Origin: Cellulomonas shaoxiangyii
GTDB lineage: Bacteria; Actinomycetota; Actinomycetes; Actinomycetales; Cellulomonadaceae
Assembly (NCBI RefSeq): GCF_004798685.1
Contig: NZ_CP039291.1
Location: forward strand, 1,488,001-1,552,000
Reading direction: 5' to 3'
Length of the DNA: 64,000 nucleotides
Position 1 is the stretch's first letter. Each line of letters begins with the position of its first letter. The notes beneath the pieces were generated by a model that saw only the letters and a list, made by a program, of their open reading frames with translations, ran no database searches and was not told where the DNA came from. The position numbers and the translations under genes were made by a program. Shown here piece after piece: positions 1-64,000 of the stretch.

Positions 1-276
1 GGTGTGCCGATGGACCCGAGCCGCGACACGGCCCTGTGGGACGCCGCGCTTCGTGCCGCTGGCCTGCCCGACGTCGCGCTGCACTCCGCCCGTCACACCA
101 CCGCCACGCTGCTGTACGAGCTGGGCGTGCCAGAGCGGACCCGCGTCCTCATCATGGGCCACTCGTCCGCGACGACGACGGCGGGCTACACGCACGTGGC
201 TGACCCGCTCATGCGGGACGCGATGGACCGGCTCGGGGCGCTGCTGTCCCCGGCGCTGCTCGAGGGCGCGTCATGA
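1..276 (+). CDS. int: Tyrosine integrase, C-terminal end (cut by window edge)
   Basis: This is the last 91 residues of a tyrosine recombinase; the N-terminal DNA-binding and core domains lie left of base 1. The visible part holds the catalytic H-x-x-R (HSAR), the GHSS box with the second His, and the nucleophile Tyr in AGYTHV, followed by a short helical tail. The enzyme would integrate and excise the prophage at a tRNA gene. The next gene starts inside its stop codon (ATGA overlap), so the two are probably co-translated. Its location at the far end from the tRNA at 37.4 kb fits an integrated phage whose attL lies just outside the window. The family is certain; the partnership with the 37.4-kb site is inferred. 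Confidence 0.9.
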   Translation, partial: GVPMDPSRDTALWDAALRAAGLPDVALHSARHTTATLLYELGVPERTRVLIMGHSSATTTAGYTHVADPLMRDAMDRLGALLSPALLEGAS

Positions 277-863
277 CCTCCCGCATCGACCCCGACACCC
301 GCGCCGTCGTCGTCCTGACCGTCGCCCTCGTCGCCACCCTCGGCGCCGTCTCGTTCGCCGTCTCGTTCGCCGGCCTGGTCGCGGTCGCGGAGTGGGCCGA
401 GTTGCCCCGGTGGCTGCGGTGGGCTGTCCCGGTGTTCGTGGACGGTGCGCTCCTGGCGTACACCCTGGCGATCCTGGTGCAGCGTGCCCGGGGTGAGTCC
501 ACCCGGTTCTCGTGGGCCGCGCTCGGGACGTTCACCCTCGTCTCGGTCGGCGCGAACGCGGCGCACGTCCTCGGCACGGGCGACGTCGCGGACTGGCGCA
601 CCCTCGTCGGCGCAGGGCTCGCAGCACTCGCGCCCCTCGGCGTCCTGGCCGCGACCCACACGGTGGCCGACCTGGCTATCGCGCGGCCCGGGGTGGTCCA
701 GGTCCGGGACGAGCCGGGACAGGTGGTGGACCAGGTGGCCGAGGCGCGGCGGCTGCGGGAGGTCGAGGGCCTGTCGCATCGAGCCATCGCGGCGGCCCTC
801 GGGGTGAGCAAGAGCACCGTGGCCCGGTGGGTGGGGCAGGGCGGGGCGGTCGAGGTGGCGTGA
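273..863 (+). CDS. DUF2637-type membrane protein with C-terminal helix-turn-helix
   Basis: A 196-residue protein. The N-terminal ~130 residues form about four hydrophobic segments (roughly 12-38, 50-70, 80-98, 103-125), typical of DUF2637 proteins found on actinobacterial phages and conjugative elements. After a charged linker, residues ~160-190 read as a sigma-like or resolvase-like helix-turn-helix (LSHRAIAAALGVSKSTVARW). A membrane module joined to a DNA-binding module suggests tethering of DNA or a membrane-sensing regulator; neither role is proven. It starts within the integrase stop codon, so it is likely expressed with int and may affect excision or plasmid-like maintenance. Confidence 0.72.
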   Translation: MTSRIDPDTRAVVVLTVALVATLGAVSFAVSFAGLVAVAEWAELPRWLRWAVPVFVDGALLAYTLAILVQRARGESTRFSWAALGTFTLVSVGANAAHVLGTGDVADWRTLVGAGLAALAPLGVLAATHTVADLAIARPGVVQVRDEPGQVVDQVAEARRLREVEGLSHRAIAAALGVSKSTVARWVGQGGAVEVA

Positions 864-874
864 CCTCTGGTGCG

Positions 875-906
875 GTGTAGCGCCAGCGAGTAGACTGGCG
901 CTACAC
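875..906. promoter_or_regulatory. Perfect 12-bp inverted repeat over a promoter -10
   Basis: GTGTAGCGCCAG (875-886) and its exact complement (895-906) flank an 8-base spacer. TAGACT at 891-896 is a good actinobacterial -10 and sits across the dyad centre. The first downstream gene starts at 925. This looks like an operator covering the promoter of the 925-2201 cassette. The RHH protein at 1185-1337 in that cassette is the natural candidate to bind it. Confidence 0.6.
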
Positions 907-924
907 CCAACGAGAGGCGAGACG

Positions 925-1188
925 ATGGACTGGACGCGCGAGGTCATGAACGTCTTGCAGAGCGGTTACGGCGACGCGACGCAGACCGTGCTCGACAGGC
1001 AGGTGGCCGGCGAGATCGTGAGGCATCTCCGGTCATCTGGATGGGCAGCCCCAGATGAGGTGCGGGCGCTGGTCGCGTGCGCGGGCGGAGAGGTCACGCT
1101 GGACCAGCGTGTCATGGCCGACCCGCCGGGCGAGTTGTTCGTCACGGATGACCTCGCGACAGGGAGCCGCAAGGTCTTCGTCCGGTGA
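925..1188 (+). CDS. Hypothetical prophage protein, 87 aa
   Basis: First gene behind the 875-906 operator, with a purine-rich ribosome site (GAGAGGCGAG) just upstream. The protein is a small soluble alpha/beta type with no signal peptide, membrane segment or motif I recognise. Its stop overlaps the GTG start of the next gene by GTGA, so it is part of a tightly coupled cassette. Function unknown. Confidence 0.6.
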   Translation: MDWTREVMNVLQSGYGDATQTVLDRQVAGEIVRHLRSSGWAAPDEVRALVACAGGEVTLDQRVMADPPGELFVTDDLATGSRKVFVR

Positions 1189-1337
1189 GCCCCAACCGCC
1201 CCGGCACCCCCACCACCACCTTCCGCCTCGACCCCGCCCTGCTGGCGGCGGCCAAGACCAAGGCCGCCGAGCGCGGCGAGACCCTGTCCGACGTGGTGCG
1301 GCGTGCGCTGCGGGAGTACGTGGAGGAGGAGCGATGA
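1185..1337 (+). CDS. Ribbon-helix-helix DNA-binding protein, 50 aa
   Basis: A tiny protein with the RHH (Arc/CopG/MetJ) layout: a beta strand (TTTFRLDPALL), helix A (AAAKTKAAERGE) and helix B (TLSDVVRRALREYVEEE). Such proteins bind operators as dimers of dimers. Both ends overlap neighbours (GTGA at the start, ATGA at the end). The inverted repeat at 875-906 is a plausible autoregulatory target. A second RHH protein lies at 29581-29712. Confidence 0.72.
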   Translation: MSPNRPGTPTTTFRLDPALLAAAKTKAAERGETLSDVVRRALREYVEEER

Positions 1338-1792
1338 GCGACCTGGTGGAGTTCCTGCGGGCGCGGCTGGGGGAGGACGAGGCGGCGTTCACGCTCCCCG
1401 AGTGGCAGCCCGACGTCGGCGGCGACTGGACCCTCAGTGGAGACGGGTTCTTCGCGACCTACTGGCCCGACAACACGGTGTCGGCCAGCATCTATCGGGG
1501 CGACGACCAGGTGGCCACGTCAGGCATCGTTTCCCGGCGATCGCGTGCCGAGTGTCAGGCGTTTGCCGAGGGATGGATCCGTGAGCACACGCGCGTCCTC
1601 GCCGACATCGAGGCCAAGCGGCAGATCGTGCAGACCTATATCGCGACGCTCGCCCACGAGCAGCAGTTCCAGGGGCAAGGCACGGCTTCTGCGGTCGCCG
1701 ATGGTGCTCGGGCGGTCGCAGAGGGCGTCGTCCGTCTGCTCGCCCTCCCGTATGCCGACCACCCCGAGTATCGGCCGGAGTGGGCGCCGTGA
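1334..1792 (+). CDS. DUF6221-family protein
   Basis: A 152-residue protein opening with MSDLVEFLRARLGEDE and carrying VLADIEAKRQIVQTY near the middle and a C-terminal ALPYADHPEYRPEWAP. These landmarks are those of the DUF6221 family, common in actinobacterial genomes and phages and of unknown function. No membrane segment is seen. It overlaps both neighbours by four bases (ATGA before, GTGA after). Family call from remembered motifs. Confidence 0.7.
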   Translation: MSDLVEFLRARLGEDEAAFTLPEWQPDVGGDWTLSGDGFFATYWPDNTVSASIYRGDDQVATSGIVSRRSRAECQAFAEGWIREHTRVLADIEAKRQIVQTYIATLAHEQQFQGQGTASAVADGARAVAEGVVRLLALPYADHPEYRPEWAP

Positions 1793-1962
1793 GCGATGCG
1801 CCCGATCACTACGCCGCCCTCGCAGCCGAGGACCGGGCCGTCGACCGCCGCATCTACGAGGCCAGCATGGAGAGCATGCGCCGCCTCGCCCGCAACGGTG
1901 ACCTGAGCATCACGCCCGACGAACTCCCCGAGGGCAGTGCGTTCCGGAAGGGGGAGCGGTGA
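1789..1962 (+). CDS. Hypothetical prophage protein, 57 aa
   Basis: A small charged, largely helical protein. The GTG at 1789 is chosen because it overlaps the previous stop as GTGA; another in-frame GTG lies nine bases upstream. The last bases overlap the start of the FHA gene. No recognisable motif; cassette membership is the only clue. Confidence 0.55.
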   Translation: MSDAPDHYAALAAEDRAVDRRIYEASMESMRRLARNGDLSITPDELPEGSAFRKGER

Positions 1963-2201
1963 GCGCGTCCTACACCGTCGGCAGGAGCCCGCAGGCCGAC
2001 ATCCATGTCGATGACGAGTACGCCTCACCCCTGCACGCGCGGCTCTACCAGGACGACGCCGGGCAGGTGTGGGTCGAGGATCTGGCGTCGACCAACGGCA
2101 CCTTCGTCAACGACGTCCGCGCGCCCCTCGGGACACCGGTGCGCGTCGGTCCTGGCGACACCGTGCGGGTGGGCCGAACCGCGCTGCCCTGGCGCCCCTA
2201 G
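1959..2201 (+). CDS. Stand-alone FHA-domain protein, 80 aa
   Basis: The whole protein is one forkhead-associated domain. Phosphothreonine-binding landmarks are present: G8-R9-S10 in the first loop, S23 and H26 (SPLHARL), and T45-N46-G47 with N51 (STNGTFVN). FHA domains read phosphothreonine marks placed by Ser/Thr kinases. A lone phage-borne copy has no enzyme domain, so it may act as an adaptor or decoy for host kinase signalling; that is inference. It is last in the rightward cassette and converges with the gene at 2198-2455, overlapping it by four bases. Confidence 0.82.
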   Translation: MSASYTVGRSPQADIHVDDEYASPLHARLYQDDAGQVWVEDLASTNGTFVNDVRAPLGTPVRVGPGDTVRVGRTALPWRP

Positions 2202-2455
2202 CGCCGCCTCACATCCCCCACCCCCACCCACACCACCGCCGGCCACAGCCGCACGTCTCCCGTGTCCACGCGCACGAGCTCGCGCGTCCACTCCAGCGCC
2301 TCCCCGTCGACCCACTCCTCCCCACCGCGCTCGAACTCCAGGCGCACGGTCACGGGGATGGGGTGCTCGACGTCGGCGTGCGGGCCGGGTGGGACGTCGT
2401 GCGCGTTGAGGGCGCGTTGGGTGCCTTCGAGGGCGCCGCGGGTGTTGTCTGCCAT
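2198..2455 (-). CDS. Hypothetical prophage protein, 85 aa
   Basis: Leftmost leftward gene, placed after the terminator at 2481-2519 and therefore probably weakly transcribed or served by read-through. The protein is acidic in the middle (EFERGGEEWVDGEALEWTREL) with no membrane segment. No family recognised. Confidence 0.5.
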   Translation of the reverse strand: MADNTRGALEGTQRALNAHDVPPGPHADVEHPIPVTVRLEFERGGEEWVDGEALEWTRELVRVDTGDVRLWPAVVWVGVGDVRRR

Positions 2456-2480
2456 GGGGACAGTGTGCGGGGACGACGAA

Positions 2481-2519
2481 AGCCCCCGCCCTCAGCCGGG
2501 GTGGCTGAGAGCGGGGGCT
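2481..2519 (-). terminator. Terminator of the late (structural/lysis) operon
   Basis: AGCCCCCGC (2481-2489) pairs with GCGGGGGCT (2511-2519), and CTCAGCC with GGCTGAG inside it, giving about 16 paired bases broken by one mismatch and a 5-base loop. It lies 20 bases past the stop of the receptor-binding protein. On the leftward transcript it is followed by a short U run (TTTCG). Confidence 0.78.
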
Positions 2520-2538
2520 GTCGTGGTGCGGCTGGGTG

Positions 2539-4839
2539 TCAGATGATGATCGCGCCCAGGTCGAGAGATCGCCGGCCCACCGTGGCGGTGCCGGTGTCGA
2601 CGGAGCCGACGAGCTGGATGTAGCCGACGGCCTCCGGGGTGTTGTCGTCATAGACCTCGACCGGCCGCCACGGTCCGTATCGCGGGCGCATCGTGGTCCC
2701 GGACGAGGCCGCCGTCAGGTCCCGGTCGATCGTCTCGCCCGTCGTCTCGTTGACCTGTCGCAGCCCGATGGTCGCGACCGTCCCGCCCGGGCGGCTATAC
2801 CGGACGAACGCTCGCACGAGCAACATCCGCACCTGCGAATCCAGCATGGTGGGGATGAGCGGCAGGGACTGATCCTGGCCGATGGTCGTCGGCGTGGTCG
2901 CCGTGATGTTCTCGGTCGCGAAGCCGCCGCGCGAGGCGATGGTCGTCATGCGCGGCAGGCGAGCGGCGCCCTGCTCCAGCAGGCCGATCCGGGACAGGTC
3001 GATCACCAGGACCGCGCCCCACACGTGGTACCACAGGCGGTCGTCAAGAAACTCCTCCGCCTGTCCGTTGCTCTTGCCCGGGCACAGCAGGATCCGAAGC
3101 TCGTCACGCTCGTACAGCGCCTGGGTGTCGAACGACGGGCGGGCGTCCCCGAGCTCCAGTTCGGCGATCGCGAAGTCCGTGCCGTACAGGTCGTCGCCCG
3201 GCGTGAGGTCGATCATCCGCAGCGACCCGCGCCGGCCCTCTCGGCGGTATCGCCAGATCAGGTACGTGCGCCCCGACGCGGTCGTCACGACCGAGGTGTT
3301 CCCCAACGTCCCCTGCACGGTCGACCCGGTCATCTCGAGTCGGTAGGTCAGGTCGGTGACCTGCTCAGAGTGCCAGCCCGTGTCATCGAGCCACACGTGG
3401 TGGATCTGGGTGTAGCCATTGGCGTCGTACCGGAACGCGGCGGTGTGGACGCGGCCGGCGGCGTCGACCTCGCAGCCCATCGAGTTGAGCAGACCACCGT
3501 TCTCCGGGATGGCGACGCCGACCTCGGATGTGTCGAGCGTGATGGGCCCGACGTAGGCACTGTCGTCGCTCCTGCGCCATGTGACACCGGCGTCGTCGCT
3601 GTAGGCGTAGCAGATGTCGTGGTTGGTGTTGACGGCCGACGTCCTGCGCCAGCACCACGTCAGGTGCATGCGCCCGGGGTGCGCGCCACCTGCGCGCTCG
3701 ACGGCCACGTGGTTGACGTAGGGCGACTGCCCCGACGCGGCTCCATCGATCACCTTCGCCACGCGCGTCCATGCGGCGCCGCCCCAGCGGTTCAGCACGT
3801 AGTCGCCGGAGCCGGACCCGCCCTGACGGAACCCGAACAGCAGCGCGCCGTCGACCTTGAAGAACGACGGGTAGGAGACCTCCGTCTCATCCCCGACCAT
3901 CACCTCGACGGTCCATGCGGTGATGTCGCCCGGCGCCGCCGAGCGCACGTACCGGATCGGGGCCGAGTGCACGTTCCCGACCAGGTGCACGAACCCGGCT
4001 GCGTCGACCCCGATGTCCAGGCCGTTGTGCAGGTCGACCGTGAAGCCAAGCGGGTCGCCAGCCAGTGTTGTCAGGTCGAAGGTCTGCCACTCGTCACGCA
4101 CCCGCTTGCCGATGATCGCGTGAGGGCGCGTGCCACCCGACCACCATGCGGCGTACTGCGTGCCGTCCGGTGCGGTGGTGACGTTGTCCATGCCCCACGA
4201 GACGCTGTTCTGCGTGGTCGCGCCCCAGAGGGTGCCGGGCAGGGGGTGGATGTCCACGAGCGGGCGTGCCGCCCGGGGTGCCGCCGCCCGGGCGAGCGTC
4301 AGTGCCTCGGCGGCCACGGTCGTCGCCCCGGCCAGCGCGGCAGCAGCGTCCTCGGCGGCCTTCTGCGCCGCGGCGACGATCGCGGACCAGGAGTCCGGGA
4401 TGCTGACGACCTGCCCGGAGACGGTGCCGACGGGGACCGTCTTGTCCAGGTCCAGCGTGGACCCGTCGCCCCCAGGCAGGACGAACGGGCCCACCTCCAC
4501 CGGGGGGATGCCCAGAGTGCGCCCGTCCGCGTCCCGGAAGGACAGCAGCGCGCGGTACGTGTGCGTGTGAGAGCCGGGCGCGGACACGTCGATGAGAGCA
4601 CCCGTGCGCCCGTCACGCCAGCCAGGGACGTCGGTGCGCGGCAGGACGACCGTCGCCTCGGTGCCCGGCTCGGACAGCACCTCCGCAGGCTCGGACTCGA
4701 ACCGGTACCCCGTCTCGTCCCACACCAGGGAGCGCGTCGAGGTGACCTTGAGGGAGATGCGGAGGCTCTTCGCCGCCTCCACGGTCATCGCGCCGCCGAC
4801 GGACACGGCCCGCGTCAGGACGTACGGGGGGTAGGCCAT
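2539..4839 (-). CDS. Receptor-binding/tail fibre protein with BNR-4-like repeats
   Basis: A 766-residue protein. Residues 1-130 resemble a baseplate attachment region, followed by an Ala-rich helical linker. A long central part (about 200-560) has repeated Trp/Asp-rich blades such as VTTAPDGTQYAAWWSG and DIGVDAAGFVHLVGN, characteristic of BNR-4 beta-propellers also seen in polysaccharide lyases. The last ~200 residues form a beta-rich domain. It probably binds, and may cut, a cell-wall or capsule glycan. The start at 4839 has a clean GGAG five bases upstream; a longer in-frame start at 4878 lacks one. It is the last structural gene before the terminator. No catalytic residues could be assigned. 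Confidence 0.72.
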   Translation of the reverse strand: MAYPPYVLTRAVSVGGAMTVEAAKSLRISLKVTSTRSLVWDETGYRFESEPAEVLSEPGTEATVVLPRTDVPGWRDGRTGALIDVSAPGSHTHTYRALLSFRDADGRTLGIPPVEVGPFVLPGGDGSTLDLDKTVPVGTVSGQVVSIPDSWSAIVAAAQKAAEDAAAALAGATTVAAEALTLARAAAPRAARPLVDIHPLPGTLWGATTQNSVSWGMDNVTTAPDGTQYAAWWSGGTRPHAIIGKRVRDEWQTFDLTTLAGDPLGFTVDLHNGLDIGVDAAGFVHLVGNVHSAPIRYVRSAAPGDITAWTVEVMVGDETEVSYPSFFKVDGALLFGFRQGGSGSGDYVLNRWGGAAWTRVAKVIDGAASGQSPYVNHVAVERAGGAHPGRMHLTWCWRRTSAVNTNHDICYAYSDDAGVTWRRSDDSAYVGPITLDTSEVGVAIPENGGLLNSMGCEVDAAGRVHTAAFRYDANGYTQIHHVWLDDTGWHSEQVTDLTYRLEMTGSTVQGTLGNTSVVTTASGRTYLIWRYRREGRRGSLRMIDLTPGDDLYGTDFAIAELELGDARPSFDTQALYERDELRILLCPGKSNGQAEEFLDDRLWYHVWGAVLVIDLSRIGLLEQGAARLPRMTTIASRGGFATENITATTPTTIGQDQSLPLIPTMLDSQVRMLLVRAFVRYSRPGGTVATIGLRQVNETTGETIDRDLTAASSGTTMRPRYGPWRPVEVYDDNTPEAVGYIQLVGSVDTGTATVGRRSLDLGAIII

Positions 4840-4855
4840 CACCACTCCAGGGGGA

Positions 4856-4960
4856 TCAGCAGCACGGGCAGGGGTCACAGCACTCCGCCGCGGCGAGCGG
4901 GGACGTGCACGTGCACCCGCAGCGGGGGCACGGCGTCAGCAGCGGGCGGGGGTCGGTCAT
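4856..4960 (-). CDS. Cysteine-rich micro-protein, 34 aa
   Basis: A small frame between the holin-like gene and the receptor-binding gene, starting two bases after the holin-like stop. Nine of 34 residues are Cys: CPRCGCTC in the middle and an ECCDPCPCC tail. That suggests metal binding or a disulfide knot. There is no strong ribosome site, so translation would rely on coupling. Confidence 0.45.
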   Translation of the reverse strand: MTDPRPLLTPCPRCGCTCTSPLAAAECCDPCPCC

Positions 4961-4961
4961 G

Positions 4962-5192
4962 TCACCGGGTGGGGCGGTACGCGACGCCCAGGGCCCCGGT
5001 CAGGAACAGCAGCGCTCCGTTGATGACGCCGACCGCCTGGCCCGTGTTCTCCGCCTGCTCGGGGAGGTAGATCGCGACGAGGCCCGACGCGAGCAGGCCC
5101 AGGAAGCCGACCGTGAGGGCGACGTAGTAGATGAGCGTGCGCAGGCCAGCGGGGACGGCGGGCTGCTCGGGGGTGGGGGTGACGTGGGACAT
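4962..5192 (-). CDS. Holin-like membrane protein
   Basis: A 76-residue protein with a short polar N-terminus, two transmembrane segments (about 19-42 and 52-70) joined by a short acidic turn (PEQAENTG), and a basic C-terminus (YRPTR). Size, topology and position next to the endolysin region fit a class II phage holin. The family is not recognised by sequence. It is preceded by a GGAG-type ribosome site and followed after one base by the Cys-rich micro-gene. Confidence 0.65.
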
Positions 5193-5201
5193 GGGGACTC
5201 C

Positions 5202-5858
5202 TCAGGGTGTGGTGCACAGGGCGACGGTGCGCCACTGCTGCGAGAGCAGGTCATCGGGCGTGGCGCGCGTGTCGACGGCGAGCGTCGTGAGCGTCGTGCC
5301 GTCGGGGCAGGTGGGACCGGGCGGACCAGCAGGGCCGTCGGTGCCGGGCGGACCGACCTCGCCAGCAGGCCCAGCGGCGCCAGGCTCACCCGCTGGCCCT
5401 TGGGGGCCAGGCGGACCGGGTGCCCCCGTGGGGCCCGTTGCGCCGGCCGGACCGGGAGGGCCGCCAGCGCCGCGCTCACCGGGGGAGCTGGCGGCGCCAC
5501 TCGGACCCGGGGGACCGGCCGGGCCAGGCTCACCCGCAGGCCCGGGTGGGCCCTCTGTGCCACGGGCGCCGCTGCTGCCAGGCTCGCCACGGTCACCGCG
5601 CGCCGGCGTGGGGAGCACGTTGGGTGCGGGCGTGTCGGGCTTCACGCCCTGCTCGACCGCCTGCTCGTACAGCTCGGCGTACCGACGCGACGACTCCGCG
5701 ACGGCGGCCTCGAGCGTGTCGATCGCCGTGGCCTGGTCGGCGCGCTCACCATCGCCGCGCGCCTGGTTGTTCAGCACGAACAGGACTGCCGCGGCGAGGG
5801 CCACGAGGAACACCCCGAACGCGACCGTGCGGGCCGCCTTCTGGACCTTGATGCCCAT
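5202..5858 (-). CDS. Membrane-anchored collagen-like protein in the lysis cassette
   Basis: A 218-residue protein with a cytoplasmic KVQKAAR start, one membrane segment (about 11-30), a helical stretch (45-72), then Gly-X-Y triplets from about 88 to 183 (many GPP, GEP and GPA). A small C-terminal domain has two cysteines (C184, C215) that could form a disulfide. Collagen-like repeats are common in phage tail fibres, but here the protein is anchored in the inner membrane between holin-like genes, so a lysis or envelope-spanning role is more likely. It overlaps the upstream gene by ATGA. The start at 5858 was chosen for that overlap. Confidence 0.7.
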
Positions 5859-6274
5859 CAGCCGCCGCCACCTCTCGAGATGATCCAGCCGATGACGGCG
5901 ACGAGGATGGTCAGGCCGCTGGACCCGCCCCACTTCACCCACGCGGAGACCTTGTCGAACTGCCGCTCGAGGCGGGCCACGTCTTCCTTGCGGGCGTCCC
6001 GCTCGGTCTTGATCTGCGTGTCGCGGATGCTCGACTCAGCTGCGATCATCGCCAGCCGCTCCGTCTTGGCCTTCTCGTCCGCCACCTCGCGTGTGCGCCG
6101 CTCGTCCGCGACCTCCGTGCTGATGCGCTCGAACGTCTCGCGCACCGACACCTGGAACTCACGCAACGTCTCCCGGGTGACTGAGTTGTCGCGGATCTGC
6201 CGCACGTCGTCACGGACCTCGCGCAGGGTCCGCATGAGTTCCCACGATGTGGGCTCCGCCTCGCCGTTAGCCAT
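5858..6274 (-). CDS. XhlA/DUF2746-like coiled-coil membrane protein (putative holin partner)
   Basis: A 138-residue protein. Residues ~10-110 are highly charged heptad-like helix ([33 protein letters not shown]), then [10 protein letters not shown] leads into one C-terminal membrane segment (about 118-133). The same architecture is seen in XhlA hemolysin-type and DUF2746 phage proteins that work with holins. It lies directly downstream of the endolysin and overlaps the collagen-like gene. Function by architecture and context. Confidence 0.6.
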
Positions 6275-6286
6275 CCGTCCCCCTGC

Positions 6287-6343
6287 CTAGCGAGCGTGCG
6301 CGGCAACCCGGCGGGTGCGCTCGTGCTTGCGGCCTCCGGGCAT
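6287..6343 (-). CDS. Possible 18-aa basic leader peptide
   Basis: An ATG overlaps the endolysin stop (TGATG) and opens an 18-residue Arg/Lys/His-rich frame ending 12 bases before the next gene. Coupled re-initiation could carry ribosomes to the coiled-coil membrane gene. It may be chance; only the overlap and spacing support it. Confidence 0.28.
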   Translation of the reverse strand: MPGGRKHERTRRVAAHAR

Positions 6344-7155
6344 CAGCTCGCGAGCCGCGCGTGCAGCGCGTCCACGACCTCGCGCGCCAGGTCCGGGCCG
6401 AGCTCGCCGGCCAGCGCATCGGCCAGCGCGCCGACGTCGACCGGGCCGTCGCCGCCGATCCCCGCCCCCTGGAGCGCCTGGACCAGACGGCCCGTGTCAC
6501 CCGCCCCGGAAACGCCCTCGGAGCGCAGGACCTTCGTCGTCTCCTGGGACACGATCGTGCGCATGGGCCCGTCGAGCCGGCCAAGGTCCGCAGCGCCCGA
6601 GACGCCCTCGGAGCGCAGGGCGCCCGTCACGGCGTCGATGACGTCCTGGATGCTCGCCATGATGTCCTCCTCCTGGATGCCCGGGATCGGGCGCGTGTCG
6701 ATGCTGGGCAGGCTCGGCAGCCCAGGCCCCGAGCTGGTGGACAGCGAGCGGGCGATGCTCCACGGGCGCGCGTCGCGGTCCCACGTGACGCCCCGCCGTA
6801 CGGACACGTGCACGTGCTGGGAGTGGGCGTTCGGCCCCGTGTACGGCTGCCAGCCGCCGCGAGCGAAGGCGGCCGGGTTCTGCCAGATGCGGCCCTCGTA
6901 GATCACGTAGGCCACACGGGGGTCGCGGATGATCTGCGCGACGAGTCCCGACGCCTCACCGCCCGGCGTCAGGTTCTCGTCGATGTCGATCGCGCGGACG
7001 ATGCCGCCCGCCGACCGGTCGGGGTTGTGGTCCGATGGGCGCGCCTGGTGCGACGTGTCGCCGATCCATCCGTCCGACGTGCGGTCGCGGCCAGGCCAGA
7101 GCGCGTCCACGTCGGCGCGCAGGCGCACGAGTGCGGGGGAGAGGTGGTAGGCCAT
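6343..7155 (-). CDS. Endolysin, M15-type L,D/D,D-carboxypeptidase
   Basis: A 270-residue protein. The N-terminal domain has the zinc-peptidase M15 signature: SDHNPD (H43), AIDID (D57) and HSQHVHVS (H114/H116), so it should cut peptide cross-links in the cell wall. The C-terminal half (about 160-270) is not a known wall-binding domain. It contains a duplicated 15-residue unit, LRSEGVSGAADLGRL at 180 and LRSEGVSGAGDTGRL at 210, plus another helical segment, which may form the wall-binding part. The start at 7155 overlaps the upstream stop by ATGA. It is followed by membrane proteins typical of a lysis cassette. Confidence 0.85.
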   Translation of the reverse strand: MAYHLSPALVRLRADVDALWPGRDRTSDGWIGDTSHQARPSDHNPDRSAGGIVRAIDIDENLTPGGEASGLVAQIIRDPRVAYVIYEGRIWQNPAAFARGGWQPYTGPNAHSQHVHVSVRRGVTWDRDARPWSIARSLSTSSGPGLPSLPSIDTRPIPGIQEEDIMASIQDVIDAVTGALRSEGVSGAADLGRLDGPMRTIVSQETTKVLRSEGVSGAGDTGRLVQALQGAGIGGDGPVDVGALADALAGELGPDLAREVVDALHARLAS

Positions 7156-8195
7156 CAGGACACCGGGCCCAGGTCGGTGACCGTGAGCTGGCACGTCTTG
7201 GCGGTGTCGTACCCCGCCGAGGCGCTGCCGCTCGCGGACACGACATCGAACTTGTGAGCGCCCGGCTGGACAGTCGCGGTGAACTCGAAGGCCACGGTGC
7301 GCCGGTCGCCGTACCCGTTGCCGTACGGGATCTGCGTCTCGGCGACCACCGCGTCGTTCTGGCGCAGGAACAGGGTGTAGTTCCCCGCGTTGGCGCCGTT
7401 GAACAGCCAGCCCGTCACCTGCACCCGCACCGCGTGCGCCTGCTTGCCGGGCACCACGAACCCCGGCACCTGGGCATTGAGGATCTGGCCGGTGCCAATG
7501 CCGGTGGCCGTGAACGCTGCCACGGCCGTGCGGCCCGTGCCGATCGGCGCGAACGACGACCCCACCCCGCGGTAGAGATCCCCTAGCAGGGAGACGAAGA
7601 CTGGCGCGTCGGCGGTCCCGTAGGTCACCGCGTCACGCTCGGCCGTCGTCCGGACCGGGACGATGCCACCCGCCGCCACAGCGACGGGTGCGCGCCACGT
7701 CACCGTGGGGTTCCCGCCGCCCGCGGCCGGGACGTTGATCTCCGCGAGGAGCATGGACCGGGCAGGCGTGGCGGGCGCGACAGGAGTGGCCGCCGCCGTG
7801 CCCGCGAGGTACTTCGGGGTGACGCCCGGGGTCGTGCCGCCCGTGCCCTCGGCGGGGTCGACGAGCTCGACGTAGACGATGTCCCGCCGTGGGTTCGACG
7901 CGTTCGCCGCCGTGACGGTGCCGGTGACGTTCGCGTCGATCGCGTACCCGTAGGGCCCGGACTCCGCAGCGGGCAGGACGTCGAGCACGCCGGCATGGGG
8001 GCGCACCGTCCACACCGTCGCCGTCGCCGTGACAGTCGTTTCGGGCGTCCCCGGGCGCACACCGGAACGCGCGCCGAGAGGACGGGTGGCCGTTGCGCCG
8101 GCCAGGAGCGGGGCCATCTGCGTCTGCCGCAGGGCACGCCCGCTGTACGACGGGGCGCCGCTCACGGCATCGACCGGCCAGACGCGGTTGACCAT
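7155..8195 (-). CDS. Minor tail/baseplate protein
   Basis: A 346-residue beta-rich protein of low charge, opening with MVNRVWPVDAVSGAPSYSG, a pattern common to actinophage baseplate or upper-fibre proteins (structure within ~1-110, middle domain ~110-240, C-terminal jelly-roll-like region ~250-346). It lies between other baseplate genes and the endolysin. The start at 8195 is preferred to upstream in-frame ATGs because homologous openings begin here. Exact role unknown. Confidence 0.6.
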   Translation of the reverse strand: MVNRVWPVDAVSGAPSYSGRALRQTQMAPLLAGATATRPLGARSGVRPGTPETTVTATATVWTVRPHAGVLDVLPAAESGPYGYAIDANVTGTVTAANASNPRRDIVYVELVDPAEGTGGTTPGVTPKYLAGTAAATPVAPATPARSMLLAEINVPAAGGGNPTVTWRAPVAVAAGGIVPVRTTAERDAVTYGTADAPVFVSLLGDLYRGVGSSFAPIGTGRTAVAAFTATGIGTGQILNAQVPGFVVPGKQAHAVRVQVTGWLFNGANAGNYTLFLRQNDAVVAETQIPYGNGYGDRRTVAFEFTATVQPGAHKFDVVSASGSASAGYDTAKTCQLTVTDLGPVS

Positions 8196-8261
8196 GGGTG
8201 AAGTCCTCTCTGCAGGCGGGTGAAGCGCCCGCCGATCCGGGGCCGTGTGGTAGGTGGGCGA

Positions 8262-8267
8262 TACGCT
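8262..8267 (+). promoter_or_regulatory. -10 box of a leaderless rightward promoter
   Basis: TACGCT matches the actinobacterial TAnnnT -10 and ends seven bases before the ATG at 8275, placing the expected transcription start on the start codon. No ribosome site precedes the ATG, as expected for a leaderless mRNA. Confidence 0.6.
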
Positions 8268-8274
8268 TCGGCCC

Positions 8275-8679
8275 ATGCAGATCAAGGGGGCCGTCATCGG
8301 GGCCGTATCGACACTCGTAGTCGTCGCAGGTGGGTTCGGCGTCGCAGCCATCGCCAACGCGGACGAGCCGACGCCCGTCGTCGAGGTCACGCCGAGCGCG
8401 ACGCCGACTCAGACGCCGACCCCCACGCCGACCGTGACGCCCACCCCGGAGGCTGTTGTGACCCCCGCGCCCGAGCCCGAGCCCGTCGTCGAGCCGGCCC
8501 CCGTGGTCGAGCCCGAGGTCGTCGCGCCCGCGCCTGAGCCTGCGGCCCCGGCGCCTGTGGCGCCCGAGCCCGCGCCGGCACCGGAGGTGCCCGAGGGTTA
8601 CGTCGTCGTGCCCGAGGGGCAGGGCGTCGAGAACCCCGAGCCCGGTGTCAAGTACGTCCCGCACGACTGGGCGGACTAG
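8275..8679 (+). CDS. Secreted Pro/Glu/Thr-rich protein (prophage cargo gene)
   Basis: A 134-residue protein read against the surrounding tail genes. It begins MQIKGAVIGAV with a hydrophobic stretch (about 4-27) ending in AIANADEP, a likely signal peptide with an A-x-A-type site. Next come TPTPTPTP repeats, EP/VAP repeats (about 60-112) and a short folded tail ending HDWAD. It looks like an exported, extended surface protein expressed from the lysogen. Its own leaderless promoter sits at 8262-8267. The end overlaps the convergent gene by four bases. Specific function unknown. Confidence 0.7.
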   Translation: MQIKGAVIGAVSTLVVVAGGFGVAAIANADEPTPVVEVTPSATPTQTPTPTPTVTPTPEAVVTPAPEPEPVVEPAPVVEPEVVAPAPEPAAPAPVAPEPAPAPEVPEGYVVVPEGQGVENPEPGVKYVPHDWAD

Positions 8680-9296
8680 CCGGTCACCTGCACCGTCACG
8701 TAGGGGCGCCGGAAGTTGACCGACGCACCCACCGTTGACGCGCCCCAGGCCCGCATCTTGCCGATGACCGTGTACGTCCCCGGCGTCACCGTGAACGCCT
8801 GCTGGGTCATGAGCGGCGTCCCCACGCCCGCATCCGGCGAGGTCAGGTACGACCGGGACGAGAAGTCGCCGTAGGCCGCGACACCCGCGATGGCGAACGT
8901 CGCCTCCGCGTTGACGGCGGCACCCCCCGCGTTCATCGACGCCTCGCCACAGCCCACCGTGACGACGAGCCGACCCGTCGGGACCTCGACGGTGAGGGCG
9001 ATGTCAGGCCCGTACTCGTGCCAGGCGCCGTCGTTCGGGATCGGGCCCGTGTTGAACGTCGGGGTCGACGCCGTGACGGTGACCCGCGCAGCAAGGTTGG
9101 CGGTCTGCTCGACGAGCTCGGCCTGCTGCGCCGCGAGTGCCTCCTGCGCCGCCTGGAGCTCCTCGATCAGCGGCCCCACAGCCTTCATCACGGCGGGCAA
9201 CATCTCCCGCTGCGTGCGCTCGATGTCCTCCATGCGTCGCAGCTGGCCGGCCTCGCCCGGGGGGACGAGGTTGGCGAGCGTTCCCGGGTGCGGCAT
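8676..9296 (-). CDS. Minor tail protein
   Basis: A 206-residue protein. Residues ~20-75 form a helix/coiled coil (EDIERTQREMLPAVMK, EELQAAQEALAAQQAEL); the rest is beta-rich and ends in a sandwich-like domain. It overlaps the upstream gene by ATGA. Position between the hub-like protein and later baseplate genes makes a baseplate or fibre-connector role likely. Confidence 0.6.
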   Translation of the reverse strand: MPHPGTLANLVPPGEAGQLRRMEDIERTQREMLPAVMKAVGPLIEELQAAQEALAAQQAELVEQTANLAARVTVTASTPTFNTGPIPNDGAWHEYGPDIALTVEVPTGRLVVTVGCGEASMNAGGAAVNAEATFAIAGVAAYGDFSSRSYLTSPDAGVGTPLMTQQAFTVTPGTYTVIGKMRAWGASTVGASVNFRRPYVTVQVTG

Positions 9297-10453
9297 CAGT
9301 CCTCCATCTCGAGGATCGGCGCCACGGTGGGCACGCCCGTCAGGTCGATCTCCCAGCCGATGCAGCGCGCCACGCCCATCAGCCCACCGGGGAAGGCCGG
9401 GATGTTGTACTTCTCGACGTCCTCGGGCTGGGCGGGGAAGGTCGCGGGGCCAGGGAACGCGCCGCCGCCAGGGAACAGGCCGACTCGCTCGGTCCACACG
9501 TCGCCCACGCGGTAGCCGATGTCGTCGCCGATCCACCAGTCACGCCCCAGGCGCGGGGCCTGGTCGATGACCGCCGCGAGGGACAGGGTGCGAGCGCCGT
9601 CGGCCATGAGCGCCAACGCCTCGGCGGCGTGGGACGTCAGGGTCGACACCTCGGTGATCGACGTGGACGGGGTGAACCGGAACTCGAACGGGGGCCGCTC
9701 GGACTGCGCGGCGATCTGCCGCGGCGACTGGGGGCGCTCACCGACGGAGCCCGACGAGACGGCCATGACGTCGGTCGCGCCCTTGCCAGCGCCGTAGTCC
9801 TCGACGAGCTCCAGCTGGACCACGGGGCCGGGCGCCTCGAACGTCGCCGCAGGGCCCAGGTCGGGCGGCACAGGGGAACCGATGCGGTCGGCGACGTGCA
9901 GCACCGGGACCAGGCGCTCCGGGTCGTGGCGCCATGCCCACCGGACCGTGAACTCCGGGCCGTCCTCCACGCCCGACAGCTCGGTGAGCACCGACAGGAG
10001 CGTCTTGTCGGACTCGTTGGCGTAGGCGCGATCCCGGGTGACGACGGACGGGGCGACCTCGACCTCGATGGGGAAGTCCGTCGCGAACTCCTCCACCAGC
10101 AGCCGCACGATCTGCGTCTGCGACGCGCCCGTGAAGGTGCGGTCGCGCACGTAGCGGCGGTCCAGGTACGCCTCGATCGTCGCGAGCGAGAGGTCCACCG
10201 TGTCGCCCAGCGTGCGCGTGCGGCGCGTGACCAGCCCGCCCCACGACGGCTCGTCGTCGTCCAGCAGCACGAGGAACGCACCACCGGGCAGCGTTGCGCG
10301 CGCCCACCCCTCCGGCGCCGTGGGCACCGGGAGGCTGGCCGCGGCACTCGTGTACGCGCCCAGGACCACGCCCACGCGCTCGCACGACAGGTCCGGCATC
10401 TCGGCCAGCACCTTGCCGGTGCGCGCGTCGGCCGCGACCCACGAGAGCGCCAT
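9296..10453 (-). CDS. Tail hub-type minor tail protein (Gp37-like)
   Basis: A 385-residue protein directly downstream of the distal tail gene. It opens with a strand-rich region that includes PGGAFLVLLDDDEPSWGGLVTRR and TVDLSLATIEAYLDRRYV, resembling the ReqiPepy6 Gp37-like/tail-hub proteins of actinophage siphoviruses. Such proteins form the central baseplate hub at the tail tip. Family assignment from remembered pattern. Confidence 0.65.
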   Translation of the reverse strand: MALSWVAADARTGKVLAEMPDLSCERVGVVLGAYTSAAASLPVPTAPEGWARATLPGGAFLVLLDDDEPSWGGLVTRRTRTLGDTVDLSLATIEAYLDRRYVRDRTFTGASQTQIVRLLVEEFATDFPIEVEVAPSVVTRDRAYANESDKTLLSVLTELSGVEDGPEFTVRWAWRHDPERLVPVLHVADRIGSPVPPDLGPAATFEAPGPVVQLELVEDYGAGKGATDVMAVSSGSVGERPQSPRQIAAQSERPPFEFRFTPSTSITEVSTLTSHAAEALALMADGARTLSLAAVIDQAPRLGRDWWIGDDIGYRVGDVWTERVGLFPGGGAFPGPATFPAQPEDVEKYNIPAFPGGLMGVARCIGWEIDLTGVPTVAPILEMED

Positions 10454-10463
10454 CAGGTGCTCC

Positions 10464-11303
10464 TCACTGCCACGCGGGCGTCGCGGTCACGGTCAGCTTG
10501 GATCCCGGGTCGTAGCCGGCCGCGGTGAACGCCCACGTGTTCTCGCCCGGCTCGAACGCGCTCCACCCCCGGGCGGTAACCCACCCGTTGCGGGACGCCT
10601 GCCCGTTCGCGAGCACCTCGCGGCGCTCCATGTCCACGTCGATCCACTCGCCCGCGCCCAGCACGATCGAGGACGAGAACACCAGCGACCGGCCGCTGTT
10701 CACGTGCGTCACGACCGGGCCCTGCACCGGGCCGTCGATGCGCAGTCGCACCGTGCCGGCGATGTTGCCCGGGTTCGTGAGCGACACCTGACCGGTCACC
10801 GTCACGGCGTTGATCGTGAACGGGACGGTGAGCGGGACCGTGAGGCCGCCGGCGGTCGAGGGCAGGGCGGTGGACTCGACGAGGGCGTCACCGAAGCGGC
10901 GGGGGTCGGTGGCGACGAGCTGGACGGAGTAGCGAACCGCCTTGTCGCCAAGCCACTTCGCCAGGATCACGTCCTGGCGGCGCACCCCGGCCCACAGCGA
11001 CTCGCCCGCGTCGTTCACGGCCAGAGTCGTGGACGCGAGCGACGCGGCCTCGTTCAGCCGTTGCAGCGCCCGCCGTGCCGCGCCCCGGTCGGGGGCCATG
11101 AGCACACCACCGACAGCGACGCTGCGCGCGGGAAGGTACGCGTCCCCGGCCCATGCGCCATGAGCACGCGGGCGTTGCACCACCTGGATCGTCGACCCGG
11201 GCGAGCCGTCCCAGCCCTCGATGTCCTCGACGACCCACTCGACGCCCTCGGCATCCACCCCGTCCAGAGGCAGCGCGCCCAGCGTGACAGCACTCATGCT
11301 CAC
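10464..11303 (-). CDS. Distal tail (Dit-like) protein
   Basis: A 279-residue protein placed right after the tape measure, the standard position of Dit. Features are the early WVVEDIEGWDGSPG, a structured N-terminal ring domain with KAVRYSVQLVATDPRRFG near residue 125, and a C-terminal galectin-like beta domain. The GTG at 11303 overlaps the tape-measure stop (GTGA); an internal ATG at 11297 is the alternative. Confidence 0.7.
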   Translation of the reverse strand: MSMSAVTLGALPLDGVDAEGVEWVVEDIEGWDGSPGSTIQVVQRPRAHGAWAGDAYLPARSVAVGGVLMAPDRGAARRALQRLNEAASLASTTLAVNDAGESLWAGVRRQDVILAKWLGDKAVRYSVQLVATDPRRFGDALVESTALPSTAGGLTVPLTVPFTINAVTVTGQVSLTNPGNIAGTVRLRIDGPVQGPVVTHVNSGRSLVFSSSIVLGAGEWIDVDMERREVLANGQASRNGWVTARGWSAFEPGENTWAFTAAGYDPGSKLTVTATPAWQ

Positions 11304-12901
11304 ACCCCTAGGAGTAGCTGCCGGCGGGCGACCGAGAGAGAAGCCGCCCCGGGGTCGTCGGCGCCGTAGATGTTGAACGTCTGGGTGGTGCCGCCCCCGC
11401 TTGGGGCGGTCGGCAGCGCCGCGAGCTGGCGCTGGTTGTAGATGCGCCCGGCCTGAGTCGGCACGAACAGCTCCGGCTCCCGCTCGCCCACGATGTACGG
11501 ACGCCCGGCCGCGACTGGGCCGCCAGCCGCGCGGAACACCGCCCCCGTCGAGGTCTGGTAGGACCCGTCCGACAGGATCTTGGTGGCGTTGCCCTTGGCG
11601 TCGAGGAAGACCGTCGCCCGCTTGCCGTCGAGGTTCTGCACGGCCTCGCGCAGGGACGTGACGGCATCGCGGCCAGCGGAGAACGCATCGCGCGTGTCGC
11701 GCGCGTCATCCTCGAGCAGCCCTAGGGCCACATCCGCGGTCGTCTGCGTCGACTTCAGATCCACGGCGAGGCCGTCGAGCTTGTCCCCGACGCCGGGGAT
11801 CCAGCCGAACGCCGTATCGGCCGCGAGGACGACGCCGAGCGCGAAGTTGAAGAACCCGTTCGACAGGCCCCGGAGCATGCCGTACATGAAGACGTTCAGC
11901 GACGCGCCACCCTCGGCCATCGCGAGGAACGCGCCAAGGATGCCGAGGGATGCATCCGCGATCGCGATGCCAGTGTTGTAGACGGCGTCCTTGTTCGCGG
12001 TGAACCAGTCGGCGAGCTGCTGGAGGATCGGGATGCCCTGGTCTCGAAACACGCCCAGGAGGTCGGTGACTACGGGCATCAGGGCGGTGCCGATCTCGGT
12101 CTTCATGTTCTCGAGCTCGGCCGTGAGGCGCTGCTGTGCGCCGGCGAGCGTGCCCGACTCGCGAGCGAACGCACCCTGGGCGTCGGCGGTCTGCTGCGTC
12201 AGCAGGGCCAGCGTCGCCTGCATGTTCGCGTTGCGGTCCGCCTCGCCCGTCAGGTCGGACAGGCCCATCTCGGCCTTCTTGGCCTGGATCGACGCGTCGT
12301 TGATCGACACGCCGTAGCGCTCGATCGGGTCGCGCTCTCCACGGAGCAGCGACGACAGCGCCGACACGGCCTCGGACGTCGACCCGCCGAACTGGGCAGC
12401 GAGGTCCGCGCCGAGCTCGACGAGATCGTTCGTCTTGACCGCGACCTCACCGAGCGGGACGCCCATGTTCTTGAGCTGGGCGCCGATGACCGTCGCGAGC
12501 TCGTTGTACTCAGCCTGCGCCAGGCCGACGCCGTCAGCAGCGCCCTTCGCCCACTCGTGGATCGTGTCGGCGGACTCCTTGAAGACCGCATCCACGCCGC
12601 CGATCGACTGCTCGAGGCCCGACGCGGAGCCGATCGCGTCCGCAAGGAACGAGCCCACGGCCTGCGTGATCTGCGCCGCGCCCGCGACCGCGAACGAGGC
12701 CGCCATCGCGCCGGCCAGTGCCGCACCCGCGGCGACAAACGAGCGCTTGCCGGACTTGCCAGCCTCGTCGCCCATCGTCTCGCCGCCGCGGCGGCCGGCG
12801 TCGACGAACGTCCCATCGATGCCCTTGCCGAGCGTGGCCGCGAAGCCCTTGGTGGACGGGATGATGCTCAGGTACGCACTACCGACCTCGGACCCGGCCA
12901 T
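11300..12901 (-). CDS. Tail tape measure protein
   Basis: A 533-residue, Ala-rich, mostly helical protein with hydrophobic segments (about 55-95 and 315-370). It has the usual tape-measure ending: GGPVAAGRPYIVGEREPELFVP, followed by NIYGADDPGA. Located between tail chaperones and Dit. At about 0.15 nm per residue it predicts a tail of roughly 80 nm, short for an actinophage siphovirus. The start is an ATG at 12901, 55 bases from the divergent cargo gene at 12956. Confidence 0.9.
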   Translation of the reverse strand: MAGSEVGSAYLSIIPSTKGFAATLGKGIDGTFVDAGRRGGETMGDEAGKSGKRSFVAAGAALAGAMAASFAVAGAAQITQAVGSFLADAIGSASGLEQSIGGVDAVFKESADTIHEWAKGAADGVGLAQAEYNELATVIGAQLKNMGVPLGEVAVKTNDLVELGADLAAQFGGSTSEAVSALSSLLRGERDPIERYGVSINDASIQAKKAEMGLSDLTGEADRNANMQATLALLTQQTADAQGAFARESGTLAGAQQRLTAELENMKTEIGTALMPVVTDLLGVFRDQGIPILQQLADWFTANKDAVYNTGIAIADASLGILGAFLAMAEGGASLNVFMYGMLRGLSNGFFNFALGVVLAADTAFGWIPGVGDKLDGLAVDLKSTQTTADVALGLLEDDARDTRDAFSAGRDAVTSLREAVQNLDGKRATVFLDAKGNATKILSDGSYQTSTGAVFRAAGGPVAAGRPYIVGEREPELFVPTQAGRIYNQRQLAALPTAPSGGGTTQTFNIYGADDPGAASLSVARRQLLLGV

Positions 12902-12955
12902 TCCACCCCCTCGTGTGTCTTGTGACGGTGAGCGGGCGCGGGCGACACTTCGCGG

Positions 12956-13231
12956 ATGACCTACCCGCAGCAGCAGCGGCCCGCGCCGGTGTACTACCGA
13001 CCCGTGCCGTTCTCCGGCCTCGCCATCGCAGGATTCGTGCTGTCCCTGCTGTGGGGGTTCGGGTTCCTATCCCTCATCGGGGCCGCACTTGCGGCGGCAG
13101 GCATCCGCGAGACGAAGCGCACCGGCAAGCGCGGGCGGGGCCTGGCCGAGTGGGGCCTAGGACTCGGCATCCTCGGTTCGCTGTGGCTCGTCTACCTGGT
13201 CGGCACCTGGGTCATCGGGACGACCACCTGA
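12956..13231 (+). CDS. DUF4190-like two-helix membrane protein (prophage cargo gene)
   Basis: A 91-residue protein read against the tail operon. Pro/Gln/Tyr-rich N-terminus (MTYPQQQRPAPVYYRPV), two membrane helices (about 21-45 and 67-87) with a basic loop (ETKRTGKRGRG) between them, as in DUF4190 proteins. A GACACT hexamer ends six bases before the ATG, suggesting a leaderless promoter. Its 3' end overlaps the opposing tail chaperone frame by 75 bases. Such an insertion is typical of a lysogen-expressed moron. Function unknown. Confidence 0.65.
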   Translation: MTYPQQQRPAPVYYRPVPFSGLAIAGFVLSLLWGFGFLSLIGAALAAAGIRETKRTGKRGRGLAEWGLGLGILGSLWLVYLVGTWVIGTTT

Positions 13232-13687
13232 GCGACCGGCCATCTCCGCCAGGCGGCGCCTGGCGACTCGCGGATCGACGGGTGCCGGCGCCTCGGGCTT
13301 CTCGAAGCCCGGGCGAGGGAGTGGCTCGGGGATGTTGCGCCCCTCGTGCCCGTCCTCGGTGTTCTGCCACGCCAGGATCCGCAGCCCGTCGACGACCGCT
13401 GCCAGGAGGTCACGGTCGGGCGTCCAGAAGTCGTCCGGCGGCGGCACTGGCTTGCCTGTTCCCTTGGGCCGGTCGCGGCGGATCTGGCGCCACTGGGCTG
13501 TCCCGTCGAGCGGGAGGTTGCGCAGCAGCGAGCCCAGTCGGCGCAGGCTCAGGCGGCCCGTGAAGACGTCCCCGAGCGACAGCCCGTAGTGCGCCTGCAG
13601 ATCCGCGTCGATCGCCTCGCCGCGAGCGTTCAGCTCGGCGACGAGGCTCCGGATTCCCCCGGCTCCATCCCGGCGTGTGCGAGCCAC
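13157..13687 (-). CDS. Tail assembly chaperone, frameshifted C-terminal part (gpT-like)
   Basis: This frame overlaps the end of the upstream chaperone gene and lies in its -1 frame. It carries ELNARGEAIDADLQAHYGLSLGDV and a later basic, Pro-rich tail, which match the second half of siphovirus gpG-gpGT chaperones. A free GTG exists at 13687, but the expected product is the fusion made by slipping at 13654-13660 (total span 13157-13950). The protein helps the tape measure and tail tube assemble and is absent from virions. The 3' end overlaps the opposite-strand membrane gene. Confidence 0.78.
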   Translation of the reverse strand: MARTRRDGAGGIRSLVAELNARGEAIDADLQAHYGLSLGDVFTGRLSLRRLGSLLRNLPLDGTAQWRQIRRDRPKGTGKPVPPPDDFWTPDRDLLAAVVDGLRILAWQNTEDGHEGRNIPEPLPRPGFEKPEAPAPVDPRVARRRLAEMAGRSGGRPDDPGADQVDEPQRTEDAES

Positions 13688-13950
13688 ATGGCCGTGAGTG
13701 TGGCGATCTGGTCGGGGTGCTTGCCGACGACGAGCGAGGCGGCCTCACGACCGGCGGGCTTCCACCCGCCCTTGGCGTGAACCTCCGCGACCTCGTTGAG
13801 GACGATGTGCACCCGGCCCGAGTCGACCGCGATCTGCTGGCCGAGCGTGAGGTCCGAGATGTGCGGCACGCGCCACCGCTTCCCGCCGGCGGTGAACTCC
13901 CAGGGCGTGCCCTTGGTCTCGTGCTCGACGGCGTCGAGGTTGAACGTCAC
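13630..13950 (-). CDS. Tail assembly chaperone, first product (gpG-like)
   Basis: A 106-residue protein with a beta-rich N-terminus (GTPWEFTAGGKRWRVPHISDLTLGQQ) and a helical C-terminus (IATLTAMWLAHAGME). It sits between the major tail protein and the tape measure, the conserved slot for the unshifted chaperone. Its start overlaps the major tail stop. The last codons carry the slippery site that gives the longer fusion. Confidence 0.82.
   Translation of the reverse strand: MTFNLDAVEHETKGTPWEFTAGGKRWRVPHISDLTLGQQIAVDSGRVHIVLNEVAEVHAKGGWKPAGREAASLVVGKHPDQIATLTAMWLAHAGMEPGESGASSPS
13654..13660 (-). promoter_or_regulatory. Programmed -1 frameshift site
   Basis: On the coding strand the heptamer reads G-GGG-GAA in the zero frame of the first chaperone gene (codons CCG GGG GAA). 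Slipping back one base at GGG keeps perfect P-site pairing and joins the first frame to the frame ending at 13157. GGGGGAA-type sites are known in tail chaperones of other siphoviruses. Confidence 0.75.
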
Positions 13951-14489
13951 GGCGCCTCGATCCAGCGGGTGTTGTAGACGTCGGCCTCGCCGTAGACGGT
14001 GATCGTCACGCCGTAGCCGGTGACGTTGCCGTAGGTCGTCGCGCGGTCGTCCATGCCGGTGACCTCGCCGTCGAACACCACACGCTCGACCTCGGTGTCG
14101 CTGACGACCTTGTCGACCACGAACACGCGACGGCCGTTCGCACGGCCCGGGTTCCAGGTGACGTGCCCGGTGGTCGTGTTGACCGGCTCGCCGTAGAACA
14201 GCGAGGCGTTCTCCGGGCTGTTCTGGATGAGGACGAGCTGGAACGTGCCCGTGCCCTCCGTCACGACGTCGGCGACGAGCGTGTTGTGCTGGAACGCGCG
14301 CACCTGGTTGGTGGACCGCGCCGAGCCCTGCGTGAGGCCGTCGGACGACCAGAAGCCGTGCCCGACGAAGGCCGGGGCGGGCGCCACCGTGGCGGATGTG
14401 GGCTTGGTGGTCCCGGCCGGAGCCGAGTAGAGCGCGCCAGTGACGGCGATGTCGACCTCGTTGAGGTCCAGGCCAGCGTCGACGGACAT
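13947..14489 (-). CDS. Major tail protein
   Basis: A 180-residue, beta-rich, low-charge protein with TGALYSAPAGTTKPTSA near the start and a C-terminal strand series (VTGYGVTITVYGEADVYNTRW). It has a strong ribosome site (GAGGAGA) and lies between head-tail joining genes and the chaperones, which is the major tail (tube) position. Homologues open with the same MSVDAG-like start. It would form the stacked rings of the tail tube. Confidence 0.85.
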   Translation of the reverse strand: MSVDAGLDLNEVDIAVTGALYSAPAGTTKPTSATVAPAPAFVGHGFWSSDGLTQGSARSTNQVRAFQHNTLVADVVTEGTGTFQLVLIQNSPENASLFYGEPVNTTTGHVTWNPGRANGRRVFVVDKVVSDTEVERVVFDGEVTGMDDRATTYGNVTGYGVTITVYGEADVYNTRWIEAP

Positions 14490-14505
14490 GGTCGATCTCC
14501 TCAGA

Positions 14506-14928
14506 TCAGGTGAGCGGGGTACCCGTGACCACGAGGTCCACGGACAGGTAGCGGTGCGGCTTGGCGGATGCCTCGGCCACGGGGTACGGGCCACTGGTGG
14601 ACAGGTGCGCCTTGACCGGGCCGTAGCCCGCGGCGTCCTCCAGGAGGGCCGTGACGAGGCGCGCGAGGTTGGAGCAGTCGGCCGGATTCTTGGCTGCGCC
14701 CGCCCAGATGTTCACGCCCAGGGACGCGGTCTTGGTCGCATCGCTGCGCCCGCCACCGTCGTCGCGGACCGTGATGAGCCGCGCCGGCATCGTGTCCGGG
14801 ACGACGTTGCGGACCGCGACGCCCTGGGCGAAGGGCTCGGGTCGGGTGGCGAGGCGGGCCTTGAGGTAGTCGATGGCCCAGAGCTCGAGGTCGGGCCAGA
14901 TGATCGCGGGCCACATCACTGACGGCAT
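14506..14928 (-). CDS. Tail terminator-like protein
   Basis: A 140-residue protein directly upstream of the major tail gene: hydrophobic start PAIIWPDLELWAIDYLKARL, then strands such as RLITVRDDGGG and SLGVNIWAG, and a C-terminal RYLSVDLVVTGT. Size, fold pattern and position fit the tail terminator or completion protein that caps the tube. A different head-tail joining role is possible. Confidence 0.68.
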   Translation of the reverse strand: MPSVMWPAIIWPDLELWAIDYLKARLATRPEPFAQGVAVRNVVPDTMPARLITVRDDGGGRSDATKTASLGVNIWAGAAKNPADCSNLARLVTALLEDAAGYGPVKAHLSTSGPYPVAEASAKPHRYLSVDLVVTGTPLT

Positions 14929-14932
14929 GGCG

Positions 14933-15295
14933 CTACTCCTCGCGGTCTTCCATCGCCTGGATCTGCCGCTCGTGGCGCCGCTCGGCACGCCGAACTCGGG
15001 CGCGCTCCCGCGACCTGGCGCGCGCCTTGCCCTTTGCGGAGCGGGACAGCACACCGGACCGCGCTTCGATTACCAACGCCTTGCGGTCTGTCGCCACCAC
15101 CCGGACCACCGCGCGATCCGTGGTCGCGTCGACAATTCGGAGCGACGCCTTGTACGCGCCCGTGTCCTCCGGGGCGATGCGCTGCGCCTCGGCGAGTATC
15201 GGGCGAGCCTCCTCGCGCAGGGCGGCGCGCACGCCAGCCGAGTTGAGCACGTCGCGCATGCCCGGCGAGTTCAGCTTGATCTTCGGCCGCGCCAT
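14933..15295 (-). CDS. HK97 gp10-like head-tail protein
   Basis: A 120-residue basic protein with the gp10-type core (VRAALREEARPILAEAQRIAPEDTGAYKASLRI) and a very Arg-rich helical tail (ARSRERARVRRAERRHERQ). gp10-family proteins join head and tail. The ATGA overlap with the upstream gene supports the start. Confidence 0.75.
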   Translation of the reverse strand: MARPKIKLNSPGMRDVLNSAGVRAALREEARPILAEAQRIAPEDTGAYKASLRIVDATTDRAVVRVVATDRKALVIEARSGVLSRSAKGKARARSRERARVRRAERRHERQIQAMEDREE

Positions 15296-15627
15296 CAGCC
15301 CTCCACTCGCTGCAGCGTGACGACCAGGCCGCCGAGCGAGGATCCCCACGGGGAGCGCCAGTCGGCGGGCTCGCCGTCGACCGCGTACTCGCGGCCGCGG
15401 ACCCGGACGCGATCCCGGGCCGTGATGTCGGGCCAGGACTTGGGGAAGTAGAGCGACGGCTTGATCGTGACGGACTCGCGGCCGACCTCGGTGGACTCGC
15501 GGGACGCCTGCTCGGGCGCGAAGAACGCGCCCGGGATCGCCGTCTCGGTGGTGGTCTCGACGGGGTTGCCGTAGGGGTCGACGCCCGTAGCGACGTCGCG
15601 CAGCCGGACCACGATCTCGCCGGCCAT
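15295..15627 (-). CDS. Head closure (stopper-like) protein
   Basis: A 110-residue beta-barrel-like protein. The middle includes DPYGNPVETTTETAIPGAFF and the end RVRVRGREYAVDGEPADWRSPWGSSLGGLVVTL, the pattern of gp16/stopper proteins that plug the portal-adaptor complex. It overlaps both neighbours by ATGA. Confidence 0.7.
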   Translation of the reverse strand: MAGEIVVRLRDVATGVDPYGNPVETTTETAIPGAFFAPEQASRESTEVGRESVTIKPSLYFPKSWPDITARDRVRVRGREYAVDGEPADWRSPWGSSLGGLVVTLQRVEG

Positions 15628-16091
15628 CACCCCACCTCGTAGATCGGCTCCCCGGCGATGTCCACGCCGCAGGAGCAGTAGGTGGCGCCGAACGCCAGCG
15701 AGCACCAGGGCAGGTGCGCACAGCCGGAGCCCACCGTGTCGACGGCGAACGCGTGACCCTTCTCGCCGCTCGAGCACAGCCCCTGGAGCTGGGTGATCTC
15801 GCTCGGCCAGAACATCGCCTTGCGCGGCTGGCGGGTGTCGAGCGTGTGCCCGAACGGGCCGCTCTGCTCCTGTGAGACGGCGCCCGTACCCGCCTCGTTC
15901 CACCGCAGCACGGCGCCGCGGAGGATCGCCTTGGCGGCGGCGCGCCGAGGGTCGTCGGTCGGGAGGTTGACGAGACAGGGGGCAGTGAGGACGGCCATCG
16001 CCTCGGCGTCCTCGATCATCGCCGCGGCCTTCGCCGGGGCGATGTCGGGAGCGAACGGTACGAGGTCCGCCGGGATGATGAGCTGGGCCAT
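15627..16091 (-). CDS. Head-tail adaptor (Gp19/Gp15/Gp42-like connector)
   Basis: A 154-residue protein. The N-terminal half is helical (IIPADLVPFAPDIAPAKAAAMIEDAEAMA, then a second helix RAAAKAILRGAVLRW), as in the head-completion adaptor family. The C-terminus is unusual in having several Cys (GLCSSGEKG, GCAHLPWCS, YCSCG) that may bind metal. The ATG at 16091 was chosen because AGGAGG lies eight bases upstream; a GTG two codons earlier is too close to it. Confidence 0.7.
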   Translation of the reverse strand: MAQLIIPADLVPFAPDIAPAKAAAMIEDAEAMAVLTAPCLVNLPTDDPRRAAAKAILRGAVLRWNEAGTGAVSQEQSGPFGHTLDTRQPRKAMFWPSEITQLQGLCSSGEKGHAFAVDTVGSGCAHLPWCSLAFGATYCSCGVDIAGEPIYEVG

Positions 16092-16107
16092 CCTCACCGC
16101 CTCCTAG

Positions 16108-16269
16108 TCACTCGTCGTCGGATGCGGCCTTGGCGGTCGCCTTGCGCGTCCGGCGCGCCGGCTTCGCGCCATCGCCATCCGAGGCTCGGAAGCCCTGGGC
16201 AGCGAGGCGCTCGGCCTTCTCCTCGGACACGTCGACGGTGGCCCCGTTGGGGGCGATCAGGCGGACCAT
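16108..16269 (-). CDS. Small basic protein upstream of head-tail genes, 53 aa
   Basis: A short gene between capsid and adaptor, starting in an ATGA overlap with the capsid stop. The protein opens MVRLIAPNGATVDVSEEKAE, with a central LAAQGFR, and ends in a Lys/Arg/Ala tail. Similar short 'LI-P-G-V-V-x-AE-L-GF' proteins sit beside capsid genes in many actinophages; their role is unknown. Confidence 0.68.
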   Translation of the reverse strand: MVRLIAPNGATVDVSEEKAERLAAQGFRASDGDGAKPARRTRKATAKAASDDE

Positions 16270-17180
16270 CAGACGTCCGCGGTGGCGTTCTGGACCTTGG
16301 CGAACGCGTTCAGGTCCGCGATGCCCCAGCCGTAGACGACCTCGGCGCGGAACGCGACCTGGTTGTTGCGCTTGAGGTCACCGCCGCCGTCCGGGTCGCC
16401 GTACTCGATGATCTCGAGGCCGATGGCGCGCTGGATGCCCCACCGGACCGCGGAGAAGTCGCCGACGATCGCCTTGAGGTTCGTCGCCGTCGACGCGACG
16501 CCGACGGCGCCGACCGTCCGGGACACCGACGCGCGGTGGCCGTCGAGCTCGGACACGGCGGTCGAGAGCTGGAAGTTGGGGTACAGCTTCTGCTCGGAGC
16601 CCGAGCCGCGCGCGGTCGAGAAGCCGGCCGCGAAGGACGGGTCGAGCGCGACGTCGCGCGGCACGTACCCGTCGGCCAGGACGAGGGTGTCGGCGGCGTC
16701 GAGGTACGTGTACGGCTTCACCGGCGGGGTGTCGTCCGTCTCCACGACGTTCGTGGTGTTGACGAGGCGCTGGGTCATCGCGGCGACCGCGGTGCCGCTC
16801 GTGGGGTTGATGCCGTGGATGACGCCGTAGTCCAGCGCGCGCGAGAGGGCCGGCTGGATCAGGTTCAGCACCTGCTCCACGACGTCGATGACGTCGTCCT
16901 CGTCGGCCCACATGACCTCGTTCGTCCAGCGGACGGTCTTGTGGAACTTGAACGGCGTCGCGGTCACGGAGGTAGGGACGATGGTCGACCCGCCCTTGTT
17001 CGCGCCCTCGGCGACGTACTCCGCCTCGCCGATGTCGAACGTCATGGACTGGCCCGGCCCGAACTTCATGGGGATCGAGTCGGACAGGGCGGCGATGACG
17101 GAGCCGGACTGGACCTTGCCCAGCCAGGGGTCGAGCTTCTGCGGGGGGAGGACGAAGCTCCCCGTGGTCAGAGCGGGCAT
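16269..17180 (-). CDS. Major capsid protein (HK97 fold)
   Basis: A 303-residue protein that opens MPALTTGSFVLPP and carries the HK97-type features of encapsulin-like small capsids: a short N-arm, an extended loop (KFGPGQSMTFDIGEAEYVAEG), a spine helix (DDVIDVVEQVLNLIQPALSRALD) and an axial domain. A strong GAGGAGA ribosome site precedes it. It follows the scaffold gene. No protease gene is nearby, so capsid maturation likely uses the separate scaffold. Confidence 0.9.
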   Translation of the reverse strand: MPALTTGSFVLPPQKLDPWLGKVQSGSVIAALSDSIPMKFGPGQSMTFDIGEAEYVAEGANKGGSTIVPTSVTATPFKFHKTVRWTNEVMWADEDDVIDVVEQVLNLIQPALSRALDYGVIHGINPTSGTAVAAMTQRLVNTTNVVETDDTPPVKPYTYLDAADTLVLADGYVPRDVALDPSFAAGFSTARGSGSEQKLYPNFQLSTAVSELDGHRASVSRTVGAVGVASTATNLKAIVGDFSAVRWGIQRAIGLEIIEYGDPDGGGDLKRNNQVAFRAEVVYGWGIADLNAFAKVQNATADV

Positions 17181-17195
17181 GGTGATCTCCTCGGA

Positions 17196-17684
17196 TCAGT
17201 CGCGCTTGATGAGCTGCCGGGCGAACTCGCGCATGGGGTCGTCGCCGGCAGTGGTGGGGGTACGCCCCGCGAACGGGTCGCGGTTGGCGGTCTTGGTGCG
17301 ACGCTCGGCGAGCCTCTCGGCCTGCTTGGTGAGCGTGTCCTCGTCCGTTGCGGTGAGGAACAGGTCGGCGTCCTCGTCGGCGATGCCGAACTTGGCCTGG
17401 ATGCGGGCGCGCAGGGCGCCCGACCGTGTGGCCTCGAGCTCGCGCTCGAGTGCCGCGATCCGGCTGGCAGCCTTCTCCGCCTCCGACAGGTTGGCCTGCT
17501 CGATCTCGTCGAGCCTGGCCGCCTTGGCGCGGAGGTCGTCGTAGTCCCCGAACTGGGCCTTGGTGCGCGCGACGCGCTCACCGATGATCCGGTTGAGGTC
17601 TTCCTGGGAGGTGATCGGCTTGAAGCCGCCCGCGGGCTGCTCCTCGCCGGTCGGCTGCTGCTCGGTCGTCGAGTCGTCCGCCAT
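17196..17684 (-). CDS. Capsid scaffolding protein
   Basis: A 162-residue, highly charged, helical protein. The signature ITSQEDLNRIIGERVAR is typical of phage scaffold proteins, followed by coiled-coil (LDEIEQANLSEAEKAASRIAALE) and a disordered Thr/Ala/Pro tail. It lies immediately upstream of the major capsid gene, the usual place, and would guide prohead assembly and then leave. Confidence 0.85.
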   Translation of the reverse strand: MADDSTTEQQPTGEEQPAGGFKPITSQEDLNRIIGERVARTKAQFGDYDDLRAKAARLDEIEQANLSEAEKAASRIAALERELEATRSGALRARIQAKFGIADEDADLFLTATDEDTLTKQAERLAERRTKTANRDPFAGRTPTTAGDDPMREFARQLIKRD

Positions 17685-17751
17685 CGTTCTTCTCCTGGGT
17701 GAGCCGTCCGTTGACCGCCGGACGTGGGCGTACCCCGGTGATCCCGGGAAG

Positions 17752-18444
17752 TCAGTCGGCGTAGTCGCCGATGGCGCGCTGGATCAGCGCGTTGTGTCGC
17801 TCTCGCTGCTGTGGACTCATGCCCGTGGTGCGCTGTGACGCGTCGTAGAGCCGGACGTCGACCTCGGGGGCGTCCGCGTCCCACGAGGGGGCAGCGGCGC
17901 AGTTGCATGAGCCGTGAGAGGCGAAGTGCGCGGTCGCCTCGCGGTACACGGCGCCGCGGCCGGCGAGCATCCGGCAGAAGGAACAGGCGCCGGGGCGGGT
18001 GATTCGCTTCCATCCGACGGCTTGCGGGTCGCGGTCCGTGGCGCGTGCGATCGTGTCGCGCGGGGCCGCCAGCACGTACTTGCCCGTGGCCGCCAGGAGC
18101 GTCGTCAGGGCGTCGGCAGGCGTGTCCGTGAACAGGGCGCCGGCCGCGCGTCGTACCGTCGGCTCCGTGGCCGCCAGGTACGGCGACGCGAGCGCTGTGG
18201 CGCGGTACGCACCGCTGACGCCTGCCGCCGCTCGCTGGACGTCGTACCACTCGGCCGCGAACTGCGCCGCATCCATCCCGTAGCGCCGCACGAGCTCCGG
18301 GACGAACGCCAGCAGCAGATCGCGGGACCGCTCGGGCTGGGACAGGTTGAGCATCCCGAAGAACCCGCGCAGATCACGCTCGACGAGGGCGCGGATGCCG
18401 CCTTGTGCGCGTCGCAGGAGCTCTGCGTCAGCCGGTGACACCAT
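17752..18444 (-). CDS. Minor capsid/head morphogenesis protein (VG15/MuF-like)
   Basis: A 230-residue protein, helical through ~1-145, then a compact Cys/His region: PGACSFCRMLAGRGAVY followed by HFASHGSCNCAAAP. This CxxC-H-x(n)-CxC layout is the mark of portal-adjacent VG15/MuF minor head proteins. It overlaps the portal gene by 17 bases and would join portal and prohead interior. Confidence 0.8.
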   Translation of the reverse strand: MVSPADAELLRRAQGGIRALVERDLRGFFGMLNLSQPERSRDLLLAFVPELVRRYGMDAAQFAAEWYDVQRAAAGVSGAYRATALASPYLAATEPTVRRAAGALFTDTPADALTTLLAATGKYVLAAPRDTIARATDRDPQAVGWKRITRPGACSFCRMLAGRGAVYREATAHFASHGSCNCAAAPSWDADAPEVDVRLYDASQRTTGMSPQQRERHNALIQRAIGDYAD

Positions 18445-19849
18445 CAGCGGGAGCCTCCTGCCCGGCGACCCTCACCAGCGCGTCGAGACGCGACAGGGAC
18501 TGTGCGCGCTGACGCTCGGCCAGCGCACGGCTGATCTGCTGCTCGGACAGGCCCAGCAGCTCGAGACCGACCTCCGTCTCAGCGAGCCACGGGACCGCGG
18601 CCACCTGCTTGCCGCCCGCGTCTGCCTGAGCCGCCCGGGAGATGTACCGCGGGTCACGCCACTTGCAGTCGATGGACCGGAACGCCTCGGGAACCTCGTC
18701 GAGACCCCCGCGCATCGCCATCGCGATCGGCACCACGTGACGCAGCGCCGGCGACAGCTCGTCGACCGTGCCCTCAGCCTCCGCGATGAGTTCGTACTGG
18801 CTCGCGTCGTAGGACTCCGCCGACGTCGGGTTCGCGAAGTCAGTGATCGCGACCGACGAGTCCGGCAGCGAGTACTCACGCGCGACGAGCTTGGAGTAGG
18901 TGTTCAGCGCCTTGAGGTGCGGCTCCGGAGAGGCGGCGTCGAACTTTTTGACGTCCGCACGCGCCAGGGCGTCGTCACGGTCCGCGTCGTCGGGGATACC
19001 CTTGATGCGACCGAGCCGCTGGGCCCACTCGGGCATCGGCGTGCCGTCCGCGTTGCGGAAGATCGACGGGTCAGCGCCGAGCATCCAGAACTCGGGGTAG
19101 GCGTAGACGTCCATGTGGCCCTCGAGGCGCACCAGGGCGCGTCCTGCGGCGTCCTGGAAGCCACGAGCGGCACGGGTGATCCGGGTGCGCCCCATCGGCT
19201 TACGCAGGCGCGGGCGGTACACCAGGGGAGCGGCCGGCACGCCGAACGGGTGCTCGGAGTACTCGACGATCTCCCACTTGCCGTCCACGATCTGCGCCGC
19301 GATGGTCACACCATCGAGCAGCAGGGTCAGCGCCGTCACGCGCTCCTTGTCGCGCGCCCGGACGATGAGCAGGTTGTCCAGGCCGCGCGTCACAGGGTTG
19401 CGCTCACCGGTCGCGTCGAGAGCGGAGTAGAAGTGCACGAGACCCTGCGCGCCGTCGTCGACACCGTTGGACGCCACAGCGAACGACAAGCCGTGGATCA
19501 GGGTGTCCGTGATCGCCTGGTTGACCTCGGAGCCGAGGCGGTTCGTGTCCCACACCTCGCGGTACCCGAAGTCATCGAGGTTGCCGTCCGACCAGACCAT
19601 GCGCTCGAGGTTGCAGCGGCGACCCAGGCTGTCGACGCCCTTCGCGGCCCAGCCCAGGACCAGGCCCAGGCGGTAGTACTGCTCGGGCACGATGCCGCCG
19701 TGCATCTTGCGCAGCGTGCGCTCGGCCTCGTAGTACGCCTCGAGCAGACGGTTCCGGCGCGAGAAACGATCGAGCTGGCCCAGGAGCCCCGTCGCGAGAT
19801 CGTTCGTCTCGTCATCGACGTCAGGCAGTCGGATGGTCTGCGAGATCAC
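18428..19849 (-). CDS. Portal protein (SPP1 Gp6-like)
   Basis: A 473-residue protein with portal landmarks: YYEAERTLRKMHGGIVPEQYYR near the start, a wing domain, HPFGVPAAPLVYRPR in the middle, and KALNTYSKLVAREYSLPDSSVAI near ~310-330. Portals form the 12-mer through which DNA is packed and released. The GTG start overlaps the terminase stop (GTGA). Confidence 0.88.
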   Translation of the reverse strand: MISQTIRLPDVDDETNDLATGLLGQLDRFSRRNRLLEAYYEAERTLRKMHGGIVPEQYYRLGLVLGWAAKGVDSLGRRCNLERMVWSDGNLDDFGYREVWDTNRLGSEVNQAITDTLIHGLSFAVASNGVDDGAQGLVHFYSALDATGERNPVTRGLDNLLIVRARDKERVTALTLLLDGVTIAAQIVDGKWEIVEYSEHPFGVPAAPLVYRPRLRKPMGRTRITRAARGFQDAAGRALVRLEGHMDVYAYPEFWMLGADPSIFRNADGTPMPEWAQRLGRIKGIPDDADRDDALARADVKKFDAASPEPHLKALNTYSKLVAREYSLPDSSVAITDFANPTSAESYDASQYELIAEAEGTVDELSPALRHVVPIAMAMRGGLDEVPEAFRSIDCKWRDPRYISRAAQADAGGKQVAAVPWLAETEVGLELLGLSEQQISRALAERQRAQSLSRLDALVRVAGQEAPADGVTG

Positions 19850-20721
19850 GCCACCACCCCCACCCTGTTGCCCGATGTCCGGTTGCCAGAGGTGCGCCCC
19901 TGACCCGTCGGCCGCTTGCCGGCCACTACCGCGTGCCTCGCGAGGGTCACTGCATCCAGTGACGTGACGTCACCCTCCGGCGTCGTTGAGGCCCAGCCCC
20001 AGCCGCCGGCGTTGCCGATCTTGCGCTTACCGGCCGCACGCACCGCGGCGTCGAGGCCGGGCTGCGCGAGGTGGGTCAGGTCGCGCTCCTGGATCGCACG
20101 GAGCATCCCCGCGTGAGCCGTGATCGCCTCGTCCACCGTCACGAGGTGGATCCGGCGGCGAGGTACACCCGCGGCCACCAACTCGTTCGCCAGGTCACCC
20201 GCGCCCGCCTTGCCGTCGAGGACGATGTGACCCTTGCGCCAGCGTTCTGCGAGCCACTGGACCAGGGGCGCCGTGCCGTCCGCCATGAGAGAGACACCCA
20301 GGGCCTCGACGTGCACGGGGCCGTCGTCGGGACGCAGTGCAACTGCGGCACCAACGCGCTCGCCGTCCGCGGAGAACTTCACCGCGTAGGCCAGGCTGCC
20401 GTTCGTGGGGGCGTCGGCCGCTGCCATGGCCAGGTCGTCCCAGTCGTCCAGGTTGATGATGCCGGGAGTCTTCGTGTCGCTGTCCCAGATGCCCAGCGCC
20501 TCGCGGTCGAAGTCGCCCGGGCCTGTGAGGAGCTTGTGTAGGCGGTTGATCGCCTTGTCGTTCGTGCGCAGCGGGTAGGACGGGTTCGCCTTCGCCCGCT
20601 GCGCCTTGTCGTCCCACTTCGCGCCGGGGTCGGCCGAGAACTCGACGTACACCAGGCCCTCAGACGCGCCCGCCAAGGCGTCACGGCGAATGCTCTTGAA
20701 GAACTCCGAGTTGTCCGTCGG
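19846..20721 (-). CDS. Terminase large subunit, C-terminal nuclease part (frameshifted)
   Basis: This frame continues the terminase after the break at 20722-20725. From 20721 it reads PTDNSEFFKSIRRD, the expected continuation of the MGTPPK motif. Probable RNase H-like nuclease acidic residues lie in LAYAVKFSADG, HIVLDGKAGAGDL and VTSLDAVTLA. With one base removed, the joined protein would be about 501 residues, a normal TerL length. As written there is no good independent ATG, only TTG/GTG codons. It overlaps the portal start. Confidence 0.75.
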   Translation of the reverse strand, partial: PTDNSEFFKSIRRDALAGASEGLVYVEFSADPGAKWDDKAQRAKANPSYPLRTNDKAINRLHKLLTGPGDFDREALGIWDSDTKTPGIINLDDWDDLAMAAADAPTNGSLAYAVKFSADGERVGAAVALRPDDGPVHVEALGVSLMADGTAPLVQWLAERWRKGHIVLDGKAGAGDLANELVAAGVPRRRIHLVTVDEAITAHAGMLRAIQERDLTHLAQPGLDAAVRAAGKRKIGNAGGWGWASTTPEGDVTSLDAVTLARHAVVAGKRPTGQGRTSGNRTSGNRVGVVA

Positions 20722-21352
20722 CTTTGGGTGGCGTCCCCATCAGGATGACCTGCGGGTTCGTCGCCTGGTTCATCGTCGGGGCGAGGTCCGCCATGGCCTG
20801 CTCCGAGAGGATCTGAGCCTCGTCGAGCACCAGCCGGCGGACCTTCGCCACGCCTCGCACCGCACCGGACTCGCGCGCCTTGAACATGATGCGCGAGCCG
20901 TTGCGGAACGGGATGCACTCGTTGCCGGCGCCGGTGGTGATCGCGTCGGGGTCGACGTGGGCGCGCATCTGCGGCACCTCGGCCATGGCCTTGAGTGCCA
21001 TGAACGACTCACGCGTCACCGTGAAGTGGTGAGCCGTCCAGACCGCGAGGGTGCCGGGGTTGATGATGCAGTCGGCGAACAGCAGGCCGCCGATGTCGTA
21101 CGTCTTACCGGCCTGCCGGCAGATCGAGATGGCGACCGTGTCCGCGGCATAGAGCCCCGCGGCGTTCTTCCCGAGGATGGCGGTGTTCATGTCCGCCTGC
21201 CACGGGTCGAACAGGATGCCGACGTTGCGGCAGACCTCGCGCACCGACGGCCACCCCGTCGAGACGATGCCCTCGGGCAGGATCAGGTGGCGAGCCTCAG
21301 GAAGCAGGCCATGCCGCGTCTGGGGTGGCCGCGGCGGAGCCGATGTCGTCAC
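20681..21352 (-). CDS. Terminase large subunit, N-terminal ATPase part (frameshifted)
   Basis: This frame holds the packaging ATPase: Walker A-like CRQAGKT, Walker B RRLVLDEAQ and coupling motif VILMGTPPKA. It then runs out of frame for 14 codons (DGQLGVLQEHSP) to a stop at 20681. The native continuation lies one base over, in the 19846-20721 frame. The GTG at 21352 overlaps the small-terminase end by 56 bases. Large terminase cuts DNA and drives it into the prohead; split like this it would lack the nuclease. Confidence 0.78.
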   Translation of the reverse strand: MTTSAPPRPPQTRHGLLPEARHLILPEGIVSTGWPSVREVCRNVGILFDPWQADMNTAILGKNAAGLYAADTVAISICRQAGKTYDIGGLLFADCIINPGTLAVWTAHHFTVTRESFMALKAMAEVPQMRAHVDPDAITTGAGNECIPFRNGSRIMFKARESGAVRGVAKVRRLVLDEAQILSEQAMADLAPTMNQATNPQVILMGTPPKADGQLGVLQEHSP

Positions 21353-21584
21353 CGTTCTCCTCCGCGTCCAGTGCTGCGATCTCGTCTGCGAGGTTCACCA
21401 GGCGCAGCGAGAGCGAAGCCATGTCCCGCGGCGGCACTCCGGCATCGAGTTGCTCGGCGATCTTGTCCCGGAGCGCCACGAGCAGGTCGCGGCGACTCGA
21501 GGCCGCAGCGCGGGAGATCGCGCCGCCAACCTCAGGCGTGGGCGTCGGCTCCGGGTCGGGAACCGCGCGCAGGCGTGCGGCCAT
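21297..21584 (-). CDS. Small terminase-like protein
   Basis: A 95-residue protein with a Pro-rich N-terminus (DPEPTPTPEVG) and a helical C-terminal half (SRRDLLVALRDKIAEQLDAG, PPRDMASLSLRLVNLADEIAALD). Short proteins of this type precede the large terminase in actinophages and are annotated as small terminase subunits. It overlaps both the TerL start and the HNH gene end. Confidence 0.65.
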   Translation of the reverse strand: MAARLRAVPDPEPTPTPEVGGAISRAAASSRRDLLVALRDKIAEQLDAGVPPRDMASLSLRLVNLADEIAALDAEENGDDIGSAAATPDAAWPAS

Positions 21585-22071
21585 CTGCGGTCACCTCCTC
21601 GGGCGGGTCGAGCTGCGCACCGCGGCGTGCGTTACAGCCACGGTGCGCGAGTCTCAGGTTCGAATCCGAGTGGTCAGGCTCCGCCTGGAGCGACCTCGGG
21701 ATGATGTGGTCCAGCGATGGGGCGGCGTCATCGCGCTGCCGATCGGCCAGCAGGTCGACGGGGTCGCCGCAGATCTGGCAGGTCCATCCGTCGCGCTCGT
21801 AGATCGCCAGCCGGCGCTCGAGGGGGATGCCCCACTGAGGACCCCACGCTCCCGACTGTCGCCGGTGCCAGTACGAGTAGTGCGTCGAGCACATCCCTCG
21901 CGCCACGGCGGGGCGGTCGCACTCGGTGCAGATACCGAGCTGTCGCGCGCGGTACCAGTCAGCGTCGCGACGCCTGCAGAGGCGGCACTTCGGCTCGGAG
22001 GCAGTGGAGCTCGAGCGCCACATCAGCTTCCCGCAGCCACCAGAGCAGGGCAGGTCAGGGCGGTCCACCAT
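21532..22071 (-). CDS. HNH endonuclease with N-terminal zinc fingers
   Basis: A 179-residue protein. Cys clusters at CSGGCGK, CRLCRRRD, CTECDRP and CSTHY precede the HNH domain CQICGDPVD ... LDHIIPRS ... NLRLAHRGCNARRG. HNH proteins next to terminase genes are needed for cos cutting in several HK97-like phages; that role is likely here. AAGGAGG precedes the ATG. It overlaps the small terminase. Confidence 0.85.
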   Translation of the reverse strand: MVDRPDLPCSGGCGKLMWRSSSTASEPKCRLCRRRDADWYRARQLGICTECDRPAVARGMCSTHYSYWHRRQSGAWGPQWGIPLERRLAIYERDGWTCQICGDPVDLLADRQRDDAAPSLDHIIPRSLQAEPDHSDSNLRLAHRGCNARRGAQLDPPEEVTADGRTPARGSRPGADAHA

Positions 22072-22134
22072 GGCCCCTCCTTGGTGGAAAACGGGGGAGG
22101 GCGAGGCGTGGAAATGCTCGTGTGTAAATGCTCG

Positions 22135-22542
22135 CTATGCCAGGAGGGGCGAGCGGCACCCCCGGCCAGGGGGTCCCTCCCCACCCCCGCCGCTGCGTTG
22201 GGGCTGCTCGTTCACCAAGCGGCGCGACGTCGGGAAGTCCTCGACGCGAGCAACGTTCACCGGAACGCGCTCGTGGTTGCGCTCCTGGTTGCACGTGCGA
22301 CACAGGACGCGGAGGTTGTCCGCCCCGTCCCCCCCGCCGTGCTTGTGCTCCACCACGTGGTCTGTCTCGGCTGAGCCGGCGAGCAGTGGTGTGTCGTAGT
22401 CCAGCTCCCGCCCGCACCCCCGGTGGCTACCATCCCGGCGGGCGTACCCGGGGCAGTGCGTCAGTCCCCCCCGGCGTGCTTCGGCCAGGACCCGGCGGCG
22501 GTTGCGCAGGTAGGTCGCGGTGCCGGTGCGTGATGTCGCCAC
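22135..22542 (-). CDS. Second HNH endonuclease, 135 aa
   Basis: A GTG start at 22542 is set by GAGGAGG six bases upstream; longer in-frame starts run through unrelated sequence. The protein opens with a basic helix (TYLRNRRRVLAEARR), then CPGYA ... GCGRELDYD and the HNH core ETDHVVEHKHGGGDGADNL ... LCRTCNQERN. A second HNH nuclease beside the first is uncommon; it could be a free-standing homing enzyme or share the packaging role. Confidence 0.8.
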   Translation of the reverse strand: MATSRTGTATYLRNRRRVLAEARRGGLTHCPGYARRDGSHRGCGRELDYDTPLLAGSAETDHVVEHKHGGGDGADNLRVLCRTCNQERNHERVPVNVARVEDFPTSRRLVNEQPQRSGGGGEGPPGRGCRSPLLA

Positions 22543-22640
22543 GCCCGGCCTCCTCGTTGGTCCCGCCCCGAGCACGGCCTCACCGGCCTCGCACCCATCG
22601 TTGGCGCCGGGTCCAGGTGCACAGGGCGGGTGTCTGTGGG

Positions 22641-22790
22641 CTACTCGCGCGCCTCTCGCCCATCGAGCGAGTGGTGCACCATGACGACGCCACCGGGCTC
22701 GAAGATCGCGTCGGGCCCGCAGGGGCATCCGTCGCCGTGCTCCTCGTGCTCGATCAGGTCGGCGACCGGGGTGACGTGAACCTCTGCCAT
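22641..22790 (-). CDS. Conserved small actinophage protein, 49 aa
   Basis: A short acidic protein: MAEVHVTPVADLIEHEEHGD, then CPCGPD, and an ending VVMVHHSLDGREARE. I recall this pattern as a widespread, functionless-labelled protein of actinophages. The paired Cys and His residues could bind metal. Confidence 0.65.
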   Translation of the reverse strand: MAEVHVTPVADLIEHEEHGDGCPCGPDAIFEPGGVVMVHHSLDGREARE

Positions 22791-23020
22791 CCCGACCCCC
22801 TGGTTGTTGGCGTACGGGCTGGCGACTCCCGGAGGAGCGCCAGCAGCACGAGGCACATCGGCGACGGCCCGACTCGCACCGGGCGGCAACGCTGTGGAGA
22901 CCCCCTGGGCCTCGGGCTGGCGTCGTCGATGGCGGGGTGCCACGAGCAGGCCGGGCGGACCGACCGAACGGGAGAGGTGGCAGCACCTCGCGCTACCGGC
23001 CCTGCTCGTGGGCATGACGA
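22791..23020. other. Noncoding stretch near the packaging genes (candidate cos/pac region)
   Basis: Between the 49-aa gene and the early-operon terminator lie about 230 bases. A 90-codon rightward frame crosses it but has no ribosome site or recognisable protein. Its position beside HNH and terminase genes makes it the best place to look for the packaging site. I see no repeat or cohesive-end motif that proves it. Confidence 0.3.
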
Positions 23021-23048
23021 AGGCCCCGGTGCTTTCGCTCCGGGGCCT
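23021..23048 (-). terminator. Terminator of the early operon
   Basis: AGGCCCCGG (23021-23029) pairs exactly with CCGGGGCCT (23040-23048) around a 10-base loop. It lies 54 bases beyond the last early gene and separates early from late genes. Confidence 0.75.
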
Positions 23049-23101
23049 GTCGTCGGGTAGAACCCAACCTACGTGAACCTTAGGATGCAACCGCCCTCAC
23101 G

Positions 23102-23836
23102 TCAAGCAGCCGGCACGCGTGTCGCCGCCAGGGTCAGCGCGTCCTCGAACCGGTACAGCGGCTCATCCTCCGAGGCCGGCTTGATCTTCTCCCGCCGCGC
23201 CCACGACTGGATCGTCCGGTAGGGCACCTCCATGTCCAGCACCACGAGCGCCGACGCGATCTCGCTGAGCGTCATGAGCCGGTCCTTCAGCGCCTCCCGC
23301 ACGAACGCCGCCTGGCCCTCCCGCGTGAACTCCTGGCCGCACTCCCGGCACGTCCCGCCGTCCCGGTCCTGGCGCAGGTGGAGCTCGCCGCCGCACCCTG
23401 CCCCGTCCTCGCCGACCCCCTGGCATGGGCCGACGTAGTCCGGCGGGGCTGGTCGCTCGAGCGCGCGTCGCACCTTGCTGGCGTACTCCTCCGCCCAGTC
23501 GCAGAACGCGAGGGCCGTGCGCTCATCCCCGGCCGTCCAGTGGCCATACCGAGCCGCGACGTCGTACAGCAGCACCGGCATCCGGGACGAGCGCGGCGCC
23601 CAGTCCTCGGTCTCGTCGAGCAGCACGTGGCCCAGGGACCGCGCCTCTTCCTCGATCTCGTGCATGAGGTCCGCGACGTGCAGGTCGATGGGCGACGGGT
23701 GCTCGCTGCCCCCCGGCATCCCGCTGAGCGCGTTCCCGCCGCCGGGCTGGAGTCGTGCGCGCAGGTCGGTCCAGCGGTCGGCGATGTAGTCCAGGTGGCC
23801 CTTCGCCACCAGGGCGTCCTCGGTGGTGATGGTCAC
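23102..23836 (-). CDS. Zinc-ribbon plus helix-turn-helix protein, 244 aa
   Basis: Last early gene. The first ~135 residues are helical and acidic. A zinc-ribbon-like section follows (PCQGVGEDGAGCGGEL ... GTCRECGQEF), then a C-terminal helix-turn-helix (MTLSEIASALVVLDMEVPYRTIQSWARREKIKP). A GTG at 23836 overlapping the upstream stop is used. It likely binds DNA, perhaps as the switch to late transcription given its place at the operon end; that role is speculative. Confidence 0.65.
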   Translation of the reverse strand: MTITTEDALVAKGHLDYIADRWTDLRARLQPGGGNALSGMPGGSEHPSPIDLHVADLMHEIEEEARSLGHVLLDETEDWAPRSSRMPVLLYDVAARYGHWTAGDERTALAFCDWAEEYASKVRRALERPAPPDYVGPCQGVGEDGAGCGGELHLRQDRDGGTCRECGQEFTREGQAAFVREALKDRLMTLSEIASALVVLDMEVPYRTIQSWARREKIKPASEDEPLYRFEDALTLAATRVPAA

Positions 23837-24063
23837 TCGCCCTCCTCCTGTCGCCCGTTGAGCACGTTGTCGATCCCCACCCGCAGCAGTCCCACGGTGT
23901 GGTGCGCCGGCTGCCCGACGGGTGTCACGTTGTCGTAGCCGTTCACCTCGTCGTCCTCGTCCGTGGTGGCCGCGACGAGCGCCCACCCGATGACGAGCTG
24001 GCCGGGGTGCTCGGCCGCCATGTGCTGGCGCACCGCGGCGTCGAGGTCGTCGGTGGTGCTCAT
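23833..24063 (-). CDS. Hypothetical early protein, 76 aa
   Basis: A small acidic protein with a central hydrophobic strand (GQLVIGWALVAATTDEDDE) and a C-terminal helix (VGLLRVGIDNVLNGRQ). Similar short proteins with LVxWALVxA and VGLLR recur in actinophage early regions. Overlaps both neighbours by four bases. Function unknown. Confidence 0.6.
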   Translation of the reverse strand: MSTTDDLDAAVRQHMAAEHPGQLVIGWALVAATTDEDDEVNGYDNVTPVGQPAHHTVGLLRVGIDNVLNGRQEEGE

Positions 24064-24449
24064 CGCTTCACGTCCTCTCGCGTCGGTACGCCATGCACTC
24101 GCGCGACCGCGAGGACGGTGGCGCAGGGCCAGTCGGGCGGATCGGCCTCGGGGCCGCTGTAGTCGTCGCCATTGCACGTGGGGTACTCACCGGCGGTCGG
24201 CGCGTGCAGATCGAGCACGGCGTCCACCGTGCGGTCCCCGAGTCCGGCCAGCGCAGCCACCATGTCCCGGTCCGCCTGCCTGCGGCGCCCGTGGTAGTCC
24301 CGCCAGGCGGCAGCGGCGGCGTTTCGTGCGGCCTTCTCGGCGGGCGTCGGCTCGGCCAGCCCGAACACCAGCGCGGTGTCGCGGCTGATGCGGAATGCCA
24401 TCTCGTTGCGCCGGAACCCGTCGAACACCTTGCCTCCGGTCTCGCTCAT
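24060..24449 (-). CDS. Hypothetical early protein, 129 aa
   Basis: Two parts are visible: a basic helical N-terminus (AEKAARNAAAAAWRDYHGRRRQ) and a C-terminal section with YPTCNGDDYSGPEADPPDWPCATVLAVA, a two-Cys pattern frequent in small actinophage proteins. Ribosome site GAGGA upstream. Function unknown. Confidence 0.58.
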   Translation of the reverse strand: MSETGGKVFDGFRRNEMAFRISRDTALVFGLAEPTPAEKAARNAAAAAWRDYHGRRRQADRDMVAALAGLGDRTVDAVLDLHAPTAGEYPTCNGDDYSGPEADPPDWPCATVLAVARVHGVPTREDVKR

Positions 24450-24541
24450 CGGTCCTCCTCGTGCTTCCGCTCGCACTCCCGCGCGAGGGGCTGGATCGGG
24501 CTGCCTTGTTCGGGCTGGGACAAGGGGTGGGGCTGGTTCAC
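24446..24541 (-). CDS. Hypothetical early micro-protein, 31 aa
   Basis: A GTG-started frame that overlaps the upstream stop (GTGA) and ends in an ATGA overlap with the next gene. Pro/Gln-rich start (QPHPLSQPEQGSPIQP) and a charged C-terminus (CERKHEEDR). Supported only by the double overlap. Confidence 0.42.
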   Translation of the reverse strand: MNQPHPLSQPEQGSPIQPLARECERKHEEDR

Positions 24542-24741
24542 GTGGCCTCGCCGGTGGTGGCTCGGCGGATGCGGTCGACGGCCAGCACGCGCAGCGCGTC
24601 CACCAGCTCGAGTAGCTGGTCGGCGTCACAGGGCGCTGAGACCTGGCACGCCAGGCAGTAGTGCAGGCCGTCGACCACCTCGGCCCGGTGCCGCTCCCGC
24701 ATAGCCGCCACCTCGTCCGGGGTCGGCAGGGGGGCGGTCAT
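24538..24741 (-). CDS. Hypothetical early protein, 67 aa
   Basis: A helical protein with a central YCLACQVSAPCDADQLLELVDALR; the three Cys may bind metal. Overlaps neighbours on both sides. No family recognised. Confidence 0.55.
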   Translation of the reverse strand: MTAPLPTPDEVAAMRERHRAEVVDGLHYCLACQVSAPCDADQLLELVDALRVLAVDRIRRATTGEAT

Positions 24742-24896
24742 CGGGTCACCTCGCCCTCGACGCTCACGACGTAGTCGGCGATCTCCGTCATGGGCCCAAC
24801 GCCGTCCTCAACGCTGGCTGTGACCGGGGTGCCGTCAGGCTCGACCCCGACGAGCGTGGCGCCCGCGGGCCCGAAGAAGATCCGTGCCCCGCTCAT
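24738..24896 (-). CDS. Hypothetical early protein, 52 aa
   Basis: A small acidic beta-rich protein (ARIFFGPAGATLVGVEPDG ... EIADYVVSVEGEV). ATGA overlaps at both ends support translation. Function unknown. Confidence 0.5.
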   Translation of the reverse strand: MSGARIFFGPAGATLVGVEPDGTPVTASVEDGVGPMTEIADYVVSVEGEVTR

Positions 24897-25252
24897 CGCC
24901 CCTCCTGCCCGGTGCCGTACAGCGCCGCGACCCGCTCGGCCTGGTGTCGCGCGTGCACCGTCGCCCCTTCACGGCCGTAGCCCATCGGCCGCCCGTAGCG
25001 GTCGCACGAGCACGTCACGGCGTAGGCGTCGTCCGAGCCGCCGTAGCAGGCCACGTGAGCCGCCAGCACCTCCGCCACCTCGTCCTCGCTGGGCATCCGT
25101 GCGGCCTGCCAGGAGGCGCCCGCGACGAACCCGTCGCGGTAGTGCGACCCCTGTGCGATGCCGACGCCCCGGTCGTTCAGCGGCGGGTGCCGACGGGTGA
25201 CGTAGGCGCGGGCGGCGTCCTCAACGGTGCGCGGGGTCGGCTGCTCGCTCAT
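24893..25252 (-). CDS. Hypothetical early protein, 119 aa
   Basis: Opens with VEDAARAYVTRRHPPLNDR and contains FVAGASWQAARMPSEDEVAEVLAAH, a pattern often seen in small actinobacterial phage proteins. Later CSCDRYGRPMG has two Cys. ATGA overlaps on both sides. Function unknown. Confidence 0.58.
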   Translation of the reverse strand: MSEQPTPRTVEDAARAYVTRRHPPLNDRGVGIAQGSHYRDGFVAGASWQAARMPSEDEVAEVLAAHVACYGGSDDAYAVTCSCDRYGRPMGYGREGATVHARHQAERVAALYGTGQEGR

Positions 25253-25551
25253 CGCGCCACCTCGATCCCAGCCCCAGCGACCCACTCGCCCACGTGCCGC
25301 CGGTGCTGGTCGTGGTGCGGCATGTCGCCCAGGTCCATCCCGCCGGACCCGTGACGCCAGGACGAGGCGGCGAGGGCCTCGACCTGGGCGGGGGTGAGGG
25401 TCGAGCCCAGCGCTTCCGCCAGGTCACCCCCGTGCAGCACCTCCCGGTGCGTGCTCCCGGCGCCCGTCCACTCGATGGCGACGAACCCGGGCTCGGTGTC
25501 GGGGGTGACGGTGGCCGTCACGCCAGGGGTCAGGGTGCGGATGGTGGTCAT
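25249..25551 (-). CDS. Hypothetical early protein, 100 aa
   Basis: Beta-rich N-terminus (TIRTLTPGVTATVTPD), then helix (LAEALGSTLTPAQVEALA) and a His-rich stretch (MPHHDQHRRH). Overlaps both neighbours by four bases. No family recognised. Confidence 0.52.
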   Translation of the reverse strand: MTTIRTLTPGVTATVTPDTEPGFVAIEWTGAGSTHREVLHGGDLAEALGSTLTPAQVEALAASSWRHGSGGMDLGDMPHHDQHRRHVGEWVAGAGIEVAR

Positions 25552-26003
25552 GGCTGGATCTCCTGTCGGGCGGCGGCTAGTGCGTCTGCGAGGGCTTCAC
25601 GTGCCTGCTGTGCGCCCCGGGATGCGATGGCGGCGCGCTCGGGGTCGGGGGTGGTGGGTGTGGGTGTGGCGTCGTCGGCTGCGATCTGCTCGGCCCTGCA
25701 CGCCCCGCAGTTCCAGGCGGCGTAGGAGCCGTGGCCGATGACGTCGCAACGGGCGAACCGGTGGTCCGTGGCGTCGGAGCCGGCGAGCTTGACCGCCGAC
25801 CACCACGGGCCCATCTCGTTCATGCGCTTGGGTGTCTGCGTGGCCGCGTCGGTGGCGATGTACGCCAGGGCGACTGCCACGTCCCGGTAGGCCCGTGCGG
25901 CGTGGTCGGTCTGCAGCCACGTGCACAGGGAGCGGACCGGCCAGTCGGGGCGCAGTGCGTGTGCTGCTGCGGCCAGGCGCTCGATCTCGGTGCGGGAGAG
26001 CAT
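25548..26003 (-). CDS. Early protein with zinc-binding pattern, 151 aa
   Basis: An N-terminal helical region (TEIERLAAAAHALRPDWPVRSLCTWL) precedes ALAYIATDAATQTPKRMNEMGPWW. A CDVIGHGSY ... NCGAC cluster follows, with a helical tail. Neighbours on the right are a replication-type protein and nucleases, so a role in DNA replication is possible. Confidence 0.58.
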   Translation of the reverse strand: MLSRTEIERLAAAAHALRPDWPVRSLCTWLQTDHAARAYRDVAVALAYIATDAATQTPKRMNEMGPWWSAVKLAGSDATDHRFARCDVIGHGSYAAWNCGACRAEQIAADDATPTPTTPDPERAAIASRGAQQAREALADALAAARQEIQP

Positions 26004-26563
26004 CAGAGATCGCCTCCAAGTCCAAGCGATCGAGTCCCGCGCGTACGGAACTGGACGATTTGGGATTGGTCTCCATCTCCACCAACACGAGAAGGCGAGC
26101 CAGATCGGGATCGGGTATCGGGTCGGGTCGGGTCGGGAGGATTCGGGGGCGACTCGCCCCCCTGATCGCCCCCCGATTCGGGGGCGATGTCTCCGCTGCA
26201 GTACCCGCAGGAGGGGACGTTGATGTTCCGGGCCACATGCCAGCGCATGTGATTGCCCCTCGCGCCGCCATCTGCGGCAGCTGTGCGACGGGCCTTCTCG
26301 GACGCTGCGTCGGGCTGGAACTCCTCCCAGCCGTGGAAGCGCCACCCGTCCTTCGTCTGCCGCCAGAGGCCCGAGTCGACCAGCGCCTCGGCGTCCTTCG
26401 CGGTGTGCCCGAGCGCGGCGAGGACGTGCCGGGGAATGCGTCCGTCAGTCGCCATGCCGGCCGACCAGGACCCGGCGGTGACCCACAGGGCTCGCGCACG
26501 GGTGGGCGTCGCCAGCCACTTCGGGTGTCCCCACAGGCGGTCGTCAACCTTGAACCACGTCAT
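26003..26563 (-). CDS. Replication-initiation-type protein
   Basis: A 186-residue protein that opens MTWFKVDDRLWGHPKWLA, the start seen in actinophage replication/winged-helix proteins (replisome organiser-like). Residues ~20-90 form a winged-helix-like domain (DGRIPRHVLAALGHTAKDAEALVDSGLW). The C-terminus is polar and disordered, with a CGYC pair. Its place between HNH/Hjc nucleases and other early genes suits replication. Family by recollection. Confidence 0.62.
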   Translation of the reverse strand: MTWFKVDDRLWGHPKWLATPTRARALWVTAGSWSAGMATDGRIPRHVLAALGHTAKDAEALVDSGLWRQTKDGWRFHGWEEFQPDAASEKARRTAAADGGARGNHMRWHVARNINVPSCGYCSGDIAPESGGDQGGESPPNPPDPTRPDTRSRSGSPSRVGGDGDQSQIVQFRTRGTRSLGLGGDL

Positions 26564-27057
26564 GAAGTCGCCTCCCCGACTGGTCGGAACTCGACGCCAC
26601 GGACCGAGGGAGCGGTCCGAACGCGGTCGTGGACGATCTGCCATACCCGCGCTTGCGTGACGCTGAAGCGCCGACCGAGCTCGCGTTGCGTCCACTTGCC
26701 CGTCGCGTACAGAGCGCGGATCTCCGCCACCTGGTCGTCGGTGAGCTTGGCGAGCGGGCTGTGGTGCCCCGTCGCCTTCCTTGCGCGCTCGGTGCAGTCG
26801 CGTGCGTTGTCGGCGTAGGTCCCCACGCTCAGGTGCTCGGGCTTCACGCAGCGCCGGTTGTCGCAGGCGTGCCGCACGAGTAGCCCGTCCGGGATGGGGC
26901 CATGCGTGAGCTCGTAGGCGACGCGGTGGGCGCCGCGGGTTCGCTCCCCATCCCACGCCGCGCCGTAGCCACCTGGGCCGAAGGTGGCCCCGGCCCACTC
27001 AAGGCAACCGTTCGAGGCGGGTGCTGCGTGAGACCAGAAGCGGTTAGCGTCGACCAT
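26560..27057 (-). CDS. HNH homing-type endonuclease with helix-turn-helix
   Basis: A 165-residue protein. The N-terminal half is an HNH_3-type nuclease (CLEWAGATFGPGGYGAAW, AHRVAYELTHGPIPDGLLVRH, CDNRRCVKPEHLSVGT). The C-terminal part is a helix-turn-helix of the kind found in intron-type homing enzymes (LTDDQVAEIRALYATGKWTQRELGRRFSVTQARVWQIVHD). It is a mobile gene inserted in the replication cassette, yet still overlaps its neighbours by four bases. Confidence 0.87.
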   Translation of the reverse strand: MVDANRFWSHAAPASNGCLEWAGATFGPGGYGAAWDGERTRGAHRVAYELTHGPIPDGLLVRHACDNRRCVKPEHLSVGTYADNARDCTERARKATGHHSPLAKLTDDQVAEIRALYATGKWTQRELGRRFSVTQARVWQIVHDRVRTAPSVRGVEFRPVGEATS

Positions 27058-27383
27058 CAGGCCGCCCCCAGCCGGTCGGTCGCCCACGGCTCCCAGTCGC
27101 GCGGCCCGGGCCCGGTGAGGCGTCGGAACGTCACGCCGGGGCGGCTGGCGACGAGGGGGATGCCGTCCGCGATCAGCGAGGCGAGTCGGATGACCTCGCG
27201 CCGCTCGGCCGGCGGGCAGGTGCCGCCGCGCTTCGCCTGGATGACCAGGAACTCGCCGGCCTTCCACGCGAGCACGTCGGCCTTGCCCTTGCTGCCTGCG
27301 GAGCGCACCGTCTCGTAGCCCTCGGCGCGCAGGTGGTGGATCACCTCGCGCTCGAAGTCGGCGCCGCCGCTGTATCGGGTCAT
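27057..27383 (-). CDS. Holliday-junction resolvase-like nuclease (Hjc/VRR type)
   Basis: A 108-residue PD-(D/E)xK nuclease: FEREVIHHLRAEGY, SAGSKGKADVLAW with the catalytic Asp, and EFLVIQAKRGG with the catalytic QxK. This matches archaeal-type Hjc resolvases found in phages. It would resolve junctions during replication or recombination before packaging. Confidence 0.78.
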   Translation of the reverse strand: MTRYSGGADFEREVIHHLRAEGYETVRSAGSKGKADVLAWKAGEFLVIQAKRGGTCPPAERREVIRLASLIADGIPLVASRPGVTFRRLTGPGPRDWEPWATDRLGAA

Positions 27384-27652
27384 GACGCCCTCCTCTCCGT
27401 GCGGTGTGCGGCCTGCCCGGCGATGAGGAGCGACACGGACGCCCGGGGCATGTGCATGGCGGTGGCGATCTCGTCGTGGGTGGCCCCGTGCTGGACCATG
27501 TGGACGGCGAGGTCGGCCAGGCGCCGCGTGGCGATGTGGTCGAACGGGTTGGCCTCGGGGAGGTCGGCGTCGGGTGCGAGCCGGCGGATCTGCTCGTCGA
27601 TGCGCACCCGTGCGGCGTGGAGCTCGGCGAGGCGCTGGGCCCGGGCGGTCAT
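27380..27652 (-). CDS. Small helix-turn-helix protein, 90 aa
   Basis: A basic helix (AQRLAELHAARVRIDEQIRRL) is followed by a clear helix-turn-helix (HMVQHGATHDEIATAMHMPRASVSLLIAG). Likely a DNA-binding regulator within the early operon. Ends overlap both neighbours. Confidence 0.65.
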   Translation of the reverse strand: MTARAQRLAELHAARVRIDEQIRRLAPDADLPEANPFDHIATRRLADLAVHMVQHGATHDEIATAMHMPRASVSLLIAGQAAHRTERRAS

Positions 27653-27843
27653 GACGCCTCCCCGGGTGCGCAGGAGGCGTGCCCGAAGAGCGACGCCCCG
27701 CCGCAGGTTGCGCAGTGCCGCCGCTGCGAGGGGTGCTGGTGCCCGCACGTTGCGCAGTCGATGACGGTGATGCCCGTCGGGGTCGCGCCGACCTCGCTCA
27801 GGATGTCCAGCAGGTCCGGCCCGCTGTGGTCCGGCAGATCCAT
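27649..27843 (-). CDS. Zinc-ribbon micro-protein, 64 aa
   Basis: Acidic N-terminus, then CATCGHQHPSQRRHCATCGG, a four-Cys zinc ribbon. It may mediate protein or nucleic-acid contact. Overlaps the upstream gene and the next start. Function unknown. Confidence 0.6.
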   Translation of the reverse strand: MDLPDHSGPDLLDILSEVGATPTGITVIDCATCGHQHPSQRRHCATCGGASLFGHASCAPGEAS

Positions 27844-28046
27844 CACGCACCCCCCTTCTCCGGTGACGGCGTGTGCCCCATGAGCTGCCGGTGACGCAGC
27901 CGGCCAGCGGTGTCGCCCGTGAAGTCCTTGCCGCACAGGCACAGCAGGGCTCCGGTGCGCTCCCGGCGGGCGAGTCCGTAGGCGAGTGCGGCGTCGAAGC
28001 CCGGGGTGACGGACCTCGGGGACGCGTCGGGGTCGATGTCGCTCAT
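27843..28046 (-). CDS. Hypothetical early protein, 67 aa
   Basis: The C-terminal half (GALLCLCGKDFTGDTAGRLRHRQLMGH) has a CxC pair and spaced His residues, resembling a degenerate zinc finger. The ATGA overlap with the upstream HTH gene sets the start at 28046. Confidence 0.52.
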   Translation of the reverse strand: MSDIDPDASPRSVTPGFDAALAYGLARRERTGALLCLCGKDFTGDTAGRLRHRQLMGHTPSPEKGGA

Positions 28047-28840
28047 GCGGCGCTCCGTTCCTGGTGTCGGGTGCCCTTGAGCGACTCGAGGACGTCTGGT
28101 CGGTTGTGGCGCCGCGCGGCCTCCTCGACGCCGGAGATGGTGACGCCGAGCCGGTGTGCGGCCCGCGCGGGGTGCTCGCTGCCGCGGATGAGGTGCATGA
28201 ACTCGTCGAGGTCGATGGCCGCGCGCTTCTGGGGTCCGGTGCCGACGGGGGTGGCGTTGGGGTCGTCGATGTCGTCCCAGCCGAGCGGGGGTGTCAGCCC
28301 TCTCGTGCGTGCCAGCGCGCGGGTCCGGTTCGAGGGCCCGAGGGTCGCGGACATTCGCTCGTACACGTCGCGGAGGGCGCAGGCGGCTACGGCGCCGACG
28401 CCCGTGGTGTTGCCTGCTGCGATCTCGCGGACCGTGGGGAGCGGGAGCTGTGCAGCCGTGGCGATGTCGGCGATGCGCCACCCGAGGGCGTTGAGCGCGT
28501 GGATCCGCCGCCGGTAGGGCAGCGCGGGGATCGTGCCGGCGGTCGGGTACTGGGCGTGGCCGAGGATCTTCTGCGCGGTGCCGCGCGACCACGTGTGGCC
28601 GGTGCGCCGTCGCTGCTGGGCCCCGGAGATCGTGCGGGGAGGCAGGCCGGCGGCGGATGCGATGGCCGTGTCGGACCATCCGAGAGCGGAGAGCCGGTCG
28701 ATCTCGGCCCAGGCGGCGTCGGACGGTCGGGCGAGCCGGTGCCCCGCGGCGTGCTGCTTCTTGCGGCGGGCCGTGTAGAGGCGGCAGTCGGGGCACTTGC
28801 AGGATGTCCACGTGGCGCGGGGGCGGCGGATGCAGGTCAT
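28043..28840 (-). CDS. Multi-helix-turn-helix DNA-binding protein, 265 aa
   Basis: Opens MTCIRRPRATWTSCKCPDCRLY (Cys cluster), then two repeats that each resemble a resolvase-type HTH: ALGWSDTAIASAAGLPPRTISG and ALGWRIADIATAAQLPLPTVREI. A third lies near the end (RAAHRLGVTISGVEEAARR). Such proteins are common in actinophages next to WhiB genes and probably regulate transcription. Confidence 0.7.
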   Translation of the reverse strand: MTCIRRPRATWTSCKCPDCRLYTARRKKQHAAGHRLARPSDAAWAEIDRLSALGWSDTAIASAAGLPPRTISGAQQRRRTGHTWSRGTAQKILGHAQYPTAGTIPALPYRRRIHALNALGWRIADIATAAQLPLPTVREIAAGNTTGVGAVAACALRDVYERMSATLGPSNRTRALARTRGLTPPLGWDDIDDPNATPVGTGPQKRAAIDLDEFMHLIRGSEHPARAAHRLGVTISGVEEAARRHNRPDVLESLKGTRHQERSAA

Positions 28841-29253
28841 GCGGCACCTGCCTTGCGCGCCCGGTACTCGCGGGAGTAAGCGGCCTGGGCCTGCTTGCAC
28901 CAGTGGCACGCGTTCTCGCCGCGGCGGCGGTGCATGTTGTACGCGCCGACGGTGCCGTGGCCGCGGGGAGCGGGGGCGTCGAGCTCGTCGTCGCTCTCGT
29001 CCATGTCGCTGACCGGTGCGCCGCCGAGCCGCTGCCGCTGCTTGGGGGTCAGGCCACCCCAGATCCCGTGGGGCTCGTTGTTGTCGAGCGCGTACTCCAA
29101 ACACGTGGCGATCAGCGGGCACGTGCCGCAGACCTTGCGCGCATAGTCGGCCGAGGCGCGGTCACCCTTCTCGGGATACCAGTAGTCGCCGCCCACGGAT
29201 GCGCACGCGGCGCTGTCGACCCAGGCGGGGATGGTGGGAAGATCGATGGTCAT
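28837..29253 (-). CDS. WhiB-family iron-sulfur regulator
   Basis: A 138-residue protein with the four cluster Cys (C17, C42, C45, C51; CGTCPLIATC) and the GIWGG turn at 63-67. These are the WhiB signatures: a [4Fe-4S] protein that binds sigma factor region 4 and alters promoter choice. The C-terminal extension (ENACHWCKQAQAAYSREYRARK) has an extra CxxC and a basic tail, common in phage WhiB proteins. Its promoter lies in the 29254-29345 divergent region with two palindromic repeats. Confidence 0.9.
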   Translation of the reverse strand: MTIDLPTIPAWVDSAACASVGGDYWYPEKGDRASADYARKVCGTCPLIATCLEYALDNNEPHGIWGGLTPKQRQRLGGAPVSDMDESDDELDAPAPRGHGTVGAYNMHRRRGENACHWCKQAQAAYSREYRARKAGAA

Positions 29254-29290
29254 GCGGCTGCTCCGTTCTTCACCCGGTCGAGTGGGTTGC

Positions 29291-29325
29291 GTGTAGATAC
29301 AGTCGCGGCTAGTGTGTAGATACAC
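29291..29325. promoter_or_regulatory. Two GTGTAGATACA(C) operator repeats, 23 bp apart
   Basis: GTGTAGATACA occurs at 29291-29301 and GTGTAGATACAC at 29314-29325; each is a dyad of GTGTA and TACA(C). They lie between the WhiB gene (leftward) and a rightward mini-operon, overlapping both candidate promoters. The RHH protein encoded at 29581-29712 is a plausible binder. Confidence 0.62.
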
Positions 29326-29345
29326 GCCAAGCCACGGAGGACGAC

Positions 29346-29579
29346 ATGACCCGCACCGACATCCCGACCCAGACCATCGAGTGCACGTGCAAGCACTGCG
29401 CCGCGTTCGCCGAGCGCAAGGGACTGGCCTTCCCCCTTCGCGCCGAGGTGAACGAGAAGATGGCGGGCGCCATCGCGACGAACGCGAGGGGCCGTCACTC
29501 GCTGGTCCAGAAGGCGCACCAGCCGCCGTTCGGCCGCATGGACGACATGCAGGCCAAGTTCGGCCCGTGGGTGGCCTGA
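29346..29579 (+). CDS. Hypothetical protein of a rightward mini-operon, 77 aa
   Basis: Opposite to all other early genes. It has a good ribosome site (GGAGG) and includes a CTCKHCAAFAERKG metal-type pair and HQPPFGRMDDMQAKFG. The next gene begins one base after its stop. Possibly expressed in the lysogen from the operator region; function unknown. Confidence 0.6.
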   Translation: MTRTDIPTQTIECTCKHCAAFAERKGLAFPLRAEVNEKMAGAIATNARGRHSLVQKAHQPPFGRMDDMQAKFGPWVA

Positions 29580-29580
29580 C

Positions 29581-29712
29581 GTGGCGACGATGCCGCGCTC
29601 GCTGCGCATCCCGGAGGACGTCTGGATCGCCGCCGTCGAGAAGGCGAAGGCGGAGGGAACGACGGTCACGGCGGTGGTCGTGGCCGCGCTACGGCGGTAC
29701 TTGAAGCGCTGA
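29581..29712 (+). CDS. Ribbon-helix-helix protein, 43 aa
   Basis: A GTG-started 43-residue protein with a strand (PRSLRIPEDVW), helix A (IAAVEKAKAEGT) and helix B (TVTAVVVAALRRYLKR), the RHH fold. Found one base after the preceding gene. A likely autoregulator of the pair through the 29291-29325 repeats. It could also be a lone antitoxin-like protein; no toxin is recognised. Confidence 0.65.
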   Translation: MATMPRSLRIPEDVWIAAVEKAKAEGTTVTAVVVAALRRYLKR

Positions 29713-29728
29713 CGCAGGGCGGTGGTCA

Positions 29729-30541
29729 TCAGGCCACCGCCTTCGTCATGTGCGCGACGAACTGGCGGCCGACGAACTCTGTGTACGCCGGCGGGATCGA
29801 CAGGAACGTCCCGCGCTCCGTCGCCCACGTCAGGCCCGTCAGCGCCCGCAACACGTCGAGCGAGGCGGGCACGTACCCGCCCTTGCGGACGTGCCGCGCC
29901 TCCCATGCGTCCCGTCGTGCGCCGCCGTACGCACCGGCGACCTGGACGGCGCGGGGGTGCCGGCAGTCACGGGGTGCGGTGATGGGGAACGACGCCTCGA
30001 ATAGGCGGTGCCGGCGCATCGTGAGGGGCGTGCCGTCCGTGTCTCGGACGCTGCCCGGCTCGTGGAACATCGACCAGCACAGCATCGTGGGCTCGACCAT
30101 TTCGGGGCGGGCGTCGGCCACGTTCTCGATGACGTAGGCCGTGCCGGTCTCCTGCATCGCGGCTCGGGTGACGCCGATGAGCCTGTCGTACCGGTCGAGG
30201 CGGTCCGGGACGGCAGCGGTGCCGCGGGAGTACCCGGTGCAGGTGGGCGACCCGTGGGCGAGGTCGACCAGCGGGCCGAGTGCCAGGATTGCCTCGATGG
30301 CGTCACCCAGGACCGCGGGGAACGGGTAGTGCGCGAGGCGTGCGGCGTCGTTGTCGACGCCGAGGATGAGGCAGCCGGCGTCTGCGTAGCCCTTGCCGGC
30401 GCCCCCCTCGCCACAGAAGGCGTCCAGGACGATCGGCACGCCGGGGTGGTCGCGGCGCCACTGTGCGATGAGCTCGCGCGCGGCGTCGATCGTGAGGGGT
30501 GCTGGTCGGCCTGGTCGTGCGGATAGCGTGTTCTTGCCCAC
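29729..30541 (-). CDS. Orphan DNA cytosine-5 methyltransferase
   Basis: A 270-residue protein with SAM motif I DAFCGEGGAGKGY (40-52), the catalytic loop GSPTCTGYS with C101 (usual form PCQ), and ENV at 139-141. Length is short for a complete C5 enzyme but usual in phages. There is no restriction enzyme gene next to it, so it probably protects phage DNA from host restriction. Preceded by a 13-bp hairpin at 30567-30613. The target sequence is unknown. Confidence 0.85.
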   Translation of the reverse strand: MGKNTLSARPGRPAPLTIDAARELIAQWRRDHPGVPIVLDAFCGEGGAGKGYADAGCLILGVDNDAARLAHYPFPAVLGDAIEAILALGPLVDLAHGSPTCTGYSRGTAAVPDRLDRYDRLIGVTRAAMQETGTAYVIENVADARPEMVEPTMLCWSMFHEPGSVRDTDGTPLTMRRHRLFEASFPITAPRDCRHPRAVQVAGAYGGARRDAWEARHVRKGGYVPASLDVLRALTGLTWATERGTFLSIPPAYTEFVGRQFVAHMTKAVA

Positions 30542-30566
30542 GATGTGGGTCCTTCCTGTTGGGAGG

Positions 30567-30613
30567 GCGCCGGGGGCGGTGCTTGCTTGGCGGCTGGTGG
30601 CCGCCCCCGGCGC
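30567..30613 (-). terminator. Hairpin between early micro-genes and the methyltransferase
   Basis: GCGCCGGGGGCGG (30567-30579) pairs perfectly with CCGCCCCCGGCGC (30601-30613), with a 21-base loop. On the leftward transcript it lies between the gene ending at 30633 and the methyltransferase, so it may terminate or attenuate. On the opposite strand it is followed by GTTTTG. Confidence 0.55.
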
Positions 30614-30632
30614 GTTTTGCAGTAGTTGGCAG

Positions 30633-30713
30633 TCAGGCTTTGCCGTACTGCGGGCACGTGCTGACGTGGATGCCGTCGGGGAGGAACTGGCAGAGGACGT
30701 CGCAGTCGCTCAC
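30633..30713 (-). CDS. Hypothetical micro-protein, 26 aa
   Basis: GTG start overlapping the previous stop (GTGA). Contains CDVLCQFLPDGIHVSTC, three Cys in a short compact sequence. Supported by coupling only. Confidence 0.4.
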   Translation of the reverse strand: MSDCDVLCQFLPDGIHVSTCPQYGKA

Positions 30714-30859
30714 TCCTCATCCCCCGTCATGTAGTCCCGCACCCACACGCCCCCGATGACGCGCCCGCCGGGGTTCAGCGATGCGTCCTGGGCGGCGGTG
30801 TCCTCGGCGGTGAAGGGGTAGGGGGGCTCGAGGTCGTCGGTGTGGGCGAGGGCGCTCAC
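30710..30859 (-). CDS. Hypothetical early protein, 49 aa
   Basis: GTG start in a GTGA overlap with the upstream stop. Acidic, with PPYPFTAEDTAAQDASLNPGG and a C-terminal strand (VIGGVWVRDYM). Function unknown. Confidence 0.48.
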   Translation of the reverse strand: MSALAHTDDLEPPYPFTAEDTAAQDASLNPGGRVIGGVWVRDYMTGDEE

Positions 30860-31053
30860 TGCGCGACCGCCTTGGCTTCGACCTCAGCCACGCGACGGGC
30901 GAACCTGGTGGCGTACTCGATCGCCTCGACCCATGTGCCGAAGTGGACGCTGTAGCCGCGGAACACGACGGCGGCCTGGGGGAGGTCGGGGCGGGACCAG
31001 TTCATGCAGCCGACGTAGGGCTTGCGCCATCCGGGGCGCTTGACCCCACTCAC
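30856..31053 (-). CDS. Hypothetical early protein, 65 aa
   Basis: GTG start overlaps the upstream stop. Basic N-terminus (VKRPGWRKPYVGCMNW), then VVFRGYSVHFGTWVEAIEYATRFARR. No known family; it lies downstream of the recombination gene pair. Confidence 0.55.
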   Translation of the reverse strand: MSGVKRPGWRKPYVGCMNWSRPDLPQAAVVFRGYSVHFGTWVEAIEYATRFARRVAEVEAKAVAQ

Positions 31054-31655
31054 CGCGCACCCCCCGTCTCCGCCACGTCCGCCCACTCGCCGTCGAGCGC
31101 GGGCTGGTCGGGCTCGGGCTCCTTGGCCGCCGCGTCGAGCTCGGCCACCCGTGCCTCGATCTGCGCACGCACCTCGGGGGTCGCCGCACGCCATGCCGCC
31201 TTGAGTGCGGCGCGGTCGGTGGTGGTGGCGATGTCGAGGGCGGGCGCGGTGGGTGCGTCGGGCAGTGGCTTGACGGTCCAGTGCGCCCCCCTGCCTCCGC
31301 GCGGGTTGACGAGGGTGGTCTTGCTGCTGGTGATGTGGGACAGGCGGCTGATGCGCGTTCCGCCTCGCTTCTCCTTGCCGAAGTAGACGTCCGGGTCTCC
31401 GTACAGTTCGACGCGGCGGCCGACCCAGACCTTCACGTCCTTGCCCCAGTTGTCAGCCAGGACCCGGAGCATTCCCTTGCTCGGCCGCCAGACCCGGGGG
31501 AACTCGGCCAGTGCGATGTTCACGGGCTGCTGGTCGGCGAGCTCGGTGCCGTTCTCGCTGACGTCGGTGATGGTGAAGACCTGCGGCCCGGAGGCGTCGA
31601 GGTCGGCGAAGTCGAGTTGGTCGCTCTTGGGTGCGAGAGCCTTCGTGAGATCCAT
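31050..31655 (-). CDS. Partner of the YqaJ exonuclease (recombination-associated phage protein)
   Basis: A 201-residue protein with the recurring opening MDLTKALAPKSDQLDFADL, a beta-rich core (IALAEFPRVWRPSKGMLRVLADNWG, WVGRRVELYGDPDVYFGKEKRGG) and an acidic C-terminus. In actinophages this protein type sits next to YqaJ-like exonucleases, suggesting an annealing or ssDNA-binding partner. Direct biochemical evidence is not known to me. One base separates it from the exonuclease gene. Confidence 0.65.
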   Translation of the reverse strand: MDLTKALAPKSDQLDFADLDASGPQVFTITDVSENGTELADQQPVNIALAEFPRVWRPSKGMLRVLADNWGKDVKVWVGRRVELYGDPDVYFGKEKRGGTRISRLSHITSSKTTLVNPRGGRGAHWTVKPLPDAPTAPALDIATTTDRAALKAAWRAATPEVRAQIEARVAELDAAAKEPEPDQPALDGEWADVAETGGAR

Positions 31656-31656
31656 G

Positions 31657-32481
31657 TCAGAACACCAGGTCCAGGTCGAAGTTGGTGCGCTCGGTCAGGG
31701 GCATGCCCGTCGTGCGCTCGGTGAAGGTGGCGACGATGTGCGCGGCGTTTATCTCGAACAGGCGCGCAGCCGCGGTGATGACCTCGAACCAGCGCAGGTC
31801 GGGGTAGACGCGCTTGACGTACAGGGGAAGCCCGCCGCAGAACGACACGTAGTCGCACCATGCGCGGCCACTGACGAGGAGGCCGGCCTGGATCTGCGCC
31901 ATGTTTCCGGCGGGTACGGCGTCTGCCAGGACGGTCGCGACCTGCGCCTTGGCTCGCCGGGACTTGATCTCGATGAGCCCGTCGTCGCCCACGAGCCCGT
32001 CGGGGGAGTAGCCGAGCCGCCAGTCGTGCTCGGCTCGGACCATGAACCCGACCTCGGCGACGTCGACCCCGGTGTGCTGGGCGTAGGCCTCGCGTGCGAT
32101 GGGCTCCTCGTACGTGCCGCGTTCCATGTCGCGGTTCACGTACACGGGGTTTGACCATCCGGTGATGCGCTCGGCGGCCAGGAGGGTCGTCAGGGCGCGG
32201 GACGTGTCGTTGTTGGCGAGGACGATGACCGGCTCGAGATCCTGAGCAAGGGCAACGCGGCTCGCGTGGAACGACTTGATCGGTGCCGCTACCGCCTTGC
32301 GCGCCCGGCTGACGCACGGGTTGTAGACCTCTGCGCCACAGTCGGGGCAACCGACCTCGGTTGCGTCCGGGTGGGTGGTGGTGACGAGCTGGCCGACCAC
32401 CGACGCGGTGACGATCCCGCGACGCGCCTCCAGCCACTCGTCCGTGCCTTGGATGAGGTGGTCGAGGATGTGGACGCTCAC
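31657..32481 (-). CDS. YqaJ-like recombination exonuclease
   Basis: A 274-residue PD-(D/E)xK nuclease. WLEARRGIVTASVVG opens it, catalytic D161 lies in YSPDGLVG and E171/K173 in LIEIKSRR, and QIQAGLLVSG follows. It would resect DNA 5' to 3' for phage recombination with the downstream partner. A CPDCGAEVYNPC insertion at 45-56 is an extra zinc-type loop not expected in minimal YqaJ proteins. GTG start overlaps the upstream stop. Confidence 0.85.
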   Translation of the reverse strand: MSVHILDHLIQGTDEWLEARRGIVTASVVGQLVTTTHPDATEVGCPDCGAEVYNPCVSRARKAVAAPIKSFHASRVALAQDLEPVIVLANNDTSRALTTLLAAERITGWSNPVYVNRDMERGTYEEPIAREAYAQHTGVDVAEVGFMVRAEHDWRLGYSPDGLVGDDGLIEIKSRRAKAQVATVLADAVPAGNMAQIQAGLLVSGRAWCDYVSFCGGLPLYVKRVYPDLRWFEVITAAARLFEINAAHIVATFTERTTGMPLTERTNFDLDLVF

Positions 32482-32681
32482 TCCGCCCCCTCCCCACACC
32501 CGCAGTCACACAGGCACGGCACGAGCACGTCCGGCCCCGGCACCCATGCCCGCCCGTCGCACCGCTCGTGCCACCCGGCGCCGCACGGGGTCTCGCGCGG
32601 CTCGTCGAGCTCGTCGTCCTGGGTGGCGAACCGGCGCTCGTCGGCTCGGGCGATGGCGGCGGGGGAGGTGGGGTCGCTCAT
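32478..32681 (-). CDS. Cys-rich early protein, 67 aa
   Basis: Acidic N-terminus, then GWHERCDGRAWVPGPDVLVPCLCDCGCG; the Cys-dense end may bind metal. ATGA and GTGA overlaps at its ends. Function unknown. Confidence 0.5.
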   Translation of the reverse strand: MSDPTSPAAIARADERRFATQDDELDEPRETPCGAGWHERCDGRAWVPGPDVLVPCLCDCGCGEGAE

Positions 32682-33163
32682 CGGGTCGCCGCCGTCGGCC
32701 GGAACAGGTAGAAGTCGCCCTGGTAATCCGCATCCACGGCGAACGTCAGTTCTCCGTGGAGCGGGTCGTCGGTGTTCTCGAACCAGTCGCGCAGGTTGCA
32801 GACATCGGAGTTGAAGGTGCCCACGTGGCGCGGGCCATCGTCGAGTGCGTGCCAGGGACGTCCCCCCTCGACGCCATCCACGTCCCACTCCTCGCACAGG
32901 CAGTCGTAGACCGCGTGGCACAGGGACTGCGGTCCGGCCGCGCAGTGGAAGCGGTAGGTCGGCCATCCGCCGCCGTCCCACGTCGCGGTCACGGTGTGCT
33001 CGGCGGGCGCCGCCGCCTCCCGCACCTCGGCGTCGTGGGCAGCGAGCCACCGGTCGAACTCGGCGGCGTGGGCGTCGTACCCGAGGCCGTGCGTGGTGTC
33101 CTGCTCCTCGGCCCACGTCTGCCGCACGTCCTGTGTGCGCGGCGTGTACCCGTCGGCGCTCAT
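32678..33163 (-). CDS. Hypothetical early protein, 161 aa
   Basis: Helical, acidic N-terminal part (DVRQTWAEEQDTTHGLGYDAHAAEFDRW) and a beta-rich C-terminal half with several Trp/Cys (YRFHCAAGPQSLCHAVYDCLCEEW). No family recognised. Overlaps the 25-aa gene upstream. Confidence 0.55.
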   Translation of the reverse strand: MSADGYTPRTQDVRQTWAEEQDTTHGLGYDAHAAEFDRWLAAHDAEVREAAAPAEHTVTATWDGGGWPTYRFHCAAGPQSLCHAVYDCLCEEWDVDGVEGGRPWHALDDGPRHVGTFNSDVCNLRDWFENTDDPLHGELTFAVDADYQGDFYLFRPTAATR

Positions 33164-33237
33164 CGGTAGACCACCTCCCCGGCCTCGCGGTCCAGCACGT
33201 CCCAGGTGCCGCCTGGTCGGGTGTCGGTGGTGGTCAC
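33160..33237 (-). CDS. Hypothetical micro-protein, 25 aa
   Basis: GTG start overlapping the previous stop and ATGA overlap with the next gene. The peptide is TTTDTRPGGTWDVLDREAG plus a short tail. Supported by overlaps only. Confidence 0.4.
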   Translation of the reverse strand: MTTTDTRPGGTWDVLDREAGEVVYR

Positions 33238-33629
33238 GGGGTCACCTCCACGCGGACGCCACGGGCGACGAGACGGCGGGCCACGTCGGGCACGTCGATC
33301 TCGTGGGGGTCGGTGGTCGCCTCGTACAGGGCCTTCGTGACCGCCTCCACCTGTGCCTCGTCGACCGGCGGGTGGGCGCGGAGGTACTCGGCGATGGCGA
33401 GGTGGTCGCGGGCCTCGCGCTCGTGGCGCTCGATGGTGCCGAACTCGTAGAACTCGCCGCCCACGATGCAGCCGGTCCCGGTGACGTTCGGGTCCACCTC
33501 GTGCAGCTCGCCCCGCTCGATGACGAGGGCGTCGGCGGGGACGACCTTGTGGGTGCCGAGCTCGTCCGAGATGCGCCAGCCGTAGCCGTACTCGTCGCGG
33601 ATGACCCGCACGTACTTGTCCTCGCTCAC
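33234..33629 (-). CDS. Hypothetical early protein, 131 aa
   Basis: N-terminal beta-rich domain (KYVRVIRDEYGYGWRISDELGTHKVVPADALVIE) and C-terminal helices (EREARDHLAIAEYLRAHPPVDEAQVEAVTKALYE). No catalytic motif. Part of the overlapping early array. Confidence 0.55.
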   Translation of the reverse strand: MSEDKYVRVIRDEYGYGWRISDELGTHKVVPADALVIERGELHEVDPNVTGTGCIVGGEFYEFGTIERHEREARDHLAIAEYLRAHPPVDEAQVEAVTKALYEATTDPHEIDVPDVARRLVARGVRVEVTP

Positions 33630-33808
33630 AGCCCAGCTCCTTCGTCTCCGATGCGGTCCGCTGCCTCGCGGAGGTTGAGCAACGCCAGCCAGCCGGCGTC
33701 GGTGTGCGTCCCGTGCTCGCGGTCCACCTCGCGCCAGGCGAGGAGTGCGGCGAGGGCCTGTTCGCCCAGGTCGAGGGCGACGAGGGCCGGAAGCGTCGTC
33801 GTGCTCAT
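33626..33808 (-). CDS. Hypothetical early protein, 60 aa
   Basis: A hydrophobic-helical small protein (LPALVALDLGEQALAALLAW) with a second helix (WLALLNLREAADRI). Probably soluble. Overlaps both neighbours. Function unknown. Confidence 0.52.
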   Translation of the reverse strand: MSTTTLPALVALDLGEQALAALLAWREVDREHGTHTDAGWLALLNLREAADRIGDEGAGL

Positions 33809-33981
33809 CGCTTCATCTCCGTCTCATCGAGCGGCCCCCACACCAGCCACGCGAGGGCGACGGCGAGGACCAGGAGGGCAGGGACCACGACCCATCCCGT
33901 GCGCCCCAGGTCCGGCGCGGCGATGACCGTGAGGACCAGGGCGAGGGCGGTCAGGAGGGCGAGCTGGAGGAGGCGGATCAC
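33805..33981 (-). CDS. Two-helix membrane micro-protein, 58 aa
   Basis: GTG start in a GTGA overlap. Two transmembrane segments (about 3-21 and 29-50) joined by APDLGRTGW, ending ETEMKR. Early phage membrane proteins of this size often modulate superinfection or envelope stress; no direct evidence here. Confidence 0.58.
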   Translation of the reverse strand: MIRLLQLALLTALALVLTVIAAPDLGRTGWVVVPALLVLAVALAWLVWGPLDETEMKR

Positions 33982-34286
33982 TGGGTGCCTCCCCGGGCGA
34001 TGCGGGCGGCGTCGGCGTAGGCGTCCCCGATCGCAGAGAACCCGACCTGAGCGCGGTCGTGGCGCCACATCTCGACCTCGATCTCCCGCGCCACCTGCTC
34101 GCGGACGGCCTGGACGAGTTCCGTCAGAACGTGCCTGCGGTGCGCCTCTGCCCGGCCCTCCCAGCCCAGCGGGTGGCCGCAGGTGCAGGCGGCGAAGTTC
34201 TCCATCAGGCCGCCCCCACGAACGCGCGAGGACGACGTGAAGACGTGGGCCGCCTCCACCGCCTCGGTGAGGTCGAGCGGGGTCAT
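33978..34286 (-). CDS. Hypothetical early protein, 102 aa (tandem paralogue)
   Basis: The start at 34286 is used because it overlaps the upstream stop (ATGA) and gives an opening (TPLDLTEAVEAA) like that of the next gene upstream (GIDLTEALDAA). Both end in a similar A-(A/G)-R/GIARG helix. The middle here has FAACTCGHPLGW and the helix LVQAVREQVAREIEVEMWRHD. Likely a duplicated gene pair. Function unknown. Confidence 0.55.
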   Translation of the reverse strand: MTPLDLTEAVEAAHVFTSSSRVRGGGLMENFAACTCGHPLGWEGRAEAHRRHVLTELVQAVREQVAREIEVEMWRHDRAQVGFSAIGDAYADAARIARGGTQ

Positions 34287-34597
34287 GACGCGGCCTCCCC
34301 ACGGGCGATGCCGGCGGCCCAGTAGAGGGCGTCGGCCACGCCGTCGTAGTAGTCCTGCGTGCGCCCGTCCTGGACGCTCGCCATCTGCGACGCCGGGGTG
34401 GCGCGGAACAGGTGGTGGATCTGCTCGCGCACCTGGCGGTCGATGTGGGGGAGGGCGGCGGTGATGACGGGGCGCACGGTCTCGCGCGCGGTCTCGCGCT
34501 CGTCCGCATCGGCCGCGTCGTAGGTCCGGAGCATCACGGCGGCCCACAGTGCGGGGGTGGCCGCATCGAGCGCCTCGGTCAGGTCGATGCCGCTCAC
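34283..34597 (-). CDS. Hypothetical early protein, 104 aa (tandem paralogue)
   Basis: Opens GIDLTEALDAATPALWAAVM and ends DYYDGVADALYWAAGIARGE; helical throughout, with REQIHHLFRAT in the middle. Shares its ends and helix order with the downstream neighbour, suggesting tandem duplication and divergence. Overlaps both neighbours. Confidence 0.55.
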   Translation of the reverse strand: MSGIDLTEALDAATPALWAAVMLRTYDAADADERETARETVRPVITAALPHIDRQVREQIHHLFRATPASQMASVQDGRTQDYYDGVADALYWAAGIARGEAAS

Positions 34598-34935
34598 CGG
34601 TACTCCACCTCCGGAGCCGTCCCGGCCAGCGAGAGACCCCAGGCGGCCGCGAGCGCGTAGTCGATCGACCCGAACCCGACCGCCGGCGCGACCGCAGCCA
34701 CAGCCGCGTCCACCTGCTCGTCCTGCTCGTCCGTGGGCTCGACGTCGGCCGGGAGGTTGGCGAGGTCGTGCAGGAGGCGAGCGGCCTGGGCGTCCGTCGG
34801 CAGCGGCGCAGGACCACGACGGGCACGGTCCAGGCGGTCGAGGTTCGACAGGTCGGGGGTCGGGTCGTCGGAGACCCAGCCGGTGAGGAAGTTGGGCTTG
34901 GGGAGGCGGCGGAGGGCGCGGTCGAAGGGGTTCAT
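34594..34935 (-). CDS. Hypothetical early protein, 113 aa
   Basis: Basic start (NPFDRALRRLPKPN), a long acidic middle (ADVEPTDEQDEQVDAAVAAV) and a hydrophobic C-terminal helix (GSIDYALAAAWGLSLAG). Overlaps both neighbours by four bases. No family recognised. Confidence 0.53.
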   Translation of the reverse strand: MNPFDRALRRLPKPNFLTGWVSDDPTPDLSNLDRLDRARRGPAPLPTDAQAARLLHDLANLPADVEPTDEQDEQVDAAVAAVAPAVGFGSIDYALAAAWGLSLAGTAPEVEYR

Positions 34936-35285
34936 CGGGTCACCGCCTCGAGCGACGCCTTCTTGACCAGCCAGTAGAACGACTCGTTGTACCGGCGCGG
35001 GACCTTGGTGCCGTCCGCGTAGAGCCCCACGAACTCGACGAGGTCGCGGTAGCGGTGAAGCTCCGAGACCGTGCACCAGCGGTTGTTCTCGCGCGCCTTG
35101 TGCTGCTCGTAGCGGGACCAGTCGTCGCCGGTCGAGATGCGGTCGGGGTCGGCGCGGAACAGGTGGTCCTCGATGAGGACGACCATCCCGTCGGCGAGCC
35201 CGCTGCCACGGATGAGGTCGTCGTGCTGCGGGTCCATCTCGTAGAACCGGTCCACGTAGGCCGGCTGCTGGCTGTTGCTGCTCAC
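34932..35285 (-). CDS. Hypothetical early protein, 117 aa
   Basis: The GTG at 35285 has AGGAG eight bases upstream. The protein has YVDRFYEMDPQHDDLIRGSGLADGMVVLIEDHLFRAD, then aromatic-rich RYEQHKARENNRWCTV and a C-terminal YNESFYWLVKKASLE. It is the first gene after the 35312-35345 hairpin. Function unknown. Confidence 0.58.
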   Translation of the reverse strand: MSSNSQQPAYVDRFYEMDPQHDDLIRGSGLADGMVVLIEDHLFRADPDRISTGDDWSRYEQHKARENNRWCTVSELHRYRDLVEFVGLYADGTKVPRRYNESFYWLVKKASLEAVTR

Positions 35286-35311
35286 AGGTACGCTCCTGTC
35301 TTGTAGTGGTG

Positions 35312-35345
35312 AGCCCCGGCGTTCTGGCATGAGCGGACCGGGGCT
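35312..35345 (-). terminator. Hairpin downstream of the 102-aa early gene
   Basis: AGCCCCGG (35312-35319) pairs with CCGGGGCT (35338-35345) across an 18-base loop, between the first three early genes and the long array. It could act as a terminator controlled by antitermination, or as an RNA stabiliser. Confidence 0.5.
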
Positions 35346-35360
35346 TACTGCTGTGCTGGG

Positions 35361-35669
35361 TCAGGCCGCGGAGGTCTGGATCGGCCCCGCGAGGCGGTAC
35401 ACCTGCGCGGCCTTGGCGGCGTTGCGCGAGGCGGTCCCGCCGTTGGGCCGGTACTCGCCGGTGGGCACGAGGACGTGCTGGCGGCGGAGGGCGCACATGA
35501 CGGCGCCGATCTGCGAGGGAGCCGCCCAGGTCGGGATCAGGGGGCGGACGTCGGCGATGTGCACCTCGCCGTGCTGCTCGGCGACCGTGACGATGGCGTC
35601 GCGGATGGCCTCGCGCGCCTCGACGCGGGTGGTGCGGTGGTCGGCGGCAACGGCGTCGATGGCGTCCAT
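35361..35669 (-). CDS. Hypothetical early protein, 102 aa
   Basis: Helical, wHTH-like: REAIRDAIVTVAEQHGEVHIADVRPLIPTWAAPSQIGAVMCALRRQHVL resembles a winged helix with a final strand pair. AGGAG precedes the ATG. Could be a DNA-binding regulator of early genes; family not recognised. Confidence 0.6.
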   Translation of the reverse strand: MDAIDAVAADHRTTRVEAREAIRDAIVTVAEQHGEVHIADVRPLIPTWAAPSQIGAVMCALRRQHVLVPTGEYRPNGGTASRNAAKAAQVYRLAGPIQTSAA

Positions 35670-35677
35670 GAGGGCTC

Positions 35678-35896
35678 CTAGGCCGTGCGCTTGCGGGAGG
35701 TGGGAAGGGAGGCGACCCACTCGTCCAGGTCGACGGCCCGGATGACGGGCTTGGAGTTGCGACGGCCGGCGTAGTGGGCGATCAGGTCGCCCGTCTCGAT
35801 GGCCTCGCGGATCGTCGTCTCGCCGAGCCCGGTGGCCTCGGCTGCACCGCGGAGGTCGTAGGAGACCTGGGCGACGGTGATCTGGGGGGTGAGCAT
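35678..35896 (-). CDS. Excisionase-type MerR/Xis-like DNA-binding protein
   Basis: A 72-residue winged helix of the excisionase family: YDLRGAAEATGLGETTIREAIETGDLIAHYAGRR then AVDLDEWVASL. It would bind att arm sites or early operators and promote excision. It overlaps the stop of the Cro-like gene upstream (ATGA), so it is made early in induction. Confidence 0.72.
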   Translation of the reverse strand: MLTPQITVAQVSYDLRGAAEATGLGETTIREAIETGDLIAHYAGRRNSKPVIRAVDLDEWVASLPTSRKRTA

Positions 35897-36228
35897 CAGG
35901 CGGCCCTCCCGACCGTGCGCGGCTTGGTGGTGTGGGAAGTGACGCTTGTCATCTCGGACACGAAGAAGAGGTCCATGGGGACGTCGAGCGCCTCGCAGAT
36001 GAGTTCGGCGGTGCGGCCCTTGTTCAGGGACTGGGTGCGGCCGGCGATCAGGTTGTCGATGGTCCCCGGCACACACTCGGCGTACTTCGCGAGCCGGCGG
36101 GCCGAGAAGCCCTTGACCGCCATCCGCTTCTTGAGCATGTCCACCGAGACGAGCTTGTGCCGCATCCCCACCGGCCACCTCCTGCGCATCGTGACGACCC
36201 TGCGTGGTGCCGTCGCTGTAGTCCCCAT
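35896..36228 (-). CDS. Cro-like XRE-family regulator
   Basis: A 110-residue protein with a basic N-terminus and an XRE helix-turn-helix (GFSARRLAKYAECVPGTIDNLIAGRTQ, then AELICEALDVPMDLFF). It is first in the leftward early operon, behind a strong AAGGAGG ribosome site and a promoter occupied by TTAGGC operators. Its layout opposite the 36475 gene is that of cro against cI. Which of the two is the lysogenic repressor is inferred from position. Confidence 0.72.
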   Translation of the reverse strand: MGTTATAPRRVVTMRRRWPVGMRHKLVSVDMLKKRMAVKGFSARRLAKYAECVPGTIDNLIAGRTQSLNKGRTAELICEALDVPMDLFFVSEMTSVTSHTTKPRTVGRAA

Positions 36229-36238
36229 CAAACCCTCC

Positions 36239-36423
36239 TTAGGCGTCGGCGTCAAGCGCCGCTAGGCAGAAAGGTAAGCGGTACTTAGGCAGCGGCGCAA
36301 TACCCAGTTCGTGAGAGGGGGCCGGGGGTGTGGCTAGATCATGCGGCTGACGGGGGATGTGTCCGCCGTCACGTTAGGCACGAGCGTGGCAAGATCCGGC
36401 AAGCACCGTTAGGCAGTGCCTAA
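36239..36423. promoter_or_regulatory. Immunity operators: five TTAGGC(A) sites
   Basis: TTAGGC-type sites start at 36239, 36262 (as CTAGGCA), 36285, 36374 and 36409. The first three are exactly 23 bp apart; the last is a perfect dyad, TTAGGCAGTGCCTAA (36409-36423). They fill the 234-bp region between two divergent XRE genes, which is the expected operator layout of a lysis-lysogeny switch. Confidence 0.78.
36272..36300 (-). promoter_or_regulatory. Early leftward promoter (PR-like)
   Basis: Leftward reading gives TTGCGC (36300-36295), 17 bases, then TTACCT (36277-36272). The operator at 36285-36291 lies between the two boxes and that at 36262-36268 just downstream, so a bound repressor would block it. 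Confidence 0.55.
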
Positions 36424-36474
36424 CATGCGGGGGCTAGACCTCTACCCGGCACCGCCAACACGATGAGGCTCGTG

Positions 36475-37011
36475 ATGAACGCACCCGACCTGGCGGCACT
36501 GATCGCCGACGCCAAGGGGGACCGGTCCTACGACCAGCTCTCCCGGGCGGCCGGCGGCAAGCCCACAGCGGAGCGTCTGCAACAGCTCGCCACCGGGGAG
36601 ATGAAGACCTTCCCCGGCCCGGCGACGATCGAAGCCCTCGCCCGCGGCCTGGGCGTGACCGTGACGGAAGTCGTCACGGCCGCCTGCCGCTCACTCGGGA
36701 TCGAGGTGCACTACGGCGATACGCCCGGTGCGCTCACGATCCCCGGGGCCGGCAACCTGCCGGCTTCGGCCCGCCGGGCGATCGAGGACGTCGCTGCGCA
36801 GATGCTCGCGCTGCACCAGGCCGCCGAGCCCCAAGAGGAGTTGATGGGCAATGCTGAGCATCCCGCCCCCACCACCGAGGTCCCGTTGACGACGGCCGTG
36901 AGCACGAGCATCACGCCGCCTCCGGGACGGTCTCGAGCAACCAGTCGTGGCACCGCCGCAAAGCCCGCTCGGGCAGGCCGGCGCGGATCAGCGCGACGCG
37001 ACGATCACTGA
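36475..37011 (+). CDS. Immunity repressor-like XRE protein
   Basis: A 178-residue protein: XRE-type helix-turn-helix (KGDRSYDQLSRAAGGKPTAERLQQLATGEMKTF then TIEALARGLGVTVTEVV), a short middle (SARRAIEDVAAQMLALHQAAEP) and a disordered basic tail. It is the only rightward gene near the operators and is divergent from the early operon, as a cI-type repressor would be. The ATG at 36475 has GAGG six bases upstream; an ATG at 36463 is the alternative. No LexA-type peptidase domain is visible. Confidence 0.72.
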   Translation: MNAPDLAALIADAKGDRSYDQLSRAAGGKPTAERLQQLATGEMKTFPGPATIEALARGLGVTVTEVVTAACRSLGIEVHYGDTPGALTIPGAGNLPASARRAIEDVAAQMLALHQAAEPQEELMGNAEHPAPTTEVPLTTAVSTSITPPPGRSRATSRGTAAKPARAGRRGSARRDDH

Positions 37012-37090
37012 CGTAGCACACCTCGACGTCGAGGCCGGGCACCTCTACGACGATGATGCCCAGGATGGCGAGAAGCTGTTCTTCGACCAT
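36911..37090 (-). CDS. Possible conserved small protein, 59 aa
   Basis: Opens VEEQLLAILGIIVVEVPGLDVEVCYV then DRRVALIRAGLPERALRRCHDWLLETV; a compact alpha/beta protein. It overlaps the disordered 3' end of the repressor gene by 101 bases on the other strand, so only one may be fully used. A GGGGGG run precedes the ATG. Confidence 0.42.
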   Translation of the reverse strand: MVEEQLLAILGIIVVEVPGLDVEVCYVSDRRVALIRAGLPERALRRCHDWLLETVPEAA

Positions 37091-37346
37091 GGACCCCCCA
37101 GTCCCTCGACACCGGGCCTCACCTGTGGAGCCCGGGTGCCAGATACTCACACCCGTCACTGACAGGCGTAAGGCCCGTGGCGACGGCCAATCCGCCCATC
37201 CCGGACGCCCGCCCAGGACGAGCCCGGACAGAGGTGGACGAAGGTGGGCGAGCGTTTCACCCGCTCGGCGGATCGGGCGCGGGGGGGTGTGCGCCTCGCG
37301 CCGGGGCCTCGCACGGGCATGGCTGCGGATCGGGTTTCAGGCCGTT

Positions 37347-37380
37347 GGCTACACCCTCGGCTACACCTGTTGGTGTAGCC
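37347..37380. repeat. GGCTACACC repeats beside the attachment site
   Basis: GGCTACACC occurs at 37347-37355 and 37359-37367, and its inverse GGTGTAGCC at 37372-37380. The last two form a 9-bp hairpin with a TGTT loop. They lie 26 bases from the tRNA, where integrase or Xis arm sites are expected. The rest of 37091-37405 shows no gene. Confidence 0.55.
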
Positions 37381-37405
37381 GGGAGTGTTTCCGCAGGTCA
37401 CGCGG

Positions 37406-37479
37406 TGGGCCAGGCGAGGTTCGAACTCGCGACCGACGGATTATGAGTCCGCTGCTCTGACCGGCTGAGCTACTGGCCC
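37406..37479 (-). tRNA. tRNA with CAT anticodon (tRNA-Met elongator, or tRNA-Ile2)
   Basis: A 74-base cloverleaf: acceptor GGGCCAG pairing with CTGGCCC, D-arm GCTC...GAGC, anticodon loop CTCATAA in a CGGA/TCCG stem, and a T-arm with GTTCGAAC. CCA is not encoded. The CAT anticodon and GAGC D-arm fit elongator Met; a lysidine-modified Ile2 cannot be ruled out from sequence alone. Its 3' end faces the prophage and is the likely attB/attR core, so integration leaves the gene whole. Confidence 0.92.
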
Positions 37480-37538
37480 CGGTGCGAGCAGCCTACCGAC
37501 GCCGCGCGCCCCGCAGCCGGGCCCGCGAGACTCCCCGC

Positions 37539-38321
37539 ATGACCACCACCCCGCCCCGCCGTCCGGCGCGACTGCCGTGGGCGGTCCTCGCGGGCGTCGT
37601 CGTGGGCTGGCTGGTCGTGTCGTGGCTCGTCGGCGTCTACATGGGCGTGCTGCGGGCCACGCCGGGTCTGCCGGACGTGCGCACGGTGCGGGCCGACCTG
37701 GTCGCACCGCACCTGGCCGGACTGATCGCCGTCGTCGTCGCGACCGCGCTGTGGGGCCGCTGGCGCGACGTGTGGCGCGAGCCGCGCGACGTGCACCCGC
37801 TGTGGTGGGCCGTGCCCGTCGCCGTGCTGGTCGGGGCGGTCGTCACGACGGACGTCGACGCGCTGCGCACGGCGCCACCGGGGCTCGTGAGCGCGCTCGC
37901 GGTCGGGTGCGCGCTGGCCGCCCTCGACACCGAGCTCGTCCTGCGCGGCGTGTGCCTCGTCGCGCTCCGCGACCGGTGGCCCGAGCCGGCCGCGGCGGTC
38001 GGCACCGTGCTCCTCTCGGGTGCCGTCGAGGTGCTGACCGGCCCCGGGACGCCCGCGACGCGCGCGGTCGTGGGGGTCGCCACGGGGGTCGTCCTCTACG
38101 TGGCGCGGCGGGTCGGCGGTGGCCTGGCGGTCCCCGTGCTGCTGCACGCGGCCGTGGACCTCGCGCTGTGGTCGCACGCGGTGGGCGACGCCGCCGGGGC
38201 GCAGCCGGGCACGCGGGTCCAGGTGCTCGGCCTGGCGGTCCTCGCGGTGGCGGCCGTGGCGGGGGCCCGGCTCGGCGGGATGCTCCGTCCGCCTGCGGGA
38301 CTGCGCCGGCGACGCACCTGA
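37539..38321 (+). CDS. CPBP-family membrane protease-like protein
   Basis: A 260-residue protein with about eight membrane segments. Motif 1 reads DTELVLRGVCLVAL where CPBP/CAAX (Rce1-like) proteases have EExxxR, so the first Glu is replaced by Thr. Motif 3-like LLHAAVDLALW keeps the His and Asp. It may be a weak or inactive member. The first host gene after the tRNA, read toward the DUF1206 gene. The start is the first ATG before the TM-rich region; upstream there is a basic stretch. Confidence 0.72.
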   Translation: MTTTPPRRPARLPWAVLAGVVVGWLVVSWLVGVYMGVLRATPGLPDVRTVRADLVAPHLAGLIAVVVATALWGRWRDVWREPRDVHPLWWAVPVAVLVGAVVTTDVDALRTAPPGLVSALAVGCALAALDTELVLRGVCLVALRDRWPEPAAAVGTVLLSGAVEVLTGPGTPATRAVVGVATGVVLYVARRVGGGLAVPVLLHAAVDLALWSHAVGDAAGAQPGTRVQVLGLAVLAVAAVAGARLGGMLRPPAGLRRRRT

Positions 38322-38443
38322 CGGCCGTCGCGCCGGTCGGCGGAGCCGGCCCTCCGGTCGCCGCCCCGGGAACCTGCTGGCACGATTCCGGCGGGTGCCG
38401 GCGTGCCGCCGGGAGGACGGGGAGCCCGCCACGAGGAGGTGTC

Positions 38444-39223
38444 ATGTCCACGGTCGCCGCGAGCTCGTCGCGAGGGGTCTGGGAGGCCGGCGCCCGCGCC
38501 GGGTACGCCGTCAGCGGTGTGCTGCACGTGCTGATCGGTGTGCTCGCCGTCCAGCTGGCCGTCGGGGACGGCAGCGGCAGCGCGGACCAGTCCGGCGCGT
38601 TCGCGCAGGTGGCCTCGACGCCGTTCGGGGCCGTCGCGCTGTGGGTGGCCGTCGTCGCGTTCGCCGCGCTCGGTGCCTGGCAGGCGGCGGCCGCGCTGAG
38701 CGGGGTCGTCGGCGAGGCGGCGGACCGCGCCAAGGCGGCCGGGAAGGCGGTGGTCTACCTGGCGCTCGCGGTCACCGCGCTCACCTTCGCCCGCGGCGGC
38801 GGTTCCGGGGGCGGGCAGACGTCGGACGCGACCGCGACCCTGCTGCAGGCGCCCGCCGGTCGGCTGCTGGTCGGCGCGGTCGGCGTCGGGGTCCTGGCGG
38901 TCGGTGCCTACCACGTGCACAAGGGCGTCACGAAGCGGTTCCTCGACGACCTGCAGCGGCTGCCCGCGGGGCGGCCCGGACGCGCCGCCCGCTGGTCGGG
39001 GGTCGTGGGGTACGTCGCCAAGGGCGTCGCGCTCGGCGTGCTCGGGGTGCTGTTCGTCCTGGCGGCGGTCCACGCGGACCCGTCGGAGGCGACCGGGCTC
39101 GACGGGGCGCTGCGCACCCTGCGCGAGGCGCCCGCGGGGCCGTTCCTGCTGCTGCTCGTCGCTCTGGGGCTCATCGCCTACGGCCTCTACAGCTTCGTGC
39201 GGGCGCGCTTCGGCAGGCTCTGA
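38444..39223 (+). CDS. DUF1206 membrane protein
   Basis: A 259-residue protein made of three repeats of a two-helix unit, each with a G-Y-x-(x)-G/H motif: ARAGYAVSGVLHVLIG, GKAVVYLALAVTALTFA and VGYVAKGVALGVLGVLF. About six membrane segments. This is the DUF1206 family of actinobacteria, function unknown. GAGGAGG precedes the ATG. The next gene's c-di-GMP riboswitch begins about 80 bases downstream. Confidence 0.82.
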   Translation: MSTVAASSSRGVWEAGARAGYAVSGVLHVLIGVLAVQLAVGDGSGSADQSGAFAQVASTPFGAVALWVAVVAFAALGAWQAAAALSGVVGEAADRAKAAGKAVVYLALAVTALTFARGGGSGGGQTSDATATLLQAPAGRLLVGAVGVGVLAVGAYHVHKGVTKRFLDDLQRLPAGRPGRAARWSGVVGYVAKGVALGVLGVLFVLAAVHADPSEATGLDGALRTLREAPAGPFLLLLVALGLIAYGLYSFVRARFGRL

Positions 39224-39265
39224 CTTTTCACCCGCGCCGGACGTATGTCCGACCCCCGGTGGTTC

Positions 39266-39294
39266 TTGCACGGATGTCCAGATTGGGGCATGCT
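39266..39294 (+). promoter_or_regulatory. Candidate promoter for the riboswitch-bldC transcript
   Basis: TTGCAC (39266-39271), a 17-base spacer, then CATGCT (39289-39294). It would place transcription at about 39301, just before the riboswitch. The -10 is weak. Confidence 0.4.
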
Positions 39295-39302
39295 CATCCA
39301 CG

Positions 39303-39383
39303 TCAGCGAAAAACGGCAAACCCACCGCAAGGCGGGGACGCAAAGCCACGGGGCCCACGAGGCCAGCCGAGCTGCCGAACGAC
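39303..39383 (+). ncRNA. c-di-GMP-I (GEMM) riboswitch upstream of bldC
   Basis: The core matches GEMM-I: GGCAAACC, a hairpin CACCGCAAGGCG with a GCAA tetraloop, GGGACGCAAAGCC, then the second stem GGGGCC-CACGA-GGCC and the CCGAGCTGCC receptor side. The RNA ends just before the AAGGAG ribosome site of the bldC-type gene, with no terminator in between, so control of translation start is more likely than termination. c-di-GMP binding is known for this class; here it is inferred from sequence. Confidence 0.88.
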
Positions 39384-39397
39384 CAAGGAGTCCAGTC

Positions 39398-39622
39398 ATG
39401 GCCACTCAGACGCACACCACCAACGCCCCCCTCTCGCAGGGCGCTCTCCTCACGCCGGGTGAGGTCGCGGTCCTCTTCCGCGTCGACCCGAAGACGGTCA
39501 CGCGTTGGGCGCAGGCCGGCAAGCTGTCGGCCGTCCGCACCCTCGGCGGTCACCGTCGCTTCCACGAGGCGGAGGTCCGCCAGCTCCTGACGGGCGTGCC
39601 GCAGCAGCGCACGGGCGAGTGA
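39398..39622 (+). CDS. bldC: BldC-type MerR-like transcription factor
   Basis: A 74-residue protein: polar N-terminus, then LTPGEVAVLFRVDPKTVTRWAQAGKLSAVRTLGGHRRFHEAEVRQLL, the winged-helix DNA-binding domain of BldC. In Streptomyces BldC is a small developmental regulator that binds DNA in head-to-tail arrays. AAGGAG precedes the ATG and follows a c-di-GMP riboswitch, so its translation may answer to c-di-GMP. A strong terminator follows at 39655. Excisionase-like proteins share the fold, but this gene is clearly in host DNA. Confidence 0.88.
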   Translation: MATQTHTTNAPLSQGALLTPGEVAVLFRVDPKTVTRWAQAGKLSAVRTLGGHRRFHEAEVRQLLTGVPQQRTGE

Positions 39623-39654
39623 GCCCGCCGCCTTCGGGCGGCACGCACGACGCC

Positions 39655-39693
39655 GACGACGCCGGTGGTGACCAGGTCACCACCGGCGTCGTC
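39655..39693 (+). terminator. Terminator after bldC
   Basis: Nineteen-base arms GACGACGCCGGTGGTGACC (39655-39673) and its complement (39675-39693) meet around one base, effectively a long stem with a tiny loop. No T run follows, as is common in high-GC bacteria. Confidence 0.82.
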
Positions 39694-39814
39694 GTGTCCG
39701 GGGCCGTCCGTGCCCGAGCGGCGCGGCTCACCGGCCGCCGCACGTGGCCGGCGGCACGTCGTCGCGGCGGTGCGCGGGGCACCCCCACGCCCGGCGACGT
39801 GAAAGGATCGGGGC

Positions 39815-40303
39815 ATGGCCCTGCGTGAGATCCGGACCGTCGGCGACCCCGTGCTGCGCACCCCGTGCGACCCGATCACGACCATCGACGACCGGGTGCG
39901 GTCGCTCGTCGAGGACCTGCTCGAGACCGTCGACATGGAGGGCCGGGCCGGCCTCGCCGCGAACCAGATCGGCGTGTCGCTGCGCGCCTTCTCCTGGAAC
40001 ATCGACGACGAGATCGGCTACGTCCTCAACCCGACGATCGTCGAGCTCTCGGAGGACGAGTACCAGGACGGTGACGAGGGCTGCCTCTCCGTGCCGGGCC
40101 TCTGGTTCCCGACGCACCGTGCCTGGTACGCACGCGTCGTCGGCACCGACCTCGACGGCAAGGAGGTCGTCGTGCAGGGCACCGAGCTCATGGCGCGCTG
40201 CCTGCAGCACGAGGTGGACCACCTCGACGGCATGCTGTACCTGGACCGCCTGGAGCGGTCCGTGCGCAAGAAGGCGATGCGCGCGATCCGCGAACAGCTC
40301 TGA
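39815..40303 (+). CDS. def: Peptide deformylase
   Basis: A 162-residue protein with all three deformylase motifs: [10 protein letters not shown] (46-55), EGCLSVPG with metal ligand C90, and QHEVDHLDG with H132, E133 and H136. It removes the formyl group from new proteins. GAAAGGA lies eight bases before the ATG. A single gene, followed by the DUF3145 gene. The length and motifs are standard, so it should be active. Confidence 0.96.
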
Positions 40304-40428
40304 AGGGCTGGACCGCAGCCCCGACGTGGGGCATCCTGTGCACAGCACGCCGCGTGCGTCATGAGTCCTGCCGGAGCAGCACCGAGGTCGTTGGGGAAGG
40401 CGACCCTCGAGCCCTCCAGGAGGACCAC

Positions 40429-40929
40429 ATGGCTGGTGCCGTCACCCGCGGTGTCCTTTTCGTGCACTCCGCACCGCGCGCGCTGTGCCCCCACGTCGAG
40501 TGGGGGATCGGCAACGTGCTGGGCGGGCGTGTCACTTTCGACTGGACCCCGCAGCCCGCGGGGCCCGGCTTCTACCGTGCCGAGCACTCGTGGCAGGGCA
40601 CCCCGGGCACCGGCGCGCGCCTCGCGTCGGCGCTGCGCGGCTGGGCGCACCTCCGGTACGAGGTGACGGAGGAGCCGAGCCACGGCGTCGACGGTTCGCG
40701 CTGGAGCCACACGCCCGAGCTCGGGATCTTCCACGCCGCGACCGACGTGCACGGCAACATCGTCCTACCGGAGGACCGGGTGCGTGCCGCGCTCGAGCAC
40801 GCCGCCGACCCGGCACGCATGCGCGCCGAGCTCGACCTCGCGCTGGGCCAGGCGTGGGACGACGAGCTCGAGCCCTTCCGCTACGCGGGCGCGGGTGCGC
40901 CCGTGCGGTGGCTGCACCGAGTCGGCTGA
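40429..40929 (+). CDS. DUF3145 protein
   Basis: A 166-residue protein with GVLFVHSAPRALCPHVEWGI at the start, FDWTPQPAGPGFYRAEHSW, and C-terminal AAGLD-like QAWDDELEPFRYAGAGAPVRWLHR, the DUF3145 pattern specific to actinobacteria and usually near the fatty-acid synthase genes. AGGAGG precedes the ATG. It converges with fabF. Function unknown. Confidence 0.88.
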   Translation: MAGAVTRGVLFVHSAPRALCPHVEWGIGNVLGGRVTFDWTPQPAGPGFYRAEHSWQGTPGTGARLASALRGWAHLRYEVTEEPSHGVDGSRWSHTPELGIFHAATDVHGNIVLPEDRVRAALEHAADPARMRAELDLALGQAWDDELEPFRYAGAGAPVRWLHRVG

Positions 40930-40979
40930 CCGCGCGGGCTGAGCCTCCCGCCGCCGGCTCCGTCGCCCGGCACCGCGCA

Positions 40980-41005
40980 GCCCCGGACCCGCCAGGGACC
41001 GGGGC
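40980..41005. terminator. Shared terminator between DUF3145 and fabF
   Basis: GCCCCGG (40980-40986) pairs with CCGGGGC (40999-41005) with a 12-base loop in the 98-base convergent gap. It could serve both transcripts. Confidence 0.5.
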
Positions 41006-41027
41006 CGCGGCGTGCGCCGGGCGTGCG

Positions 41028-42272
41028 TCAGTCCGCGGTGACGACGAGGGCCACGTTGTGGCCGCCGAAGCCGAACGAGTTGTTGATCGCGGCCAGCGGA
41101 CCGTCGGGCAGGGCGCGCGGGGCGTCGCGGACCAGGTCGAGGACGAGCTCGGGGTCGGGGTCGTCGACGTTGATCGTCGGCGGCGCCTGCCGCTCGTGCA
41201 GCGCGAGGACGGCGAAGATCGTCTCCAGCGCGCCGGCGCCGCCGAGCAGGTGCCCCGTCATCGACTTGGTGGCCGACAGCGCCACCTGGTCGGCGTCACC
41301 GCCCAGGACGCCGCGGATGCTGCGCGCCTCGATGAGGTCGCCCACGACGGTCGAGGTCGCGTGCGCGTTGACGTGGTGCACGTCCGCGGGGGTCACGTCC
41401 GCGTCGGCGAGCGCTGCCTCCATCGCACGGATCTGCCCTTCACCCGACGGCTCGGGTGAGGTGATGTGGAAGCCGTCGGCGCTCAGGCCGACGCCGGCGA
41501 TGCGCGCGTACACGCGGGCGCCCCGGGCGCGGGCGTGCTCCGCGCTCTCCAGCACGACGACGCCGGCGCCCTCGCCGAGGACGAAGCCGTCGCGTGCGGT
41601 GTCGTAGGGCCGCGAGGCGGCGGCCGGGTCGTCGTTGCGGGTCGACAGGGTGCGCGAGGCGGCGAACGCCGCGACGGGCATCGGGTGGATCGCCGCCTCG
41701 GTCCCGCCGGCGACGACGACGTCCGCCCGCCCGGTGCGGATCATCTCGACCGCGTAGCCGATCGCCTCGGCGCCCGAGGCGCACGCGGACACGAGCGCGT
41801 GCGCACCGGCGCGGGCGCCGAGCTCGAGCGACACGTAGGCCACGGGGGAGTTCGGCATGAGCATGGGCACGGTCATCGGCAGGACGCGCCGGCCGCCCTT
41901 CTCGCGCAGCGCGTCCCACGCGTCGAGCATGGTCCAGATGCCGCCGATGCCGGACGACACGACGGCACCCAGCCGCTCGCCGTCGACCTCCGGGGAGCCG
42001 GCGTCCTTCCACGCCTCGCGCGTCGCGATCACCGCGTACTGCGCCGAGGGGTCCATGCGCTTGAGCTCGGGCCGGGTGAGCACCTGGTCGGGCGCGACGC
42101 GCAGCTGGGCGGCGAACGACACCGCGATGTCGTAGCGCTCGGCCCAGTCGTTCTCGAAGGTCCGGGCACCCGACTCGCCGGCCAGCGCGGCCCGCCACGT
42201 GGACGGCACGTCGCCGCCGAGCGGTGTGGTGGCGCCCAGGCCGGTGACGACGACCTCGGGGACGGTGCTCAT
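41028..42272 (-). CDS. fabF: Beta-ketoacyl-ACP synthase II
   Basis: A 414-residue condensing enzyme of type II fatty-acid synthesis. Active Cys is C164 (SACASGAEA), catalytic His are H304 (VNAHATSTVVGD) and H341 (KSMTGHLLGGAG), with Lys at 336. It extends acyl-ACP with malonyl-ACP. Last gene of fabD-fabH-acpP-fabF; GAGGAGC ribosome site. Length normal. Confidence 0.96.
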   Translation of the reverse strand: MSTVPEVVVTGLGATTPLGGDVPSTWRAALAGESGARTFENDWAERYDIAVSFAAQLRVAPDQVLTRPELKRMDPSAQYAVIATREAWKDAGSPEVDGERLGAVVSSGIGGIWTMLDAWDALREKGGRRVLPMTVPMLMPNSPVAYVSLELGARAGAHALVSACASGAEAIGYAVEMIRTGRADVVVAGGTEAAIHPMPVAAFAASRTLSTRNDDPAAASRPYDTARDGFVLGEGAGVVVLESAEHARARGARVYARIAGVGLSADGFHITSPEPSGEGQIRAMEAALADADVTPADVHHVNAHATSTVVGDLIEARSIRGVLGGDADQVALSATKSMTGHLLGGAGALETIFAVLALHERQAPPTINVDDPDPELVLDLVRDAPRALPDGPLAAINNSFGFGGHNVALVVTAD

Positions 42273-42349
42273 GGTGCTCCTCGCGTGGTGTGCGGGCGGT
42301 GGGGCGGCACGCGGTCAGCGCGCCGCCCCGGCCGCGGGTGCGTCGGGCG

Positions 42350-42601
42350 TCAGGCCGCCTGGGCGCCGTTGATGAAGCTGACCGCGTCGCCGACCGTCGT
42401 GAGGTTCTTGACCTCGTCGTCGGGGATGCGCACGTCGAACTTCTCCTCGGCGAGGGTGACGATCGTCATCATCGACAGGGAGTCGATGTCGAGGTCGTCG
42501 GTGAAGGACTTGTCGGGCAGGACGGAGTCGGTGGGCAGCCCCGTCTCCTCGCTGACGATCTCGGCCAGTCCGGCCAGGATCTCCTGCTCGCTGTGCGCCA
42601 T
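42350..42601 (-). CDS. acpP: Acyl carrier protein
   Basis: An acidic 83-residue protein with the phosphopantetheine site DIDSLSMM (S41). Sits between fabH and fabF and has a GAGGAGA ribosome site. It carries the growing acyl chain for all fatty-acid synthase enzymes. The acidic, helical composition is standard. Confidence 0.95.
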   Translation of the reverse strand: MAHSEQEILAGLAEIVSEETGLPTDSVLPDKSFTDDLDIDSLSMMTIVTLAEEKFDVRIPDDEVKNLTTVGDAVSFINGAQAA

Positions 42602-42677
42602 GGATGTCTCCTCGGGTGGGGGTGGTGCTCGGACGAAAACGTGCCGACGGTACCGGGGCGCCGGACCGGCACGCGGA

Positions 42678-43682
42678 TCAGGGCAGGACGACGACCTGCG
42701 CGGCGTAGACCAGGCCGGCGCCGAAGCCGATCTGCAGGGCCAGCGCACCGGAGGGCACCTGCCCCTCCCGCAGCAGCCGCTCGGTCGCCAGGGGGATCGA
42801 GGCGGCCGACGTGTTGCCGGTCTCCGCGATGTCGCGGCCGACCACGACGGAGTCGGGGAGCTTCAGCTGCTTGATCATCTGGTCGATGATCCGCATGTTC
42901 GCCTGGTGCGGCACGAACGCCTCGATGTCCTCGGGGCGCACGCCCGCGGCGTCCATGGCCTTCTGCGCGACCGGCGCCATCTGCCACACGGCCCACTTGA
43001 AGACGCTCTGGCCCTCCTGGCGCAGCGTGGGCCAGCCGGCGCCCTCGTCGCGCGTGGCGAGCCACGAGTGCGTCTGCCGGATCGCCTGGGCCTGGCCGCC
43101 GTCGGATCCCCACACCGTCGGGCCGATGCCGGGCGTGTCGGACGGGCCCACGACCACGGCACCGGCGCCGTCGCCGAGCAGGAACGAGATCGTGCGGTCG
43201 GTGGGGTCGACGAACTCGCTCATCTTCTCCGCGCCGATGACGAGCACGTGCCGCGCCGTCCCGGCCCGGACGAGGGCGTCGGCCTGGCCGATGCCGTAGC
43301 AGTACCCCGCGCACGCCGCGGAGATGTCGAACGCGGCCGCCGGCGTGGCGCCGATGCGGTCCGCGACGATCGCGGCGCCCGCCGGCGTCTGGTGGAAGTA
43401 CGTGACGGTGGAGAGGATGACGACGTCGATGTCGGCGCCGGTCAGGCCGGCGTGGTCGAGGGCCGCGCGCGCGGCGCCCTCGGCGAGGTCGAGCACGTCG
43501 GTGTCGGCACCCGCGCGGCGTCGCGTGACGATGCCGGTGCGCTGGCGGATCCACTCGTCGGACGAGTCGATCGGCCCGACGAGGTCGTCGTTCGGCACGA
43601 CCCGCTCGCCGCGGACGCCTCCGATTCCGAGGATGCGGGTGTGCGCGGGACCGGTGGCCTGCGTGAGGGTCGGACGGGTCAC
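42678..43682 (-). CDS. fabH: Beta-ketoacyl-ACP synthase III
   Basis: A 334-residue enzyme: active C124 in SAACAGYCYG, His in VPHQANMRI, Asn in AETGNTSAAS. It starts fatty-acid synthesis from an acyl-CoA; in actinobacteria often a branched starter. The GTG at 43682 overlaps the fabD stop (GTGA), so translation is coupled. Confidence 0.95.
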   Translation of the reverse strand: MTRPTLTQATGPAHTRILGIGGVRGERVVPNDDLVGPIDSSDEWIRQRTGIVTRRRAGADTDVLDLAEGAARAALDHAGLTGADIDVVILSTVTYFHQTPAGAAIVADRIGATPAAAFDISAACAGYCYGIGQADALVRAGTARHVLVIGAEKMSEFVDPTDRTISFLLGDGAGAVVVGPSDTPGIGPTVWGSDGGQAQAIRQTHSWLATRDEGAGWPTLRQEGQSVFKWAVWQMAPVAQKAMDAAGVRPEDIEAFVPHQANMRIIDQMIKQLKLPDSVVVGRDIAETGNTSAASIPLATERLLREGQVPSGALALQIGFGAGLVYAAQVVVLP

Positions 43683-44671
43683 GACGTGCTCTCCTGCGGG
43701 GTCGTCGAGCGGGACGGCTGCGCGCCGCCGGCGTGGCGGCGCACGAGGTCGCGTGCCGCATCGAGGTCGGCGGGGGACTTCAGCGCCACGGTCTCGACCC
43801 CGGGCAGCGTACGCCGCGCGAGACCGGTGAGGACGCCGCCGGGAGCCACCTCGAGCAGCGCCGTGACCCCGAGGTCCACCAGGGTGGCCTGGCACAGGTC
43901 CCAGCGGACGGGACGGGCGACCTGCGCGACGATCCGGTCGAGGGCGTCGCCGCCGGACGCGACGACGGCCCCGTCGGCGTTGCCCAGGAGCGTCACGACG
44001 GGCTCGCGCGGTGCGACGTTCGCGGCCGCGGCGGCGAGCTCGTCGACGGCGGGGGCCATGTGGCTCGTGTGGAAGGCGCCGGCTACCTGGAGCGGCACCA
44101 CCCGCGCACGCGTGGGCGGCTCGGCGGACAGGGCGGCGAGCGCGTCGAGCGTCCCGGCCGCGACGACCTGCGCCCCGCCGTTGACGTTGGCCGGCACGAG
44201 GCCGAGCGCCGCCAGGCGCGCGAGCACCTCGTCGGCGTCCCCGCCGAGGACGGCGCTCATCCCGGTCGGCGTGGCGGCGGCGGCCCGGGCCATCGCCGCA
44301 CCGCGCACCGCGACGAGGCTCAGCGCGTCGTCGTCGGTGAGCACCCCCGCGACGGCGGCGGCGGCGAGCTCGCCGACGGAGTGGCCGGCCGCGACGTCGA
44401 TGCGTCCCTGCACCGCCTGCGCCAGGTCCGCGGCGACCGGCGCGTCGAGCACGGCGCGCAGGCTGGCGAGCGCGGTCGCGACCAGCAGCGGCTGCGCCAC
44501 GGCCGTGTCGCGGATCGTGTCGGCGTCGGAGGTGGTCCCGTGCGCGACCAGGTCGGTGCCCGTCACCTCGCTCGCACGGGCGAGGACGTCGGCGACGCCG
44601 TCGACCTCGAGCCAGGCGGCGAGCATGCCGGGGGACTGGGCACCCTGGCCGGGGCAGGCGACGACGAGCAC
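43679..44671 (-). CDS. fabD: Malonyl-CoA:ACP transacylase
   Basis: A 330-residue enzyme with active S98 in GHSVGE, PGQGAQ at the N-terminus and a QVAGAFHTSHM region with catalytic His. It loads malonate onto ACP. First gene of the fab operon; the putative operator at 44738-44756 lies 67 bases upstream. Translational coupling to fabH. Confidence 0.95.
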   Translation of the reverse strand: MLVVACPGQGAQSPGMLAAWLEVDGVADVLARASEVTGTDLVAHGTTSDADTIRDTAVAQPLLVATALASLRAVLDAPVAADLAQAVQGRIDVAAGHSVGELAAAAVAGVLTDDDALSLVAVRGAAMARAAAATPTGMSAVLGGDADEVLARLAALGLVPANVNGGAQVVAAGTLDALAALSAEPPTRARVVPLQVAGAFHTSHMAPAVDELAAAAANVAPREPVVTLLGNADGAVVASGGDALDRIVAQVARPVRWDLCQATLVDLGVTALLEVAPGGVLTGLARRTLPGVETVALKSPADLDAARDLVRRHAGGAQPSRSTTPQESTS

Positions 44672-44737
44672 GCGTCCACTGTGCCGTCCCGCCGGCGGGG
44701 CGCCGGGTCACGGCATGCACCAACCTCGGGAGCCAGC

Positions 44738-44756
44738 CTTGTCGTACCTGTACAAG
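44738..44756. promoter_or_regulatory. Inverted repeat upstream of fabD (candidate FasR operator)
   Basis: CTTGT at 44738-44742 and its complement ACAAG at 44752-44756 flank CGTACCTGT, which itself holds a GTAC...GTAC pair. It lies in the fasR-fabD gap. FasR activates fab genes in Streptomyces; whether this is its site is unproven. Confidence 0.45.
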
Positions 44757-44802
44757 CGCGCCGGAGGGGCGCCCGGGGAGGCCGCCGTCCGGCGGCCGCC
44801 GG

Positions 44803-46122
44803 TCAGTCGGGCACGGCGTCCAGGCGCCCGACCGTCAGCGCCGTCTGCAGCACGTACGACTCACGCGCGTCCAGCGGGTCCCAGCCCGTCACGTCCGCCA
44901 CGCGCCGCAGCCGGTACCGGACCGTGTTGGGGTGCACGTACAGGCTGCGCGCGGCGGCCTCGAGCGAACGTCCGGCCCCGAGGTACGCGGACAGGGTCTC
45001 CAGGAGCGAGCCCTGGCTCGCCGCGAGGGGGGTGTACGCGCGTGCCACGAGCGCGCGGCGTGCGACGGCGTCGCCGACGAGGACGCGCTCGGGGAGGAGG
45101 TCGTCGGCGAGGACGGGCCGGGGGACCCGGTCCCACCCCGCCGCCGCCTGCAGCCCCGCGAGGGCCGCGCGCGCCGACGTCGTGCTCTCGACCAGCCCCT
45201 GCGCGGACGGACCGATGACCACGGGCCCGGGGCCGAAGCGCGGCAGCAGGCTCTCCGCCGCGGCGCGGAGGTCGCCCTCGCCCCCGAGGAACACGACGAG
45301 GCGGTCACCGAGGATCCCCACGAGGGCGTCGTCGGCCGCGCGGCGGGTGGCGCGGCGCAGGTCCGCGACGCGCACCTCGTCCAGGTGGGCGGCGGTGGTG
45401 CCGACCACGACCATCGTGGCGCCGCGGCCGCTCCACCCGATCGCGGTCACCCGGGAGCGCAGGGCGTCGTCGGCGTCGCCGCGCACCAGCGCGTCGACCA
45501 CGAGCGCCTCGAGCCGGGCGTCCCAGCCGCCCCGCACCTCGGCCGCACGGGCGTAGACCTCCGCGGCCGAGAAGGCCACCTCCCGGGAGTAGCGCAGCAC
45601 CGCCTCGCGGAGCTCGCGCTCGGCACCCGGGGCGGCGAGGCGGTCGCTGTGCGTCTCGACGACGTCGACGACCACACGCACCAGCTGGAGCGTGTGCTGC
45701 AGCGAGATCGAGCGCGTGAGCTCCGGCGGCGCCGCCGCGAAGATCTCGCCGACGCCGTGCGGAGGGCGCGACGGGTCGGCGAACCACGTGACGAACGCCG
45801 TGATGCCGGCCTGCGCCACGAGGTTGACCCACGAGCGGTCCTCCGCGGGCAGTGCGCGGTACCACTCGAGGTCGGCGTCGAGGCGCCGCATGGCGGCGAC
45901 GGCGAGCTGCCCCGCCCCCTCGCGCACCCGTCGCTGCGTCTCGGTGCCGCCGGGGTCGGCCGAATCGACCCCGCGGCCCGCCCGCGTGGGACGCGACGCC
46001 CGCGTCCGCAGGGTGCTCGCGGGGGTGCGCGCGACGACCGGGTGCGCCCCGTCGGCGACGTCGCCCGGCACGCCCTCCGACGGTGCCGGACCCGCGCGGC
46101 CGGCGGTGGAGGGCGACGTCAT
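44803..46122 (-). CDS. fasR: FasR-type PucR-family regulator
   Basis: A 439-residue protein. An unstructured N-terminus (about 1-75), a mid domain related to PucR/CdaR GGDEF-like folds (LTRSISLQHTLQLVRVVVDVV, VGILGDRLVVFLGGEGDL) and a C-terminal HTH_30 (LLETLSAYLGAGRSLEAAARSLYVHPNTVRYRLRRV). In Streptomyces the FasR regulator upstream of fabD activates the fab operon, and Rv2242 of M. tuberculosis occupies the same place. The ATG at 46122 was chosen because a TATGCT box sits seven bases upstream (leaderless); an upstream ATG at 46134 overlaps that box. Confidence 0.85.
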   Translation of the reverse strand: MTSPSTAGRAGPAPSEGVPGDVADGAHPVVARTPASTLRTRASRPTRAGRGVDSADPGGTETQRRVREGAGQLAVAAMRRLDADLEWYRALPAEDRSWVNLVAQAGITAFVTWFADPSRPPHGVGEIFAAAPPELTRSISLQHTLQLVRVVVDVVETHSDRLAAPGAERELREAVLRYSREVAFSAAEVYARAAEVRGGWDARLEALVVDALVRGDADDALRSRVTAIGWSGRGATMVVVGTTAAHLDEVRVADLRRATRRAADDALVGILGDRLVVFLGGEGDLRAAAESLLPRFGPGPVVIGPSAQGLVESTTSARAALAGLQAAAGWDRVPRPVLADDLLPERVLVGDAVARRALVARAYTPLAASQGSLLETLSAYLGAGRSLEAAARSLYVHPNTVRYRLRRVADVTGWDPLDARESYVLQTALTVGRLDAVPD

Positions 46123-46129
46123 GAGGCCG

Positions 46130-46135
46130 AGCATA
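46130..46135 (-). promoter_or_regulatory. -10 box of the leaderless fasR promoter
   Basis: TATGCT on the coding strand ends seven bases before the ATG at 46122. TCGACT eighteen bases further upstream could be the -35. Confidence 0.62.
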
Positions 46136-46238
46136 GGCGCGGCCGTTGTGGGGAGTCGACAAAGGTCCCCGCCGTCCCGGAGGGTGCGGGCCCCCGTCCG
46201 GACAGGTGCGCACGGGACGGAACGGATAGGGTCTCGGC

Positions 46239-46925
46239 ATGGCCCTCCTGCCTCGTCTGCGCCAGCTCATGCGGCGACCCACGTCGGCCTCCAAGGTCGG
46301 CGCGCGCCGTCCGACGACGGCCTCGCGTCGTGGGGACACCCTCCACGAGGACGCGTTGCGCTCCATGCTGAGCGACGACCCCAACAACGAGCGCGCGTTC
46401 CAGGCGCTCGCCGAGATCGTCCGCCGGCGCGCAGCCGAGCAGGTCCACGCGGAGGACCCGCTGACGGCTCCGAACGTCGAGCGCGAGCGGCAGCACGCCG
46501 CCGACCTCGCGGTGTGGTCGCTCGGCGAGGAGCTCTCCGGCAACCCGCGCGCGTGGTACCCGCTGATCGAGGTGGCACGCCTGTCGGTGCGTGACGACCA
46601 CGAGGGGACCATCCGCCGGCTGACGACCGCCGCCGAGCGCGACACGTCGGGACGCGCGCTCGTCGAGGCGCTCGCGCTGCTGTGCGACGCCGGGCTGCCC
46701 GTCGACGCCCTCAACCTGGGGGTCGGCCACTGGCGTCCGCGTGAGCACGACCCGGAGGTCGCCCGCCAGCTCGTGCGCGCCGCCATCGAGGCGGGGCGGC
46801 CGCTCGACGCCAAGCAGCACCTGGCGTCGCTGGACCTGTTCCCCGACCAGAAGGCGATCGCGGGCCTGCGGGCGGAGCTGACGCGGCAGGTGGCCGAGAG
46901 CGAGCAGTCGATCCCCGGCACCTGA
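46239..46925 (+). CDS. TPR-like helical protein, conserved hypothetical
   Basis: A 228-residue helix-rich protein with TPR-like pairs: NERAFQALAEIVRRRAAEQ, GTIRRLTTAAERDTSGRALVEALALLCDAGLPVDALNLGV and DPEVARQLVRAAIEAGRPLDAKQHL. A basic N-terminus (ASKVGARRPTTASRRGD) precedes the repeats. TAGGGT ends six bases before the ATG, so it too looks leaderless. It is divergent from fasR and converges with aceE. Function unknown. Confidence 0.75.
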   Translation: MALLPRLRQLMRRPTSASKVGARRPTTASRRGDTLHEDALRSMLSDDPNNERAFQALAEIVRRRAAEQVHAEDPLTAPNVERERQHAADLAVWSLGEELSGNPRAWYPLIEVARLSVRDDHEGTIRRLTTAAERDTSGRALVEALALLCDAGLPVDALNLGVGHWRPREHDPEVARQLVRAAIEAGRPLDAKQHLASLDLFPDQKAIAGLRAELTRQVAESEQSIPGT

Positions 46926-46989
46926 CACACCGGCACCTGATACACGCCGCGGCACGCAGCACCCTCCGCACACCACCCTCCACACGCCA

Positions 46990-47027
46990 CGAGCGGGCGG
47001 TCCCGGTCTCCCGGGGCCGCCCGCTCG
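46990..47027. terminator. Convergent terminator before aceE end
   Basis: CGAGCGGGCGG (46990-47000) pairs with CCGCCCGCTCG (47017-47027); CCCGG and CCGGG extend the stem around a TCTC loop. It lies between the TPR-like gene and aceE and could end both transcripts. Confidence 0.75.
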
Positions 47028-47053
47028 TCCGCGTCAGCGGGTGCCGCGCTCCG

Positions 47054-49801
47054 TCAGGAGTCGCCGCCCGTGTTGCCGGACGTGCCGGCGGTGACGTCGT
47101 ACAGGCGGTACCGCTCGATCGCCTGCGCCGGCAGGGACGCGTCCACCGCACCCTCGAGCACGAGCTGCTGGAGCACGCGCACCGCGGTCGACGGGCCGTC
47201 GATCTTGAAGTGCCGGCGGGCCGCTGCCCGGGTGTCCGAGAAGCCGAAGCCGTCCGCGCCGAGCGTGGCGTAGCGGCCGGGCACCCACGCCCGCACCTGG
47301 TCGGCGACCAGGTGGTCGAAGTCGGTCGTCGCGACGAACGGACCCTCCGAGCCCTGCAGCTTCGACGTCAGGTACGGCGTGCGGGGCTGCTCGCCGGGGT
47401 TCAGGAACGCCTGCTGCTCGGCGGCCAGCGCCTCGCGGCGCAGCTCGTTCCAGCTCGTCACCGACCACACCGCGGCGCGCACGCCCCAGTCCTCGGCGAG
47501 GAGGTGCTGCGCCTCGAGCGCCCACGGCACCGCGACGCCCGACGCCAGGATCTGCGCACGGGGGCCGTCGCCCTCGGCGGGCGCCACGAGGTGGATGCCC
47601 CTGAGGATGCCCTCGACGTCGACGCCCTCGGGCTCGGCCGGCTGCACCATCGGCTCGTTGTAGACGGTCAGGTAGTAGATGACGTTGGGGTCGCGCCCGT
47701 CCGTCCCGTCGCCGTACATGCGCTGGATGCCGTCGCGCACGATGTGCCGGATCTCGTAGCCGTACGCCGGGTCGTAGTGCACGACGTGCGGCATGGTGCC
47801 CGCGAGGAGCGGCGAGTGCCCGTCGGCGTGCTGCAGGCCCTCCCCGGTCAGGGTGGTGCGGCCGGCCGTGGCGCCAATGAGGAAGCCGCGCGCCATCTGG
47901 TCGCCGGCGGCCCAGAACTGGTCGCCGGTCCGCTGGAACCCGAACATCGAGTAGTAGAAGTAGAACGGGATGAGCGGCTCGCCGTGCGTCGCGTAGGCCG
48001 TCCCGACGGCCTGGAACGCCGACGCGGAGCCCGCCTCGTTGATGCCGGTGTGCATGATCTGGCCGGCCTCGCTCTCCTTGTAGGAGAGCATGAGCGCCCG
48101 GTCGACGGCCATGTAGTTCTGGCCGTTGGTGTTGAAGATCTTGGCGGTGGGGAAGATCGAGTCGAGGCCGAACGTGCGCGCCTCGTCGGGGATGATCGGC
48201 ACCAGGCGGTGGCCGAACTCCTTGTCCTTCAGCAGGTCCTTGAACAGGCGCACGAGCGCCATGGTCGTGGCGACCTCCTGCGTGCCCGAGCCCTTCGCCA
48301 GGCCCTCGTAGGCCTTCGCCTCGGGCAGGGCCAGCTTGGTGTGGGCCGTGCGGCGCTCCGGAACGAACCCGCCGAGCTGACGGCGCCGGTCCAGCATGTA
48401 CCGGATGGCCGGGTCGTCGGGGCCCGGGTTGTAGTACGGCGGCAGGTACGGGTCGGCCTCGATCTGCTCGTCGCTGACCGGGATGTGCAGCGAGTCCCGC
48501 AGCGTCTTGAGCTCGTCGACCTTGAGCTTCTTCATCTGGTGCGTGGCGTTGCGGCCCGCGAAGCCCGACCCCAGCCCGTAGCCCTTGATGGTGTGCGCCA
48601 GGATCACCGTCGGCTGCCCCGTGTGCTCGCGCGCGGCCTTGTAGGCGGCGTAGAGCTTGCGGTAGTCGTGACCGCCACGCTTGAGCGCCCAGATCTCGTC
48701 GTCCGTCATCTTCGCGACGAGCGCCTTGGTGCGCGGGTCCCGGCCGAAGAAGTGCTCGCGGATGAACGCGCCGTCCTCGGCGCGGTACGTCTGGAAGTCG
48801 CCGTCGGGCGTCGTGTTCATGAGGTGCACGAGCGCGCGGTCCTTGTCGGCGTTGAGCAGGGTGTCCCACTCGCGGCCCCAGATGACCTTGATGACGTTCC
48901 AGCCGGCGCCGCGGAACTGCGCCTCGAGCTCCTGGATGATCTTGCCGTTGCCGCGCACCGGGCCGTCGAGACGCTGCAGGTTGCAGTTGACGACGAACGT
49001 CAGGTTGTCGAGGTTCTGCTGCGCGGCGTGCTGCAGCATGCCGCGCGACTCCGGCTCGTCCATCTCGCCGTCGCCGAGGTACGCCCAGACGTCCTGCTCG
49101 CTGGTGTCCTTGATGCCGCGGGCGTGCAGGTACTTGTTGGTCCACGCCTGGTAGATCGCCGACGCGGGACCCAGGCCCATCGAGACCGTCGGGAACTCCC
49201 ACAGCTCCGGCGCAAGGCGCGGGTGCGGGTACGACGGGAGGCCCCCGCCCGGGTGCGACAGCTCCTGGCGGAACCCGTCGAGCTGGTGCTCGCTCAGCCG
49301 GCCCTCGAGGAACGCGCGGGCGTACACGCCGGGGGAGGCGTGCCCCTGGAAGTACACCTGGTCGCCGCCGCCCGGGTGGTCCTTGCCGCGGAAGAAGTGG
49401 TTGAGGCCCACCTCGGTGAGCGTCGCGACGGACGCGTACGACGAGATGTGGCCGCCGACGGCCACGCCCGGGCGCTGCGCGCGCGTCACCATGACGGCGG
49501 CGTTCCAGCGGATCCAGGAGCGGTAGCGCCGCTCCATGACCTCGTCACCGGGGAAGTACGGCTCGTTGTGCACCGCGATGGTGTTGACGTACGGGGTGTT
49601 GAGCGACGCGGGGATCGCGACGTTCCGCTGCCGCGCGTGGCGCAGCATGCTCATGAGGACGTACCGCGCGCGCGGGCCGCCCTTCTCGTCGATCAGGCCG
49701 TCGAGCGACTCGACCCACTCACCGGTCTCCTCCGGGTCGATGTCCGGGACCTGGCTGAGCAGGCCGCCGATCAGCGGGCCCGTCTCGTCGATGGAAGCCA
49801 C
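47054..49801 (-). CDS. aceE: Pyruvate dehydrogenase E1 component
   Basis: A 915-residue homodimeric E1 that decarboxylates pyruvate with thiamine diphosphate and passes acetyl to lipoyl-E2, feeding acetyl-CoA to the nearby fatty-acid genes. The TPP motif is visible: [10 protein letters not shown] followed by [13 protein letters not shown]. The N-terminus has [15 protein letters not shown]. The GTG at 49801 is chosen because AAGGAG lies six bases upstream; the long in-frame extension is unrelated. Full length for actinobacterial AceE. Its E2/E3 partners are not in this window. Confidence 0.96.
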
Positions 49802-50141
49802 CGGGTGCTCCTTCGCGTCTCGTGCGCCCCCGAGCGGTCCGCCCCGGTGCGCCTCACCATCCCACGGTCGGCGTCTCGCGCGGGTGGCGAGCGGTCGCGG
49901 CTGCGGGTATCCGGACCATTCTCGGACGCGCAGGCCAGGAAAGTCACACCGGTGACCGTGACGTGGGTGACACGGGGGGGCAGCACGGTGACACACGCCG
50001 CCTGCGAGGACGTCGCCGGGCCGCCCGGGGCCCATGTGGGCTAACGTGTCCCGACATCGGCAGGCGGTCCCGTCAGGAGGGTCCGCCGGTGGGGGCCACG
50101 GCCCCCGTCGCAGCCGTCGGGCAGAAGGGAACGGGCCGGAC
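49802..50141. promoter_or_regulatory. aceE/DUF3052 divergent regulatory region
   Basis: This 340-base gap has no gene. Repeated GTGAC elements are present, including GTCAC-ACCG-GTGAC at 49944-49957, GGGTGACAC and GGTGACAC downstream. TAACGT (50043-50048) is a plausible -10 for the rightward gene. The GTGAC group may be an operator, but no regulator is identified. Confidence 0.45.
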
Positions 50142-50561
50142 GTGTCTTCCACCGCGGACGACGCCGCGACGCAGGCCGCTCGTCTCGGCTTCGTGGCCGG
50201 GCAGGTCGTGCAGGAGCTGGGGTACGACGACGACGTCGACGACGACCTCCGCACGGGTCTCGAGACGCTGACGGGCAACGAGCTCGTCGACGAGGACTAC
50301 GACGACGTCACCGACGGTGCGGTCATCTGGTTCCGGGACGACGACGGCGACCTCACGGACTTCCTCGTCGACGCCATGACGGTGCTCGACGACAACGGGC
50401 CGATCTGGGTGTTCTCGCCCAAGGCCGGCCGGCCGGGGCACGTGAAGCACAGCGACATCGAGGAGGCCGCGACGACGTCGGGGCTGCACGCGATGACCAC
50501 GTTCTCGATCGGCCCGGACTGGTCCGCCACCCGCCTGTCGACGCGCGGCCGCGGCAAATGA
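50142..50561 (+). CDS. DUF3052 protein
   Basis: A 139-residue acidic protein: [27 protein letters not shown], then [37 protein letters not shown] and [20 protein letters not shown], the DUF3052 pattern. In M. tuberculosis the same gene (Rv2239c) sits between ahpE and aceE, and the order is kept here. GTG start; the nearest ribosome-like GAAGGGA is far upstream. Function unknown. Confidence 0.85.
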
Positions 50562-50568
50562 CCCCGGC

Positions 50569-51033
50569 GTGAGCGTCCCCGCACCCGGGGACGTCGCGCC
50601 CGACCTGACGCTGCCGGACACGCACGGCAGCCCCGTCACCCTGTCCGAGCTGCGCGGCACGCCCGTCGCGCTGGTCTTCTTCCCCTTCGCCTTCTCCCGG
50701 GTCTGCGCGGGGGAGCTGTGCGAGCTGCGGGACAACCTCGGGGAGTTCGAGGCCGCGGGCGTCACGCTGCTCGGCGTCTCGTGCGACCCGATGTTCGCGC
50801 TCCGGGCGTGGTCGGAGCAGGAGCAGCACGGGTTCGACCTGCTCTCCGACTTCTGGCCGCACGGGGCGGCCGCGCGCGCGTACGGCGTGTTCGACGAGGA
50901 GCACGGCCTGGCGCTGCGGGGCAGCTTCCTGCTCGACGCCGAGGGCGTCGTGCGCTGGTCCGTCGTCCACCCGCGCGGGCGGGCCCGTCCCCTCGCGGCG
51001 TACCGCCAGGCGCTGGCGACGCTGCACCGCTGA
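50569..51033 (+). CDS. AhpE-type peroxiredoxin
   Basis: A 154-residue thioredoxin-fold peroxidase: APDLTLPDTHGSPVTLSELRG, then FFPFAFSRVCAGELCELRD. C46 is the peroxidatic Cys. C51 follows at C-x4-C, the spacing of PrxQ/BCP resolving cysteines but absent from the one-Cys AhpE I recall. It reduces peroxides, probably with mycothiol-type or thioredoxin partners. Eight bases after the DUF3052 gene, so in the same transcript. Confidence 0.85.
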   Translation: MSVPAPGDVAPDLTLPDTHGSPVTLSELRGTPVALVFFPFAFSRVCAGELCELRDNLGEFEAAGVTLLGVSCDPMFALRAWSEQEQHGFDLLSDFWPHGAAARAYGVFDEEHGLALRGSFLLDAEGVVRWSVVHPRGRARPLAAYRQALATLHR

Positions 51034-51045
51034 CCCCGGTGAGGG

Positions 51046-51119
51046 TGGGCCCGGCCGGTCTCGAACCGACGACCTCCGCGGTGTAAGCGCGGCGCTCTGA
51101 CCAACTGAGCTACAGGCCC
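51046..51119 (-). tRNA. tRNA-Val (TAC)
   Basis: A 74-base cloverleaf: acceptor GGGCCTG with CGGGCCC (one wobble pair), D-arm GCTC...GAGC, CCGCG/CGCGG anticodon stem with loop CTTACAC (TAC), and GTTCGAGAC T-loop. CCA is not encoded. It sits between the peroxiredoxin and alcohol dehydrogenase genes on the other strand. Confidence 0.95.
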
Positions 51120-51160
51120 CTCAAGCGTCGGACAGCCTACCGGCGACGTAGGCTCGGGCC

Positions 51161-52210
51161 GTGCGCGCCACCCTCCTGCATGGTCCCCGTGACGTCCGTG
51201 TCGAGCAGGTGCCCGACCCGGTCGTCCGCCGTCCGACCGACGCCGTCGTGCGCGTGGTCGCGAGCTGTGTGTGCGGCTCCGACCTGTGGCCGTACCGCGG
51301 CGTCCGGCCGGTGCGCGAGCCGCGGCGGATCGGGCACGAGTTCGTCGGCGTCGTCGAGGAGGTCGGGTCCGACGTGGCGCGGGTCGCCGTGGGCGACTTC
51401 GTCGTCGCGCCGTTCGCGATCAGCGACGGCACGTGCGTGCACTGCCGCAACGGCGTGCACACGTCGTGCGTGCACGGCGAGAGCTGGGGCAGCGCCGACC
51501 GGTACGGCGACATGGTGGACGGGGGGCAGGGCGAGTACGTGCGCGTGCCGCTCGCGGACGGCACGCTCGTCGTCACCCCCGAGCACCCGGACGACGCGCT
51601 GCTGCCGCACGTCCTCACGCTCACCGACGTCATGGGCACCGGGCACCACGCGGCCCTGGCCGGGGGCGTGCGCGCCGGCTCCACGGTGGCGGTCGTCGGC
51701 GACGGCGCCGTCGGGCTGTGCGCGGTGATCGCGGCACGCCGGCTGGGTGCCGAGCGCGTCGTCGCGATGTCACGGCACGAGGCGCGGTCGGCCCTCGCGG
51801 TCCGCTTCGGCGCCACGGACGTCGTCGCGGAGCGCGGCGACGAGGGCGCGGCGGCGGTGATCGACCTGCTCGGCGGCGTCGGTCCGGACGCGGTGCTGGA
51901 GTGCGTGGGGACCAAGGAGTCGATGCAGCAGGCGCTCGACACGGTGCGGCCGGGGGGCCGCGTCGGCTACGTCGGGGTGCCCGCGGGCGGTCCCGAGCTG
52001 CCGGTGCCGCAGCTGTTCGGCGCGAACATCGGCGTGCTGGGCGGCGTCGCGCCCGTGCGTGCGTACATCGAGGGGCTGCTGCCCGACGTGTGGGCGGGCA
52101 CCATCGAGCCGGGGCTCGTCTTCGACGGGACGTTCGCGCTCGACGAGATCGGTGCCGCGTACGCCGCGATGGACGAGCGGACGGTGACGAAGTCGCTGGT
52201 CCTGCCGTGA
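51161..52210 (+). CDS. Zinc-dependent alcohol dehydrogenase (MDR family)
   Basis: A 349-residue MDR enzyme. Catalytic zinc ligands are C38 (CVCGSD) and H59-E60 (IGHEFVG); structural zinc-type Cys lie at C92, C95 and C103 (TCVHCRNGVHTSC). The NAD(P) motif is VAVVGDGAVGLCA. Substrate unknown. TAGGCT ends six bases before the GTG, so the transcript is probably leaderless. Its end overlaps the NIF3 gene by GTGA. Confidence 0.88.
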   Translation: MRATLLHGPRDVRVEQVPDPVVRRPTDAVVRVVASCVCGSDLWPYRGVRPVREPRRIGHEFVGVVEEVGSDVARVAVGDFVVAPFAISDGTCVHCRNGVHTSCVHGESWGSADRYGDMVDGGQGEYVRVPLADGTLVVTPEHPDDALLPHVLTLTDVMGTGHHAALAGGVRAGSTVAVVGDGAVGLCAVIAARRLGAERVVAMSRHEARSALAVRFGATDVVAERGDEGAAAVIDLLGGVGPDAVLECVGTKESMQQALDTVRPGGRVGYVGVPAGGPELPVPQLFGANIGVLGGVAPVRAYIEGLLPDVWAGTIEPGLVFDGTFALDEIGAAYAAMDERTVTKSLVLP

Positions 52211-53403
52211 GCCCCGCGACGCTCGCCGACGTCGTCGCCGCGCTCGAGCGCCGGTACCCGCCGCGGACGGCGGAGTCCTGGGACGCCGTCGGCCTCACGG
52301 CAGGTGACCCGGCCGCGCCCGTGCGGCGGGTGCTGCTCGCGGTGGACCCCGTGGCCGCGGTGGTCGACGAGGCGCTCGCGTGGGACGCCGACCTGCTGCT
52401 CACGCACCACCCGCTGTACCTGCGCGGCGTCCACTCGGTGGCGGCCACGACGTACAAGGGCGCGCTCGTGCACCGTCTCGTGCGCGGCGGCTGCGCCCTG
52501 TACACCGCGCACACCAACGCCGACGCGGCACGCGGGGGAGTGGCCGAGGCGCTCGCCGACGCGCTCGGCGTGGTCGATACCGTGCCCCTGGTGCCGGTGC
52601 CCGCGCCGGCGCTCGACAAGGTCGTCGTCTTCGTCCCGGCCGACCACGCCGACGCGCTCGTCGACGCGCTCGCGTCCGCCGGGGCCGGGGTGCTCGGCGA
52701 CTACGAGCGCGCGGCGTGGACGACGACGGGTGAGGGGACCTTCACGCCGCTGGAGGGCGCGGCACCGGCGATCGGCGCGGTGGGCCGGCGGGAGCACGTG
52801 CGCGAGACGCGCGTCGAGATGGTGGCACCGCGGACCGACCGGTCGCGTGTGCTCGCCGCGCTGCGCGCCGCCCACCCGTACGAGGAGCCGGCGTACGACG
52901 TGCTCGAGCTCGCCCCGGAGCCGGGTCCGACCGGGCTGGGCCGCGTCGGGTCGCTGCGCGAGCCGGTGACCCTCGCCGCGTTCGCCGCCGCGGTCGCCGG
53001 CGCCGTGCCCGCGACCGCGCAGGGCGTCCGGTACGCCGGCGACCCCGACATGCTGGTGCGGCGCGTGGCGGTGCTCGGCGGGTCCGGCGACTCGCTGTTC
53101 GACGCCGTGCGCGCCGCCGACGTCGACGCGTACGTCACCGCGGACCTGCGTCACCACCCCGCCTCCGAGCAGCAGGAGCGCGCGGCGTTCGAGGCGGGCG
53201 GCGGCGCGCCGCGGCCCGCGCTCGTCGACCTCGCGCACTCCGCGTCGGAGTGGCCGTGGCTCGTGCGCGCGGCCGCCGGCCTGGTCGCGGACCTGCAGGC
53301 GCAGGGCACTACGGTGGAGACCCGCGTGAGCACGCTGCGCACCGACCCGTGGACGGGTCACGTGCCGCAGACGGCCAGCACCCAGCCGGAAGGAACCCCG
53401 TGA
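52207..53403 (+). CDS. NIF3/YqfO dinuclear-metal protein
   Basis: A 398-residue protein with two NIF3 halves and an inserted PII-like domain. N-half: SWDAVGLTAGDP, LLTHHPLYLRG, YTAHTNADAARGGV. C-half: HPYEEPAYDVLEL, VAVLGGSGDSL, YVTADLRHHPASEQQE. Conserved His and Asp/Glu bind two metals in hexameric NIF3 proteins; the biochemical role is unclear. It is first of a three-gene operon with the zinc-ribbon and phosphatase genes, as in M. tuberculosis Rv2230c-Rv2228c. Confidence 0.88.
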   Translation: MSPATLADVVAALERRYPPRTAESWDAVGLTAGDPAAPVRRVLLAVDPVAAVVDEALAWDADLLLTHHPLYLRGVHSVAATTYKGALVHRLVRGGCALYTAHTNADAARGGVAEALADALGVVDTVPLVPVPAPALDKVVVFVPADHADALVDALASAGAGVLGDYERAAWTTTGEGTFTPLEGAAPAIGAVGRREHVRETRVEMVAPRTDRSRVLAALRAAHPYEEPAYDVLELAPEPGPTGLGRVGSLREPVTLAAFAAAVAGAVPATAQGVRYAGDPDMLVRRVAVLGGSGDSLFDAVRAADVDAYVTADLRHHPASEQQERAAFEAGGGAPRPALVDLAHSASEWPWLVRAAAGLVADLQAQGTTVETRVSTLRTDPWTGHVPQTASTQPEGTP

Positions 53404-54140
53404 CGAGCGCCCCCGCAGTCGACCAGCGCCGTCTCCTGGACGTCCAGGAGCTCGACACCCGCCTCGACCAGCTCGCGCACAAGCGGCGCACGCTGCCCGC
53501 CCTCGCCCGGCTCATCGAGCTCGACGCGCAGCTCGCCGACCTCGACACCGCGCTCGTCACGTCCCGCACCGCCGCGTCCGACCTGCGCACGGAGCTGCGC
53601 AAGGCGGAGGCGGACGTCGAGCAGGTCCGCAGCCGGGCCACGCGCAACCAGCAGCGGCTCGACGCGGGGCAGGTCTCCGCCAAGGACGCGCAGGCGCTGT
53701 CGAGCGAGCTCGAGAGCCTGGCCCGCCGGCAGGGGGACCTCGAGGAGGTCGAGCTCGAGGTCATGGAGCGCCTGGAGGCCCACGAGGGGGTGCTGACGGA
53801 GCTCGAGCAGGCGCACCTCGCGCTGGTCGGGGAGCGGGACAAGGTCGTCGCGGAGCGCGACGCCGCGTACGCGGAGATCGACGCCGAGGCCCAGCGGCTC
53901 CGGTCGGTGCGCGCGACGGCGGCCGACGGCATCGACGCCGCCCTCGTCACGCTCTACGAGCGGCTGCGCGGTCAGCACCAGGGCCGCGGCGCGGCGCCGC
54001 TGCGCGGCAACCGGTGCGAGGGCTGCCGCCTGGAGCTCAACCCCCTGGATCTCGAGGGAATCCGCGCCAAGCCGGCCGACGCCGTGGTGCGGTGCGAGGA
54101 GTGCGGGCGCATCCTGATCCGCGGGACCGAGGGGGCCTGA
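53400..54140 (+). CDS. Coiled-coil zinc-ribbon protein
   Basis: A 246-residue protein: a long coiled coil (about 15-175; KAEADVEQVRSRATRNQQRLD, LEEVELEVMERLEAHEGVLTELEQAHL) and a C-terminal C4 zinc ribbon (NRCEGCRLELNP ... RCEECGRIL). Like Rv2229c and CT398 proteins, likely an adaptor. GTG start in a GTGA overlap with the NIF3 gene. Confidence 0.85.
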   Translation: MTSAPAVDQRRLLDVQELDTRLDQLAHKRRTLPALARLIELDAQLADLDTALVTSRTAASDLRTELRKAEADVEQVRSRATRNQQRLDAGQVSAKDAQALSSELESLARRQGDLEEVELEVMERLEAHEGVLTELEQAHLALVGERDKVVAERDAAYAEIDAEAQRLRSVRATAADGIDAALVTLYERLRGQHQGRGAAPLRGNRCEGCRLELNPLDLEGIRAKPADAVVRCEECGRILIRGTEGA

Positions 54141-54928
54141 TGACCGCACCGGGCGACGGCGCGCAGGCGCTCGACCACGACACGGCGACCGACCCGGCCG
54201 GGACGGGAACCCCGGCGGGCCAGGCCCGGGCGCGACAGCCGCGCCCGTCCGGTGCCGCGGTGCGCTTCGACGCCGACGAGCCCGTGACGGTCGTGCTGGT
54301 GCGGCACGGGCAGACGACCATGACGGTCTCGCGGGGGTACTCCGGCTCCTCGGAGCCCGGGCCGCCGCTCGACGAGCACGGGCGCGCGCAGGCGGAGGCG
54401 GCAGCGGCGCTCGTGCACCGCGTCGGGCGTGACCTGTGGGGCGACATCGCGTACCCGACGGAGCTCGTCGCGTCGCCGATGGTCCGCACGCAGCAGACCG
54501 GCGGGATTATCGCCGAGCGGCTCTCCCTCGCCGTCCGCACCGACGCGGCGTTCCAGGAGGCGAACTTCGGCGACTGGCAGGGTCTGACCGCCGAGGAGAT
54601 CGAGGAGCGCTGGCCCGGGCAGCTCGAGCCCTGGCACACGTCCGGCCGGCTGCGCCCGCCCGGCGGCGGGGAGTCCATCGAGGACGTCGGCGTGCGCCTG
54701 CGCGCCGGGCTCGAATCGCTGCGGACCGGCGGTCCACGCACCGTCGTCGTGGTCTCGCACGCCGTGGCCATCCGCGCGGCGCTAGGCGTCACCATGGGCG
54801 CGGACCCGGGCACGTGGAGCCAGCTGCGCGTGGCGCCGGCGTCGGTGAGCATCATCCGCCTGTACGCGGACAAGCGGGACGAGATCGCGGTCGCCGGTGC
54901 GCCCAGCGAGGGGTGGGGCGGGGCCTGA
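54140..54928 (+). CDS. Histidine-phosphatase family protein (no RNase H domain)
   Basis: A 262-residue protein with the phosphatase signature LVRHGQTTMTVSRGYSG (RHG), SPMVRTQQTGGII, and VVVVSHAVAIRAALG with the second His. In M. tuberculosis the corresponding Rv2228c fuses an RNase H domain in front; here only ~45 disordered residues precede the phosphatase, so the RNase H part is absent or elsewhere. Last gene of the operon. Substrate unproven. Confidence 0.85.
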   Translation: MTAPGDGAQALDHDTATDPAGTGTPAGQARARQPRPSGAAVRFDADEPVTVVLVRHGQTTMTVSRGYSGSSEPGPPLDEHGRAQAEAAAALVHRVGRDLWGDIAYPTELVASPMVRTQQTGGIIAERLSLAVRTDAAFQEANFGDWQGLTAEEIEERWPGQLEPWHTSGRLRPPGGGESIEDVGVRLRAGLESLRTGGPRTVVVVSHAVAIRAALGVTMGADPGTWSQLRVAPASVSIIRLYADKRDEIAVAGAPSEGWGGA

Positions 54929-54941
54929 CCGCCGCCGCGCG

Positions 54942-55364
54942 TCAGGTCGACGTGGCGTCCGTCTCCTCGTCCGCGACCAGCTCGACCTCGAAGCCGGCCG
55001 CGTTCTCCAGGTAGGCGGCGTAGTGCTCCGGTCCGCCGGCGAACGGGTGGGCGTCCGGGAACATCAGCGTCCAGCCGTGCCGTTCCGCGGCGACCACGAG
55101 GGTGTCGACGTCGGCGCGCGTCCCGGCGTGGAACGCCAGGTGGTTCACCCCGGGGCGGCGGCGGTCGTGGGCTCCCGCCAGCACGTCCGGGCCGGTCTCC
55201 AGGACCACGTACGTGGCGCCGAGCGTCCACGTCGAGCCCGTGCGCCACGTGCTCGTCCGCTCGTACCCGAGTGCGGGGAGCAGCCACGTGAACGACGCCC
55301 ACGCCTCGTCGTCGTCCGGGAGCCACAGCTCGACGTGGTGCAGGGCGCCCCGCGCCGTGGCCAC
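54942..55364 (-). CDS. VOC/glyoxalase-type protein
   Basis: A 140-residue vicinal-oxygen-chelate fold: ALHHVELWLPDDDEAWASF, WTLGATYVVLETGPD, NHLAFHAGTRADVDTL and EHYAAYLENAAGFEVEL. His and Glu at expected metal sites are visible. Could be a lyase, dioxygenase or antibiotic-binding protein; not specified. Starts two bases after the yaaA stop, so likely co-transcribed. Confidence 0.8.
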   Translation of the reverse strand: MATARGALHHVELWLPDDDEAWASFTWLLPALGYERTSTWRTGSTWTLGATYVVLETGPDVLAGAHDRRRPGVNHLAFHAGTRADVDTLVVAAERHGWTLMFPDAHPFAGGPEHYAAYLENAAGFEVELVADEETDATST

Positions 55365-55365
55365 G

Positions 55366-56145
55366 TCAGGCCACCACGAGCGACAGCGTGCGGGCCCCGC
55401 GGCGCGGGGGAGCGTCGAGCTCGACGGCCAGGAGCGCGTCGCCGACCAGCGCGCTCGCGACGTGGGCGAGCTCCTCGGCGTCACGCGGCGGACGTCCGCG
55501 CCGCGTGACGAGGTGCCGCGTCAGGAGGCCCCGCGTGTGCTTCGCGTGGTGCGAGACGACCGAGCGCCGCCCGTCCACCTCGCGCAGCACGCGGACCGTC
55601 ACCCAGTCGGCGTCCGCCGGTGGGGTCCACGCCGCGAGGTACGCGGCGGAGCGGCAGTCGACGACGAGAGCACCGGCGGCCTCCGCGGTGAGCGCGTCGC
55701 CGAGCGGACCGCGCCAGGCCGGCGCGAGCGGCCCCACGCCGGGGAGGTCGGTGCCCATGGACAGCCGGTAGGCGGGGATGCGGTCGTCCGGGGTGACGAC
55801 GCCCCACAGGCCCGACACGATGCGGACGTGCCGCGCGGCCCGGGCACGGGCCGTCGGCGTCAGGCTGTCCAGGCCCGCCGCCCCGTAGAGCACGCCGGTG
55901 TAGACGCGGGACGCGGGCGCCGCCGGGGCGTCGCGGAGGGTCGCGTTGCGCGCGACCTCGTCCGCGAGGCCGCGGGAGACGCCGAGGACCTGGGGCCCGT
56001 CGGGGCGGCCCCCCACCTCGACGAGCGCGTCCAGCACCTTCGCCCGCAGCGGCGTGAGGTCGGCGTGCGAAAGGTCCGCGAGGTCGAGCGGCGCGCCGGA
56101 GCGAGCGGGCGTCTTGCCCTCCGAGGGCGGCAGCATCACGAGCAC
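55366..56145 (-). CDS. yaaA: YaaA-family peroxide-stress protein
   Basis: A 259-residue UPF0246 protein: VMLPPSEGKT, SRVYTGVLYGAAGLDSL, LSMGTDLPGVGPL, SAAYLAAW, VVSHHAKHTRGLL. In E. coli YaaA limits iron and DNA damage under H2O2. The GTG at 56145 fits a leaderless promoter (TACAGT six bases upstream); later in-frame GTG/ATG codons are less likely. The VOC gene follows. Confidence 0.88.
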   Translation of the reverse strand: MLVMLPPSEGKTPARSGAPLDLADLSHADLTPLRAKVLDALVEVGGRPDGPQVLGVSRGLADEVARNATLRDAPAAPASRVYTGVLYGAAGLDSLTPTARARAARHVRIVSGLWGVVTPDDRIPAYRLSMGTDLPGVGPLAPAWRGPLGDALTAEAAGALVVDCRSAAYLAAWTPPADADWVTVRVLREVDGRRSVVSHHAKHTRGLLTRHLVTRRGRPPRDAEELAHVASALVGDALLAVELDAPPRRGARTLSLVVA

Positions 56146-56151
56146 CCCGCG

Positions 56152-56157
56152 ACTGTA
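56152..56157 (-). promoter_or_regulatory. -10 box of the leaderless yaaA promoter
   Basis: TACAGT on the coding strand ends six bases before the GTG at 56145. No ribosome site lies between them. Confidence 0.55.
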
Positions 56158-56208
56158 AGGTGCCGCGACGCGGCGTCCCCGCCGTGCCTGCGGCCGGAAG
56201 GGCGTGCG

Positions 56209-56592
56209 ATGGCTCACGTGAAGGTGCACGGGCGGCGCTCGGTCTGGGCCTCGCGCCGCCAGGAGGTCTCGGACGCGATCCACGGGGCCGTGACGTCGGC
56301 GTGGGGGCTGCCGCAGGACAAGCGGTTCCACCGCTTCTTCTGGTTCGACGACGACGACCTCGTCGCCCCGCGCGGCGACGCCTACCTCGTCGTCGAGGTC
56401 GTCTGCTTCACCGGCCGCAGCCCCGCCGCCGTGCGGGCCCTCGTCGCCGCGTTCTACGACGACGTCGCACCGGCCCTCGGCCTCGCCGCGGACGACCTGG
56501 AGGTCATCGTCCTCGAGAGCCCGCCGACGCACTGGGGCATCCGCGGCCGAGCGGGCGACGAGCTGACGCTGGACTACCGCGTCGACGTGTGA
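56209..56592 (+). CDS. Tautomerase-superfamily protein lacking Pro1
   Basis: A 127-residue protein matching a 4-OT/MIF-type family: HVKVHGRRSVWASRRQEVSDAIHGAVTSAWGLPQDKRFHRFF, YLVVEVVCFTGRS, LEVIVLESPPTHWGIRG. Active tautomerases use an N-terminal Pro after Met removal; here the second residue is Ala, so classic acid/base catalysis is not expected. A GGAAGGGCG lies before the ATG. Confidence 0.78.
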   Translation: MAHVKVHGRRSVWASRRQEVSDAIHGAVTSAWGLPQDKRFHRFFWFDDDDLVAPRGDAYLVVEVVCFTGRSPAAVRALVAAFYDDVAPALGLAADDLEVIVLESPPTHWGIRGRAGDELTLDYRVDV

Positions 56593-56648
56593 GGGTGGGC
56601 GTGCGGCGTGTCGTCGCGCGGCCGACTGCTCCCGTGGACACTGCGCGG

Positions 56649-56972
56649 ATGACCGATCGCGCCGACCGCGGGACCACCTGGAACTTCTCGCAGAACAACC
56701 CGCTCGGGCCGGGCCAGGACGACGTGCCGGCCCTCCTGCGCCGGGTCGCCAGCTCGATCGAGCGGTTGGGACGGGTCGACGTGCAGGACGTCGTCTTCCA
56801 CGAGGAACTGTCGGACGACGGCACGCCGTGGCCGTCCCTGAGGGTGTACTACCACCCGGCGGGGTCCGCATCGGTGCGGTCGCCGCTGCGACGTGGTGCG
56901 AGCCGCGCGCACGGTGCGCGCCGGCGGCGCGGCGTCCGGCGCGGGCGGGGCGGCGCCCCGAAGGGCGGATGA
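56649..56972 (+). CDS. Conserved hypothetical protein, 107 aa
   Basis: The first ~75 residues (TTWNFSQNNPLGPGQDDVPALLRRVASSIERLG, then VVFHEELSDDGTPWPSLRVYYH) resemble a small conserved actinobacterial protein. The rest is an Arg-rich tail with different composition, which may be an out-of-frame extension. GACACT ends six bases before the ATG, suggesting a leaderless start. Its 3' end overlaps rnpB by eight bases. Confidence 0.6.
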   Translation: MTDRADRGTTWNFSQNNPLGPGQDDVPALLRRVASSIERLGRVDVQDVVFHEELSDDGTPWPSLRVYYHPAGSASVRSPLRRGASRAHGARRRRGVRRGRGGAPKGG

Positions 56973-57365
56973 GTCAGCCGATACGCCGGGTTCTGTCCCC
57001 GCGCGCGGTTGCCCCCGCGCGGGTGACGGCCATCCATCTACGACGTACGTTGCCGCACGCCTCCAGCGGCCTACCCGGGAGCTCGGGCGGGCAGCCCTCG
57101 GACGCTCCCTGTCTGGCCTTGCTCCGGGTGGGGTTTACCTAGCCGCACCGGTCGCCCGGCACGCTGGTGGTCTCTTGCACCACCGTTTCACCCTTACCCC
57201 GCACGTCCGGCGGACCGGTCGCACGTGGCGGTCTGTTCTCTGTGGCACTGTCCCGCGGGTCACCCCGGGTGGGCGTTACCCACCACCCTGCCCTACGGAG
57301 CCCGGACGTTCCTCGGCGGCCCCTCCGAGGAGGGACCGACGCGGCCGCCTGGCTGACTCATCCGC
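56965..57365 (-). ncRNA. rnpB: RNase P RNA (class A)
   Basis: About 401 bases. The ends pair: GCGGATGAGTCAGCC at the 5' end with the complementary 3' end. Conserved core segments are visible on the transcript: GAGGAACGTCCGGGCTCC, CAGTGCCACAGAGAACAGACC and the 3' ACAGAACCCGGCGTATCGG. It cleaves the 5' leader from tRNA precursors together with RnpA. The ends were set from the terminal P1 helix. Confidence 0.95.
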
Positions 57366-57465
57366 GTCGCCAGGATAGCCCGCCGGGCCGTCACCGCCGC
57401 ACGCACCACCTGCGCCCGAGACCGCGACCCTTGCCTGCGGCGGCGCGGCCCGGGACGCTGACGCC

Positions 57466-57711
57466 GTGAGAGCCACCGTGCACGACCCGCGCGACGTGAC
57501 CGACGAGGACGACCACCCGGCCTACCGGGTCGAGTTCTGGATCGGTTCGACGCAGGCCGAGGAGTGGCGGCTGGTCGACGTGGACTCCGTCGAGGAGGTC
57601 CTGGCGTGGGTCCGCACGCGGGCGGACGGCCGGTCAGCCGTCGTGGGCGTCGAGCACCGGTGCGGTGAGGGGATCGCGGTCGCCCGTCTCCTCGGCCGCG
57701 CGCCTGCCTGA
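57466..57711 (+). CDS. Hypothetical protein, 81 aa
   Basis: A small acidic alpha/beta protein (YRVEFWIGSTQAEEWRLVDVDSVEEVLAWVRTRADGR). GACGCT ends six bases before the GTG, consistent with a leaderless mRNA. Its 3' end overlaps the opposing DUF817 gene by 78 bases. Function unknown. Confidence 0.62.
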   Translation: MRATVHDPRDVTDEDDHPAYRVEFWIGSTQAEEWRLVDVDSVEEVLAWVRTRADGRSAVVGVEHRCGEGIAVARLLGRAPA

Positions 57712-58620
57712 CCCGACGGTCGGCACGCGTGCGTCCGGCGGCTGCGGCCGGTACACCCACGCCACCAGCACCACCGAGATGAGCATGAGCAGGAACCACG
57801 AGCCCAGCTTGCTCAGCGAGACCAGGTGCCACCCGTCGGCCTGCGACGGGTACAGCCACGCGTCCGCGTACGTGGCGACGTTCTCCGCCACCCAGATCGC
57901 CGACGCGACGAGCACGAAGCCCACGACGACCGGCATGCGCCACGTGCGCGCGTGCACGCGGTAGTGCATCACCGTGCGCCCCAAGACGAGCAGCACCGCC
58001 GCGACCAGCGCCCACCGGACGTCCGGCAGCCAGTGGTGCGTGAAGAAGTTCGCGTAGACCGCCGTCGCGAGCAGCGCGGTCACCCGCCGGCGGGGCCAGC
58101 GGTCGAACCGCAGGTCGAAGATGCGGAACGTGCGCACGAGGTAGGAGCCGACGGCGGCGTACATGAACCCGGAGTACAGCGGCACGTCGCCGATGCGCAG
58201 GACGCCGTCGGCGGCGTACGCCCACGACCCGGCGGACGTCTTGAAGACCTCCATCACCGTGCCGACGACGTGGAACAGCCCGACGACGCGCATCTCCCGG
58301 GCCGTCTCCAGCCGCGTGAGGAGCATGAGCACCTGCAGCACGACGGCGGCGAGGGTCAGCGCGTCGTCCCGCGCGAGCGCCGCGTCGTCCGGGTACCAGA
58401 ACCGTGCCGCCAGGAGCAGGGCGAGCATGAGCGCACCGAACAGGCACGCCCACGCCTGCTTGAGCACGAACACCACCAGCTCGAGCGCCGACGTCCGCCA
58501 GCCGCGGTCGCCGAGGGCACGCAGCCGCGCGTGCGCCCAGCGGTCGATGCGCTCCTCGACGCCCGTGAACCCGCGCTCCGCCGGGGAGGCGGAGGGGACC
58601 GGAGCCGGGCGGCGCAGCAC
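57634..58620 (-). CDS. DUF817 membrane protein
   Basis: A 328-residue protein with about eight membrane segments. Family landmarks: VFVLKQAWACLFGALMLALLL, RLETAREMRVVGLFHVVGTVMEVFKTSAGSW, LRIGDVPLYSGFMYAAVGSY, ANFFTHHWLPDVRW. DUF817 proteins are conserved integral membrane proteins of unknown role. GTG start; overlaps the 81-aa gene at its end. Confidence 0.88.
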   Translation of the reverse strand: MLRRPAPVPSASPAERGFTGVEERIDRWAHARLRALGDRGWRTSALELVVFVLKQAWACLFGALMLALLLAARFWYPDDAALARDDALTLAAVVLQVLMLLTRLETAREMRVVGLFHVVGTVMEVFKTSAGSWAYAADGVLRIGDVPLYSGFMYAAVGSYLVRTFRIFDLRFDRWPRRRVTALLATAVYANFFTHHWLPDVRWALVAAVLLVLGRTVMHYRVHARTWRMPVVVGFVLVASAIWVAENVATYADAWLYPSQADGWHLVSLSKLGSWFLLMLISVVLVAWVYRPQPPDARVPTVGSGRRAAEETGDRDPLTAPVLDAHDG

Positions 58621-58709
58621 GGTCCCACCTCAGCACCCGGCGGGACGCGGGCGCGCGCGGTCCGCGCGGAAGGTCGGGGGAGAGCCCGTGGACGTCCTGT
58701 GGCGGTCGG

Positions 58710-59147
58710 TCAGAAGCTCGCGCCGGCGGGCGCGTCCGGCTCCTCGGCGCCGCGCTCGGCCGCCTCCGCGGCCGCGAGCTCAGCCGGTGTGCTGCGCAGG
58801 ATGCAGAACTCGTTGCCCTCCGGGTCGGCGAGCACGTGCCACGGCACGTCCCCCTGGCCGATGTCGACGCGCGTCGCGCCCAGCTCGAGCACCCGCGCGA
58901 GCTCGGTCGCCTGGTCGCTGCCGTCGGCCGGGCGGAGGTCGGGGTGGACGCGGTTCTTGACGCGGCGCTCGTCGAGCACCCGCACGAACAGCCACTCGGT
59001 CGCTGAGCCGTCGGAGGGCGCGATCGCGACCTCGTCCCCCTGCTCGTCCTCCTCCACCACGGGCCAGCCCAGCACCTGCGACCACCAGCGCGCGAGCGCG
59101 GACGGGTCGGCGGCGTCGAACGAGACCTGCGAGACGACCAGGGGCAT
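58710..59147 (-). CDS. VOC/glyoxalase-type protein
   Basis: A 145-residue VOC protein: VVSQVSFDAADPSALARWWSQVLGWPV, VKNRVHPDLRPADG, LELGATRVDIGQGDVPWHVLADPEGNEFCIL. TAGCGT ends seven bases before the ATG (leaderless). Common in actinobacteria, usually annotated as glyoxalase-like; substrate unknown. Confidence 0.85.
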   Translation of the reverse strand: MPLVVSQVSFDAADPSALARWWSQVLGWPVVEEDEQGDEVAIAPSDGSATEWLFVRVLDERRVKNRVHPDLRPADGSDQATELARVLELGATRVDIGQGDVPWHVLADPEGNEFCILRSTPAELAAAEAAERGAEEPDAPAGASF

Positions 59148-59246
59148 GGCGCCCACGCTAGGGGAGCGACCCGGTGTGCGCACGGTGTTTGGGCCCCCAC
59201 CGAGGACGACCGGCCCGGCGTCGAGGTCCCACGGCGGCGCGGCGTC

Positions 59247-59330
59247 TCAGCCCCGGGCGACCGCGCGGTCGACGAGCACGAGCCCGAGGACGCAGCCCGC
59301 GACCACCAGCACCCACCCGAGCCCCGACAT
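59247..59330 (-). CDS. Possible single-pass membrane micro-protein, 27 aa
   Basis: The frame SGLGWVLVVAGCVLGLVLVDRAVARG is one membrane helix with a basic end. TATCCA ends six bases before the ATG, matching the local leaderless pattern, although it lies within a small hairpin (59332-59350). Similar tiny membrane proteins are often missed. Chance is possible. Confidence 0.38.
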   Translation of the reverse strand: MSGLGWVLVVAGCVLGLVLVDRAVARG

Positions 59331-59331
59331 G

Positions 59332-59350
59332 GCCCCTGGATACCAGGGGC
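59332..59350 (-). terminator. Short hairpin after the desaturase gene
   Basis: GCCCCTGG and CCAGGGGC (59332-59339 and 59343-59350) flank three bases. It lies six bases past the desaturase stop and may terminate its transcript. Confidence 0.5.
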
Positions 59351-59356
59351 CGGCGG

Positions 59357-60439
59357 TCAGCGGTACTGCGTGCGCACGGGGCAGTCGAACGGGTCGCGGG
59401 CGGCGAGGCCGACCCGGTTGAGGTACTGCACGACGATCGCGTACGAGCGCACGAGCGACGTCTCCGTGTACGGGACGCCGTTGCGGGCGCAGTGCGCCCG
59501 GACGATCTGCCGGGCGCGGGCGAGGTGCGGGCGCGGCATGTTCGGGAACAGGTGGTGCTCGACCTGCGCGTCGAGGCCGCCCATGAGCATCGTGACGAAC
59601 GTGCCGCCGTTGATGTTGCGCGAGGTCAGCACCTGCTTGCTGAGGAAGTCCAGCCGGCTGTCCGCGGGGATGATCGCCATGCCCTTGTGGTTCGGCGCGA
59701 ACGACGCGCCCATGTACACGCCGAACACGGCGAGCTGCACACCGAGGAACGCGGCGGCCATGCCCAGGGGCAGAGCCCACACCACCAGCGCGACGTACAG
59801 CGACAGGCGCAGCGCGAGCGTCACGAGCTCGCGGGTGCGCGCGCGGCTGCCCGGCAGGGCCAGCAGGCTGCGGATCGACACCGCGTGCAGGTTGAGGCCC
59901 TCGAGCGTCAGGAGGGGGAAGAACAGCCAGCCCTGGTGACGGACGATCCGGCGCACGAGCCCCCGCGTCTCGCGGGCGTCCTCCTCGAGGAAGACGACGG
60001 TGTCGGGCGCGATGTCCGGGTCCTTGCCGACGCGGTTGGGGTTCGCGTGGTGACGCGTGTGCTTGGTCATCCACCACTGGTGGCTGATGCCGACGACGCC
60101 GTTGGCGAGCACCCGTCCCAGGCGGTCGTTGGCCGGGCCCGTGAGCAGCACCTGGCGGTGCGAGGCCTCGTGCGAGATGAACGCGAACTGCGTCAGCACG
60201 ATGCCCAGCAGGCCCGCGACCAGCAGCTGCCACCACGAGTGCCCCAGCAGGACGAACGCGGTGACCAGCCCGGCGAGGGCGGTGGTGAGGCCCGCGAGGA
60301 GCGAGATGTAGAAGCCGGGCGTGCGGTCGAGCAGGCCGGCCGCCTTCACCTCCGCCGACAGCTCGTGGTACGTGCCGGCGGCCGCCACGCGGGGCGACGT
60401 CGGACGGACGGGCGGGACGGCGACGGTTGCAGCAGCCAC
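59357..60439 (-). CDS. Membrane fatty-acid desaturase
   Basis: A 360-residue enzyme with the three His boxes of acyl-lipid desaturases: HEASH, HTRHH and QVEHH (Q in place of the first His, as in some Delta-type enzymes), and four membrane segments. It introduces double bonds in membrane lipids with di-iron and electrons from ferredoxin or a reductase. GTG start with GGAGG four bases upstream; first ~25 residues are disordered. A direct repeat sits at the promoter. Confidence 0.88.
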   Translation of the reverse strand: MAAATVAVPPVRPTSPRVAAAGTYHELSAEVKAAGLLDRTPGFYISLLAGLTTALAGLVTAFVLLGHSWWQLLVAGLLGIVLTQFAFISHEASHRQVLLTGPANDRLGRVLANGVVGISHQWWMTKHTRHHANPNRVGKDPDIAPDTVVFLEEDARETRGLVRRIVRHQGWLFFPLLTLEGLNLHAVSIRSLLALPGSRARTRELVTLALRLSLYVALVVWALPLGMAAAFLGVQLAVFGVYMGASFAPNHKGMAIIPADSRLDFLSKQVLTSRNINGGTFVTMLMGGLDAQVEHHLFPNMPRPHLARARQIVRAHCARNGVPYTETSLVRSYAIVVQYLNRVGLAARDPFDCPVRTQYR

Positions 60440-60509
60440 ACGGCCTCCAGGCTCGGTTCGACTTCCCAGCCGTGGGGGTGAGCGGGTGCTCGACTCGCGG
60501 ATGTGACTG

Positions 60510-60540
60510 ACGCTACGGACAGTTCCTGGGAGATTCCTGG
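60510..60540 (-). promoter_or_regulatory. Desaturase promoter with direct repeats
   Basis: On the coding strand CCAGGAA occurs twice, 11 bp apart (60540-60534 and 60529-60523), just upstream of a TAGCGT -10 (60515-60510). One-turn spacing suggests a regulator binding the same DNA face near the -35. Confidence 0.5.
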
Positions 60541-60581
60541 TGAGGGCCCTTATCGGGCGCCGTAGGCACCCGTACGGATGA

Positions 60582-60616
60582 CGGACGCCCGCCACGGTGA
60601 GCGTGGCGGGCGTCCG
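60582..60616 (-). terminator. Terminator after ppgK
   Basis: CGGACGCCCGCCACG (60582-60596) pairs exactly with its complement (60602-60616) around GTGAG. It is 22 bases beyond the ppgK stop. Confidence 0.82.
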
Positions 60617-60637
60617 GCCGTGCGCGCGGGCGACGCG

Positions 60638-61420
60638 TCAGTGCGCGCCGTGTGCCGCCAGTCGCGCCGCACCGACGATGCCGGCGGCGTTGCGCAGGGC
60701 GGCGGGGACGATCGGCGTGCGCAGGTCGAGCAGCGGCAGGAACTCCTGGTGCTTCTTGCTCACGCCGCCGCCGACGACGATGAGGTCGGGCCAGAACAGG
60801 TTCTCGACGACCGAGAAGTAGCGCTGCAGGCGCTCGGCCCACTGCGGGAACGTCAGGTCCTCGCGGTCGCGTGCCGCGTCGGACGCGCGCGTCTCGGCGT
60901 CGTGCCCGTCGATCTCCAGGTGCCCGAGCTCGGTGTTCGGCACGAGCACGCCGTCCACGACGAGGCACGAGCCGATCCCGGTGCCGAGCGTGACGACGAG
61001 GACGACCCCGGGCACGCCCTTCGCGGCGCCGTACTGGACCTCGGCGTACCCGGCGGCGTCGGCGTCGTTGACGGCGAGCACGCGGCGCCCGGACGCGGCG
61101 CCGACCGCCTTCTCGACGTCCGTGCCGATCCACGACTTGTCCACGTTCGCCGCGGACTGCGCGACCCCGTGCAGGATCACCGCCGGGAACGTCACCCCGA
61201 TCGGCACGTCCTTGTGCAGGTCGAAGGAGTCGACGACCTGCGCGACCGTCTCGGCCACCGCGGCGGGCGTCGAGGGCTGGGGGGTGGGGATGCGGACCCG
61301 GCCGGCGGCGAACTCGCCCGTCGCGAGGTCGACCGGGGCTCCCTTGATGCCCGAGCCTCCGATGTCGATGCCGAACGCGATGTCGACCTTGTGCTTCTCG
61401 TGCTTGGCGTCCTTGCTCAT
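60638..61420 (-). CDS. ppgK: Polyphosphate glucokinase
   Basis: A 260-residue ROK-type kinase that phosphorylates glucose with polyphosphate or ATP. Phosphate loop DIGGSG (19-24), [17 protein letters not shown] and [11 protein letters not shown] (sugar-binding) are visible. Basic His/Lys-rich N-terminus ([10 protein letters not shown]) may aid polyphosphate binding. The ATG overlaps the map stop (ATGA), so it is co-translated with methionine aminopeptidase. Confidence 0.93.
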
Positions 61421-62289
61421 GGCAGCGTCAGGACCTCCGCCCCGTCGTCGGTGACCAGCAGGGTGTGCTCGAACTGCGCGGAACGCCGCCGGTCGGCCGT
61501 CACGACCGTCCAGCCGTCGTCCCACATCTCCCAGTCGGCCGTCCCCAGGTCGAGCATCGGCTCGATCGTGAAGACCATGCCCGGCTGGATGACGGTGTCG
61601 TACGCGGGCGCGGCGTCGTAGTGCGGCACGACCAGACCCGTGTGGAAGGCGGGCCCGACGCCGTGCCCCGTGAAGTCCCGGACCACGCCGTACCCGAACC
61701 GGTTCGCGTACTTCTCGATGACGCGGCCGATGACGTTGATCTCCCGCCCCGGCTTCACCGCCCGGATCCCGCGCTCGAGCGCCTCGCGCGTGCGCTCGAC
61801 GAGCAGGCGGGACTCCTCGTCCACGTCGCCGGCGAGGAACGTGGCGTTGGTGTCGCCGTGGACGCCGCCGACGAACGCGGTGATGTCGACGTTCACGATG
61901 TCGCCGTCCTGCACCACGGTGGAGTCGGGGATGCCGTGGCAGACGACCTCGTTGAGCGACGTGCAGATCGACTTCGGGAAGCCGCGGTAGCCGAGCGTCG
62001 AGGGGTAGGCGCCGTGGGAGACGAGGAACTCGTGGCCGACCGCGTCGAGCTCGTCGGTCGTCACACCGGGCCGCACGTGCCGGCCGACCTCCTCCAGCGC
62101 CTGCGCCGCGAGGCGGGCGGCGACGCGGATGCGCGCGACCGTGTCGGCGTCGAAGACGTCCGGTCCGCGCCACGGCGCGGGAGCGGGACGGTCGACGTAC
62201 TCGGGGCGGGGGATGCGTGGGGGCACCGGACGGCGTGGGCTCACGCGTCCCGGGACGAGAGCGGTGCGCGACGCGTGGACCGGCGACAT
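61417..62289 (-). CDS. map: Methionine aminopeptidase, type I
   Basis: A 290-residue enzyme that removes the initiator Met. Metal-binding and catalytic segments: [45 protein letters not shown]. An N-terminal extension with PRIPRPEYV (PxxPxx pattern) is typical of actinobacterial MetAP1c-type proteins. TAGACT ends seven bases before the ATG (leaderless). Confidence 0.95.
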
Positions 62290-62296
62290 GCCTGGC

Positions 62297-62302
62297 AGTC
62301 TA
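62297..62302 (-). promoter_or_regulatory. -10 box of the leaderless map promoter
   Basis: TAGACT on the coding strand ends seven bases before the ATG at 62289. Confidence 0.6.
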
Positions 62303-62362
62303 CGGAAGGCACGGCCCGCCACCCGTCGAGCGGAGCCGGCGTCCCGGAGGGCGGAGGAGACC

Positions 62363-62533
62363 GTGGCCGAGTACTGGTACAACACCCGCACCCGTCAGGT
62401 GGAGGAGGGCAAGCGCAGTCAGTGGGCCGACCTGATGGGCCCGTACGCCACCCGCGAGGAGGCGGAGCACGCGCTCGACCGGGCGCGGCGGCGCACCGAG
62501 GCGTGGGACGCCGAGGAGGCGGAGGACCGCTGA
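62363..62533 (+). CDS. Small conserved SPOR-like protein, 56 aa
   Basis: Opens [38 protein letters not shown] and ends in an acidic tail; aromatic start, then '[10 protein letters not shown]' as in SPOR-like methionine-rich small proteins of actinobacteria. GGAGGAGA precedes the GTG. Divergent from map. Function unknown. Confidence 0.72.
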
Positions 62534-62582
62534 CTCCGGTCCCGTGCCGCCAGGAGGTCGGGCACGACGAGCCGGCCGGGCG

Positions 62583-63455
62583 TCAGGCGTCGAAGGAGTG
62601 TGCAGCCTCCGGGAAGGCACCGGAGCGCACCTCGTCCGCGTAGGCGCGCGCCGCCGCGGTGAGCGCCGCGCCGACCTCGCCGAAGCGCTTGGCGAACCGC
62701 GGGGACCAGTCGCCCATCCCGGCCATGTCGACCCAGACCAGCACCTGCCCGTCGCACTCGGGGCCGGCGCCGATGCCGATCGTCGGCACGGGCACCACCT
62801 CGGTGATCCGCGCGGCCACCTCGGCCGGCACCATCTCCAGCACGACGGCGACGGCGCCCGCGTCGACCACCGCGACGGCGTCGTCGCACAGCCGCTGGCC
62901 CTGGTCGCCGCGGCCCTGCACGCGCGGTCCGCCGAGCAGGTTCTCCGACTGCGGCGTGTACCCGAGGTGCGCGACCACCGGGATGCCGGCGGCCGTGAGC
63001 GCGCGGATCTGCGCGAGCGAGCGCTGGCCGCCCTCGAGCTTGACCGCCGCCACGCCGGTCTCCTTCATCATCCGCACCGCGCTCGCGAGCGCCTGCTCGG
63101 GCCCCGCCTCGTACGAGCCGAACGGCAGGTCGGCGACGACGAACGCGCGCCGGACGGCGCCCGCCACGGCGCGCGCTGCGACGACGAGCTCGTCCAGCGT
63201 GACCGGCAGCGTCGTGGTGTGGCCGTGCATGGTGTTCCCGATCGAGTCGCCCACGAGCAGCATGTCGATGCCCGCGTCGTCGAAGAGCCGCGCCGTCACG
63301 GCGTCGTACGCCGTGAGCATCGTCAGCCGCTCGCCCCGCTGCTTGGCGGCCTGCAGGTGGTGCACGCGGATCCGCGCCGGACGTGCGGGCGACGTGCCGC
63401 TCGGGGCCGTCGGGGCGCCGGTCGTGCCGGCGGCGGGCGAGTCGCTCGTGGGCAT
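62583..63455 (-). CDS. panB: 3-methyl-2-oxobutanoate hydroxymethyltransferase
   Basis: A 290-residue TIM-barrel enzyme that makes ketopantoate for pantothenate/CoA. Family segments: MLTAYDAVTARLFDDAGIDMLLVGDSIGNTMHGH, VKLEGGQ, HLGYTPQS, VLEMVPAE and IGIGAGPECDGQVLVW. A ~30-residue disordered N-terminus precedes the barrel. TAGGCT ends six bases before the ATG (leaderless). In M. tuberculosis panB (Rv2225) lies near glnA2, as here. Confidence 0.95.
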   Translation of the reverse strand: MPTSDSPAAGTTGAPTAPSGTSPARPARIRVHHLQAAKQRGERLTMLTAYDAVTARLFDDAGIDMLLVGDSIGNTMHGHTTTLPVTLDELVVAARAVAGAVRRAFVVADLPFGSYEAGPEQALASAVRMMKETGVAAVKLEGGQRSLAQIRALTAAGIPVVAHLGYTPQSENLLGGPRVQGRGDQGQRLCDDAVAVVDAGAVAVVLEMVPAEVAARITEVVPVPTIGIGAGPECDGQVLVWVDMAGMGDWSPRFAKRFGEVGAALTAAARAYADEVRSGAFPEAAHSFDA

Positions 63456-63461
63456 GTGCCG

Positions 63462-63467
63462 AGCCTA
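63462..63467 (-). promoter_or_regulatory. -10 box of the leaderless panB promoter
   Basis: TAGGCT on the coding strand ends six bases before the ATG at 63455. Confidence 0.58.
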
Positions 63468-63560
63468 GACCGGGCCGTTCGCGGCGCACCGCGGGCCTGT
63501 GCCCCGCCACACCCGCGACCTGCGCCCGCCGAGGCCCCGTCATCAGGCAGGATGTACGCC

Positions 63561-64000
63561 ATGGACAGGCAGCAGGAGTTCGTGCTCCGGACCGTCGAGG
63601 AGCGGGACATCCGCTTCATCCGTCTGTGGTTCACCGACGTGCTCGGGATCCTCAAGTCGGTGGCGGTCGCGCCCGCCGAGCTGGAGTCGGCGTTCGCCGA
63701 GGGCATCGGCTTCGACGGCAGCGCCATCGAGGGCCTCACGCGGGTGTTCGAGGCCGACATGATCGCGAAGCCGGACCCCTCGACGTTCCAGATCCTGCCG
63801 TGGCGCGGCGAGCGGCACGGCACGGCGCGCATGTTCTGCGACCTGCTGACGCCGGACGGCGAGCCGTCCCTCGCGGACTCGCGCAACGTGCTCAAGCGGG
63901 CGCTCAACCGCGCCAGCGAGCGCGGCTTCACCTTCTACACGCACCCCGAGGTCGAGTTCTACCTCTTCGACGCGCCCGCCGACCCGGCGCTGCCGCTCGT
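63561..64000 (+). CDS. Glutamine synthetase, N-terminal part (cut by window edge)
   Basis: The first ~146 residues of a class I glutamine synthetase: IRFIRLWFTDVLGILKSV, EGIGFDGSAIEG, DPSTFQILPWRGERHGTARMFCDLL and the start of the catalytic domain (YTHPEVEFYLF). It forms glutamine from glutamate, ammonia and ATP. Context beside panB matches GlnA2 of M. tuberculosis (Rv2222c); class assignment beyond that needs the missing C-terminus. The ATG at 63561 is preferred; an in-frame ATG lies nine bases earlier. Confidence 0.9.
   Translation, partial: MDRQQEFVLRTVEERDIRFIRLWFTDVLGILKSVAVAPAELESAFAEGIGFDGSAIEGLTRVFEADMIAKPDPSTFQILPWRGERHGTARMFCDLLTPDGEPSLADSRNVLKRALNRASERGFTFYTHPEVEFYLFDAPADPALPL

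Follow-up and report, generated by a model that had tools for sequence, protein, structure and literature searches.

The question raised by this locus is what a c-di-GMP-I riboswitch aptamer does directly in front of a gene for a small regulator of the BldC family. In the window, by which we mean the whole stretch of 64,000 nucleotides from Cellulomonas shaoxiangyii that was analyzed, a scan with all Rfam models matched the c-di-GMP-I (GEMM-I) model RF01051 at positions 39305-39379 of the forward strand, over the entire model (1-87) and with 53.3 bits (E 1.3e-7) against a curated cut-off of 35 bits. The aptamer ends 18 nt upstream of the ATG of an ORF for a 74-aa BldC-family protein (39398-39622, forward strand), which scored 100.4 bits (E 3.4e-29) against NF033787, HTH_BldC, the curated cut-off of which is 77. 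These two matches bear out the original prediction that a GEMM-I core lies just before the ribosome site of a 74-aa BldC homologue. Because the sensor is located directly in front of the regulator gene, c-di-GMP probably controls this regulator through RNA. The explanation that we consider the best overall, and hold with considerable confidence, combines a riboswitch in the leader, a Shine-Dalgarno sequence (SD) adjoining its P1 helix, a duplicated bldC gene, and an output altered by c-di-GMP. In this explanation, positions 39302-39400 would represent the 5' leader of an mRNA, made up almost wholly of the riboswitch and with the BldC-family gene as its first gene; c-di-GMP binding would stabilize P1 beside the ribosome site, the stabilized helix would change the output of the BldC paralogue at the translational level, and the paralogue, which probably arose from a bldC duplication within the Cellulomonas/Actinotalea lineage, would hand the c-di-GMP signal on to its target genes.

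Regarding the regulator, the window protein falls into HTH_17/MerR in Pfam, with the HTH at residues 17-65 as a single winged-HTH without an effector domain. Its nearest matches in the PDB were 6amk and 6ama, which we take to be BldC of S. coelicolor, and its top named relatives, as well as those of the small protein encoded behind the second aptamer of the same genome, were from Cellulomonas. It had been introduced as a sister regulator of BldD; since BldC is MerR-like and BldD presumably belongs to a different protein family, this description holds only for Bld naming. In S. coelicolor BldC, Lys26, Arg30, and His46 are reported as DNA contacts (PMC5859096), and the equivalents of these residues, compared by eye, are kept in the window protein. 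Members of the BldC family bind direct repeats of DNA as head-to-tail multimers.

The genome of the window contains three BldC-like frames, namely, that of the window, one at 641,482 (L181) that is 71% identical and has no aptamer in an Rfam scan, and a weak third. BldC was found at E 1e-12 or better in 28 of 30 chosen genomes; an aptamer-less BldC is present in all 18 chosen genomes from genera without RF01051 (G023 has three BldC-like frames), and is also kept in 7 of the 7 riboswitch-bldC genomes examined (G000, G005, G013, G030, G066, G099, and G107). For a tree, 111 distinct proteins were reduced to 98 by removing L134, which is truncated at the edge of its locus, and 12 proteins whose cores were identical; with S. 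coelicolor BldC added, this gave 99 sequences with 59 columns, from which the degenerate L040 protein is absent. L068, L152, and L188 were labeled as riboswitch-linked by hand (an aptamer was seen at L068, and L188, at the same place as L152, has an Rfam match), and the riboswitch-less rows were taken from the 30 chosen genomes and the window's own genome and are not a random draw. All 68 riboswitch-linked rows were separated from S. coelicolor BldC and L181 by a single branch (support 88/68, 90% of bootstrap trees), in an alignment of 59 columns with an unsettled bootstrap. These two limits make the evidence for one bldC duplication, followed by riboswitch control, moderate. The predicted BldC homologue stands as a member of the family, but the tree and L181 suggest a probable lineage-specific paralogue, with a BldC that lacks the riboswitch elsewhere in the same genome. 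Two kinds of irregular copies were also observed: at L040 (near 1500, reverse strand), the BldC encoded behind the aptamer lacks HTH residues that are otherwise conserved and appears to be degenerate, and at L068 (Cellulomonas uda) and L226 (G144), a frame change is present in a run of C near the bldC start, which may be a sequencing error or real.

The arrangement of the window is conserved. RF01051 occurs in 51 of 150 sampled genomes of the family, in 7 of 25 genera. An exact pattern that combines the core of the aptamer and the recognition helix of BldC matched 49 sites in 45 of the 150 genomes and 5 of the 25 genera, while the reversed pattern used as a control matched none; when the sites were read, 48 of the 49 showed an in-frame BldC together with the aptamer arm, and the remaining one, in G144, showed the aptamer and the frame change near the gene start. 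The pair was missed by the exact pattern in five further genomes (G001, G026, G047, G107, and G030), which brings the total to 50 of the 150 genomes, from 6 of the 25 genera, one of the genomes being frame-changed. The sole RF01051 genome in which no pair was found, G022, is in approximately 200 contigs and 90% complete. A GTDB-wide scan with one genome per species returned 77 stretches, 67 of which are real pairs (66 with an in-frame ORF and the frame-changed L068) from Cellulomonas, Actinotalea, MAGs labeled Micrococcales or Actinomycetales, and one record labeled Cellulosimicrobium; the other 10 (Chloroflexi, Halomonas, Mycobacterium, and others) were rejected as chance matches with no aptamer arm or no BldC frame. 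A relaxed pattern in 394 genomes of the class gave one match, in the window's own genome, against two for its reversed form, and thus no signal outside the family; since exact patterns miss diverged pairs, this does not prove absence elsewhere.

Upstream of the aptamer, TTGCAC (39266-39271) and CATGCT (39289-39294), separated by a 17-nt spacer, form a putative promoter (39266-39294, forward strand), from which the transcript would start near 39301-39303, namely, at P1 itself. Of 85 leaders, 60 have the corresponding motif TTGNNN-N17-YANNNT no more than 70 nt upstream, against a mean of 1.34 in mononucleotide shuffles; the leaders are related and not independent. TTGCAC/CATGCT is too weak for a stricter consensus scan, which detected no promoters in the window. 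The diverged riboswitch-bldC copies L038, L040, L042, L120, and L126 have no match to this motif; a sigma-28-like promoter, CTCAAG-N14/16-NNCGAT, was observed upstream of their aptamers (5 of 85 leaders against 0.025 expected from mononucleotide shuffles). The window locus is flanked by a DUF1206 gene upstream and a peptide deformylase gene downstream, both on the same strand, and 36 of 72 loci have neither flanking-gene motif, a comparison that is weak because some loci are not long enough. Elsewhere in the window, a bacterial RNase P class A RNA was found at 56966-57360 on the reverse strand (276 bits).

Of the 85 leaders collected, 63 non-redundant ones were aligned, and covariation was found in P1, P2, and P3. 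Among the bases assigned to these helices, 95.1% of cells were paired, compared with 90.5% in shuffled alignments and at most 41% when slid, and nine pairs were changed on both sides, against 5.0 in shuffles, none of 500 shuffles being as high; because the leaders are related, these shuffle counts are not probabilities. In the window, the 5' strand of P1 (39302-39308) consists of GUC at 39302-39304 and CG at 39307-39308, which were placed by hand against 39381-39383 and 39376-39377, respectively, in the 3' strand (39376-39383); the outer helix covaries. The three outer pairs are GC in 56 leaders, UA in 6, and AU in 1; UA in 55, UG in 6, and unpaired in 2; and CG in 57 and GC in 6; the fourth pair, at the outer end, is weak and unpaired in 14 of 50 cells. 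Alignment and covariation also delimit the P2 hairpin at 39321-39336, with a GCAA tetraloop at 39327-39330 that is of the GNRA type in 63 of 63 leaders, and the P3 hairpin, which carries the tetraloop receptor, at 39344-39373. RNAalifold, unaided, recovered P2, the larger part of P3, and the outer helix of P1, and missed the inner two pairs of P1. The window aptamer has an A.C mismatch in P2 (39324/39333), seen in 2 of the 63 leader rows, and a C.A pair in P3 (39347/39370), at a position unpaired in 37 of the 63 leaders; it is among the weaker scorers in the RF01051 matches listed for the genomes of the family.

When the SD was defined as the best AGGAG-like 5-mer from the last base of P1 to 12 nt beyond, P1 ended 0-2 nt upstream of it in 57 of the 63 leaders; in the window, the gap to AGGAG (39386-39390) is 2 nt. 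A pattern scan found no terminator-like site on the forward strand in 39200-39800, in agreement with the prediction that no terminator separates RNA and gene. The lack of a terminator and the ribosome site adjoining P1 suggest that control is likely translational; a phylogenetic study of riboswitches describes a tendency of Actinomycetota towards translational riboswitches (PMC12452182). When the 63 leaders were folded with ViennaRNA, the mean unpaired probability of the SD was 0.442 in the free leader and 0.388 with the aptamer forced, which cost 7.1 kcal/mol on average in the model; a change of more than 0.05 occurred upward in 15 leaders and downward in 28. The computed accessibility of the SD shifts without a consistent direction, and the folding therefore shows no clean SD switch. 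Inspection by eye revealed no conserved anti-SD, and RNAalifold gave no competing helix in leaders that extend up to the start codon. Sequestration of the SD by a conserved anti-SD was rejected on this absence of a competing helix and the lack of a consistent direction on folding. A CTCTCCT stretch was noticed by eye in the coding region of the window. The prediction that the switch acts on translation is the more probable one, but the computed accessibility of the SD gives no clear on or off.

The other c-di-GMP-I aptamers of the family provide a wider view of this arrangement. We compared 61 non-bldC aptamers from 75 loci taken out of the 159 RF01051 matches in the family genomes, plus three further loci, identical ones being counted once. 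The chosen start codon, sought at 50-67 nt past the core, was at 55-61 nt in 59 of the 61, and in a wider search based on an SD score (35-350 nt), most of the same loci had a start at 55-64 nt. By eye, a purine-rich ribosome site seems to overlap the 3' strand of P1 in several of these leaders. Sorted by hand, their targets comprise 40 members of a small-protein family, 12 long ORFs, and 9 short ORFs mostly before an ORF of approximately 137 aa; this sorting moved L174 and L178, and L008 has a 111-aa ORF in place of that of approximately 137 aa. The small proteins (43-66 aa) are encoded directly behind the aptamers, show motifs like MDQRG... and PPQVLARWAA..., often end in P.Q, and had no Pfam match in the two that were scanned. 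One of them, with 48 aa, starts behind the second aptamer of the window's own genome (L001:1339-1482, reverse strand, near 3,706,000 of G000:C1), and a word-based search found six relatives of it among 5.8 billion proteins.

When five long ORFs starting near an aptamer and the 124-aa ORF of L161 were scanned, DUF4214 was found in two (L006 and L029), PKD in one (L149), and nothing in three, including L155 and L159, which had no Pfam match. At L006, L029, L149, L155, L159, L171, L172, and L176, we observed long ORFs with a GTG start directly behind the aptamers and with N termini that are signal-like by eye. At L141, L143, L148, L160, L174, L175, and L178, the aptamer is followed by an ORF of 27-43 aa, possibly a leader ORF, and, approximately 250-300 nt further on, by an ORF of approximately 132-138 aa whose N terminus is signal-like. 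At L147 (1027-2101, forward strand), an aptamer and a small ORF precede a protein with sigma-70 regions 2, 3, and 4, which may be FliA/WhiG-like.

As for the direction of control, we lean slightly to repression at high c-di-GMP. The leading alternative, less probable but one that we take seriously, is an ON switch, in which the 3' strand of P1 and the SD would pair elsewhere in the ligand-free leader, and c-di-GMP would lock the aptamer, free the ribosome site, and raise the paralogue. The 15 leaders with a more accessible SD fit this alternative, as does the increase in the mean accessibility of the AUG from 0.537 to 0.613 on forcing the aptamer, and the similar position of the start codon before the long ORFs with DUF4214 (two of the five scanned) and PKD (one of the five) points the same way, since such proteins might be expected to rise with c-di-GMP. 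Nevertheless, the SD goes the opposite way in the 28 other leaders mentioned above, and RNAalifold, given leaders up to the start codon, shows no competing helix. Action of the RNA on transcript stability or on Rho-dependent termination, and not directly on ribosome binding, is unlikely. It would suit a leader in which neither an anti-SD nor an intrinsic terminator was found, and Vc1 of V. cholerae is also without both and its mechanism was reported as unclear (PMC4744006); however, the similar distance from aptamer to start codon over unrelated targets fits a translational platform.

The bases that would contact the ligand are G20, A47, and C92 in the Vc2 numbering. Located by hand from the alignment, they are present in the window at 39315, 39342, and 39375, and across the leaders they are kept in 61, 63, and 62 of 63, respectively, and jointly in 60, the window included. 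Single leaders carry substitutions at these positions, namely, G20 to A in L110, G20 to C in L173, and C92 to U in L089, which may represent a ligand change or decay; G20A and C92U mutants are mentioned in PMC7288161. The own genome has six GGDEF matches above the cut-off, and c-di-GMP is therefore plausible as a messenger in it; it has no match to Flagellin_N, and motility is therefore not an obvious output here. That the aptamer senses another cyclic dinucleotide is very improbable: its clan does include separately modeled variants, and RF03167 (c-di-GMP-I-GGC) was the best-scoring family for 13 of 20 related aptamers compared in a competition of Rfam families, and the three substitutions above occur, but the joint conservation of G20, A47, and C92 is the c-di-GMP pattern. 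More improbable still is a chance neighbor or a decayed aptamer without function on the bldC-type gene, which the two mismatched pairs and the 53.3 bits against 64.8 for the other copy in the genome might suggest, but which we rejected in view of the pair in 50 of 150 genomes, the reversed control with 0 in 150, the 49 sites read, the covariation, and the near-invariant contact bases.

The survey for GEMM-bldC pairs and the covariation of the helices have both turned out in favor of the original prediction. The aptamer class is known, and the BldC-family target is apparently new and conserved across the lineage. A pairing of BldC, riboswitch, and c-di-GMP was not found in the literature searched, mostly without subscription papers, and an earlier mention, for example in a supplement, is possible; titles and the beginnings of abstracts on BldC with riboswitches and on c-di-GMP riboswitches in Cellulomonas contained nothing on the pairing, and a GEMM riboswitch with an excisionase was likewise absent from the literature searched. 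Going further, we consider it an evenly balanced proposition that, in an ancestor of Cellulomonas, Actinotalea, and their allies, a c-di-GMP-I riboswitch took control of a duplicated bldC, which now heads a c-di-GMP riboswitch regulon, comprising the BldC paralogue, the 43-66 aa proteins, and long surface-type proteins, on one minimal translational platform with P1 abutting the SD, as an RNA-based counterpart of c-di-GMP-BldD control. In actinobacteria other than Streptomyces, such a system would connect c-di-GMP with a Bld-type regulator through RNA in place of binding by a protein. With one leader, one small regulator, and one ligand, it offers a simple and testable circuit; the conserved spacing from P1 to the ribosome site offers a minimal riboswitch platform for on/off logic, and the target set across the family is a list of candidate c-di-GMP-controlled genes.

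Compared with known systems, the RNA is like GEMM-I riboswitches in matching the whole RF01051 model and in its core, GNRA tetraloop, and contact bases, whereas its target is of the BldC family, its leader contains little besides the aptamer, its P1 ends at the SD, and no terminator was found and no anti-SD seen. With c-di-GMP-I-GGC it shares the clan; formally, the window aptamer belongs to RF01051, and on the overlapping RF03167 it scores 51.8 bits, below the cut-off of 59, which many relatives pass. Many related aptamers, L001, L040, L126, L153, L188, and L217 among them, score best with RF03167, and RNAs of this kind may therefore already underlie that family. A likeness is also seen to Vc2-tfoY and Vc1-gbpA of V. 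cholerae, where tfoY is presumably a regulator under Vc2. These class I switches act in opposite directions and without control of transcription termination (PMC6366702), and Vc1 has no apparent anti-SD in a leader of 225 nt (PMC4744006); they differ from the window in lineage and targets. The protein resembles Streptomyces BldC (NF033787, 6amk/6ama) as a small single winged-HTH with the three DNA-contacting residues kept by eye (PMC5859096), but it is a probable paralogue that coexists with a riboswitch-less BldC in the genomes examined. With c-di-GMP-BldD control in Streptomyces, the locus shares the messenger and a Bld-type regulator; there, according to PMC5859096, it is the protein BldD that binds c-di-GMP, whereas here RNA would do so, acting on a regulator from another family.
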